A DNA stretch of 34,288 nucleotides from Planctomycetota bacterium (GTDB lineage: Bacteria > Planctomycetota > Phycisphaerae > Phycisphaerales > SM1A02), in NCBI GenBank assembly GCA_016873255.1, contig VGXR01000029.1, positions 1-34,288 of the forward strand, written 5' to 3'. The notes under the pieces are model-generated. The model was given only the letters and a program-made list of their open reading frames with translations. It made no database searches and was not told the DNA's origin. Each line of letters starts with the position of its first letter. Position 1 is the stretch's first letter. Position numbers and translations under genes: made by a program. This document shows positions 1 to 34,288 of this stretch, one piece after another.

Positions 1-320
1 AGTTGTTGCACGCCCCGGCCGCGCGCGCCTCGCCGCAGATGCGCCCGTTGCGTGCAACTTGTCCGAGCGACTGAGGCCACCGCCGGTCGCCGAGGCGTCC
101 AAGGCGCCGCACACCCCGCCCGTCGCGTGCAACGTGTCCGAGCGACTGAGGCCACCGCCGGTCGCCGAGGCGTCCAAGGCGCGCCGCGACCTCCGCACGC
201 GACCGCCCCCACCGCCGTTCGCCGAGGCGTCCAGGTCCGCGCCGCACCGCACCACGCGTCAGCCCAACCACCCGACTTCTCGGGAGAAATCAACCGGTGC
301 CAAACGAACCAGGAGCGGAT
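1..320. repeat. Dispersed repeat element, copy A (partial, cut by window start)
   Basis: Non-coding stretch downstream of the metalloprotease gene. Bases 1-102 align without gaps to 33588-33689 with few mismatches. The right end (about 278-320) matches the terminal inverted repeats of the complete copy at 33260-33841. Inside is a tandem duplication of about 75 bp: the unit around CCACCGCCGGTCGCCGAGG starts at 77, again at 152, and in a diverged form at 209. GTTGCACGC (5-13) and GCGTGCAAC (50-58) form a 9-bp inverted repeat. The element ends directly at the stop codon (321-323) of the minus-strand gene. No transposase is encoded in the visible part. Short open frames here only translate the repeats. 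Confidence 0.85.
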
Positions 321-743
321 TCAGGCGTAGCCGAGGCGGTCGAGGTCGTCCTCGTCGAGGCCGAAGTGGTGGCCGATCTCGTGGAGCAGTGTGATGCGGA
401 TCTCGCGGGTGACCTGCGCCTCGCCGCCGAGCGGGGTGCCGTCGTCATCGGTCCATGGATCCCAGCCGCCGGCCTCCTCGAGGATGCCCTCGCGGAAGAG
501 CGTGATCACCTCGGGCAGGCCCGCGTCGGCGACGCTGCGCTCGGTGAGCGGGATGCCGCTGTGCAGCCCGCACAGGCCGGCGTGGTCGTCGGGGTCGATG
601 CCCATGTCGGCGAGCAGCTCGCGCGAAGGGTGGTCCTCGAGCACCACCGGAACCTCCTCGAGCATGCGGTGGATGGCCTCGGGCATGGATGCAAGCACGT
701 CCTCGAAGAGCCGGTCGAAGCGTGCGCGTTCGTCGCGGCGCAT
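321..743 (-). CDS. Zincin-like metallopeptidase (possible zinc metalloprotease, PF06262-like)
   Basis: A 140-residue protein with the zinc-protease signature HEIGHHFGL near residues 118-126, i.e. HExxH followed by G, close to the C-terminus. Short acidic proteins with a C-terminal HExxH are typical of the bacterial 'possible zinc metallopeptidase' family; their substrates are largely unknown. No signal peptide is visible, so it is probably cytoplasmic. The ATG lies 4 nt after the pyrD stop codon, so it is probably co-transcribed with and translated after pyrD. The TGA stop is followed at once by the inverted-repeat end of the repeat element (ATCCGCTCC on this strand). Confidence 0.8.
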   Translation of the reverse strand: MRRDERARFDRLFEDVLASMPEAIHRMLEEVPVVLEDHPSRELLADMGIDPDDHAGLCGLHSGIPLTERSVADAGLPEVITLFREGILEEAGGWDPWTDDDGTPLGGEAQVTREIRITLLHEIGHHFGLDEDDLDRLGYA

Positions 744-747
744 CGGG

Positions 748-1680
748 TCAGGCCTCGACGCGTCCCACCAGCTCGGCGACGGACGAGGCCCCTTGTGCGC
801 GCACCCATTGGGCGAGTCCGCGGGCGAGGTCCCGCGGCGTGCGCGGATCGACGAAGAGCGCCGTGCCGACGCCCACGGCCCCGGCGCCCGCGAGGATGAA
901 CTCGGCCGCGTCCTCCCAGCGCAGCACGCCGCCGAGGCCGATGATCGGCACGCCGGCGCCGCGCGCCACCTGCCGGTGGACGTCGAACACCATCCTGACG
1001 GCGATGGGGTGGATGGCGGGCCCGCTCAGGCCGCCGCGGCCGCGCGAGAGGCGCGTCCGCCGCGAGTGCACGTCGATGCTCATCGCCGTGACCGTGTTGA
1101 CGAGGGTGAGCCCCTCCGCGCCCGCCTCGACCGCCGCCGCGGAGAGGCGCACCACGTCCGCGTTGGGGCTGACCTTGACGAAAAGCCTCGACCGCGTGAC
1201 CGCCGGCCGCACCTCCGCCATCAGTGCCTTCAGCGCCGCGGGGTCGTCGCCGAACTGCAGGCCCGTGGCGGTGTTCGGGCAGCTGACGTTGAGCTCGATG
1301 ACGGGGAACGCACCCGAGGCGTCGAACGCGGCGGCCACGCGCACGTAGTCCTCGACCGAGTGCCCGGCCACCGATCCGAACGCGCGGCACGCGAGCCCGC
1401 GCACCGCGGGCAGCTTCTCCCGGAGGAACCGGTCGAGCCCGACGTTGGCAAGCCCGATCGCGTTCATCATGCCGCCCGGGACGTCGATGATCCGCCACGG
1501 GTCGTTGCCCGCGCGTTCCTCCGGGGTGATGCTCTTGGTGGTGACGGCGCCCAGCCAGCGGAGGTCGACCGCATCCGCCAGTTCGTCGGCGTAGCCGCAC
1601 GTTCCCGCGGCCGCCACCACGGGCGACGACATCTCGACGCCGGCGATCGTCGTTCGGAGGCACGGGTCGGGCGCGGACAT
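748..1680 (-). CDS. pyrD: Dihydroorotate dehydrogenase, class I (probably IB)
   Basis: A 310-residue flavoenzyme that oxidises dihydroorotate to orotate in pyrimidine synthesis. Visible hallmarks are the N-terminal glycine-rich part (SSPVVAAAGTCGYADE), NVSCPNT with Cys134 as the expected catalytic base of class I enzymes, a lysine in FVKVSPN, and the C-terminal FMN phosphate loop (IIGLGGVLRWEDA, then GAGAVGVGTALF). There is no N-terminal membrane extension, which argues against class II. No pyrK electron-transfer subunit is visible nearby. I chose the ATG at 1680 rather than longer upstream frames because it starts the conserved domain and because TAGACT lies 10 nt upstream. pyrF is in the same window but in a separate unit. 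Confidence 0.93.
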   Translation of the reverse strand: MSAPDPCLRTTIAGVEMSSPVVAAAGTCGYADELADAVDLRWLGAVTTKSITPEERAGNDPWRIIDVPGGMMNAIGLANVGLDRFLREKLPAVRGLACRAFGSVAGHSVEDYVRVAAAFDASGAFPVIELNVSCPNTATGLQFGDDPAALKALMAEVRPAVTRSRLFVKVSPNADVVRLSAAAVEAGAEGLTLVNTVTAMSIDVHSRRTRLSRGRGGLSGPAIHPIAVRMVFDVHRQVARGAGVPIIGLGGVLRWEDAAEFILAGAGAVGVGTALFVDPRTPRDLARGLAQWVRAQGASSVAELVGRVEA

Positions 1681-1690
1681 CGGCGTGCCG

Positions 1691-1696
1691 AGTCTA
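1691..1696 (-). promoter_or_regulatory. Probable -10 box for pyrD
   Basis: TAGACT on the minus strand, 10 nt before the pyrD ATG. A transcript starting about 7 nt downstream of the box would have only a few leader bases. No -35 hexamer is recognisable. The same type of box sits before many other genes here. Confidence 0.55.
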
Positions 1697-1706
1697 CGGA
1701 ATGGCC

Positions 1707-2675
1707 TCAGCCCGCGCGCTGCCGTGCAAGCGCCTGGCGCTGGGTCTCCAGGTCGCGCAGGTCGCATCCGGGCATGGCTGCCGCCGCCGCCAGGTGCGAG
1801 TCGGCCTCGCTCAGCAGCCGGTCGGCCTCGGCGGCGTCGCCCAGGCGCCGCCAGCAGTCGGCGCCCAGTCGCGCGGCCGCGGCGCGGTGGATGCGGGTGA
1901 CGGCGTCGTCGCCGCGGGCCTTCTCGAGGGACTGCACGTGGGAGCGGATCTCGTCGAGGCGCTCGAGGCACTGGCTGGCGCTCTCGGCGTGCTGCTCGAC
2001 CGCCAGCTCGAAGGCGGCCACGACGGCCAGCTCGATGGCTGCCGGGTGGTCGGCGGCGCCGCGGGAGGCGCGGGCCCAGCCACGGGCCTCCTGCCAGATC
2101 TGCAGGTGCGCCATGAGCCGCTGGTCGCGGTCATCGATCATCCGCGCCGCGGTCGAGATGGGACGGACCAGGGCCGAGGCGATCGACATGCGGACCAGCG
2201 GGTCGGCGCCGCGGTCTCGGAGGGTCGAGGCGAACGATCCGACGGTGGCGATGGCGGCGCGCAGCGCATCGAACGCCGCGCGCGCGTCGCCGCCCGAGAC
2301 CTCGTAGGCCGCGGCCAGTTCCAGCGTGCGCGCGAGCGCGAGGTGGCGCGAGGGGTCGGTGCGGTCGGCCACGCAGGCGGTGCGCAGCGTGACCAGCGCA
2401 TCGCCCACGACGGCGCGCGCCTTCTCTCGCTGCTCTGCCCGGACGGCCATGGCGGCGTAGGCGGCGGCGAGGTCGGCCACGCGCGCGAACGCCGTGGAGC
2501 CGCGTCTGGCGGTCCGCATCGCGTCGCGGGCCTCGCACCAGAGGTCGCGCAGCCGCTGGGCCTGCGCCTGTGCCACGAGGCGCGCCTGCTCCTCCTGCTC
2601 GGTCGCGGGGCGTGCTGCGTCCTGCCTGGCCGGGCGGGCCGGCATGTCCTGGATCCGTGATTGCGTGAGCGTCAT
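1707..2675 (-). CDS. Alpha-helical TPR-like protein of unknown function
   Basis: A 322-residue protein, rich in Ala, Arg and Glu, composed almost entirely of predicted amphipathic helices. The spacing of Ala/Leu and aromatic residues suggests degenerate TPR-type repeats over residues 60-310, for example the stretches around LARTLELAAAYE and AADCWRRLGDAAEADRLL-like segments. The N-terminal 45 residues are Gln/Ala-rich and likely disordered or coiled. I do not recognise a specific family. The ATG at 2675 follows the zinc-ribbon gene by 31 bp on the same strand, so they may be co-transcribed. An internal ATG at about 2645 is an alternative start. Confidence 0.65.
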   Translation of the reverse strand: MTLTQSRIQDMPARPARQDAARPATEQEEQARLVAQAQAQRLRDLWCEARDAMRTARRGSTAFARVADLAAAYAAMAVRAEQREKARAVVGDALVTLRTACVADRTDPSRHLALARTLELAAAYEVSGGDARAAFDALRAAIATVGSFASTLRDRGADPLVRMSIASALVRPISTAARMIDDRDQRLMAHLQIWQEARGWARASRGAADHPAAIELAVVAAFELAVEQHAESASQCLERLDEIRSHVQSLEKARGDDAVTRIHRAAAARLGADCWRRLGDAAEADRLLSEADSHLAAAAAMPGCDLRDLETQRQALARQRAG

Positions 2676-2706
2676 GCGAACGTCCGTGTCCGTCTGCGCG
2701 GCGGGC

Positions 2707-3507
2707 TCAGCCCAGGCCGTCGGGGTCGAGCGCGGCCTCCTTGGCCTGCGCCTTGGTCTTCTTGTTGCCCGGCTTCTCGGGCACCGTCTCCATGTAGAGG
2801 ATGCGCCCGCAGTTGTTGCAGGTCACCAGCTGGTCGGTCTGTGCCGAGGCACGGCTGTAGGCATCGAGCGGGATCTCCGCGTTGCAGCCGCCGCAGGCGA
2901 ACTCGCGGTGGCGCACGCTGATCACCGTGACCTCGGCGAGCGCCTCGCCCTCGTTCTGCTCGGCGGCCTCGTCGAATGCGGCGCGCACGTCCTCGGACAG
3001 GAGCGACGCGGCGCGCCCACGCTGCGCCTCGAGCTGCGCGAGTCGTCCCCCGAGCTCGGACTTCGACTCGTCGAGCGCGGCCTTGGCCATGTCGCGCAGG
3101 CGTGTGCGGTCGGCGATGGGCGCGTCGCCCGCGGCCATCTCGGCCTTCAGCTTCTCGAGGTTCTCCATCTGCGCGAGGACGCGCTCGGCGAGGCCGTCGC
3201 GCTTGCCCTCGATCACCTTCAGCTCGTCGCGCAGCGCGTTGTACTGGCGCGGGTTGGCGCTGGAGTTGAGCTCGGCGCGCAGCTGCTCCATGCGCTGCTT
3301 GAAGGACGAGTCCTCGAGCTCGAGGTTGGCCACGGCTGCCTGCAGCTGCTTGGCCTGCGCCTCCAGCTCCCGGCGCTTCCCCGCGAGCGTCTCCAGCTGC
3401 ACCTGGTGGCGCTTCAGGTCGCGCTCCGCGTTCTCGAATCGGGTCCGGATTCCGCGGACCTGGCTGTCGACGGCGTGGAGGGCGCGGAGGTTGGCGATGA
3501 GGCTCAT
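2707..3507 (-). CDS. Coiled-coil zinc-ribbon protein (C4-type, PF02591-like)
   Basis: A 266-residue protein with a long antiparallel coiled coil over about residues 5-180, rich in Glu, Lys and Gln heptads. A C-terminal zinc ribbon with two CxxC pairs follows (CGGC near residue 200 and CNNC near residue 230). This architecture matches the C4-type zinc-ribbon domain family, which includes Helicobacter HP0958. Members have been linked to nucleic-acid binding or chaperone roles, but the role in this lineage is not established. The C-terminus is Lys/Ala-rich (KKTKAQAKEAA). A TACGCT box lies 29 nt upstream of the ATG (3537-3542); no Shine-Dalgarno sequence is visible. Confidence 0.8.
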   Translation of the reverse strand: MSLIANLRALHAVDSQVRGIRTRFENAERDLKRHQVQLETLAGKRRELEAQAKQLQAAVANLELEDSSFKQRMEQLRAELNSSANPRQYNALRDELKVIEGKRDGLAERVLAQMENLEKLKAEMAAGDAPIADRTRLRDMAKAALDESKSELGGRLAQLEAQRGRAASLLSEDVRAAFDEAAEQNEGEALAEVTVISVRHREFACGGCNAEIPLDAYSRASAQTDQLVTCNNCGRILYMETVPEKPGNKKTKAQAKEAALDPDGLG

Positions 3508-3536
3508 GGGGAAGGGTGCGCCGGGCGCGGAGGGTC

Positions 3537-3542
3537 AGCGTA
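3537..3542 (-). promoter_or_regulatory. Possible -10 box for the zinc-ribbon gene
   Basis: TACGCT on the minus strand, 29 nt before the ATG at 3507. It lies in the 91-bp gap after cdsA and would give a leader of about 22 nt. It matches the TAnnnT pattern seen elsewhere but at a longer distance, so support is weaker. Confidence 0.4.
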
Positions 3543-3598
3543 CCGCCGCCCGCGTTCCGCGCCCGCCTCCACGCGGCAATTCCGCGCAAACGGCGAGA

Positions 3599-4492
3599 TC
3601 ACCGCAGGGAAAGCGCCCACAGCACCGCCGGGCCCGCGAGCAGCGGGCTGTCCAGGACGTCGAGCAGCCCGCCCATCCCGGGGAGCGTCGCGCCCGAGTC
3701 CTTGGCACCCGCGCTGCGCTTGAGGAGGCTCTCGGCGAGGTCGCCGAACGGCCCGAGCACGCCGAGCACCGCGCCCGTGGCTGCGCCGAGCGCCACGGGC
3801 ACCCGGTCGCGCGGGTCATCGAGCGAGGAACTCCACCAGGCGAGCAGGCCGCCGACGAGCGCCGCGAACGCGATGCCGCCCACGAGGCCCTCCCAGCTCT
3901 TCTTTGGGCTGAGCCACGGGATCATCTTGTGCCGGCCGATGCTCATGCCGGTGAAGTACGCGCCGATGTCGCTGGCCTTCACGGTGAGCACCGCGCCCGC
4001 CATCACCCATGGGCCCACCTGCATGCGCACCAGGAGCCACGTGCCGAGCATCGCGCCGATCCAGGCGAAGGCCAGGAGCGTCCCGCCCGTCGCGGCCACC
4101 ACCCCCTCCACGCGCTGGCCGCGCGTGTGTGCCACGAGCGCGCCTGCAAGCACCAGCCACACCGCCGTGCCCGCGATCGCGGCCGCCGCGGGCGGCGTGG
4201 CCGCGCCGGGCATGGCACGCACCGCCGCGACGCCGAGCACCGCCGCCGCGACGGTCAGCGCCGTCGGCGCCGCGATGCCCGACCCGCGCAGGAGCGCGGC
4301 GAGCTCACGGGCCAGGAGCGGTGCCAGCGCCGCCAGCGCGAATGCCAGGAGAAGCACGCCGTCCGACGAGCCGAGCCACGAGCGCACGGGATCGGACTCG
4401 CGCAGCCGCGCGGAGAGCTCCCCGTCCGCCCAGAGCAGGGCGAGCAGCGCGACCGTCAGCAGCGTGCCGGTGATGAGTCGATGGCGGAGCAC
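3599..4492 (-). CDS. cdsA: Phosphatidate cytidylyltransferase
   Basis: A 297-residue integral membrane enzyme that makes CDP-diacylglycerol from phosphatidate and CTP, the branch point of phospholipid synthesis. About seven to eight hydrophobic segments are visible. The C-terminal signature is clear: KASDIGAYFTG, GRHKMIPWLSPKKSWEG, and the family motif ESLLKRSAGAKDSG with the KRxxxKD core. It starts with GTG at 4492, 6 nt after the rhodanese stop codon. It is the last gene of a minus-strand run from 6380. In many bacteria cdsA lies beside uppS or dxr; that pairing is absent here. Confidence 0.92.
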   Translation of the reverse strand: MLRHRLITGTLLTVALLALLWADGELSARLRESDPVRSWLGSSDGVLLLAFALAALAPLLARELAALLRGSGIAAPTALTVAAAVLGVAAVRAMPGAATPPAAAAIAGTAVWLVLAGALVAHTRGQRVEGVVAATGGTLLAFAWIGAMLGTWLLVRMQVGPWVMAGAVLTVKASDIGAYFTGMSIGRHKMIPWLSPKKSWEGLVGGIAFAALVGGLLAWWSSSLDDPRDRVPVALGAATGAVLGVLGPFGDLAESLLKRSAGAKDSGATLPGMGGLLDVLDSPLLAGPAVLWALSLR

Positions 4493-4498
4493 GATGGG

Positions 4499-4873
4499 TC
4501 AGTAGACCGGGACGGATGCGTCGATGTCGAGCGACCAGAGGTGGATGCCGCCGGCCATGCTGCGGACGTCGTCGAAGCCGGCCTGGCGCAGCGCCGCAGT
4601 CACCTGCAGGCTGCGCGCGCCGTGGTGGCAGTGCACCACGATGGGCGTGGACTCGTGCTCGCGCAGGCGCTCGACGTGCGCGCCGAGCTCGTGCATCGGC
4701 ACGTGCACCGAGCCCGCGATGGTCGCGAGGTCGCGCTCCGCGGGCGTGCGGCAGTCGACGAGGACGATCGCCTCGCCGGCATCGCGGCGCCGGCGGTACT
4801 CGCGCGGCGTGATCTCCCAGTCCGCGTTGAACGGGTAGCCCAGGGGGAGGCCGGCATCGTCGATCGGCTGCAT
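4499..4873 (-). CDS. Rhodanese-like domain protein
   Basis: A 124-residue single-domain protein. ITPREYRRRRDAGEAIVLVDCRTPAER is split by the fold in the usual way, and the active-site loop is CHHGARS, with the cysteine in the persulfide position after VVH. The central AGSVHVPMHEL and C-terminal MAGGIHLWS match the GI-H-x-P and GGI..W positions of rhodaneses. It probably carries sulfur as a cysteine persulfide; the acceptor is unknown. The ATG lies 3 nt after the lipoprotein stop codon, and cdsA follows 6 nt downstream, indicating one operon. Confidence 0.9.
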   Translation of the reverse strand: MQPIDDAGLPLGYPFNADWEITPREYRRRRDAGEAIVLVDCRTPAERDLATIAGSVHVPMHELGAHVERLREHESTPIVVHCHHGARSLQVTAALRQAGFDDVRSMAGGIHLWSLDIDASVPVY

Positions 4874-4876
4874 CGG

Positions 4877-5410
4877 TCAGGGCTCCGCGGGGCCTGCGGC
4901 GGGGACGGGAAGCCACTCGATGCCGCCGCCGGGCTGGTGGCGCACGGTGTTTGGCGGCATCAGGACAAGCTGCACCGGCACGCCTGCGAGCCACGCGATG
5001 CCGATCACCGGCGCCGCGAACCCGTCCTGCACGGCCGTCCCGGACTCGCCGTGCGTGGCGAGCGCCGTGGCCGCGGTCGGCCAGCGCCCCTGCGCACGGG
5101 CGTCCTCCGAGAAGCCCTCGAACAGGCGGTAGTAGGTCGGCTGGACCTCGACCTGCCCGCGCGGCTGCGCCACGGGGACCGGCTGCCACCCGGAGCGGTC
5201 GATCTCCGTGGCCGTTCGCGCCACCTCGGTGCCGGGCGCCACCGGCGTGCCGTCGAGCCGCGTCGCCGATCCGCTGCGCTGCGCCGGCGCGACCTCGGCC
5301 GGACGCAGGTCGGGCAGCGCACCGGGCTCCGCGCCCACCACCGACGTGGACGGGTTCTGGCAGCCGGCGGCCACGGCAAGCGCGGCAATTGCGGGAAGTG
5401 CGGTGCGCAT
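4877..5410 (-). CDS. Putative lipoprotein, unknown function
   Basis: A 177-residue protein. The first 17 residues are a short hydrophobic signal sequence ending in a lipobox (LAVAAGC), so the mature protein should be lipid-anchored at Cys17. The mature part is rich in Pro, Ala, Thr and Val with no recognised domain. The segment near residues 85-110 (QVEVQPTYYRLFEGFSED) and the C-terminal WLAGVPVQLVLMPP are the best-ordered parts. It lies between recX and the rhodanese with gaps of only 3 nt on both sides. Confidence 0.7.
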   Translation of the reverse strand: MRTALPAIAALAVAAGCQNPSTSVVGAEPGALPDLRPAEVAPAQRSGSATRLDGTPVAPGTEVARTATEIDRSGWQPVPVAQPRGQVEVQPTYYRLFEGFSEDARAQGRWPTAATALATHGESGTAVQDGFAAPVIGIAWLAGVPVQLVLMPPNTVRHQPGGGIEWLPVPAAGPAEP

Positions 5411-5413
5411 GGG

Positions 5414-6043
5414 TCAGTCGAGCTCGTAGCCGGCGGCCTCGAGCGCGTCCCGGATCGTATCCGCGTCGAAGCCGCGCCGGGTCAATCGGCCGGCGACGGT
5501 GCGCGCCGACGCGCCAGCTCGGTGCGCGGCCCGGACCTCCGCGCGCAGTTCCTTGGCGCTGGCGGCGCCGGCCCTGGCGGCGCGTTCGGCGTCGCGTTCG
5601 CCGATGCCGTCGCGCGCAAGCAGCGCGGCGAGCGCGTCGGCGGGGAAGCTTCCCGTGCGTCGGTGGTGCGCGACCCGCTCCTGCGCGTAGGCGCGGTCGT
5701 CGAGCCAGCCGTCGGCCACCATCGCCGCCACCGCCGCGGCGGCCGCATCCTCGTCGTGCCCGCCTCGCACCAGCCGTGCCGCGAGGCCGGCGGCGCTCCA
5801 CGACCGCTTCGCGAGGTGCGCGAGCGCCGCCTCGCGGGCGAGCGACTCCGCCGCGGAGCGGTCGACGCGCCGCGCCAGCGCGGGTGTCCACGCGGCGCCC
5901 TCGCGGACACCGAGCTCCTCGGCGCGCGTGCGCGGCAGCGTGGCCAGCGTGCGGCCGCCGGCGCGGATGTCGACCGTGTTCGGGTCGCCGGCGTGCGGGC
6001 GCAGGAGTTCGATGCGTGGCGAGGCGGTTCGCTTGCGTGCCAT
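5414..6043 (-). CDS. recX: RecX family regulatory protein
   Basis: A 209-residue, arginine- and alanine-rich helical protein matching RecX, which binds RecA filaments and limits recombination. Visible family features are three-helix repeats with ALAHLAKRSWSAAGLAARL (repeat 1), MVADGWLDDRAYAQERV (the conserved GWLDDxxYA segment), and C-terminal GRLTRRGFDADTIRDAL. The N-terminal 60 residues are an extension compared with minimal RecX proteins. No recA gene is in the window, so it is separated from its usual partner. The TPR gene ends 4 nt upstream of its ATG, and the lipoprotein gene starts 3 nt downstream of its stop. Confidence 0.87.
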   Translation of the reverse strand: MARKRTASPRIELLRPHAGDPNTVDIRAGGRTLATLPRTRAEELGVREGAAWTPALARRVDRSAAESLAREAALAHLAKRSWSAAGLAARLVRGGHDEDAAAAAVAAMVADGWLDDRAYAQERVAHHRRTGSFPADALAALLARDGIGERDAERAARAGAASAKELRAEVRAAHRAGASARTVAGRLTRRGFDADTIRDALEAAGYELD

Positions 6044-6047
6044 GGGC

Positions 6048-6380
6048 TCAGGTCAGCTGGTCGAGGTAGGCGTTCATCTCCGACAGGGCGTGGCCATCGC
6101 CGGCGCGGCGCGCGGCGTCGAGGCCGGCGCGCAGCGTCGCGCACGCATCGAGCGCGCGGCCGAGGTCCTCGAGCGAGCGCGCCTTGTGGTAGTAGGCGTA
6201 GCAGTAGGCCGGGTCCGCGGCGAGCGTCCGGTCGTACCACTCGAGCGCCTCGCCGTGGCGCCCGGCGCGCGCGTGCTCCTGCGCGATGCCGTACAGGCAG
6301 AACGCATCCGCGGGGTCCGCCGCATGCAGCGCGAGGAGCTTCGACAGCCGGTCGCCCGGGGCCGGGGGCGTGGTGCTCAT
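6048..6380 (-). CDS. Small TPR-repeat protein
   Basis: A 110-residue protein with roughly two TPR motifs. DAFCLYGIAQEHARAGRHGE and AYCYAYYHKARSLEDLGRA show the usual W/Y-x2-L-G/A-x2-Y and A-x3-Y positions. It likely mediates protein contacts in the cytoplasm; no enzymatic domain is present. I chose the ATG at 6380 because TAGGTT lies exactly 7 nt upstream and a longer frame would run into the divergent gene at 6419. It is the first gene of the minus-strand run TPR, recX, lipoprotein, rhodanese, cdsA. Confidence 0.8.
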   Translation of the reverse strand: MSTTPPAPGDRLSKLLALHAADPADAFCLYGIAQEHARAGRHGEALEWYDRTLAADPAYCYAYYHKARSLEDLGRALDACATLRAGLDAARRAGDGHALSEMNAYLDQLT

Positions 6381-6387
6381 GGGCGGC

Positions 6388-6393
6388 AACCTA
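6388..6393 (-). promoter_or_regulatory. -10 box for the TPR-recX-cdsA run (leaderless type)
   Basis: TAGGTT on the minus strand, 7 nt before the ATG at 6380. It shares the 38-bp divergent gap with the plus-strand box at 6405-6410. The predicted transcript start falls at or next to the start codon. Confidence 0.55.
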
Positions 6394-6404
6394 CCGCAAC
6401 CGGA

Positions 6405-6410
6405 TACCCT
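6405..6410 (+). promoter_or_regulatory. -10 box for the lipoprotein gene at 6419 (leaderless type)
   Basis: TACCCT, 8 nt before the ATG at 6419. It is back to back with the minus-strand box at 6388-6393, so any -35 contact would lie in the gap or in the divergent gene. Confidence 0.55.
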
Positions 6411-6418
6411 TTCGCGCA

Positions 6419-8008
6419 ATGCGACTTGCCCACGCCCCGCGGATCCTTGCCGCCCTGGCCGCCCTCGCCGCGGCCGCGTCCACCGCATGCACGCCGCAGT
6501 ACGTCTCGGAGGACCGGACCGACCGGCGCGAGAAGGTGCTGCGCATCGTGCAGCACGTCGGCGGCACGCACCACGCCACGGTGGTCGAGAACGGCCGCTG
6601 GTTCCAGGCGTTCGGCAACGACCTCCTGGTGATCGACGTCACCAACGCGCGCGAGCTCGGCCGTGCCGAGGGCGTCGCGTTCGGGAAGGGCGGCCCGCTC
6701 GTCGACCTCGCGGTGTCGGGCGATTCCGCGTGGGCGGTGTCGGATGCCACGGCGGTCGTGTCCTTCGACGTGGCCGACAACGCCGATCCGCGCGTCTCGG
6801 AGACGGTCGATGCGGAGGACCTCGGCATCGTGCCGCGCCTCGTCTCGCGCGCGGGCGACGAGGTCTACGCGAGCGGCGAGGGCGGCGTGGTGCGGCTGCG
6901 CGACCGGGCGCGGTTCCTCGAGGGCAAGGCGCCGAAGCACGTGGTGGACTCGTCCGTGGGCCCGGTGACCTGCGTCGGGCGCCGGATCGTGCGCATCGAG
7001 GACGGCCGGTACCTCGGCGCGGCCACGGACCTGGTGGCGCTTCCCGCGGGGACCGGGCCGGCAGGGGGCTTCGCGTTCGTGCTGCAGGGCAGCAACGGTG
7101 CGTCGGTCGGGCTGATGTCGCCTGCCTTCGCCGAGGTCCGCCATGCGGCCGTGCCCGCGTTCGTGCGGCGCATCCGCGTGCTCGGCGACCGCCTGTTCGC
7201 GATGACCGATCGCTTCATCTACGCCTGGCGCATCGACGGCAACCGCCTCGTCGAGCCGGAGGAGATCGCGCTCAAGGGCGGCCGGGACATGGCGCTCGTC
7301 AAGCCGAACCACTACGTCGTCTCCGGGAGCTTCGGTCGCTCGATGTACCGCCACAAGTCCGAGGACCGCAAGGACGGCGACCACTTCTACAACGTCGATC
7401 GCCAGCCCGGCATGCTCGAGGTGTCGGTCGCCGACGGCCGGCGCGTGCTCGCGGGCGGGCGCGAGGGGTTCTGGCTCTGGCGCATCGGGAGCGACCCCGA
7501 GCTCACGGACAAGACGACCGACCTGACCACGATCCGCGACCCCTCGCTCACCGCGACGTGGGGCACGGCACGGATCGTCACCGAGAAGGCCGCCGACGGC
7601 ACCGACCGCGGCGTGGCCGTGGAGGTGCGCCACGACGGCCAGGTCCACCGGCACGTGCCCGAGGGCGACGTGCATGTGCGCACCATCCAGCTGGTGGACG
7701 GGGACGTGTGGGTCGGCCACGAGCGCGGCGTGGACGTGCTGCGGCGCGAGGAGGTCGTGGCGCCGCCGGCAACCGGCGGAGCGGCCGCGGGGGGCAAGGC
7801 CACGGACGGCAAGGCCGCGGCGCCGCAGGCGGTCACGGCCATCGTGACCAAGCATCGGTGGCGCTTCGAGGGACCCGTGCTCTTCATCTACCCCGAGCGC
7901 ATCGGCGGCGGGGCATCGATGGTGTCGCTGCACGGCGGGTTCGTGCTCGCGAAGCCCGAGGCCGTCGGCGACGCGCCGGTCTTCAAGGGCCGCGGCGACG
8001 TCGAGTGA
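6419..8008 (+). CDS. Lipoprotein with beta-propeller-like repeats, unknown function
   Basis: A 529-residue protein with an N-terminal signal sequence and a cysteine at the end of a hydrophobic stretch (AASTACTPQ), suggesting a lipoprotein. The mature part has repeated 40-50 residue blocks with strands such as NGRWFQAFGNDLLVIDVTN, SGDSAWAVSDATAVVSFDV and VRRIRVLGDRLFAMTDRFI. This pattern resembles LVIVD/WD-like beta-propeller proteins that face the periplasm or outside. A low-complexity Gly/Ala/Lys linker lies near residues 450-470. Short conserved-looking motifs do not identify a substrate. Its last 26 bp overlap the 3' end of nth on the other strand. Confidence 0.7.
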   Translation: MRLAHAPRILAALAALAAAASTACTPQYVSEDRTDRREKVLRIVQHVGGTHHATVVENGRWFQAFGNDLLVIDVTNARELGRAEGVAFGKGGPLVDLAVSGDSAWAVSDATAVVSFDVADNADPRVSETVDAEDLGIVPRLVSRAGDEVYASGEGGVVRLRDRARFLEGKAPKHVVDSSVGPVTCVGRRIVRIEDGRYLGAATDLVALPAGTGPAGGFAFVLQGSNGASVGLMSPAFAEVRHAAVPAFVRRIRVLGDRLFAMTDRFIYAWRIDGNRLVEPEEIALKGGRDMALVKPNHYVVSGSFGRSMYRHKSEDRKDGDHFYNVDRQPGMLEVSVADGRRVLAGGREGFWLWRIGSDPELTDKTTDLTTIRDPSLTATWGTARIVTEKAADGTDRGVAVEVRHDGQVHRHVPEGDVHVRTIQLVDGDVWVGHERGVDVLRREEVVAPPATGGAAAGGKATDGKAAAPQAVTAIVTKHRWRFEGPVLFIYPERIGGGASMVSLHGGFVLAKPEAVGDAPVFKGRGDVE

Positions 8009-8690
8009 CCGCCTCCCTGCAGTAGCGGCCGCAGATCGCGTCGGTGGCGCACGAGTTCCCGCGCGCACGGCACACCGCGCGCCCGTGGAAGATCAGGAGA
8101 TGGCTCAGGTCGCTCCAGCGCTCGCGCGGGAAGAGCGCCATCAGGTCGCGCTCGGCCTTGCCGGGGTCCTCGTGGCGGGTGAGCCCCATGCGCAGCGCCA
8201 GGCGCCCGACGTGCGTGTCAACCACCACCCCGGCCTGGATGCCGAAGCAGTTTCCGAGGACGACGTTCGCCGTCTTGCGTGCCACGCCCCGCAGGGCCAG
8301 CAGCGACTCCATGTCCCGGGGCACCTCGCCGGCGTGCCGCTCCACCAGCGCGGCCATCGACTCATGCACGGCGCGCGCCTTGTTGCGCCACAGGCCGATG
8401 GTGCGGATGTGCGGCGCGATGTCGTCGGGCGTGGCGCGCGCGTAGTCGGCGGGAGCGGGGAAGCGCCGGAAGAGGGCCGGGGTGGCGGCGTTCACGCCCT
8501 CGTCGGTCGCCTGCGCGCTGAGGATGGTCGCCACCAGCAGCTCGTGCGGCCGCGTCCAGTCGAGCCTGCAGTGCGCCTCGGGGTAGCGGCGGTCGAGGTC
8601 CGCGAGCAGGGCGTTCGCCCGCTCGCGCTGCTTGGGCGACTTGCGCGGAAGGGCGAACGGGATCTCCGGCTGCGGCGCGGCGTCAGGCAT
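7983..8690 (-). CDS. nth: Endonuclease III (DNA glycosylase/AP lyase)
   Basis: A 235-residue base-excision repair enzyme that removes oxidised pyrimidines and cleaves the abasic site. The helix-hairpin-helix is LLALRGVARKTANVVLG with the catalytic lysine K139; the catalytic aspartate is D158 in VVDTHVGRLALRMGL. Q in SAQATDEGVN is also conserved. The C-terminal cysteines C207, C214, C220 and C224 have spacing C-x6-C-x5-C-x3-C instead of the usual C-x6-C-x2-C-x5-C. The ATG at 8690 overlaps the stop codon of the upstream membrane-protein gene by 8 bp, suggesting coupled translation. The 3' end overlaps the convergent gene by 26 bp. Confidence 0.93.
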   Translation of the reverse strand: MPDAAPQPEIPFALPRKSPKQRERANALLADLDRRYPEAHCRLDWTRPHELLVATILSAQATDEGVNAATPALFRRFPAPADYARATPDDIAPHIRTIGLWRNKARAVHESMAALVERHAGEVPRDMESLLALRGVARKTANVVLGNCFGIQAGVVVDTHVGRLALRMGLTRHEDPGKAERDLMALFPRERWSDLSHLLIFHGRAVCRARGNSCATDAICGRYCREAVTRRRRGP

Positions 8691-9303
8691 CGGGCGTGCG
8701 GGGTGCGGCGGGCGGCATGGAGGCGGGCGGCATGGAGGCGGGCGGCATGAGGGCGGCCGGAATGAGGGCGGCCGGGAACGCGGCCGTCCCGAGGAGCACC
8801 GCGCCCAGCGTGATGCGGTGCAGCGTGTCCGCGACGCGGTGGGCGGCGTCGAACGAGGTGCGCGCGGCATCGGCGGCGGCGCGATCGCCGTCGGCGATCG
8901 CCTGCCACCATGCCAGGAGGTCCGCGTTCATGCCGGGTGCGGTCCACGCGCGCCACGCCATGAGGCAGGCGGCGGCCGCCACGCACGCCACGAGGATCCG
9001 CCGCGCCCAGGGCGCGCCGCGCATGCCGCGCAGGCGCGCCAGCCGGACGGTGCAGGCAACGCTCAGGCTCGACGCGCCGATCTGCACCCAGTCGGAGAGC
9101 AGGAAGACGGGGGCCAGCATTCGGCCGGCGGCGTGACGCCCCATCTCGGCGGTGTCGCCCGCGAAGAACGCCTCGGTTCCCGCGACGGAGATCCCGATCC
9201 TCGGCAGCGTGGCGAACGCGCCCATCGCGGCGGCGCCGGCGGACGCGAGCGCGGCCACCCAGGCGACCAGCGCAAGGAGGAGGAGCGTGGCCGTGGGCCG
9301 CAT
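8683..9303 (-). CDS. Membrane protein of unknown function
   Basis: A 206-residue protein with about four hydrophobic segments: residues 5-30, 64-85, 103-122 and 165-185. There is no recognised domain. The C-terminus (LIPAALMPPASMPPASMPP) comes from a 15-bp DNA tandem repeat at 8707-8766 and so may vary in length. The central loop (ADLLAWWQAIADGDRAAAD) is acidic and Ala-rich. Its stop codon lies inside the start of nth, so nth likely depends on it for transcription. TAGACT lies 6 nt upstream of its ATG. Confidence 0.65.
   Translation of the reverse strand: MRPTATLLLLALVAWVAALASAGAAAMGAFATLPRIGISVAGTEAFFAGDTAEMGRHAAGRMLAPVFLLSDWVQIGASSLSVACTVRLARLRGMRGAPWARRILVACVAAAACLMAWRAWTAPGMNADLLAWWQAIADGDRAAADAARTSFDAAHRVADTLHRITLGAVLLGTAAFPAALIPAALMPPASMPPASMPPAAPRTPDA
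8707..8766. repeat. 15-bp tandem repeat inside a coding region
   Basis: Three near-identical units of GGCGGGCGGCATGGA (8707, 8722, 8737) plus one diverged unit (8752). They encode the C-terminal MPPAS repeats of the membrane protein on the minus strand. Because 15 is a multiple of three, slippage changes length without shifting frame. Confidence 0.85.
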
Positions 9304-9309
9304 GCGACG

Positions 9310-9315
9310 AGTCTA
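9310..9315 (-). promoter_or_regulatory. -10 box for the membrane protein-nth pair (leaderless type)
   Basis: TAGACT on the minus strand, 6 nt before the ATG at 9303. It lies in a 46-bp divergent gap with the plus-strand box at 9337-9342. Confidence 0.55.
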
Positions 9316-9336
9316 GCCCGCCGCGGATCGCGTCGA

Positions 9337-9342
9337 TACGCT
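9337..9342 (+). promoter_or_regulatory. -10 box for the gene at 9350 (leaderless type)
   Basis: TACGCT, 7 nt before the ATG at 9350. No Shine-Dalgarno sequence is present in the gap. Confidence 0.55.
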
Positions 9343-9349
9343 GCATCGC

Positions 9350-10099
9350 ATGCCCCAGCGCACGCAGTCGGCGCTCTCGGTCACCATCGCTCCGCTCGGC
9401 GTGCCGGGCGAGGCGATGGCGTGGGCATCGTCCGCGGGGCTGCGCGGAGTGCAGCTGAGCGTCACGGGCGGCGGGCTCCGTCCGCGCGACCTCGGCCCGA
9501 GCGCTCGCCGCGACCTGCGCGCAATGCTCACGAGGCTCGAGCTCACGCCGTCCGGGATCGACGCGCTGGTCCCCGCGTCGCACTTCATCGACCCCGCGAC
9601 CGCCGAGCGCGCGGTGGATGCGGTGCAGGGCGCATGCGAGCTTGCCGCCGACCTCGGCCGGGTGCCCGTGACCGTGCAGCTTCCCGCAGCGGGCGATGAG
9701 ACGACCGCGGCCCGGCGCGACGCGGCCGTCGCGCTCGTTGCGGCCGCCGCGGACCGCGTTGGCGTCACGCTCGCGGACCTCGGCGGCGGTGCCATGGCGC
9801 CGTGGCCGCCGGTGGGCATCGCGGTGGACCCGGTGGCGGTGCTCGGCGATGGCGGCGACCCCTCGGCGGCGGTGGCGCGGGCCGGTGCCCGGCTGACGGG
9901 CGTGCGGGTGGTGGACCTCCTCCGCTCCGGGATGCGCGGTCCGGTCGGCGTGTCCGGTGAGTCGCGCCTGGACGTCCTGGCCTATCGCGTGGCGGTGGGC
10001 GTGGCGGGGTACCGAGGACTGCCGGTGGTGGATTGCCGCCAATGGAACGATCCGCGTGCGGGGGTGCTGGGTTCCGTGGCCGCGTGGCAGCAGGCGTGA
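9350..10099 (+). CDS. Sugar phosphate isomerase/epimerase-like TIM-barrel protein
   Basis: A 249-residue protein that looks like a shortened xylose-isomerase-type TIM barrel. The pattern of strand plus glycine ends is visible in GLRGVQLSVTGGG, LTPSGIDALVPASHF, RVPVTVQLPAA, GVTLADLGGG, TGVRVVDLL and GLPVVDCRQWN. The metal-binding Glu/His residues of active family members are not obvious, so catalytic activity is uncertain. No signal peptide is present. It is followed after 37 bp by a gene with its own -10 box. The fold assignment is inference from pattern; the function is unknown. Confidence 0.6.
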   Translation: MPQRTQSALSVTIAPLGVPGEAMAWASSAGLRGVQLSVTGGGLRPRDLGPSARRDLRAMLTRLELTPSGIDALVPASHFIDPATAERAVDAVQGACELAADLGRVPVTVQLPAAGDETTAARRDAAVALVAAAADRVGVTLADLGGGAMAPWPPVGIAVDPVAVLGDGGDPSAAVARAGARLTGVRVVDLLRSGMRGPVGVSGESRLDVLAYRVAVGVAGYRGLPVVDCRQWNDPRAGVLGSVAAWQQA

Positions 10100-10123
10100 G
10101 CCGCGCGCCGCAGCCCGGGCCAC

Positions 10124-10129
10124 TACACT
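10124..10129 (+). promoter_or_regulatory. -10 box for the gene at 10137 (leaderless type)
   Basis: TACACT, 7 nt before the ATG at 10137, in the 37-bp gap after the previous stop codon. It suggests independent transcription although the genes are close and co-oriented. Confidence 0.55.
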
Positions 10130-10136
10130 TGCGGAC

Positions 10137-10838
10137 ATGGTGCGACGCGGGTCCCCGGCCCTCTACGAATTGATGCGCAAGCCCGGGCAGGGCGGGTCCG
10201 CGGGCGGCGATGCTCCTGCCGATGGTGCACCCACGGGCGCGTCTCGCCGCGGCGGCACAGGCCCGGCGCTCCCGGACTCCTTCGAGGTCTCGCTCGGCAA
10301 GGCCGCGGCCATCGCCGCCGGCTGCATCGTGCTGATCGCGATCGCCTATGGCATCGGCGTGCAGCGCGGGCGTTCCGTGTCCAAGGGGCCGGCGTCGCCG
10401 GACGCGACACCCGTGGTCGAGGTGGCAGTGCCCCCGACGCCCGTCAACCAAGGGTCCACGACGACGCCCGGCGGGTCCGCGCCTGCGGCGCAGCGAAAGC
10501 CGGCGGGCACGGACCGGGCGACCTCGGCAACCGATAACACCGTCGACCCGCGCATGAAGGGCGTGAAGTACTACGTGCTGGCACACCCCTCGAGCGAGCG
10601 CGCCGCCGAAATGGTCGAATTCTGCCGGGAGAACGGCCTTGAAGCGTTCCTCGTTCCCGATGATAATGCCTTGCTTCGCAAGATCGTCGTCTTGCCCGGC
10701 TACCGCGACGCATCGGAGAAGAACTCTCCGGAGATCAAGGCCTTGGAGGCCAAGATCCGAAGCGTCGGAGACAAGTGGAAGCGCTCGTCGCGCGGGAACA
10801 AGGATTTCAGCGACGCGTATCCCGAGCTCCATAGGTAG
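10137..10838 (+). CDS. Single-pass membrane protein with SPOR-like C-terminal domain
   Basis: A 233-residue protein. Residues 1-50 are Gly/Ala/Pro-rich and probably cytoplasmic. One hydrophobic segment follows near residues 55-75 (AAAIAAGCIVLIAIAYGIGV), then a Pro/Thr/Ala linker to about residue 138. The C-terminal 90 residues start at KYYVLAHPSSERAAEM and contain FCRENGLEAFLV and RKIVVLPGY. The short strand-helix-strand order and YYVL...A.....C...G....V pattern resemble SPOR-type peptidoglycan-binding domains, but the match is weak. A role at the cell envelope is inferred only. Confidence 0.6.
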   Translation: MVRRGSPALYELMRKPGQGGSAGGDAPADGAPTGASRRGGTGPALPDSFEVSLGKAAAIAAGCIVLIAIAYGIGVQRGRSVSKGPASPDATPVVEVAVPPTPVNQGSTTTPGGSAPAAQRKPAGTDRATSATDNTVDPRMKGVKYYVLAHPSSERAAEMVEFCRENGLEAFLVPDDNALLRKIVVLPGYRDASEKNSPEIKALEAKIRSVGDKWKRSSRGNKDFSDAYPELHR

Positions 10839-10872
10839 CGGCAGGTCGCCGATCCTCAACTGACCGCACCAA

Positions 10873-10886
10873 GCTGCTTCCGCAGC
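10873..10886 (+). other. Short hairpin upstream of the small basic protein gene
   Basis: GCTGC (10873-10877) and GCAGC (10882-10886) form a 5-bp stem with loop TTCC, in the 84-bp gap 10839-10922. There is no T-run after it. It could belong to the leader of the next gene or end the previous transcript. AAGGA at about 10910-10914 is a plausible ribosome binding site for the ATG at 10923. Confidence 0.3.
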
Positions 10887-10922
10887 CACGAACGACCCGA
10901 ACCTTATCAAGGACCGATCCCG

Positions 10923-11258
10923 ATGAGCCTTCACCGCAGCCTCAAGACCAAGTCCGGCGCCCTGAACCAGCACCGCAACGTGCTGACCCGCGCCGAGCGC
11001 ATCAAGAGGCTGAGCGACGAGGAGCGCTTTGACGCGGGCAAGCAGTCCGCGCTCGCCCTCGTGAAGGTCCGCAGCATCAAGGTCGCCGCGGGCAAGAAGC
11101 CCAAGAAGGCCGAGGAGGCCGGCGCCGAGGACGCGGCCAAGCCGGCCGCCGGTGCCAAGCCCGCTGCGGGCGCCAAGCCCGCTGCGGGCGCCAAGGCCGC
11201 TGCCCCGGCTGCCAAGGCCGCGGCCCCGGCCGCCAAGGCCGGCGCCGCCAAGAAGTGA
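10923..11258 (+). CDS. PVC-type small basic protein with Lys/Ala/Pro-rich tail
   Basis: A 111-residue very basic protein. Residues 1-60 (MSLHRSLKTKSGALNQHRN, then VLTRAERIKRL and KVRSIKV) match the small basic protein found in Planctomycetes, Verrucomicrobia and Chlamydiae, whose function is uncertain but which looks like a nucleic-acid- or ribosome-associated protein. Residues 58-111 are a low-complexity tail of repeated AKPAAG and AAPAAK units, like histone-H1-type tails; the DNA carries an 18-bp tandem repeat. An SD-like AAGGA precedes the ATG by about 8-12 nt. The stop overlaps the possible GTG start of the aminotransferase gene. Confidence 0.82.
   Translation: MSLHRSLKTKSGALNQHRNVLTRAERIKRLSDEERFDAGKQSALALVKVRSIKVAAGKKPKKAEEAGAEDAAKPAAGAKPAAGAKPAAGAKAAAPAAKAAAPAAKAGAAKK
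11135..11235. repeat. Tandem repeat encoding the Ala/Lys/Pro tail
   Basis: Consecutive copies of GCCAAGCCCGCTGCGGGC (18 bp) followed by related GCCAAGGCCGC units. The repeat keeps the reading frame of the small basic protein. Confidence 0.75.
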
Positions 11259-11263
11259 GCCAC

Positions 11264-12451
11264 ATGACCACGCACGCACATGCAGGCGGCCCCCTGGGCC
11301 GCCTGTCTCTTTCCAAGCTGATCTCGGAGCGCGCGCGCTCCGTGGACGCCTCCGGCATCCGCCGGGTCTTCGACCTCGCCGCGAAGATGAAGGACCCGAT
11401 CAACCTGTCGATCGGGCAGCCGGACTTCCCGGTTCCGCAGTCGATGAAGGACGCCGCGAAGGCCGCGATCGACGCCGACCGCAACGGCTACACGGTGACC
11501 CAGGGCATCCCCGAGCTGCTGCACGCGATCTGGGGCCACCTGAAGGACAACGTGGGCTGGCACGGCCCCACCGACGACCTCGGCGTCGTCGTGACGAGCG
11601 GCACGAGCGGCGCCATCGTGCTCGCCGCGATGGCGATCCTCGACCCCGGCGACGAGATCATCATCCCCGACCCGTACTTCGTGATGTACGCGCAGCTCGG
11701 CAAGCTGACCGGCGGGACGGTGGTGAAGTGCGACACCTATCCCGACTTCCGGATGACCGCCGAGCGCATCGAGCGCTGCATCACGCCGCGCACCAAGGCC
11801 GTGCTCCTGTGCACGCCGAGCAACCCGTGCGGCACCGTGCTCTCCGGCGCCGAGCTCCGCGACATCGTCGACCTCTGCCGCCGCGAGGGGATCCTCCTCA
11901 TCAGCGACGAGATCTACGACGAGTTCTGCTTCTCCGACGCGCGGGAGGACGGGCGTTGCCCGAGCCCGGCGCGCTTCAGCGACGAGTGCCTCCTCGTCCG
12001 CGGCTTCGGCAAGACCTACGGATGCACCGGATGGCGCATGGGCTACGTGGCCGGCCCGAAGGCGCTGGTGCAGGAGGTGGCGAAGTTCCAGCAGTACACC
12101 TACGTGTGCGCCCCGAGCATCGCGCAGTGGGGCGTGGTGCCGAGCTTCGGCGTGGACCTCGCGCCGATCGTGCGCGACTACGAGGCCCGGCGGCAGCAGG
12201 TGGTGGACGCGTTCGCGGGCGTGACGAGCGTTCCGCGCCCGTGCGGGGCGTTCTACGCGTTTGTCGAGGTTCCGAAGCGGCTCGGCCTGACGGGCCAGCA
12301 GTTCGTGGAGCGCGCCATCGAGCAGCGCGTCTTGGTGATCCCGGGGGGCGTGTTCAGCTCGCGCGACACGCACTTCCGCATCAGCTTCGCCACGCGGCCC
12401 GACAAGCTCTCCGAGGGGCTCGGCATCCTGCGCGGCATGATGACGGCCTGA
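11264..12451 (+). CDS. Class I/II PLP-dependent aminotransferase (aspartate-type)
   Basis: A 395-residue fold-type I aminotransferase. Visible signatures are INLSIGQPDFPVP at the N-terminus, SGTSGAI for the cofactor phosphate, PSNPCGT for substrate/PLP contacts, SDEIYDEF with the PLP aspartate, and GFGKTYGCTGWRMGY with the Schiff-base lysine K250; the C-terminus has the carboxylate-binding Arg in FRISFAT. It probably moves amino groups between an amino acid and 2-oxoglutarate; the exact substrate cannot be read. The ATG at 11264 and a GTG at 11255 overlapping the previous TGA are both possible starts. A terminator-like hairpin lies inside the first 15 codons (11283-11313). Confidence 0.9.
   Translation: MTTHAHAGGPLGRLSLSKLISERARSVDASGIRRVFDLAAKMKDPINLSIGQPDFPVPQSMKDAAKAAIDADRNGYTVTQGIPELLHAIWGHLKDNVGWHGPTDDLGVVVTSGTSGAIVLAAMAILDPGDEIIIPDPYFVMYAQLGKLTGGTVVKCDTYPDFRMTAERIERCITPRTKAVLLCTPSNPCGTVLSGAELRDIVDLCRREGILLISDEIYDEFCFSDAREDGRCPSPARFSDECLLVRGFGKTYGCTGWRMGYVAGPKALVQEVAKFQQYTYVCAPSIAQWGVVPSFGVDLAPIVRDYEARRQQVVDAFAGVTSVPRPCGAFYAFVEVPKRLGLTGQQFVERAIEQRVLVIPGGVFSSRDTHFRISFATRPDKLSEGLGILRGMMTA
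11283..11313 (+). terminator. Terminator-like hairpin inside the start of the aminotransferase gene
   Basis: CAGGCGGCCC (11283-11292) pairs perfectly with GGGCCGCCTG (11296-11305) around loop CCT, and TCTCTTTCC follows. This is the strongest intrinsic-terminator shape in the window. It sits 25 bp after the small basic protein stop codon. It could end part of the transcripts of that gene, with translation of the aminotransferase start opposing it. Confidence 0.6.
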
Positions 12452-12481
12452 CCGCGCCGGCGAAATGGGCACCTGGCCCGT

Positions 12482-12522
12482 GGCGCCCGTCCTCGTCCTT
12501 CGGGACGGAGGAGCGGGGCGCC
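12482..12522. terminator. Probable bidirectional terminator hairpin
   Basis: Long imperfect hairpin in the convergent gap 12452-12574: GGCGCCC (12482-12488) with GGGCGCC (12516-12522), CCTC with GAGG, and an inner GTCC-TTCG-GGAC (12495-12506) with a stable UUCG tetraloop. No T-run is present on either side. It separates the aminotransferase from the minus-strand lipoprotein gene. Confidence 0.55.
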
Positions 12523-12574
12523 GGCGGGCCCGATGCGCGTTCCGTGAACTCGGGGGCGCGAGGCGCCGCGGCGG

Positions 12575-12772
12575 TCACTTCTTCTTGGTGTCGGCGGCCG
12601 CGTCGGTCGACGACGACATCTTCTCCTTGAGCGCCTCGTTGGGGCTCTTCAGGCTGCCCGCGGCCGGGCGATCTTCGTTCTTCTGGACGGGCTTCGTCGG
12701 CGGCGAGCCGCCGCCGCAGGCGGTCAGGGCGAGGACGACGGCGACGGTGCCGATCGACAGGACGGTCTTCAT
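12575..12772 (-). CDS. Small lipoprotein, unknown function
   Basis: A 65-residue protein with a signal sequence ending in the lipobox LALTACGGG, so it is probably lipid-anchored at Cys19. The mature 46 residues are polar and probably disordered (PPTKPVQKNEDRPAAG, then KEKMSSSTDAAAD) and end in KKK. No domain is visible. It is preceded by 119 bp without a gene that holds a GC-rich hairpin (12797-12824), and followed by the convergent hairpin at 12482-12522. Confidence 0.7.
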   Translation of the reverse strand: MKTVLSIGTVAVVLALTACGGGSPPTKPVQKNEDRPAAGSLKSPNEALKEKMSSSTDAAADTKKK

Positions 12773-12796
12773 GGTGGGTGCCTCAATGCCTTTCGC

Positions 12797-12824
12797 TGCT
12801 CGGACGAGCGGGCCGAGCGGCCCG
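12797..12824 (-). terminator. Possible terminator region after the metallophosphoesterase gene
   Basis: CGGGCC (12809-12814) and GGCCCG (12819-12824) form a 6-bp stem with a GAGC loop. Next to it GCTC-GGAC-GAGC forms a second short stem. They lie in the 119-bp gap 12773-12891. No T-run follows, so the call is tentative. Confidence 0.35.
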
Positions 12825-12891
12825 TTGCGCGTGTGCCGGCCCTCGCCGGGGTCCGCGCGGGGTGGAGTGTCGCAGAGAGGTTCGTCCGCCG

Positions 12892-14877
12892 TCAAGGGGA
12901 GGTTCCCGCCTTGGCGAGGGGCCAGCGGCCGTTGGCGCCGCCGGGCGCCAGCCACCGCCACTGCGTGTGGTAGGTGTCGTCGTTGTCGGCAACGCCTACC
13001 TGCAGGGCCTTCGGGGCTGCACCGGCCGGCATCCGCACCTCCAGGCGCGCGGTCCATTCCGTGCCATCGGCATCCTTGGCGAAGGTCCACGCGCAGCCCT
13101 TCTCGCCGCAGGCGAAGCCCGGCGTGAACGGTTCGCAGAGGAGGTCGAGCCCCGGATTCGCTCCCTGGAAGTCCACCAGGACGCGCACCGCATCGGCGTG
13201 CGGGTTGCCCCGGCGCTTGGGGTCGGGCTCGGTCCATTGCGGCGCACCCGTGGCGCGGTCGTCCGGGACGCGGACGTCGATGACGAGCGTCGACCCGTCG
13301 GCCGCGATCGCGGCCCGCAGCGTGGGGTTGGCCTCGCGCGTGTCGTAGGGCGAGTAGTCCCATGCGAGCACCGGGTACGGCGCGCCGGCATCGATCGCCG
13401 TGGCCGCCTGCACCGTGCGGTCGATGGGGAGCCGCGTCGGCAGGTAGACGGGCACCGGGCGCGACTTGGTGTCCGTGAACACGGCGTACACGTCGAGCTG
13501 CGGGGTGCGCACGTCACCGACGGGCTGCGGCAGGAGCCGCGCCGGCAGCGACACCGTCCGCTCCGCGCCGGGTGCCAGCTCGGCTGCCAGCGCACCGGGG
13601 TCGCACTCGACCACGCGGCGCGCGTGCGCGGACATGGTGTGCTCGTTGTCGACATCCGCGAGCGCGTGGCTCGTCCACCCGTTGGCGCCGCCGGGCGCGC
13701 CCGGCGTGCCGCGCCCGCCGCGGCCAGGGGTCCACCACGCGGGCGCCGCGCCAGGGGCGGTCAGGAGCCCCGGCGGCTCGAGCGTGATCCGGATCGGCAC
13801 GTCCGTCGGGTTGCGGACGACGAGCTCCACGGCGACGGTGCGCGGCTCGGTCAGCGTGCCCGGGTCGGGCAGGCGGCCGGTGGCGCGCACGGCCGCGGGC
13901 TCGCGCAGCTTCCACACCCGGTCCTGGTCGGCGCGCACCACGAAGTCCCCGGGAAGCACCAATCCGACCGGCTGGTGCCAGACGCGGAGCTCGCCGCGCG
14001 CGGTGCAGTCGACGAACGTCAGGTGCTGCAGCTGGCCGGCAAGCGGCGGCTGGTCGATCATGCCGCCGCAGGTTCCCACGATGTGGTACTGCACGCCGTT
14101 GACGTCGGGGTCCCGCTGCAGTGCATGGAAGTGGCCGGCGATCACGGCATCGACGCCTGCCTTCTCGAGGAGCGGCTGCACGCGCGTGCCCCACGCCACC
14201 GATGCCGAGCGCCACAGCGGCCGGTGCATCAGGAGGAAGATGGGCTTCGCGCGCGCCGCGGCCGCATCGAGCGCGCCGGCGAGCCACGCGAGCTGCGCCT
14301 CGGAGAGGATGATCCGGCCGTCGCCGAGCCCTTCGTCGCTGAAGAGGACGATGGCGGTGGCCAGGTCCAGTTCCACCGCGTAGTGGAGCGGACCGAAGCG
14401 CTCCCGGTAGCGGTCGGCGAAGGTGCGGTCGGCCGGGCTGCGCGAGCCCGAGATCACGTCGTGGTTGCCGGGCGTCGGGTAGAAGGCGGGCACGAGCCGG
14501 CCGACGCGCGCGAGATAGCCGTCGACCTCGCGTTCCCATCGGGCACCGTCGCGCGTGTAGCCCTGCACCATGTCGCCGACCGTGAACACGGCATCGGGTC
14601 GGACGAGGTTGAGGTCCTCGACGGCGGCCTCGAGGTAGGGCAGCCCCCAGTCGCGGCCGGTGGTGCGGTCCGGGAGGATGGCGATCCGCTGCACGCGCGG
14701 GCGCGCGGGGTCGGTGACGGTCTGCCCGTCGATCGCTCGGCCGTCGTCGGCGCGCCGGAAGGCGGGCGTGAGCGGGTTGTACTTCGTGGGCGCGCCCTGC
14801 GACGCCGGGGATGCGGGCGCGGAGCACGAGGCGGCCAGGATGGCGGTGGCGATGGCAGCGGCCGGGAACCGGTTCAT
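12892..14877 (-). CDS. Exported metallophosphoesterase with C-terminal carbohydrate-binding-like domain
   Basis: A 661-residue protein with a signal sequence and lipobox-like AASCSAP, so secreted or lipid-anchored. Residues 65-320 carry calcineurin-type phosphoesterase motifs: GDMVQG, GNHDV, MHRPLW and GHFHAL. The first metal motif, normally DxH, reads PDRTTG here (D-R-T). A middle domain follows with Ig-like strands (VELVVRNPTDVPIRITLEPPG). The last 150 residues (STLVIDVRVPDD, then DAVRVLVDFQGANPG) resemble family-9-type carbohydrate-binding or related beta-sandwich domains. The substrate is unknown. It follows the glycosyltransferase gene by 35 bp on the same strand. Confidence 0.83.
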   Translation of the reverse strand: MNRFPAAAIATAILAASCSAPASPASQGAPTKYNPLTPAFRRADDGRAIDGQTVTDPARPRVQRIAILPDRTTGRDWGLPYLEAAVEDLNLVRPDAVFTVGDMVQGYTRDGARWEREVDGYLARVGRLVPAFYPTPGNHDVISGSRSPADRTFADRYRERFGPLHYAVELDLATAIVLFSDEGLGDGRIILSEAQLAWLAGALDAAAARAKPIFLLMHRPLWRSASVAWGTRVQPLLEKAGVDAVIAGHFHALQRDPDVNGVQYHIVGTCGGMIDQPPLAGQLQHLTFVDCTARGELRVWHQPVGLVLPGDFVVRADQDRVWKLREPAAVRATGRLPDPGTLTEPRTVAVELVVRNPTDVPIRITLEPPGLLTAPGAAPAWWTPGRGGRGTPGAPGGANGWTSHALADVDNEHTMSAHARRVVECDPGALAAELAPGAERTVSLPARLLPQPVGDVRTPQLDVYAVFTDTKSRPVPVYLPTRLPIDRTVQAATAIDAGAPYPVLAWDYSPYDTREANPTLRAAIAADGSTLVIDVRVPDDRATGAPQWTEPDPKRRGNPHADAVRVLVDFQGANPGLDLLCEPFTPGFACGEKGCAWTFAKDADGTEWTARLEVRMPAGAAPKALQVGVADNDDTYHTQWRWLAPGGANGRWPLAKAGTSP

Positions 14878-14912
14878 GCGCGCAGTGAACCCGATGCGCG
14901 CGCGCCGTGCGT

Positions 14913-15995
14913 TCAGGTCCCGCCGGCCGCGGTGCCCGGGAACGGGATCGACGGGCCGCGCACGATGGACGCGCAGGCGTCGGCAAGCTGCTCGGCGCAG
15001 CGGGCGGAGCCGAAGCGCGCGGCCGCACGGGCCGCGGCCTCGTCGCCCACTCGCCGCGCATCGTCCGGCGAGAGCAGGGCGCGGGTCAGGAGCTGCGTCC
15101 ACTCCGCGGCGCTCCGCTCCTGAACGACGAACGCGGACACCCCGTCGATCAGGTGGTCGGCGTAGGGGTCGTCCATCGCCACCACCGCCCGTCCGAGGGC
15201 CATGGCCTCGAGGACGATGCTCCGGACGCCGTGCACCGGCTCCGGCACGGCGATCGCGCCGCAGGCGAGCGCGAGCGGGCGCACCGACTCGAGGCTGCCG
15301 ACGCCGTTGAGGACGCGCTGCACTCCCATCTCGCGGGCGAGGCGCCACAGCTTGGGGTCGTGGCCGGGCGGAAGCTCGATGGCGACCTGGAGCTCGGGGA
15401 GCGCCGGCATGACGTCGGCGATCGCGCGGAAGATGGCGCGGTAGGCCCCGTCGTCGCGGCCGGATCCCGCGATCGCGAGGCTCTGCGGGCTCGGAGCCGT
15501 GGCCGTGCCGCGCGCGTGCACCGGGATGCCGAGCGGAAGCACCGACACGCGGCCCTCGCCGACCGTGCGCGACGCCCGGACGGCGATCGGCGCGGTGGCG
15601 GCGCACACGAGGTCGACCCGGTCCACGTGCGCGCGAAGCGGCATCGCGTCGAGCTCGTCGGCGGTCGACACCATGGCGACGAGTCCCGCGTCGAGGTCCT
15701 CGGCGAGCTCCGCGGCGGCATCGAACCCGCGCGCTCCGAAGCCGACGAACACGTCGGGGCGGTCGTGCTCGAGCGCCGAGCTGAGGGCGCCGAGCCGCGA
15801 CGGGCGGAAGAGCATGGAGCTCGCGAAGTCGAAGCTCGAGGCCGGGATCAGGCGGGCAAGCGGCGGCTCGTCCGTCCACGGGGGGAGCACGCGGTGCACG
15901 CGGGCGCCCTCGCCGGCGAGCGCCACGGCGAGGCGCTGCACCTCGGCGGCATCGGTCACGAGCCTGTCGGGATCGACGACGAGCGCGATGTGCAC
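14913..15995 (-). CDS. Glycosyltransferase, GT4-like
   Basis: A 360-residue protein with the two-domain GT-B pattern. The N-terminus is MHIALVVDPDRLV, and the C-terminal half has SLAIAGSGRDDGAYRAIF, VLNGVGSLESVRPLALACGAIAVPEP and VHGVRSIVLEAMALGRAVVAMD, which matches the E-x7-E nucleotide-sugar region of family GT4 (E in VLEAMA). A C-terminal helix (ALLSPDDARRVGDEAAARAAA) is typical. Donor and acceptor cannot be inferred. It starts with GTG at 15995 and overlaps the thioesterase gene by 40 bp. No membrane segment is visible. Confidence 0.75.
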   Translation of the reverse strand: MHIALVVDPDRLVTDAAEVQRLAVALAGEGARVHRVLPPWTDEPPLARLIPASSFDFASSMLFRPSRLGALSSALEHDRPDVFVGFGARGFDAAAELAEDLDAGLVAMVSTADELDAMPLRAHVDRVDLVCAATAPIAVRASRTVGEGRVSVLPLGIPVHARGTATAPSPQSLAIAGSGRDDGAYRAIFRAIADVMPALPELQVAIELPPGHDPKLWRLAREMGVQRVLNGVGSLESVRPLALACGAIAVPEPVHGVRSIVLEAMALGRAVVAMDDPYADHLIDGVSAFVVQERSAAEWTQLLTRALLSPDDARRVGDEAAARAAARFGSARCAEQLADACASIVRGPSIPFPGTAAGGT

Positions 15996-16489
15996 GCGGC
16001 GGGCTCCAGTGGGTCGAAGGCGGCGCGCATGTCCGGGGGCACGCGGGCGGGCCGGCGCGTGGCAAGGTCGACGAACGCCCAGCAGGTCGATGCGCTGCAG
16101 ACGCGGCCGCCGTCGCGGGCGCGCACGATCTCGGTGTCGCGCCAGCTCGCCGAGCGGCCAAGGGTGCGCACCCACGTGAAGACGTGCAGCTCGTCGCCCG
16201 GGAACGCCTCCGCACGGTAGTCCACCTCGTGGCGCGCGACGAACCACATCCGGCCCTCGTCCGCCATGCGCGCGCGCGTCCAGCCGAGCGCATCGGCGTG
16301 CAGCTCCGCGGCGCGGTCGAGCCAGCGCACGTACTCCACGTTGTTGACGTGCGCCACCGCGCGGCTGACGGTGTCGGGCTGCGCGACGAGGCGAAGCGCG
16401 AACGGCCGCGGGTGCGGCACCGCGAGCGCCGCCGGCGGGCGCAGCCCCGGGGCTGGCTCCAGCGGCGGGGCGGGCGCGTGCGCGCTCAT
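15956..16489 (-). CDS. Acyl-CoA thioesterase, hotdog fold (4HBT type)
   Basis: A 177-residue protein. The hotdog domain spans residues 30-160: AHVNNVEYVRWLDRAAEL (the 4HBT active-site helix with N in HVNNV), MWFVARHEVDYRAEAFPGDEL, and ASWRDTEIVRARDGGRVCSA. It probably hydrolyses a short or aromatic acyl-CoA thioester; the exact substrate is unknown. The first 30 residues are a Pro/Ala-rich extension. Its start codon overlaps the DUF971 stop codon as ATGA, and its end overlaps the glycosyltransferase start. Confidence 0.88.
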   Translation of the reverse strand: MSAHAPAPPLEPAPGLRPPAALAVPHPRPFALRLVAQPDTVSRAVAHVNNVEYVRWLDRAAELHADALGWTRARMADEGRMWFVARHEVDYRAEAFPGDELHVFTWVRTLGRSASWRDTEIVRARDGGRVCSASTCWAFVDLATRRPARVPPDMRAAFDPLEPAACTSRSSSIPTGS

Positions 16490-16860
16490 GGGCGCGGCCC
16501 GTCCGGTGCAGCCGCATCCGCGGGTGCGATGCTGCGCAGGTAGGTCCAGCTGTAGATCCCGGTGGAGTGCCCGTCGCTGAAGCGAAGGCGCACGGCGTAG
16601 TTGCCCACGAGCTCCGCGTCCTCGATGGTGAGCGGTGCCGAGGACCGTGCGTTCGGGAGCACGGTGAGCGGATTGCGCGCCATCTCCTCGCGGATCGCCT
16701 TGGCGTCTGCGCTCGGGCTGAGGCGGCGCAGGTGCACGACCGGGTAGAAGGCGGTGGTGCCGTCCTCCCAGGTGAGGGTCAGTCCCGCGCGGCGGTCGAC
16801 GTCGAGCCGCGCGGGCCGGGGCGCGCCGGCGGGCTCGGGACTGTCGGTGGGGCGATGCAC
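16486..16860 (-). CDS. DUF971 (GBBH-like N-terminal) domain protein
   Basis: A 124-residue protein. The domain is visible as LTLTWEDGTTAFYPVVHLRRLSPS and then VGNYAVRLRFSDGHSTGIYSWTYLR, with the W..DG...Y....LR and G.YA....F.DGH..GIY....LR patterns of the family. Standalone members occur near iron-sulfur assembly genes in other bacteria, but no such gene is here. The usual CPC after LR is replaced by SPS. The start is GTG at 16860, 8 nt after TAGAAT. It is the first gene of the run with the thioesterase and glycosyltransferase. Confidence 0.82.
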   Translation of the reverse strand: MHRPTDSPEPAGAPRPARLDVDRRAGLTLTWEDGTTAFYPVVHLRRLSPSADAKAIREEMARNPLTVLPNARSSAPLTIEDAELVGNYAVRLRFSDGHSTGIYSWTYLRSIAPADAAAPDGPRP

Positions 16861-16868
16861 GGACCGTG

Positions 16869-16874
16869 ATTCTA
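16869..16874 (-). promoter_or_regulatory. -10 box for the DUF971-thioesterase-glycosyltransferase run
   Basis: TAGAAT on the minus strand, 8 nt before the GTG at 16860, within a 56-bp divergent gap shared with pyrF. It predicts a leaderless GTG start. Confidence 0.55.
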
Positions 16875-16903
16875 GGGATGCGCGGCAGGGGCTGGCCGCG
16901 GCC

Positions 16904-16909
16904 TAGACT
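16904..16909 (+). promoter_or_regulatory. -10 box for pyrF (leaderless type)
   Basis: TAGACT, 7 nt before the GTG at 16917. Its position supports GTG at 16917 over a longer frame starting at 16866, which would place this box inside the coding region. Confidence 0.6.
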
Positions 16910-16916
16910 CGGGGCC

Positions 16917-17798
16917 GTGTCGCACGACGCCAATCACCCCGCCGACCGCCTGCTTGCCGCCATCGATGCCGCCGGTGCGCCCGTGTGCGTGGGCCTCGAC
17001 CCGGTGGCGGAGAAGCTGCCCGCCTCGCTCCGTCCCGCACCGGGCGACGATGCCGCGTCCGCGGCCATCGAGGCCTTCTCCTGCGGGGTGATCGATGCCG
17101 TCGCGGGCATCGTGCCGGCGGTCAAGGTGCAGGCGGCGTGCTTCGAGCGCCACGGGCCCGCGGGCGCCGCCGCGCTCGCGCGCACGCTCGCGCACGCGGC
17201 GCGGGTGCCCGGCCTCGAGGTGATCCTCGACTTCAAGCGCGGCGACATCGGGATCAGCGCCGACCACTACGCCTCCAGCGCGCGCGGGCCGATGGCCGCC
17301 GGCTGGACCACGGTGAGCGCATACCTCGGCACCGACTCGCTCCTGCCGTTCCTTGCGCCCGGACACGGCGCCTTCGCGCTGGTGCGCACCTCCAACCCCT
17401 CCGGCGACGCGGTGCAGCAGCAGCGCCTTGCGGATGGCCGGTCCGTCGCCGAGATGGTGGCGGACCTCGTCGCGCAGGCCGGGGCGGCGTTCGTGGGGGC
17501 ATCCGGCTTCAGCGCGCTCGGCGCCGTGGTCGGCGCAACCAAGCGAGCCGATGCCGCCGCGCTCCGGGAGCGCATGCCGCGGCAGGTGTTCCTGGTGCCG
17601 GGGTTCGGCGCGCAGGGCGGCGGCGTGGATGACGTCCTCCCGTGCTTCCGCGCCGATGGCCGCGGCGCGCTCGTGACGGCAAGCCGGTCCGTGATCTACG
17701 CGTTCGGCGCGGCCGACCGTGACTGGGCGTCCGCCGTGCGCCGCGCCGCCGAGGAACTGCGGACGCAGATCGGTGCGGCGGTCGGGGTGCGGGCGTGA
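16917..17798 (+). CDS. pyrF: Orotidine 5'-phosphate decarboxylase, type 2
   Basis: A 293-residue enzyme that decarboxylates OMP to UMP, the last step of pyrimidine synthesis. The catalytic tetrad is visible in DFKRGDIGISA (D-x-K-x-x-D). CVGLDP near the N-terminus and AFALVRTSNPSG are typical for the longer type 2 subfamily, as are FVGASG and the phosphate loop LVPGFGAQGG. The GTG start at 16917 is chosen from the -10 box 7 nt upstream and because residues before it are not conserved-looking. The stop TGA overlaps the GTG of the next gene, so translation is probably coupled along the chain to 25476. Confidence 0.93.
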   Translation: MSHDANHPADRLLAAIDAAGAPVCVGLDPVAEKLPASLRPAPGDDAASAAIEAFSCGVIDAVAGIVPAVKVQAACFERHGPAGAAALARTLAHAARVPGLEVILDFKRGDIGISADHYASSARGPMAAGWTTVSAYLGTDSLLPFLAPGHGAFALVRTSNPSGDAVQQQRLADGRSVAEMVADLVAQAGAAFVGASGFSALGAVVGATKRADAAALRERMPRQVFLVPGFGAQGGGVDDVLPCFRADGRGALVTASRSVIYAFGAADRDWASAVRRAAEELRTQIGAAVGVRA

Positions 17799-19342
17799 GG
17801 ATCGGCGCGCGCGCGGCGTTCCTCGCGCTGGCCTTCCTGGCACTGCTCGCGGTGCCGGCGGTGGCGCGCCGCGGCTCGGTGCGGCCGCCGCGCGGCGCGG
17901 CGACGGTGATCGTGGTCACCCCGCATCCGGAGGAGATCAGGATCGAGTTCGCGCAGGCGTTCGCGGCGTGGCATCGCGCCCGGTTCGGCGAGGATGCCGC
18001 CGTGGTGTGGAGCACGCCCGGCGGTGCCGGCGACATCCGGCGGCTGCTCGAGGCGGGTGCGCTCGCGGCGCTGCGCCAGGGCCAGCCGATCGGAGGCGGC
18101 GCGGACATCCTCTTCGGCGGCGGCAGCTACGAGTACGAGCAGCTGAAGCGACCGCTCTCGGTGGAGGTCGACGGCGTGCGGCGCTCGGGCGCCGTGCTCG
18201 AGCCGCTCGCGCTCGACCCCGCGCTGCTTGCGGAGTGCTTCGGCGACGGGATGCTCGCGGGGCGGCCGCTGCGCGACCCGGAGGGCTACTGGTTCGGCAC
18301 CGCACTGAGCAGCTTCGGGCTGGTGTTCAACGCCGAGCTCCTGGCGCCCCGCGGCGTGGCCGTGCCCGGCGGGTGGGATGCGCTTGCCGATCCGCGCCTG
18401 CGCGGGCTGGTGGCGATGGCCAATCCCGCGCAGTCGGCCAGCATCGCGAGCGCCATGGACACCGTGCTCCAGCGCGAGGGATGGGAGCGCGGGTGGGCCA
18501 TCCTGCGGCGGGCCGCGGGCAACGCACGCAGCATCTCCGCGAGCGCCCCGCGCGCGCCGATCGACGTCGGGCAGGGCGATGCGGCGCTTGCGCTGTGCAT
18601 CGATTTCTACGGACGCGCGCAGGAGCAGGCCGTGTCCGACGGCGGGTCGCCCGGCCGCATCGCCTACGTTGACCCGGTGGGCAGGACGACGGTGGACCCC
18701 GACCCCGTGGCGCTGCTGCGCGGCGCACCGCACCCCGAGCATGCCCGGCGCTTCGTGGAGTTCGTGCTCTCCGCGGAAGGCCAGCGGCTCTGGCAGTTCG
18801 TGCCGGGCACCGAGGGTGGCCCGCGCCGCCATGCGCTGCGGCGCCTGCCGGTGCGCCGGGACCTGCTGGCACGGGAGGGCGACCGCTTCATGGACCGCGT
18901 GGACCCGGCGGCGCTCGTGGGCGATGCGGCGGCGCAGAACCCCGATGTCCGCGCGTTCGTGGCACCGATGTTCGTGGCGGTCGCGCTCGAGAACCGAGAC
19001 CTGCTCCGCGAGGCGTGGGCGCTGGTCGCGTCGCATCCCGAGTATCCGCGCGACGGGCGCGTGCTCCTCTCGTCGGAGGCACGCTCCCCGGAGCTGCGGG
19101 CCATGCTGGCGGCGTTCGATGCGCCCCCGCGCGTGCCCGCCCCCGGCGGGCGGACCATCGACCTGCGCGGCCCGGAGGACCTGCGCGCGGTGCGTGACGG
19201 CTGGCTGCGCGGGGGATGGAAGGATGCAGGACTCTGGGACCCGGCCGATGCGCCTGCGGATGCGCTGCGCCGGGCGCTTTCCCGCGATGCGGAGGCACGG
19301 CTCCGCGAGGTGATCGCCGTGACGAACGGAGGACGAGCATGA
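17795..19342 (+). CDS. Extracellular solute-binding protein (ABC transporter type)
   Basis: A 515-residue protein with an N-terminal signal sequence (residues 1-24, ending AVPAVA). Residues 36-360 look like a periplasmic iron/polyamine-type binding protein: ATVIVVTPHPEEIRIEFAQAF at the start, GADILFGGG, YWFGTALSSFGLVFNAELL and a late RRFVEFVLSAEGQRLW segment, which is the usual C-terminal end of such proteins. A C-terminal extension of about 130 helical residues follows. No permease or ATPase gene lies nearby, so its transporter is unknown. It overlaps pyrF (GTGA) and cinA (ATGA) by 4 bp each. Confidence 0.83.
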   Translation: MRIGARAAFLALAFLALLAVPAVARRGSVRPPRGAATVIVVTPHPEEIRIEFAQAFAAWHRARFGEDAAVVWSTPGGAGDIRRLLEAGALAALRQGQPIGGGADILFGGGSYEYEQLKRPLSVEVDGVRRSGAVLEPLALDPALLAECFGDGMLAGRPLRDPEGYWFGTALSSFGLVFNAELLAPRGVAVPGGWDALADPRLRGLVAMANPAQSASIASAMDTVLQREGWERGWAILRRAAGNARSISASAPRAPIDVGQGDAALALCIDFYGRAQEQAVSDGGSPGRIAYVDPVGRTTVDPDPVALLRGAPHPEHARRFVEFVLSAEGQRLWQFVPGTEGGPRRHALRRLPVRRDLLAREGDRFMDRVDPAALVGDAAAQNPDVRAFVAPMFVAVALENRDLLREAWALVASHPEYPRDGRVLLSSEARSPELRAMLAAFDAPPRVPAPGGRTIDLRGPEDLRAVRDGWLRGGWKDAGLWDPADAPADALRRALSRDAEARLREVIAVTNGGRA

Positions 19343-20613
19343 CCGCGCCACGCGCCGCGATTCTCTCGGTGGGCGACGAACTCGTCCTTGGCACGACGCT
19401 CGACACCAACTCGCGCACGCTCTCGCTGGCCTTGCGGGACATCGGCCTCGACGTGGTGGAGCACCGCACGGTGGCGGATGACCGCGGGGCGATCGCCGCC
19501 GCGCTCCGCGACCTCGCGGCGCGCAGCGCTGTGGTGGTGTCGACGGGCGGGCTCGGGCCCACCGACGACGACCTGACGCGCGATGCCCTCAATGACGTGA
19601 TCGACGGCGGCGCGGCCCAGGTCGAGGACCCGGTGGCGCGCGCCGACCTGGAGGCGTGGTTCGCCGGGCGCGGTCGCGCGATGGCGGCCATCAACCTCCG
19701 GCAGGCGCTCCGGCCGCGGTCGGCGCGCATCGTCCGCAACCCGGGCGGCACCGCGCCGGGGCTTGCGGCGACGGTCGGCGCGTGCCGCGTGTTCTGCCTC
19801 CCGGGGCCGCCGCGCGAGATGATCCCGATGCTCGAGTCGGACGTCCTGCCCGCCGTGCGGCCCGCGGGCGCCCCCGCGATCGCCAAGCGGACGGTCGGCA
19901 CGTTCGGGATCGGCGAGAGCGCGCTGGCGGAGATGCTCGGCACGCGCATGGCCCGCGGCCGCGAACCTGCCGTGGGCACCACGGCCAGCGGATCCGTGGT
20001 CTCCGTGCAGGTGGTGGCGCGCGGCGCCGATGCCGCGCGGCGCGTGGCGGCGGAGGCCGCGGAGTGCCGCGCAGCCGTCCGTCCCTACGACTTCGGCGAG
20101 GAGGACGACACGCTCGCGTCGGCGCTCCTTGCGGAGTGCCGCGCCCGCGGGCGGACGCTGGTGGTGGCGGAGAGCTGCACCGGCGGCCTCGTCGGCGGCA
20201 TGCTGACGGCGGTGGCCGGGTCGAGCGACGTGTTCGCCGGCGGCTGGATCACCTACTCCAACGAGATGAAGTCGCGCGAGGTCGGTGTGGACGCGGCGCT
20301 GCTTGCCGCGCACGGCGCCGTCAGCGCCGAGGTGGCGCTCGCCATGGCCGCGGGCGCGTGCCGGGCCTCGGGTGCCGGCGTGTCGATCGCCATCACCGGC
20401 ATCGCGGGTCCCGGCGGCGCCGTCCCGGGCAAGCCCGTCGGCACCGTGTGGATCGCGGTGCACGATGCCGCCGCCGGCGGGGGCCGTGCGCGGCGCTTCG
20501 AGTTCCCGGGTCCGCGCGACATCATCCGCGACCGCGCGGCCAAGACCGCGCTGCAGCTTGCGCGCTGGATGCTCCGCGGCGAGGACGCGTCCATCATCTG
20601 GGAGCGCGCATGA
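19339..20613 (+). CDS. cinA: CinA family protein (N-terminal MoaB-like domain, C-terminal nicotinamide-nucleotide amidase domain)
   Basis: A 424-residue two-domain protein. The N-terminal part has AAILSVGDELVLGTTLDTNS, VVSTGGLGPTDDDLTRDAL and CLPGPPREMIPM, the COG1058 molybdopterin-binding-like domain that acts as an ADP-ribose pyrophosphatase in characterised members. The C-terminal part has VVAESCTGGLVGGMLTAVAGSS, GGWITYSNEMKSREVGV and ITGIAGPGGAVPGKPVGTVW, the nicotinamide-mononucleotide deamidase domain. It probably cleans up and recycles pyridine nucleotides. A strong ribosome site, GGAGG at 19328-19332, precedes the ATG by 6 nt. It overlaps its neighbours by ATGA on both sides. Confidence 0.92.
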   Translation: MTAPRAAILSVGDELVLGTTLDTNSRTLSLALRDIGLDVVEHRTVADDRGAIAAALRDLAARSAVVVSTGGLGPTDDDLTRDALNDVIDGGAAQVEDPVARADLEAWFAGRGRAMAAINLRQALRPRSARIVRNPGGTAPGLAATVGACRVFCLPGPPREMIPMLESDVLPAVRPAGAPAIAKRTVGTFGIGESALAEMLGTRMARGREPAVGTTASGSVVSVQVVARGADAARRVAAEAAECRAAVRPYDFGEEDDTLASALLAECRARGRTLVVAESCTGGLVGGMLTAVAGSSDVFAGGWITYSNEMKSREVGVDAALLAAHGAVSAEVALAMAAGACRASGAGVSIAITGIAGPGGAVPGKPVGTVWIAVHDAAAGGGRARRFEFPGPRDIIRDRAAKTALQLARWMLRGEDASIIWERA

Positions 20614-21143
20614 GCGGCGGTGCGCGCGAGCGGCTCGATGCCGACGCCCCGCCGGTCGGGACGGTGGCGGCGTTCGTCGCGGTCGGCTCCAACGTGGGTG
20701 ACCGCGCGTCGCACGTGGCGTTCGCGTTCGCCGCGCTCGACTCCGCGCCGGGCGTGCGGCTGGTCCGGCGCTCGACGCTGCACGAGACGGATCCGGTCGG
20801 GCCGCCCGGGCAGGGGCCGTACCTGAACGCGGTGGTCGAGCTGGCCACGTCGCTCTCGCCGCTGCAGCTCCTTGCCACGCTCCTGGACATCGAGCGCGCC
20901 CGCGGGCGCGACCGATCCCGCGAGGTGCGCTTCGGGCCGCGCACCTTGGACCTCGACCTCCTCGCCTGGGGCGCGGCGCGCCCCGGCGGCGCCTTCATCG
21001 ACGCGCCGGGGCTGACGGTGCCGCACCCGCGGATGCACGAGCGTCCGTTCGTGCTGGTGCCGCTCGCGGAGGTGGCGCCGGACCTGGCGGTGGCCGCGAC
21101 GACCGGTGCAGGCGTACACTTGGGGACGGACGGCCGGGCGTGA
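20610..21143 (+). CDS. folK: 2-amino-4-hydroxy-6-hydroxymethyldihydropteridine pyrophosphokinase
   Basis: A 177-residue folate enzyme that pyrophosphorylates hydroxymethyldihydropterin with ATP. Visible motifs are AFVAVGSNVGDR at the N-terminus, PVGPPGQGPYLNAVVEL, and RFGPRTLDLDLLAWG, the R-x-x-R-x-x-D-x-D-x-L catalytic region, followed by VPHPRMHERPFVLVPLAE. The ATG overlaps the cinA stop codon (ATGA). No folP or folB is visible. A TACACT box for the next gene lies inside its last codons (21115-21120). Confidence 0.93.
   Translation: MSGGARERLDADAPPVGTVAAFVAVGSNVGDRASHVAFAFAALDSAPGVRLVRRSTLHETDPVGPPGQGPYLNAVVELATSLSPLQLLATLLDIERARGRDRSREVRFGPRTLDLDLLAWGAARPGGAFIDAPGLTVPHPRMHERPFVLVPLAEVAPDLAVAATTGAGVHLGTDGRA
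21115..21120 (+). promoter_or_regulatory. Possible internal -10 box for the thioredoxin-like gene
   Basis: TACACT inside the 3' end of folK. A transcript from about 21128 would have a leader of about 40 nt with CGGAG at 21154-21158 before the ATG at 21167. Unlike the other boxes it would not be leaderless. Confidence 0.4.
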
Positions 21144-21166
21144 CCCGAGCCACCGGAGCCCCATCC

Positions 21167-22492
21167 ATGCGAATCGCCAGCGTTGCCTGCCTTGCGTCGG
21201 TTGCCCTCGCGCTCTCGTCCGCCATCCATGCGCAGTCAAGCGCGCCGGGTCGGCTGCAGGGAACGGTGGACCCGGCGACGGGCGAGCCGTCGCTGCGCGC
21301 CAAGGCAATGGCCGATCCCTCCGCCGGCTGGACCGACGCCGAGCGCTCCGCCGACGCCGTTGCCAAGGGCACCGCGGAGCTCGACGCCTGCGCCGCGGCG
21401 TACCGCGCGGCCAAGGGACTGACCGACCGCGCCAGGGTGCGCATCCTGCTTCCGGACGGCGAGCAGAACGAGACCATCGAGATGGCCTTCGCCGAGGGCG
21501 GAGACTTCGACATCAGCGGCGGCAGCGTCCGTGCCGTGTGCACCGGCGGCAAGGTGGCGTTCGTGCCGGACCAGCCGGATGACCGCTACCTCGGGGGCGA
21601 CCTGAAGGGGAGCGGGCACTCGACCCTCGTGGCGCTGCTCGGCGCGTTCCCGCTGATGGCGCCGGACCTCGCGCTGCGCCAGCCGCTCGAGGGCGCCAAG
21701 CCCGTGCACGCGTTCCTCTCCGGTCCGCCCTCGGAGATGGCGGTCCGCGGGTTCCGGGATTCGGGCGGCACCCGGCAGGTGCTGGTCGCGGGCAAGCAGA
21801 CCGAGGCGGTCATCGCCATCGATCCGGCGACGCACCTGGTGCGGTCGGTGCGCAGCATCCTCACCCCCGAGGGCCTGCCCGACGGGGTGAAGATCGGCAT
21901 CGAGCTGGAACTCGCTCCCGCGATCGGCGCGCCTTCGAGGCCCATCGCGTTCGACCCCGGTGCGCGGCGGGCCGTGGCCAACATCGGCGAGCTGTTCGCC
22001 GACGACGCGAGCGCGCCCGCGCCGCAGGCCGGCACCGCAAAGGTCGGCGGGCCTGCCCCGGTGGCCGCGCTGAAGGACCTCGACGGCAACACCGTGGACC
22101 TTGCGGCGATGAAGGGCAAGGTGATCGTGCTCGACTTCTGGGCCACGTGGTGCGGGCCGTGCCGCAAGGGCCTGCCGATGGTCGATGCCTTCGCCAAGGA
22201 GATGAAGGACGACCCGCGCGTGGCCGTGTTCGCGGTCAATGTCTGGGAGCAGTCGGCGCCCGGGGAGATACCCAAGAAGGTCCGCGACACCTTCGAGAGG
22301 CTCAAGGTCACGCTGCCGGTGCTCCTTGACGGCGACGCGAAGCTGATCTCGCAGTACGGGTTCACGGGAATCCCCGCGACCGTGGTCATCGGTCCCGACG
22401 GCTCGCTCGTGAGCAAGCACATCGGCCTGATGCCCGACATGGGCGCGGTGCTCGGCGCCGAGGTCCGCAAGGCGCTCGGGAACGCGAAGTGA
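21167..22492 (+). CDS. Exported thioredoxin-like (TlpA-type) protein with N-terminal LolA/DUF2092-like region
   Basis: A 441-residue protein with a signal sequence (residues 1-22, ending IHAQ). Residues 30-280 contain long beta strands (FDISGGSVRAVCTGGKVAFV, then LVRSVRSILTPEG) like the lipoprotein-carrier-fold region of DUF2092 proteins. Residues 292-441 are a thioredoxin fold of the TlpA/ResA type: LDFWATWCGPCRKGLPM with C329 and C332, then FTGIPATVVIGPDG with the cis-proline. It probably reduces disulfides outside the cytoplasm. The frame extends upstream to a GTG at 21140, but the ATG at 21167 begins the signal peptide. Confidence 0.87.
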   Translation: MRIASVACLASVALALSSAIHAQSSAPGRLQGTVDPATGEPSLRAKAMADPSAGWTDAERSADAVAKGTAELDACAAAYRAAKGLTDRARVRILLPDGEQNETIEMAFAEGGDFDISGGSVRAVCTGGKVAFVPDQPDDRYLGGDLKGSGHSTLVALLGAFPLMAPDLALRQPLEGAKPVHAFLSGPPSEMAVRGFRDSGGTRQVLVAGKQTEAVIAIDPATHLVRSVRSILTPEGLPDGVKIGIELELAPAIGAPSRPIAFDPGARRAVANIGELFADDASAPAPQAGTAKVGGPAPVAALKDLDGNTVDLAAMKGKVIVLDFWATWCGPCRKGLPMVDAFAKEMKDDPRVAVFAVNVWEQSAPGEIPKKVRDTFERLKVTLPVLLDGDAKLISQYGFTGIPATVVIGPDGSLVSKHIGLMPDMGAVLGAEVRKALGNAK

Positions 22493-25476
22493 GCGCGACG
22501 CTGCCGCTCCCGCAGCTCCCGGCGGCGGGTTCGCCCTCGGAACGGCGCCGTGAGGCGATCGCGGCCGCGCTGCAGGCGATCGGCTGCGCGGACGTGCGCA
22601 GCGCGCGCGGGGAGCGGCTCCTCTACGCGACCGACGCCAGCATCTACCAGGTGGACCCGCTGGTGGTGGCGGTGCCCGCGTCCGTCGAGGAGGCGGTGCA
22701 CGTGGCGCGCTGGTGCGGTGAGCACGGCGTCGCGCTGCTGCCGCGCGGCGGCGGCACCAGCCTCAACGGGCAGTGCGTCAACGAGGCGGTGGTGCTCGAC
22801 CTCGGCGCGCACTGCCGCAAGCTCCTCTCGGTGGATCGCGACGGCATGCGCTGCCGCGTCGAGCCGGGGATCGTGATCGACCGACTCAACGCCGACCTCG
22901 CGCCGATGGGCCTGATGTTCGCGCCGGACCCCGCCACCAGCAGCCACAACGCGGTCGGCGGCGCCATCGGCAACAACTCGGCGGGCGCGCACAGCATCAT
23001 GTACGGCCGCACCGTGGAGAACCTGCTCGGGCTCGACGTGGTGCTGCCGTCCGGCGGCGTGCACCGCCTCGAGGAGGGTTCGTGCGAGCGCGACCCGGTG
23101 CAGCGCGCGATCGCCGAGCGCATGCGCGACCTGCTGGTGCCGCTGCGGGAGGAGATCCGCGCCCGGTTCCCGCGGATCCTGCGGCACGTGGACGGCTACA
23201 ACCTCGACCTGTTCCTCGATGGCCTGGAGCGCTCGACGCCCGGCACCCTCGACCGCGTCAACCTGGCGCACGTGGTGTGCGGCGCGGAGGGGACGCTCGC
23301 CACCATGGTCGGCGCGGAGCTGCGGCTCGTGCCCACGCCCAAGGCGAAGGGCCTCGCCATCATGGGCTTCCCGACGGTCGACGACTCGCTCGCGGCGCTG
23401 GCCACGATGATCGCGACCGGCCCCGCGGCGGTCGAGCTCGTCGACGACGTGATCATCGACCTCGCGCGCGCCAACCGCGAGTATGGCCGGTACGTGGAGC
23501 TGATGCCGCGCGCGCCCGGCACGCAGCTCGGAGCGGTGATGTACGTCGAGTACTTCGGCCAGTCGCCCGACGAGGTGGCGGCGCGGCTCGCGGACCTCCG
23601 TGCGCGGCTTCCCGCGCAGCCGATGGAGCAGTACACGGACGCCAAGCGCATGGCCGAGGCATGGCGCCTGCGCAAGGCCGGCGAGCCGCTCCTGCACGGC
23701 GTGCCCGGGCTGCGCAAGCCGCTCGGGTTCGTCGAGGACACCGCGGTCGACCCGGCACGCCTGCCGGGGTTCATCCGCGAGTTCAAGGAGATCCTCGCGC
23801 GCCACGGCACGCGCGCGAGCTTCTACGCGCACGCGAGCGTGGGATGCCTGCACATCCGTCCGATGCTCGCGCTCACCGACCCCGACGACCGCCGCCGCAT
23901 GGTGGAGATCGGCGAGGCCGTCACCGACCTCGTGGTCCGCCACGGCGGTGCGCTGAGCGGCGAGCACGGCTCGGGCCGTTCGCGCACCGCGCTGCAGCTT
24001 CGCTACTTCGGCGAGCCGGTCTGCCGGGCGCTGGCCGCGGTCAAGGCCATCTGGGACCCGCAGGGCATCATGAACCCCGGCATCAAGGTGGACGTGGCGC
24101 GCGCGTCGATGCCCATCGAGGACCTGCGCATCGCGCCCGGCGGGCGCGATGCGCGCGTGCCGGCGGTGAACACCTTCTTCGACTACGAGCACGAGCACGG
24201 GTTCGACCATGCCGTGGAGATGTGCAACGGCGCGGGCCTCTGCCGGCGCATGCAGGGCAACGTGACCATGTGCCCCTCGTACCAGGCGACCCTGGACGAG
24301 CGGCACTCGACGCGCGGCCGCGGCAACCACCTGCGCCTGGCCATCACCGGGCAGCTCGGGCGCGCGGAGCGCTGGCGGAGCGGGGAGGTGCAGGAGACGC
24401 TCTCGCTGTGCCTGAGCTGCAAGGCGTGCAAGAGCGAGTGCCCCTCGAACGTCGACATCTCGAAGCTCAAGGCCGAGTACCAGGCGCAGGGGTACGCCGA
24501 GGCCGGGCGCATCCCGCTGCGTGCCCGCGTCTTCGGGCGCGTGCGGCAGTCGAACCGCCTGCTGTCGCGGCTCTGGCCGCTCGCGAACCTCGCCAACCGC
24601 CTGCCGCCCGTGCGCATGCTGCAGCAGTGGCTCCTGGGGATCGATCCGCGCCGCTCGATGCCGCGGTACGCCGAGTCGCTCGACCGCTGGTACGCGCGGC
24701 GCGGCAGCCGGGCGCCCGCGGGTGCGCCGGCGGTCATCCTGTTCCCAGACTGCTTCACCATGTACAACGAGCCGCGCATCGGCCAGGCGGCGATCGAGCT
24801 GCTCGAGGCGTTCGGCTACCGCGTGGCGCTGCCAGAGCTCGGCTGCTGCGGGCGCTCGCTGATCTCGATGGGCATGCTCGCCGAGGCCGGGCGCGAGTGC
24901 GCGCGCACGGCCGAGGGGCTGCTTGCGGCGGTGGAGCGCGAGGGCGCGGTGGCCGTCGTCGGCTGCGAGCCGAGCTGCATGAGCGCGATCCGCGATGACT
25001 GGCTGGAGCTTCGCATGGGCGTCGACCGCGCGCGGCTCCGGGCGCTCGCGGCGCGCAGCTTCCTGGTCGAGGAGTTCCTCGATCGCGCGTGGGACGCGCA
25101 CCCCGTGCGTCCGGCGAGGCCACCGTTCGACCCCGGGCCGCTTGCGCTCCACGCGCACTGCCACCAGAAGGCGCTGTGGGGCGCGGAGTCGAGCGCGGCG
25201 ATCCTGCGGAGGTACTTCGGCGCCCGCCTCGACGTGCTTGCGACCGGCTGCTGCGGAATGGCCGGGAGCTTCGGGTTCACCGAGGATCGCTACGACCTCT
25301 CGATGCGCATCGCCGGGATGGGAGTGCTGCCCGCGCTCGCCGCGCGGCCCGAGGCCATCGCCTGCGCGCCCGGCACGAGCTGCAGGCACCAGATCCACGA
25401 CGGCGCGGGCCGCGAGGCGCTGCACCCCGTGGAGGTGCTTGCGCGCGTCCTCGTCGGCGCGCCCGCCGCGGGCTAG
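22489..25476 (+). CDS. FAD-linked oxidoreductase with Fe-S/CCG domain (GlcD-GlpC fusion, YdiJ-like)
   Basis: A 995-residue fusion. FAD-binding PCMH domain near residues 50-230 (LPRGGGTSLNGQ at about 84, NAVGGAIGNNSAGAHS at about 155). An FAD-oxidase C-terminal domain follows to about 540 (LSGEHGSGRSRT, IMNPGIK). The ferredoxin part has C-x5-C then MCPSY near 578-600 and CLSCKACKSECP near 640. Two heterodisulfide-reductase-type CCG motifs occur near 783 (LGCCGRS) and 918 (TGCCGMA). The group includes D-lactate and D-2-hydroxyglutarate dehydrogenases; the substrate is not certain. It starts with GTG overlapping the previous stop (GTGA). Confidence 0.9.
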   Translation: MSATLPLPQLPAAGSPSERRREAIAAALQAIGCADVRSARGERLLYATDASIYQVDPLVVAVPASVEEAVHVARWCGEHGVALLPRGGGTSLNGQCVNEAVVLDLGAHCRKLLSVDRDGMRCRVEPGIVIDRLNADLAPMGLMFAPDPATSSHNAVGGAIGNNSAGAHSIMYGRTVENLLGLDVVLPSGGVHRLEEGSCERDPVQRAIAERMRDLLVPLREEIRARFPRILRHVDGYNLDLFLDGLERSTPGTLDRVNLAHVVCGAEGTLATMVGAELRLVPTPKAKGLAIMGFPTVDDSLAALATMIATGPAAVELVDDVIIDLARANREYGRYVELMPRAPGTQLGAVMYVEYFGQSPDEVAARLADLRARLPAQPMEQYTDAKRMAEAWRLRKAGEPLLHGVPGLRKPLGFVEDTAVDPARLPGFIREFKEILARHGTRASFYAHASVGCLHIRPMLALTDPDDRRRMVEIGEAVTDLVVRHGGALSGEHGSGRSRTALQLRYFGEPVCRALAAVKAIWDPQGIMNPGIKVDVARASMPIEDLRIAPGGRDARVPAVNTFFDYEHEHGFDHAVEMCNGAGLCRRMQGNVTMCPSYQATLDERHSTRGRGNHLRLAITGQLGRAERWRSGEVQETLSLCLSCKACKSECPSNVDISKLKAEYQAQGYAEAGRIPLRARVFGRVRQSNRLLSRLWPLANLANRLPPVRMLQQWLLGIDPRRSMPRYAESLDRWYARRGSRAPAGAPAVILFPDCFTMYNEPRIGQAAIELLEAFGYRVALPELGCCGRSLISMGMLAEAGRECARTAEGLLAAVEREGAVAVVGCEPSCMSAIRDDWLELRMGVDRARLRALAARSFLVEEFLDRAWDAHPVRPARPPFDPGPLALHAHCHQKALWGAESSAAILRRYFGARLDVLATGCCGMAGSFGFTEDRYDLSMRIAGMGVLPALAARPEAIACAPGTSCRHQIHDGAGREALHPVEVLARVLVGAPAAG

Positions 25477-25479
25477 AAT
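25474..25479 (+). promoter_or_regulatory. -10 box for the receiver-domain gene, overlapping a stop codon
   Basis: TAGAAT, 7 nt before the ATG at 25487. Its first three bases are the TAG stop codon of the oxidoreductase gene (25474-25476). Confidence 0.58.
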
Positions 25480-25486
25480 GCTTCCC

Positions 25487-25966
25487 ATGAACATGTCCCC
25501 CGATTCCCCCGTGGCGCTGGCCCTCGAGGAGGGCGGCAACCAGGTCGACATCCGCGGCTGCCGGGTGCTCGTGGTGGACGACAACCCGCAGAACACCGAG
25601 CTGGTGCAGGCCTATCTCGATGGCCTCCCGATCGAGATCGCCACCGCCGTCGACGGGCTGGACGCCATGGCCCAGGCCGAGCGTTTCAGGCCCGACCTCG
25701 TGCTCCTCGACGTGATGATGCCCCGGATGTCCGGGTTCGAGGTCTGCCAGAAGGTCAAGCAGAGCCCGGACCTGCGGGACACCGTGGTGATCATGGTCAC
25801 TGCGCTGCACGAGGTGGGGGACTTCGAGCGCGCGGTCGAGTGCGGCTGCGACGATTTCCTGACCAAGCCGGTGAACAAGCTGGAGCTCGTGACCCGGGTC
25901 CGCAGCCTGCTGCGGGTGCGCGTCCTGAAGCGGATGCTCGAGGACCTGCGCAAGGGCCGGGGCTGA
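25487..25966 (+). CDS. Single-domain response regulator (receiver only)
   Basis: A 159-residue protein with a CheY-like receiver over residues 24-145. VLVVDDNPQN gives the acidic pair, D75 in LVLLDVMMPRMSG is the expected phosphorylation site, T in VTALHE and K in FLTKPVNKLE complete the active site. No output domain follows; the last 15 residues are a basic helix (RMLEDLRKGRG). The sensor kinase partner is not in the window. The first 20 residues are an unstructured leader (ATG at 25487, second Met at 25493). It appears to have its own leaderless promoter. Confidence 0.92.
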   Translation: MNMSPDSPVALALEEGGNQVDIRGCRVLVVDDNPQNTELVQAYLDGLPIEIATAVDGLDAMAQAERFRPDLVLLDVMMPRMSGFEVCQKVKQSPDLRDTVVIMVTALHEVGDFERAVECGCDDFLTKPVNKLELVTRVRSLLRVRVLKRMLEDLRKGRG

Positions 25967-26127
25967 GCGGTCGCGCGCAGCGCCGGGGACCCGCCGTCGG
26001 GCCGTCCCGCGCTCAAGCCGGGAGGGCGGCGCGGCCGATTGGGACCATGGCGGCGGAGCCGCTCGGGTGCCCGTGGCGGGTGCCGAACGCAGGGCAGGAG
26101 GCCGGCCGATCACCAGAGGTGCCGCCG

Positions 26128-26316
26128 ATGTCCGCCGAGACGACCGATCGCATGACCAAGAGCCAGGTGGTGGAGCAGATCCGCCGCGTCAACGCCTCCG
26201 CGCCGCGCGAGTGGCTGGAGCGGTTCGACTTCCGCGCGCTCGAGCGCTACCTCGACCGGCTCCGCGACGGCGCGGGCCTCGGGACGCAGGCATCCGCCGG
26301 CGTGGCCGTGGGCTGA
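26128..26316 (+). CDS. Small protein of unknown function (62 residues)
   Basis: A short protein with two likely helices: SQVVEQIRRVNASAPREWLERF and FRALERYLDRLRDG. The ATG at 26128 has a good ribosome site, AGAGGTG at 26115-26121, about 7 nt upstream. The 161 bp between the receiver-domain gene and this start have no recognised gene. It does not resemble a known DNA-binding or toxin family in any way I can support. It ends 24 bp before the convergent kdsD stop codon, with a GC-rich imperfect hairpin between. Confidence 0.55.
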   Translation: MSAETTDRMTKSQVVEQIRRVNASAPREWLERFDFRALERYLDRLRDGAGLGTQASAGVAVG

Positions 26317-26340
26317 GCGCCCGGGGCGCCGCCGGCGGGC
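26317..26340. terminator. Possible bidirectional terminator
   Basis: GCGCCCGGGGCGCC and CCGGCGGGC in the 24-bp convergent gap form an imperfect GC-rich hairpin that extends into both stop codons (GAGC...GCTC). No T-run. Confidence 0.35.
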
Positions 26341-27381
26341 TCACCCGCCGAGCTCGATCACCTTCATCGCGACGAGGTCCTGGACGTCGACCAGGCCGAG
26401 CGGCTTGCCGTCGGCGTCGACCACCGGGATCTCGTCGAGCCGGCGCTCGCGCACCAGCTGCACGGCGTCGCGGACGAGCGCGTCCGCCGGAAGCGTCGCC
26501 GGTCGCGCGGTCATCACCTCGCGCACGGGCTTCGAGAGGAGCGCCGCGCCCAGCTCGTTCACGCGGCGGCGCAGGTCGCCGTCGGTGAAGATGCCGCAGA
26601 GGCGCCCGGCGCCGTCGACCACCACCAGCGCGCCCGCGCGGCGGCCCGTGCCCGACGACTTGAGCGCGTCGGCGACCGTGGTGTCCTCGGTGACCGTGCC
26701 CAGCGTGTCGCCCACCCGGAAGCGGAGCACCTCGGTGATGCCCTTCAGGCCCGCGCCGAGCGACCCGCCCGGGTGGCGCCGGTGGAAGTCGTCGGCTGCG
26801 AAGTTGCGTCGGCGGCTGACCGCAAGGGCCAGGGCATCCCCCATGGCGAGCATGGCCGTGGTGCTTGCGGTGGGCGCCAGGTTCAGCGGGCAGGCCTCGA
26901 CCACGTCGCCGATCGCCAGGTGCACGTCGCAGAGGCGCGCCAGGTGCGACTGGTGGTTGCAGCTGATGCCCACGCGGCGGATGCCGTCGGTGCGCAGGAT
27001 GGCGGCAAGGTTCACCACTTCCTCGGTGCCGCCCGAGTAGCTCATGAGGACGGCGACGTCGCCGGCGCGCAGGCGGCCGAGGTCGCCGTGCATGGCCTCG
27101 CTCGGGTGCATGAAGTGCGCGGGCAGGCCGAGGCTCGACATGGTGGCGGCGATCTTCGCGCCCACCAGCCCGCTCTTGCCCATGCCGGAGACCATCACGT
27201 GCCCGGTGCACCCGTCGAGGAGCGCCACCGCGTCCTGCCAGCGGGCGGCGTCCTCGCCGGCGGCGCGTGCCGCGGCGCGGCGGACCGCCTCGGCCTCGGC
27301 GTTCATGGCCTCCGCGATGAACGCGGGCTCGCCGGGGGCGGGCTCGGGGCGGTCGGTTCCAGCCTTGGGGGCAGTGGCCAT
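26341..27381 (-). CDS. kdsD: KpsF/GutQ-type arabinose-5-phosphate isomerase
   Basis: A 346-residue sugar isomerase that makes arabinose 5-phosphate from ribulose 5-phosphate, the first step toward Kdo. A SIS domain spans residues 55-200: VMVSGMGKSGLVGAKIAATM, LMSYSGGTEEVVN, APTASTTAMLAMGDALA and RNFAADDFHRRHPGGSLG with the family HPGG motif. Two CBS domains follow (residues 220-340), with SSGTGRRAGALVVVD, GIFTDGDLRRRV, EIPVVDADGKPLGLVDVQD. The window has no other Kdo genes. TAAACT lies 6 nt upstream of the ATG. Its neighbour scpA diverges. Confidence 0.92.
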   Translation of the reverse strand: MATAPKAGTDRPEPAPGEPAFIAEAMNAEAEAVRRAAARAAGEDAARWQDAVALLDGCTGHVMVSGMGKSGLVGAKIAATMSSLGLPAHFMHPSEAMHGDLGRLRAGDVAVLMSYSGGTEEVVNLAAILRTDGIRRVGISCNHQSHLARLCDVHLAIGDVVEACPLNLAPTASTTAMLAMGDALALAVSRRRNFAADDFHRRHPGGSLGAGLKGITEVLRFRVGDTLGTVTEDTTVADALKSSGTGRRAGALVVVDGAGRLCGIFTDGDLRRRVNELGAALLSKPVREVMTARPATLPADALVRDAVQLVRERRLDEIPVVDADGKPLGLVDVQDLVAMKVIELGG

Positions 27382-27387
27382 GGGGTG

Positions 27388-27393
27388 AGTTTA
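27388..27393 (-). promoter_or_regulatory. -10 box for kdsD (leaderless type)
   Basis: TAAACT on the minus strand, 6 nt before the ATG at 27381, back to back with the scpA box in a 39-bp gap. Confidence 0.55.
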
Positions 27394-27407
27394 CCGGGCC
27401 ATCCGGG

Positions 27408-27413
27408 TACGCT
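27408..27413 (+). promoter_or_regulatory. -10 box for scpA (leaderless type)
   Basis: TACGCT, 7 nt before the GTG at 27421. It supports GTG at 27421 over the adjacent GTG at 27424. Confidence 0.55.
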
Positions 27414-27420
27414 TCGCGCC

Positions 27421-28182
27421 GTGGTGACCCAGGACGACTACCAGGTGCGGCTCGACGGCTTCCAGGGGCCGCTCGACCTCCTCCTCTTCCTCATCCGCCG
27501 GGCCGAGGTGGACATCGCGGACATCCCGATCCACCGGATCACCGACCAGTACTTCTCGCTCCTCAAGGAGCTGCACACGATCGACATCGACGTGGCCGGC
27601 GAGTTCCTCGTGATGGCGGCGACGCTGGTCGAGATCAAGAGCCGCACGCTCGCCCCCGCGCAGAAGCGGGCCGCGGGCGAGGGCGACGGCGCCACGGCGC
27701 TCGACGAGGCCGACCCCCGGTTCGAGCTGGTGCAGCAGCTGCTCGCGTTCCAGAAGTACCGTTCCGCGGCCCACGAGCTTTCGCGCCTGCGCACGGAGTT
27801 CGCGCAGCGCTGGGCCGTGGGCGCGCGCGGCGCGTCGATCCCGGACGAGCCCGAGCGCGAGTACGAGCTCGACGACGTGCACATGCTCGACCTCATCGAG
27901 GCCTACGAGCGCATCATCGCCGGCATCGACCTCGCGCACGTGGGCGACCACCGCGTGGAGTACGACGACACGCCCATCTCGCTGCACCAGTCCGACCTGG
28001 TGGACCGCCTCGAGCACGCCCCGGAGAAGCGCCTCTCGCTGCAGGACGTGTTCCGCGGGCGCACCCGCGGCGAGGCGATCGGGCTGTTCCTGGCGATGCT
28101 CGAGCTGGCGCGCGAGCAGAAGGTCGGCATCCGGCAGGACCGGATCAACGGCACCATCGAGATCGAGCTGAACCTCTCCTGA
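27421..28182 (+). CDS. scpA: Segregation and condensation protein A
   Basis: A 253-residue kleisin that bridges SMC heads in chromosome condensation. The N-terminal motif YQVRLDGFQGPLDLLLFLI and RRAEVDIADIPIHRITDQY are diagnostic, followed by GEFLVMAATLVEIKSRTL. The middle (DEADPRFELVQQLL) and the C-terminal winged-helix-like part (TRGEAIGLFLAMLELAREQK, then QDRINGTIEIEL) complete the family pattern. scpB does not follow; the next plus-strand gene is pgm beyond 31 kb. It ends before two hairpins in the convergent gap 28183-28312. Confidence 0.93.
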   Translation: MVTQDDYQVRLDGFQGPLDLLLFLIRRAEVDIADIPIHRITDQYFSLLKELHTIDIDVAGEFLVMAATLVEIKSRTLAPAQKRAAGEGDGATALDEADPRFELVQQLLAFQKYRSAAHELSRLRTEFAQRWAVGARGASIPDEPEREYELDDVHMLDLIEAYERIIAGIDLAHVGDHRVEYDDTPISLHQSDLVDRLEHAPEKRLSLQDVFRGRTRGEAIGLFLAMLELAREQKVGIRQDRINGTIEIELNLS

Positions 28183-28224
28183 GCGGCGCCCGCGCGGCGG
28201 GGCGGCGGGCGAAGCGAACAGCTG

Positions 28225-28248
28225 GGCGCTCCCGTTGCACGGGGTGCC
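28225..28248 (+). terminator. Possible terminator hairpin after scpA
   Basis: CCCGT (28231-28235), loop TGC, ACGGG (28239-28243), with imperfect outer pairing GGCGCT to GTGCC. It lies between two near-repeats of GGGCGAARCGARCAG (28208 and 28249). No T-run. Confidence 0.4.
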
Positions 28249-28262
28249 GGGCGAAACGAGCA

Positions 28263-28288
28263 GGGCGCGGCCCGCGAGGACCGCGCCC
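28263..28288 (-). terminator. Terminator hairpin after tsf
   Basis: GGGCGCGG (28263-28270) pairs with CCGCGCCC (28281-28288) around a 10-nt loop, 25 bp after the tsf stop. On the minus strand TGCTCGTTTCG follows, a weak T-rich tail. Confidence 0.5.
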
Positions 28289-28312
28289 CAAGGTTGCTGC
28301 GTTGCGTGCGGG

Positions 28313-29119
28313 TCAGTGCTGGCCGACGTTCATGCGCACGAAGCGGTGGATGGTGACGCCGGCGGGGAGGATCTCCTTGATCGCCTTCTTGTCGTCACGC
28401 ACGTACTTCTGGCCGAGGAGGGTGACCTCCTCGAAGAACTTGCGCATCTTGCCCTTGGCCATCTGCTCGGCGATCTGCGCCGGCTTGCCGGAGGCCTTGG
28501 CCTCCTCGACGGCCTCTGACTCCTTCTTGGCCTTCACGTCGGCCGGCACGCCGGCCTCGTCGACCGCGATCGGGGCAGGGGAGGCCGCCACGACGTGCTG
28601 GCAGATGCCCGTGCCGGTGTCGGCGTCGAGCGTGCCCGAGTAGGCGATCAGCGCGCCCTTCTTGCCGTCGTGGTGGACGTAGGAGGCGAAGCCCGCGCCC
28701 TCGACCACCTCGCCGCCGCCGAACGAGAGGTTCTCGCCGGTCTTGATGCGCACCTCGTCGAGGCGCTTCTTCATGGCATCGGTGTTGACGGCGGCGCCGG
28801 CGGCGCCGGCCGCGGCCATCTTGGCCAGCTCGTTGGCCATCTCGCGGAACTCGGGGTTGCGGGCCGTGAAGTCGGTCTCGGCGCGCACCTCGCAGATGCA
28901 CGCCTTGTTGCCGACGATGGCGACCGTCACGCAGCCCTCGCCGGCGGCGCGGTCGGTGCGGGTGTCCATCTTGCCCTTGAGCTTCTCGCGCAGCCGCTCC
29001 TCGGCGAGCCTGGGATCGCCGTTGGCCTCGATCAGCGCTGCCTTGCAGTCCATCATGCCAAGGCCGGTGCGCTCGCGCAGGGCCATGACGTCCTTGGGGG
29101 AGATGTTTGCCGTGGTCAT
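28313..29119 (-). CDS. tsf: Elongation factor Ts
   Basis: A 268-residue nucleotide-exchange factor that recycles EF-Tu. The N-terminal UBA-like part has DVMALRERTGLGMMDCKAAL, followed by DPRLAEERLREKLKGK. The core has VRAETDFTARNPEF, the TDF signature that enters EF-Tu. The C-terminal part includes PAQIAEQMAKGKMRKFFEEV and LLGQKYVRDDKKAIKE. It follows rpsB by 51 bp in the classical rpsB-tsf order. A GAGGTG ribosome site 6 nt before the ATG shows that this operon uses leadered translation, unlike many neighbours. Confidence 0.96.
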   Translation of the reverse strand: MTTANISPKDVMALRERTGLGMMDCKAALIEANGDPRLAEERLREKLKGKMDTRTDRAAGEGCVTVAIVGNKACICEVRAETDFTARNPEFREMANELAKMAAAGAAGAAVNTDAMKKRLDEVRIKTGENLSFGGGEVVEGAGFASYVHHDGKKGALIAYSGTLDADTGTGICQHVVAASPAPIAVDEAGVPADVKAKKESEAVEEAKASGKPAQIAEQMAKGKMRKFFEEVTLLGQKYVRDDKKAIKEILPAGVTIHRFVRMNVGQH

Positions 29120-29170
29120 GGTGTCACCTCGGTTCGGGGTGTCGTTGGGGGACGCGGTTCGCGGGGACGG

Positions 29171-30040
29171 TCACGCGTTGGGCGTGGCGGCCTCGGTGCG
29201 CGGGGCATCGGCCGAGGCCGAGCGCCCGTCGGCGCGGAACTGGCTGCGGGTCGAGCGGCGGGCCGGACGCGGCGCGTTCGGCGACTCCGTCTCGCCCGTG
29301 GCTGCGCCCGCGGAGGCGGCGGCGGCCATGTCCTCGGGGGACGCTGCCTTGCGCTCGCCGCGGCCCTCGGTGGCGGCCGAGCACAGCTCGCGGATCACGA
29401 TGTCGATGGAGCGCATCGAGTCGTCGTTGCCGGGGATCGGGATGTCCGCGAGGTCCGGGTTGCCGTCGGTGTCGATGAGGCAGATGGTCGGGATGCCGAG
29501 GGCCTTGGCCTCGAGCAGCGCGTTCATCTCGCGGTTGGTGTCCACGACGACCAGGGCGCCGGGCAGCTTGGTCATGGTGCGCAGGCCGTGCAGGTTGCGG
29601 AAGATCTTCTTCTGCTCGCGGGCCAGCTGCGACTCCATCTTCTTGGAGTAGTTGCGGATGTCGCCGGTCTCGGCGAGGCGCTCCAGCTCCTCCAGGCGGC
29701 GCAGGCGCTCGCGGATGGTGCGGAAGTTGGTGAGCGTGCCGCCGAGCCAGCGCTCGGTCACGAACGGCATCTTGCTCTCGGCGCAGTACTGCTCGACGGC
29801 CGCGCGCGCCTGGCGCTTGGTGCCGACGAAGCACACGTCCTTGCCGCCCGCGACGGTCTTCGCGATGAACTTGCGGGCGAGCAGGAGGCCCTTGATGGTC
29901 TCCTTGATGTCGATGATCGAGATGCCGTTCTTCGTCGCGAAGATGTACGGCTTCATGCGGGGGTTCCAGTTCGAGCGGCGCTGTCCGAAGATGACTCCGG
30001 CCTCCACCAGCTCCTTCGCGAGCGACTTCTGATCAGACAT
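29171..30040 (-). CDS. rpsB: 30S ribosomal protein S2
   Basis: A 289-residue ribosomal protein. Family signatures are GVIFGQRRSNWNPRMKPYIF, KDVCFVGTKRQA, WLGGTLTNFRTI, VVVDTNREMNALLEAKALG and PTICLIDTDGNPDLADIPIPGND. Residues 230-289 are an extension beyond the usual S2 end, rich in Ala, Ser, Thr and Arg (APRPARRSTRSQFRADGRS), probably disordered. The ATG at 30040 has an AGGAGAG ribosome site. A leader of up to 175 nt is predicted from the TACCTT box at 30222-30227. Confidence 0.96.
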   Translation of the reverse strand: MSDQKSLAKELVEAGVIFGQRRSNWNPRMKPYIFATKNGISIIDIKETIKGLLLARKFIAKTVAGGKDVCFVGTKRQARAAVEQYCAESKMPFVTERWLGGTLTNFRTIRERLRRLEELERLAETGDIRNYSKKMESQLAREQKKIFRNLHGLRTMTKLPGALVVVDTNREMNALLEAKALGIPTICLIDTDGNPDLADIPIPGNDDSMRSIDIVIRELCSAATEGRGERKAASPEDMAAAASAGAATGETESPNAPRPARRSTRSQFRADGRSASADAPRTEAATPNA

Positions 30041-30336
30041 GGGGCTCTCCTGAGCGAGCGACTGCAGCGGCACCGCGGGCACGGCCGGTGGACGCCGGGA
30101 ATCCGGCGGCCGTCCCGAACCAAGGGCGCTTGGAACGAGGACGAGGTGGAGCGCGTGGCTCCGTGGCGCCGCGGGGTCCACCTGGAACCGGGGCGTTCCC
30201 GCGGATGCGGGGAAGCGGGCAAAGGTACGGGATCCCGGGGGGCTGCGCAACGCGCATTCGCGCGGGTTGGCGGGTGAGGCAGGGTCCGGATGGCCGTTAT
30301 TGGGCGTTGGCCGGTCGGCGGGGGGCCGATCGTGGC
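30041..30336 (-). promoter_or_regulatory. rpsB leader and promoter region
   Basis: The 296-bp gap between pyk and rpsB contains no gene. A TACCTT box (30222-30227, minus strand) lies directly beside the palindrome CGGGATCCCG (30228-30237). The distance to the rpsB ATG leaves a leader of about 175 nt rich in GC stems, which could host autoregulation by S2. I could not fit it to a known ribosomal-leader family by eye. Confidence 0.4.
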
Positions 30337-31821
30337 TCAGACCGCCCGGGCGCCGACCTGCCGCAGCCACAGCCGCTCGGTGCCCCGCCCGGCGAAGCCG
30401 GTGGCAACCACCACGCGGTCGCGGCTCGACACCAGGCGCGCCGCGCGAAGCAGCCGTTCGGCGGTGCGCACGAAGTCGCGCGAGTCTGCGGGTCGCGGGA
30501 TGCGCACCGCGCGCACGCCGCGCAGGAGCGCCAGCGAGCGCAGCTCCGGGTCGCCGGCACCGAAGGCGTAGACGGGGACGTTCACGTCGGTCTGGCTGAT
30601 GAAGCGGATCGAGCGCGCGTCGGTCCACGCGATGATGGCGCGCGCGCCGCCCTCGGTCGCCATCTGCGCCATGCTGCGTGCGAGCACCGCGGCCGGGTCG
30701 CTGCTCTCGGCCACCTCGCGCGCCCGCAGGCTGCGCGGCGGCTGGCGTGCCAACCAGCCCTCGGTCTCGGTGGCGATGCGGCGCATCGCGGCCACGGATT
30801 CCTCGGGGTACCTGCCGGCGGCGGTCTCGCCGCTCAGCATCACGGCGTCGGCGCCGCCGAAGATGGCGCTCGCCACGTCCGAGGCCTCCGCGCGGGTGGG
30901 GAGCGGCGCCTCCATCATGCTCTGCAGCATCTGCGTGGCCACGATGCAGGGGATCGAGGCGCGCTCGCACGCGGCCTGGATGCGCCGCTGCTCGACCGGG
31001 ACGCGCGCGAAGTCGAGCTCGATGGCCAGGTCGCCGCGCGCCACCATCATGGCGTCGGCTGCGGCGGCGATGGAGTCGAGCGCGCCCAGCGCCACCGGGC
31101 GCTCGATCTTGGCGACGACGGCCGGCACGCGGCCGCGGCAGGCGCGCGCGCTCCGCTCCAGCGAGCGGCGCAGGCTGCGAAGGTCCTGGGCGCGCTGCAC
31201 GAACGAGAGCGCGACGAAGTCCATCCCATGGCGCACGGCCCAGTCGGCGAGCGTGCGGTCTCGTGCGGTCGGCGCGGTGAGGCTGACGGAGGTCTCGGGG
31301 AGGTTCACGCCCTTGCGGCCGCTCACGGTGCCGCCGACCTCGCAGGTGCACTCGACGGTGCCGCGGCGGTTGGCGCGCACCCGCAGCTGCACGGCGCCGT
31401 CGTCGATGAGCACGCGGTCTCCGGGGCGGACGTCGTCCGCGAGGCGCGCGTAGTCCACGCGGAGGGTGACCGGGCGCGCGGCAGGATCGATGGCCGCGGT
31501 GCCGCGCGTGAAGCGCACGGGGTCGCCGTGGCGGAGGCGGATCGACTCGCCGCCCTCGATCGCGGTCAGGCGGATCTTGGGTCCGGGGAGGTCCGCGAGG
31601 ATCCCGGCCTCCACGCCGAGCCGTGCGGCCGTGGCGCGGATGGCGGCCGCGGTGCGGGCGTGCGTGGCGGTGTCGCCGTGGCTCAGGTTGAGGCGGAAGA
31701 CGCTGGCACCGGCGCGGACGAGGCGCACCAGCATGGCGGGCGATGCGCTGGCCGGTCCGACGGTGGCGACGATCCGGGTCAGGCTGCGGTCGTTGCGGAA
31801 CGAGCGGTGCGCACGGGCCAT
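30337..31821 (-). CDS. pyk: Pyruvate kinase
   Basis: A 494-residue glycolytic enzyme converting PEP and ADP to pyruvate and ATP. Visible motifs are TRIVATVGPAS, GASVFRLNLSHGD, ILADLPGPKIR, VVAKIERPVAL (usually KIEN), MMVARGDLAIE, CIVATQMLQSMMEAPLPTRA and DAVMLSGETAAGRYPEE. The C-terminal allosteric domain ends with VVVATGFAGRGTERLW. The substitution of N by R after KIE is unusual. ATG at 31821 is chosen because TAGTAT lies 7 nt upstream and the frame before it is not conserved. It diverges from pgm across 46 bp. Confidence 0.94.
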   Translation of the reverse strand: MARAHRSFRNDRSLTRIVATVGPASASPAMLVRLVRAGASVFRLNLSHGDTATHARTAAAIRATAARLGVEAGILADLPGPKIRLTAIEGGESIRLRHGDPVRFTRGTAAIDPAARPVTLRVDYARLADDVRPGDRVLIDDGAVQLRVRANRRGTVECTCEVGGTVSGRKGVNLPETSVSLTAPTARDRTLADWAVRHGMDFVALSFVQRAQDLRSLRRSLERSARACRGRVPAVVAKIERPVALGALDSIAAAADAMMVARGDLAIELDFARVPVEQRRIQAACERASIPCIVATQMLQSMMEAPLPTRAEASDVASAIFGGADAVMLSGETAAGRYPEESVAAMRRIATETEGWLARQPPRSLRAREVAESSDPAAVLARSMAQMATEGGARAIIAWTDARSIRFISQTDVNVPVYAFGAGDPELRSLALLRGVRAVRIPRPADSRDFVRTAERLLRAARLVSSRDRVVVATGFAGRGTERLWLRQVGARAV

Positions 31822-31828
31822 GGCCGCA

Positions 31829-31834
31829 ATACTA
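31829..31834 (-). promoter_or_regulatory. -10 box for pyk (leaderless type)
   Basis: TAGTAT on the minus strand, 7 nt before the ATG at 31821. It overlaps by 2 bp the plus-strand box TACGAT at 31833-31838. Confidence 0.55.
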
Positions 31835-31838
31835 CGAT
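31833..31838 (+). promoter_or_regulatory. Possible -10 box for the phosphomutase gene
   Basis: TACGAT, 29 nt before the ATG at 31868. Because it overlaps the pyk box, RNA polymerase could probably occupy only one promoter at a time. Confidence 0.42.
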
Positions 31839-31867
31839 TCCCGCCTCCCACCGACCGGGACCACTCC

Positions 31868-33262
31868 ATGCTCAGCAAGATCTTCAAGGCCTACGACGTC
31901 CGCGGCATCTATCCCGAGCCCCTCAACGAGAAGGACGCGTGGCAGATCGGCTTCGGCTGCGCGCGCTTCCTGCTGCAGGAGGCGCAGAAGGACGGCCGCG
32001 CCGGCGCGGGCGCGCGCACCGTGGTGGTGGGGCGCGACATGCGCAGGAGCTCGCCGAGCCTCGTGCGCAGCCTCAAGGACGGCATGCGCGAGGGCGGGGC
32101 GCACGTGGTGGACGTCGGCATGGTGGACACCCCGTTCACCTACTTCGCCGCGAACCACCTGAACTCGGCGGGCGCGGTGCAGACCACGGCGAGCCACAAC
32201 CCGGCGCAGTACAACGGCTTCAAGGTCAGCGGCGCGGGTGCCAAGCCCGTCGGCCAGGACACGGGGCTCGCCACGATCAAGGCCGCGGCCGAGGCGGCGG
32301 CGCCGGGGGAGGGCCCGGGCGGAGGCAGCGAGGAATCGAAGGACCTGTGGGCGGAGTACCGCGCGCACCTCCTGAGGTTCCTGCCGAAGGAAGTGCTCGA
32401 CGGCACGCGCACGCTGCACGTGGTGATCGATGCATCCAACGGCATGGCCGGCACCATGGTGCCCAAGGTGTTCGCCGACGTGAAGGGCCTGCGGATCACG
32501 CCGATCAACTTCGACAACTCGACCGGGGAATTCGTGCACGAGCCGAACCCGCTGGTCGAGGCCAACCTGGCGCCGACGCGCGAGGGCGTGCGCACCCTGA
32601 AGGCCGATTTCGGAGTCTGCTTCGACGGCGATGCGGACCGGTGCATGGTGATCGACGAGCGCGGAGAGCCGGTCGGCTGCGACCTGCTCACGGCGTGGCT
32701 CGCGCAGGGCTGGCTGCGGTCGAACCCGGGCGCGTCCATCGTCTACGACCTGCGCTCGACGCGCAGCGTGGCCGAGGCGGTGCGCGAGGCCGGCGGCGTC
32801 CCCGTGGAGGGGCGCGTGGGGCACGTCTTCATGAAGCAGAAGCTGCGCGAGACGGGCGCGCCGTTCGGCGGCGAGCTGAGCGGGCACTTCTACTTCGGCG
32901 ACATGTGGTGCACCGACAGCGGCGCGCGCGCGTTCGCCAACGTCGTGGCCGCGCTCGTGGCCGCGGGCAAGCCGATGAGCGAGTGCATCAAGCCGTTCCG
33001 GCGCTACTGCCAGAGCGGCGAGATCAACTTCGAGAACGACGACAAGCAGGGCGCCCTTGACGCGCTCCGCGCGAAGTACCCGCACGCGAAGTTCCACACG
33101 CTCGACGGCCTGAGCATGGACTGCGGCGACTGGTGGGCGAACATCCGCATGTCGAACACCGAGCCCCTGCTGCGCCTGAACCTCGAGGCCCGCGATGCCG
33201 CGACCGTGGCCGCGAAGGTGCGCGAGCTCGAGCCGGTGCTCGGCCACCGCGTCGAGCACTAA
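31868..33262 (+). CDS. Phosphomannomutase/phosphoglucomutase
   Basis: A 464-residue alpha-D-phosphohexomutase. FKAYDVRGIYPEPLNE opens domain 1. The phosphoserine loop TTASHNPAQYNGFK is near residue 108, the metal loop FDGDADRCMVIDERG near 253, the sugar-recognition loop GGELSGHFYFGDM near 334, and the phosphate-binding RMSNTEPLLRLN near 427. It interconverts 1- and 6-phosphates of glucose or mannose and so supplies nucleotide-sugar precursors. The loop after residue 140 (GEGPGGGSEES) is a glycine-rich insertion. The TAA stop at 33260-33262 coincides with the first bases of the repeat element. Confidence 0.92.
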   Translation: MLSKIFKAYDVRGIYPEPLNEKDAWQIGFGCARFLLQEAQKDGRAGAGARTVVVGRDMRRSSPSLVRSLKDGMREGGAHVVDVGMVDTPFTYFAANHLNSAGAVQTTASHNPAQYNGFKVSGAGAKPVGQDTGLATIKAAAEAAAPGEGPGGGSEESKDLWAEYRAHLLRFLPKEVLDGTRTLHVVIDASNGMAGTMVPKVFADVKGLRITPINFDNSTGEFVHEPNPLVEANLAPTREGVRTLKADFGVCFDGDADRCMVIDERGEPVGCDLLTAWLAQGWLRSNPGASIVYDLRSTRSVAEAVREAGGVPVEGRVGHVFMKQKLRETGAPFGGELSGHFYFGDMWCTDSGARAFANVVAALVAAGKPMSECIKPFRRYCQSGEINFENDDKQGALDALRAKYPHAKFHTLDGLSMDCGDWWANIRMSNTEPLLRLNLEARDAATVAAKVRELEPVLGHRVEH

Positions 33263-33841
33263 ATCCGCTCCCGGTTCGTTTGGCACCTGTTGTTTTCTCC
33301 AGGGATGTCCTCTTGGGGGCTTCGGGTACTTCGGCGGCTTCGGGGGCTGGCGAGTGGTGCGTGGCGATGGAGCGGGTGGTGCTTGGTTGACGGGGTGCGG
33401 TGGTTCCGTCGGTGGCCGCGCCCCTTCGTTGCGCCGGGACCCCCGTGCTCACTGCGGGGCGCTCGCCGAGTGACGGGTCGCGTTCCCCGGATTCGGCTGC
33501 CTGCTGATGAACGACAGCAGGCGTTCGAACGCCGCGCGCCGTTCGTCGCCCCGAGCCGACAGCGAACGGTGGTGGCCTCATCAAGCGAGTTGTTGCACGC
33601 CCCGGCCGCGCGTGATTCGCCGCAGATGCGCCCGTCGCGTGCAACTTGTCCGAGCGACTGAGGCCACCGCCGGTCGCCGAGGCGTCCAATCCCGCCGCGC
33701 ACCACGCACCACGTACGCAACCACCCCCCACCGCCGGTCGCCGAGGCGTCCAGGGCGCGCGCACCCCACCGCGCGACTGGCCCATCCACCCGACCTCTCT
33801 GGAGAAAGCAATTGGTGCCAAACCAACCGGGAGCGGATTTA
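33260..33841. mobile_element. Repeat element, complete copy with terminal inverted repeats (MITE-like)
   Basis: The convergent gap between the phosphomutase and thiG is filled by one element. Its ends, 33260-33302 and the reverse complement of 33799-33841, match at 39 of 43 positions and begin TAAATCCGCTCCCGGTT. Bases 33588-33689 match window bases 1-102. The CCACCGCC unit is present twice (33664, 33728). Internal hairpins are at 33499-33522 and 33539-33569. There is TA at both outer edges, as expected for a TA target-site duplication of IS630/mariner-type elements. No transposase frame is visible; short frames in it look like repeat translation. It could also be a long intergenic repeat with another role. 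Confidence 0.75.
33499..33533. other. Perfect hairpin plus palindrome inside the repeat element
   Basis: GCCTGCTG (33499-33506) and CAGCAGGC (33515-33522) form an 8-bp stem with loop ATGAACGA. The palindrome GGCGTTCGAACGCC (33520-33533) overlaps its right arm, so the two structures are mutually exclusive. Confidence 0.65.
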
Positions 33842-34288
33842 CTCGCCGGGGATGTGCGAGATCACGCCCTCCCACGGGCTGCTCGCGTTCGCATAGAGCT
33901 TGCGGGGGATGCGGCCGGCGCGGGCGGTGTGCCAGCCGGCGTCGAGCGCGAGCCGCATCGCGTGCGCCATGCGCACCGGGTCCTGCGCGTGCGCGATGCC
34001 CGTGTTCAGAAGCACTCCGTCGGCCCCGAGCTCCATCGCGTGCACGATGTCGCTTGCGGTGCCGACGCCCGCGTCGACGATCACGGGGTAGTCGGGGCTG
34101 CCTCCCTGGTCGGCGAGCTTGAGGCGATCGATCACCATGCGGATGGCCGCGGGGTTGGCGACGCCGCGGCCGCTCCCGATGGGGCTGCCCGCGGGCATCA
34201 CGCTCGCCGCGCCGGCATCACGCAGGCGCGCGGCGACGATCGGGTCGTCGCTCGAGTAGCAGAGCACCGCGAACCCGTCCTTCACGAG
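33839..34288 (-). CDS. thiG: Thiazole synthase ThiG, C-terminal part (5' end outside window)
   Basis: 149 C-terminal residues of ThiG, which builds the thiazole phosphate of thiamine from a DXP-derived sugar, dehydroglycine and ThiS-thiocarboxylate. The visible part begins [16 protein letters not shown] and contains [39 protein letters not shown] and [14 protein letters not shown], all typical of the phosphate-binding half of the TIM barrel. ThiG uses a Schiff-base lysine that lies in the missing N-terminal part. The TAA stop is shared with the outer bases of the repeat element. No other thiamine gene is in the window. Confidence 0.93.

Follow-up and report, generated by a model that had tools for sequence, protein, structure and literature searches.

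The window, a 34,288-nt stretch of DNA from a Planctomycetota bacterium, ends in two convergent genes, a pgm-type gene (phosphoglucomutase/phosphomannomutase) and thiG, and the gap between them was found to be filled by an inverted-repeat element with both ends at TAA codons, just as the original prediction had described it (Table 1). The two arms, compared as 33260 to 33309 and 33792 to 33841, are 88% complementary over 50 nt. A partial second copy at the window start pairs with the left end of the element (274 to 344 with 33239 to 33309, 79% over 71 nt), and at all three element ends in the window, those at pgm, at thiG, and at the ORF adjoining the second copy, the last base of the stop codon is the first A of AATCC. 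The claim that the second copy also begins at a stop was thereby borne out. Its flank had been described as CA, but read into the element this junction is TG|A, i.e., a TGA stop. When ATCCGCTCCNGGTT was searched with up to 2 mismatches, five matches were obtained in the window against 0.97 expected, and the three perfect matches were the three element ends. The contig begins within an element copy (position 1), and repeats of the AATCC family therefore probably break the assembly. No Rfam match was obtained in the window at gathering scores, and the single ORF tested inside the element, of 176 aa on the minus strand, had no Pfam match.

Table 1. Positions of the genes and element parts in the window
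Feature	Positions	Strand	Remarks
pgm-type gene	31862..33262	+	Pfam PGM_PMM domains I-IV, sequence; start not determined; stop TAA 33260-33262
Left terminal arm	33262..33308	+	First A completes TAA of pgm
Whole 578-bp element (arm, inner part, arm)	33262..33839	.	
Inner core hairpin	33547..33689	+	Related to congener repeats
Right terminal arm	33793..33839	-	First A completes TAA of thiG
thiG, cut by window end	33839..34288	-	Pfam ThiG, sequence; stop TAA 33839-33841
Partial second element copy, cut by contig end	1..321	-	
Terminal arm of second copy	274..321	-	First A completes TGA (minus strand, 321-323) of adjoining ORF

A dispersed family at gene ends

In the window's own genome (G000; 2.78 Mb in 152 contigs), a BLAST search with the focal element gave 114 matches, and a degenerate 26-base arm pattern (≤3 mismatches) gave 81, with 0 for the reversed control. 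Ends were catalogued in 334 kb (overlaps included) around these matches, a catalogue that misses ends too diverged for the BLAST and pattern searches; the pattern match at C54:5878 was left out, C52:14837 was dropped by the profile, and the left-arm tip on contig C12, lying beyond the contig edge, was unscored. Of the scored tips, 22 had no recognised partner and the others made up 30 distinct pairs, which amounts to about 50 copies, the pgm-thiG element among them. The pairs spanned 40 bp, 78 bp, 94 to 106 bp, or 176 to 731 bp; the 94- to 106-bp class, mostly of 97 bp, was the commonest. The inner sequence of the focal copy, of which the core hairpin is a part, was common to many of the long copies. 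With a pattern of 18 fixed bases, four single matches were obtained in unrelated named genomes and were taken as chance, in a search that may omit records of G000 itself or of a very near genome.

The family consists of small dispersed DNA hairpins that sit almost exclusively at gene ends, with terminal arms starting AATCCG. The GTAG/GGAG tetranucleotide is absent at the stem foot, which reads (G)AAAT or TAAAT. Several further features of the copies were observed. Tandem arrays of the tip plus a few flanking bases, in units of about 15 to 16 bp, occur at C22:29819-29888 (L078) and on C5 upstream of 15511 (L085), and both start flush with a TGA stop. Near position 5005 of C44 (L154), a TACCAGTTTCGGG-like unit is tandemly repeated just inside the element arm. 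The segment C27:20551-24794 (L090), between two elements, has the opposite orientation to that in G007 and G013, the order in G012 being that of G000, and its breakpoints coincide with the elements. Finally, outside the ends C4:4845, C5:16029, and C16:29795, the motif GTGTAG (CTACAC on the opposite strand) is seen repeatedly and may belong to the promoter of the gene reading away.

Element tips serve as stop codons

Of 83 tips scored in G000, 77 were run into by a long ORF with coding-type GC3; ORFs were defined by length and GC3 alone, and most flanking genes are unnamed. The stop lay at -2 in 36 tips (TAA in 22, TGA in 11, TAG in 3), at -3 in 8 (all TGA), and inside the arm in 17, while in 16 it lay further upstream before correction for tandem tips. 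At C22:29828, C5:15511, and C9:21165 the tip is present in tandem copies, the first of which is flush with the stop, and these three ends were moved to the flush class. C27:15104 and C27:15124 represent one end with a duplicated tip; it was counted once in the corrected set of 82 ends, from which C27:15124 was removed, and twice among the 83 tips, the 77 facing an ORF, and the 31 paired entries considered below.

In the corrected set, 76 of the 82 ends faced a gene 3' end, with 47 flush (TA|A, TG|A, or TGA|AATCC), 17 read into, and 12 having the stop 5 to 71 nt upstream of the tip; one of the last, C5:16029, has an odd ORF GC profile and may be a promoter side. The three-of-three pattern noted in the window thus became, genome-wide, a stop at the junction or supplied inside the arm at 64 of 76 gene-facing ends. 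Copies lying mostly far from stops, the outcome named beforehand as contrary to the prediction, were not what was observed, since most G000 copies lie near stops. Five of the six ends without an incoming ORF have a coding-type ORF that points away from the element and could start within 23 nt of it.

The way in which a gene is closed depended on its frame. In frame 1, the two bases before the tip were TA in 25, TG in 11, and GA in 5 cases; in frame 0 they were GA in 12 and TG in 1; and in frame 2, in which genes are not closed at the tip, they were GA in 17, CA in 5, and TG in 1. Among the 17 genes reading into the arm, 11 were closed by a TAG at +14; 7 of the 60 other ends have a stop there (Fisher p = 3e-5). 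All 6 of the remaining genes met a TGA at +29, which is also found at 12 of those 60 ends. As a gene reading beyond +60 would go uncalled, this 17/17 closure holds for the ORFs found. Five of the 11 proteins closed at +14 share the tail KSVPG, and the rest carry variants of it. The G000 tips therefore serve as stop codons, through T+AA or T+GA in one frame, T+GA in a second, and in-arm stops in the third. Among the possibilities raised originally, a 3'-end element kept because it closes genes fits these data best, and the 17 genes closed within the arm speak for it; the processing or termination signal suggested as an example of such an element found less support, there being no T-run at the focal element. 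GA preceded the tip at all 12 upstream-stop ends, and the canonical tip is therefore probably GAAATCCG, with terminal arms that probably start (G)AAATCCG.

The TA flanks on both sides of the focal copy had suggested an IS630/Tc1-mariner-like MITE with a TA target duplication. Across the family, TA was present on both sides in only 3 of 31 pairs, and matching dinucleotides were found at both ends in 5 of 31, against 4.4 in shuffles. For the 31 pairs and 24 combinations of length and offset, no target duplication was clearly above shuffles, the best signal, for 2 bases and offset 1, being 5 against 2.1 (a level reached by 17 of 500 shuffles). Such a MITE was therefore rejected as the origin of the element and is regarded as highly improbable. 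Since the G000 copies are not recent, traces of duplication may have been lost.

Orthologous junctions and related elements in the genus

The pgm-thiG junction was compared in 11 of the 13 congeners, G001 and G011 being left out. Both stops were at the same codon as in G000 in 11 of 11, and the spacer between them differed between species. The G012 spacer is a 78-nt AATCCGTACC hairpin; those of G013, G005, G004, and G007 measure 27, 98, 66, and 11 nt, respectively, and those of G002, G003, G006, G009, and G010, which start ATAGGTGCC, span 38 to 81 nt; in G008 it is 3 nt, with no element. Orthologous sites with the same stops but lacking the element had been named beforehand as evidence against the prediction. 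This was in part what was found: the stops of pgm and thiG are at the same codons even in element-free G008, so the element did not create them. Three of the spacers match repeats that flank Y1 transposase genes: that of G005 matches L253 from G005 itself (95% over 41 nt), that of G004 matches L241 from G004 itself (94% over 33 nt), and that of G013 matches L248 of G003 (96% over 25 nt).

These spacers bear on the possibility that the hairpins are primarily bidirectional terminators, with the spacer reduced to a hairpin and the stops sharing its A-rich foot (AAAT...ATTT). Such a function is consistent with the orientation of the copies, every one of the 31 paired entries having at least one end towards the 3' end of a gene, with the way different spacers replace each other at pgm-thiG, and with predicted folding: six sequences of ≥30 nt, from elements or spacers, have folding energies of -18 to -66 kcal/mol, and the 582 nt from 33260 to 33841 fold 9.85 sd more stably than shuffles. 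However, no terminator-like site (a GC-rich stem and then a T-run) was found at the focal copy (window positions 33100 to 33950; 0 against 0.5 expected from shuffles), and the spacers of 3 nt in G008 and 11 nt in G007, the latter folding at just -2.8 kcal/mol, indicate that a strong hairpin is not required at pgm-thiG. Termination as the primary role is possible, if somewhat improbable.

Elsewhere, congener spacers without a recognised element were mostly short. At site G, six genomes had 10 to 21 nt and a seventh had 70 nt; site A had 6 to 39 nt in six genomes, and the range at site F was -14 to 88 nt. The left gene of site B has its G000 stop at the codon used by all six congeners compared, and at the right gene of site A an element-encoded tail replaces, in G000, the last residues present in G005 and G013. 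At site A, G012 has a hairpin of its own that is flush with a TAA at either end, and immediately before the stop of the right-hand gene stand the first 16 bases of another tip (GAAATCCGTACCCGGT); this double-tip end would be explained if one element had replaced another at the stop.

Hairpins related to the AATCC family of G000 were found in G012 and G004 with the degenerate 26-base arm pattern. In G012, the 26-base arms were identical within each of the seven copies with both arms listed, and 13 of 18 ends had an ORF: 2 were flush, 4 had their stop within the arm (at +13 or +14), and 1 had it at +44, and in 6 the stop lay at -10 to -14, with the tip 5 to 9 nt past it. In G004, six of seven ends had an ORF, with 2 flush, 2 stopping inside, and 2 upstream. 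With just 2/13 flush in G012 and 2/6 in G004, flush ends are not the rule throughout the family. G007 has a second family, which starts AAATAGG and has 17 ends, 13 of them with an ORF; 4 were flush, 7 were closed by the arm's own TAG at +2, and 2 had a distant stop, so that 11 of 13 were closed at -2, at -3, or by that TAG. Relatives of the core hairpin were found in G001, G005, G007, G012, and G013, with 71 to 79% identity over the longer matches; the outer stem (GGTGGCCTCA...TGAGGCCACC) is conserved and the inner part varies, and no AATCC arm was seen around them in the contexts L157, L158, L159, L161, and L163. Four of the 37 predicted core pairs have changed on both sides. At L174, L180, and L184 of G012, sites occupied by AATCC elements in G000, the gene ends are followed by a different palindrome (of the AAAACATGCCGGGGG/CCCCCGGCATGTTTT type).

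The question of how the tips came to be flush was addressed with the congener spacers. Under uniform insertion, a tip would fall flush with any given stop about 8.5% of the time, a null that rests on ten empty congener spacers, those taken to hold an element being left out; congener spacers of -26, -14, 6, 6, 6, 17, 19, 23, 25, 26, 39, 64, 70, and 88 and G012 spacers of 36 and 652 lie outside it. Against this, 47 of the 59 G000 ends not read into were flush. Insertion alone is therefore insufficient, and either selection together with small deletions or directed insertion has to be added. In true homing, insertion itself would be directed to stop codons or gene 3' ends, and flush tips would be made at insertion. 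The excess of flush tips is as homing predicts, and so are the paired entries, at least one end being flush in 26 of 31 and both ends read into in 0 of 31, and the unmoved stop of the left gene at site B. However, the stop-to-tip gaps of G012 argue against strict homing, since 6 of its 13 ORF ends have stops at -10 to -14 and only 2 are flush despite identical paired arms. Frame-1 junctions had TA or TG in 36 of 41 cases, while the flanks of upstream-stop ends were GA, as expected if stops were selected and not targeted, and the replaced residues at site A likewise speak against homing, which we consider unlikely. The earlier proposal of insertion at TA-containing stop codons is likewise not supported, given these GA flanks and G012 gaps. 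It also appears doubtful that insertion was aimed at the stops of convergent genes in such a way that the whole stop-to-stop spacer was replaced and both stops were re-created by the tips; a stop-directed insertion of this kind could recognise, for example, TRA beside the AAAT foot. Selection was therefore ranked above directed insertion as the explanation for flush tips.

Gradual trimming of the spacer with age was also considered and rejected. Arm identity did not correlate with the stop-to-tip gap in G000 (rho -0.10, p 0.52, n 43), and this lack of an age trend argues against slow trimming, although longer gaps do occur in the G012 copies, whose arms are identical.

Y1 transposases and the likely origin of the family

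Y1_Tnp genes were found in 9 of the 14 genomes of the genus, and a profile built from 12 of the 15 Y1 hits recovered the same nine. The profile search found no Y1 transposase in G000, G009, G010, G012, or G013, which are 67 to 97% complete (G012, 88%; G013, 69%). The best NCBIfam match was the REP-associated tyrosine transposase in six of six tested, one above and five below the curated cutoff. Inverted repeats of 23 to 60 nt lay on both sides of the Y1 gene in eight of nine loci, the repeat of L245 being one-sided, and these sister repeats have the same build as the AATCC arms. AATCC-type arms themselves were absent from the congener transposase loci inspected. Seven AATCC arms matched the L241 repeat at 18 to 22 of 30 positions in a fixed register after AAAT (shuffle p ≤ 1e-4 for each); the repeats of L242, L243, and L247 were matched at fewer positions than that of L241, and those of L245, L248, L249, and L254 no more than by chance. 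In 6 of 10 cases the Y1 gene's own stop was located within its flanking repeat or, in the case of L249, overlapped the repeat's first base. Stop supply therefore seems to be a trait of the wider family.

Some RAYT-like genes are known to carry long flanking inverted repeats (TIRYT, TIRtron), some of which form repeat families (PMC3733652; Di Nocera et al. 2013), and, in the account given in PMC6006769, Y1 subclass 2.1 holds 20 of those 26 TIRYTs. As far as these accounts describe them, they resemble the G000 family in having dispersed, moderately abundant inverted repeats of the Y1-flanking kind, many copies consisting of two inverted arms, and the published GGGGWSAS motif is present as GGGGACAG in the congener repeats L242 and L243. 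The motif, found in the majority of the cases published there, is in contrast present in 0 of 83 G000 arms on either strand. The G000 family also differs in having no Y1 hit, in its AAATCCG tips, and in its copy length of 40 to 731 bp, many long copies having an extra inner part. GTAG REPs and BIMEs are likewise palindromic and preferentially lie beside gene 3' ends (PMC2817692, PMC3733652). In the species shown in PMC3733652, REPs located between convergent ORFs are mostly no more than 20 bp from either 3' end, and the TAG stop of a flanking ORF is often provided by a GTAG REP terminus; REPs have also been described close to or directly after rayt stop codons (PMC2817692). Stop supply by REP termini is thus already in print, at least for the REPs treated in PMC3733652, and the G000 family is a variant of it, with a (G)AAAT foot in place of the GTAG tag and with TAA or TGA stops at the tip, the remaining frame being stopped within the arm. 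In literature searches confined to open-licence papers, no description came up of AAAT-footed arms, three-frame stop supply, or stop-to-stop replacement. REPs reportedly stall ribosomes near stop codons (Liang, Rudd and Deutscher, in 2015, are said to have made this observation), and a literature search on this point returned nothing relevant. Rickettsia palindromic elements lie inside genes. As palindromic repeats that join reading frames, they share a feature with the G000 family (they are mentioned in PMC3733652), the difference being that the G000 element gives just the last residues of a protein, such as KSVPG, and the stop.

Taken together, the element probably belongs, as a non-autonomous member, to a RAYT/TIRYT-type family of REP-like or TIR elements moved by Y1 transposases, with copies in the short gaps between convergent genes. 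Its movement would have depended on a Y1 transposase since lost from G000, and the surviving copies would mainly be those insertions or replacements that closed both incoming genes quickly, the elements turning over in short convergent spacers. Once in place, the hairpin might also act as a two-way barrier or terminator between converging transcripts, a role more weakly indicated by the data.

The family illustrates how a repeat can fill the few spare bases between converging genes harmlessly, its ends carrying stops for each frame, and how related species can have different sequences written over a junction whose two stop codons stay fixed. Orthologous junctions of this kind allow insertion preference and selection to be separated, and the family also offers a direct test of whether TIRYT-type Y1 transposases favour gene ends.
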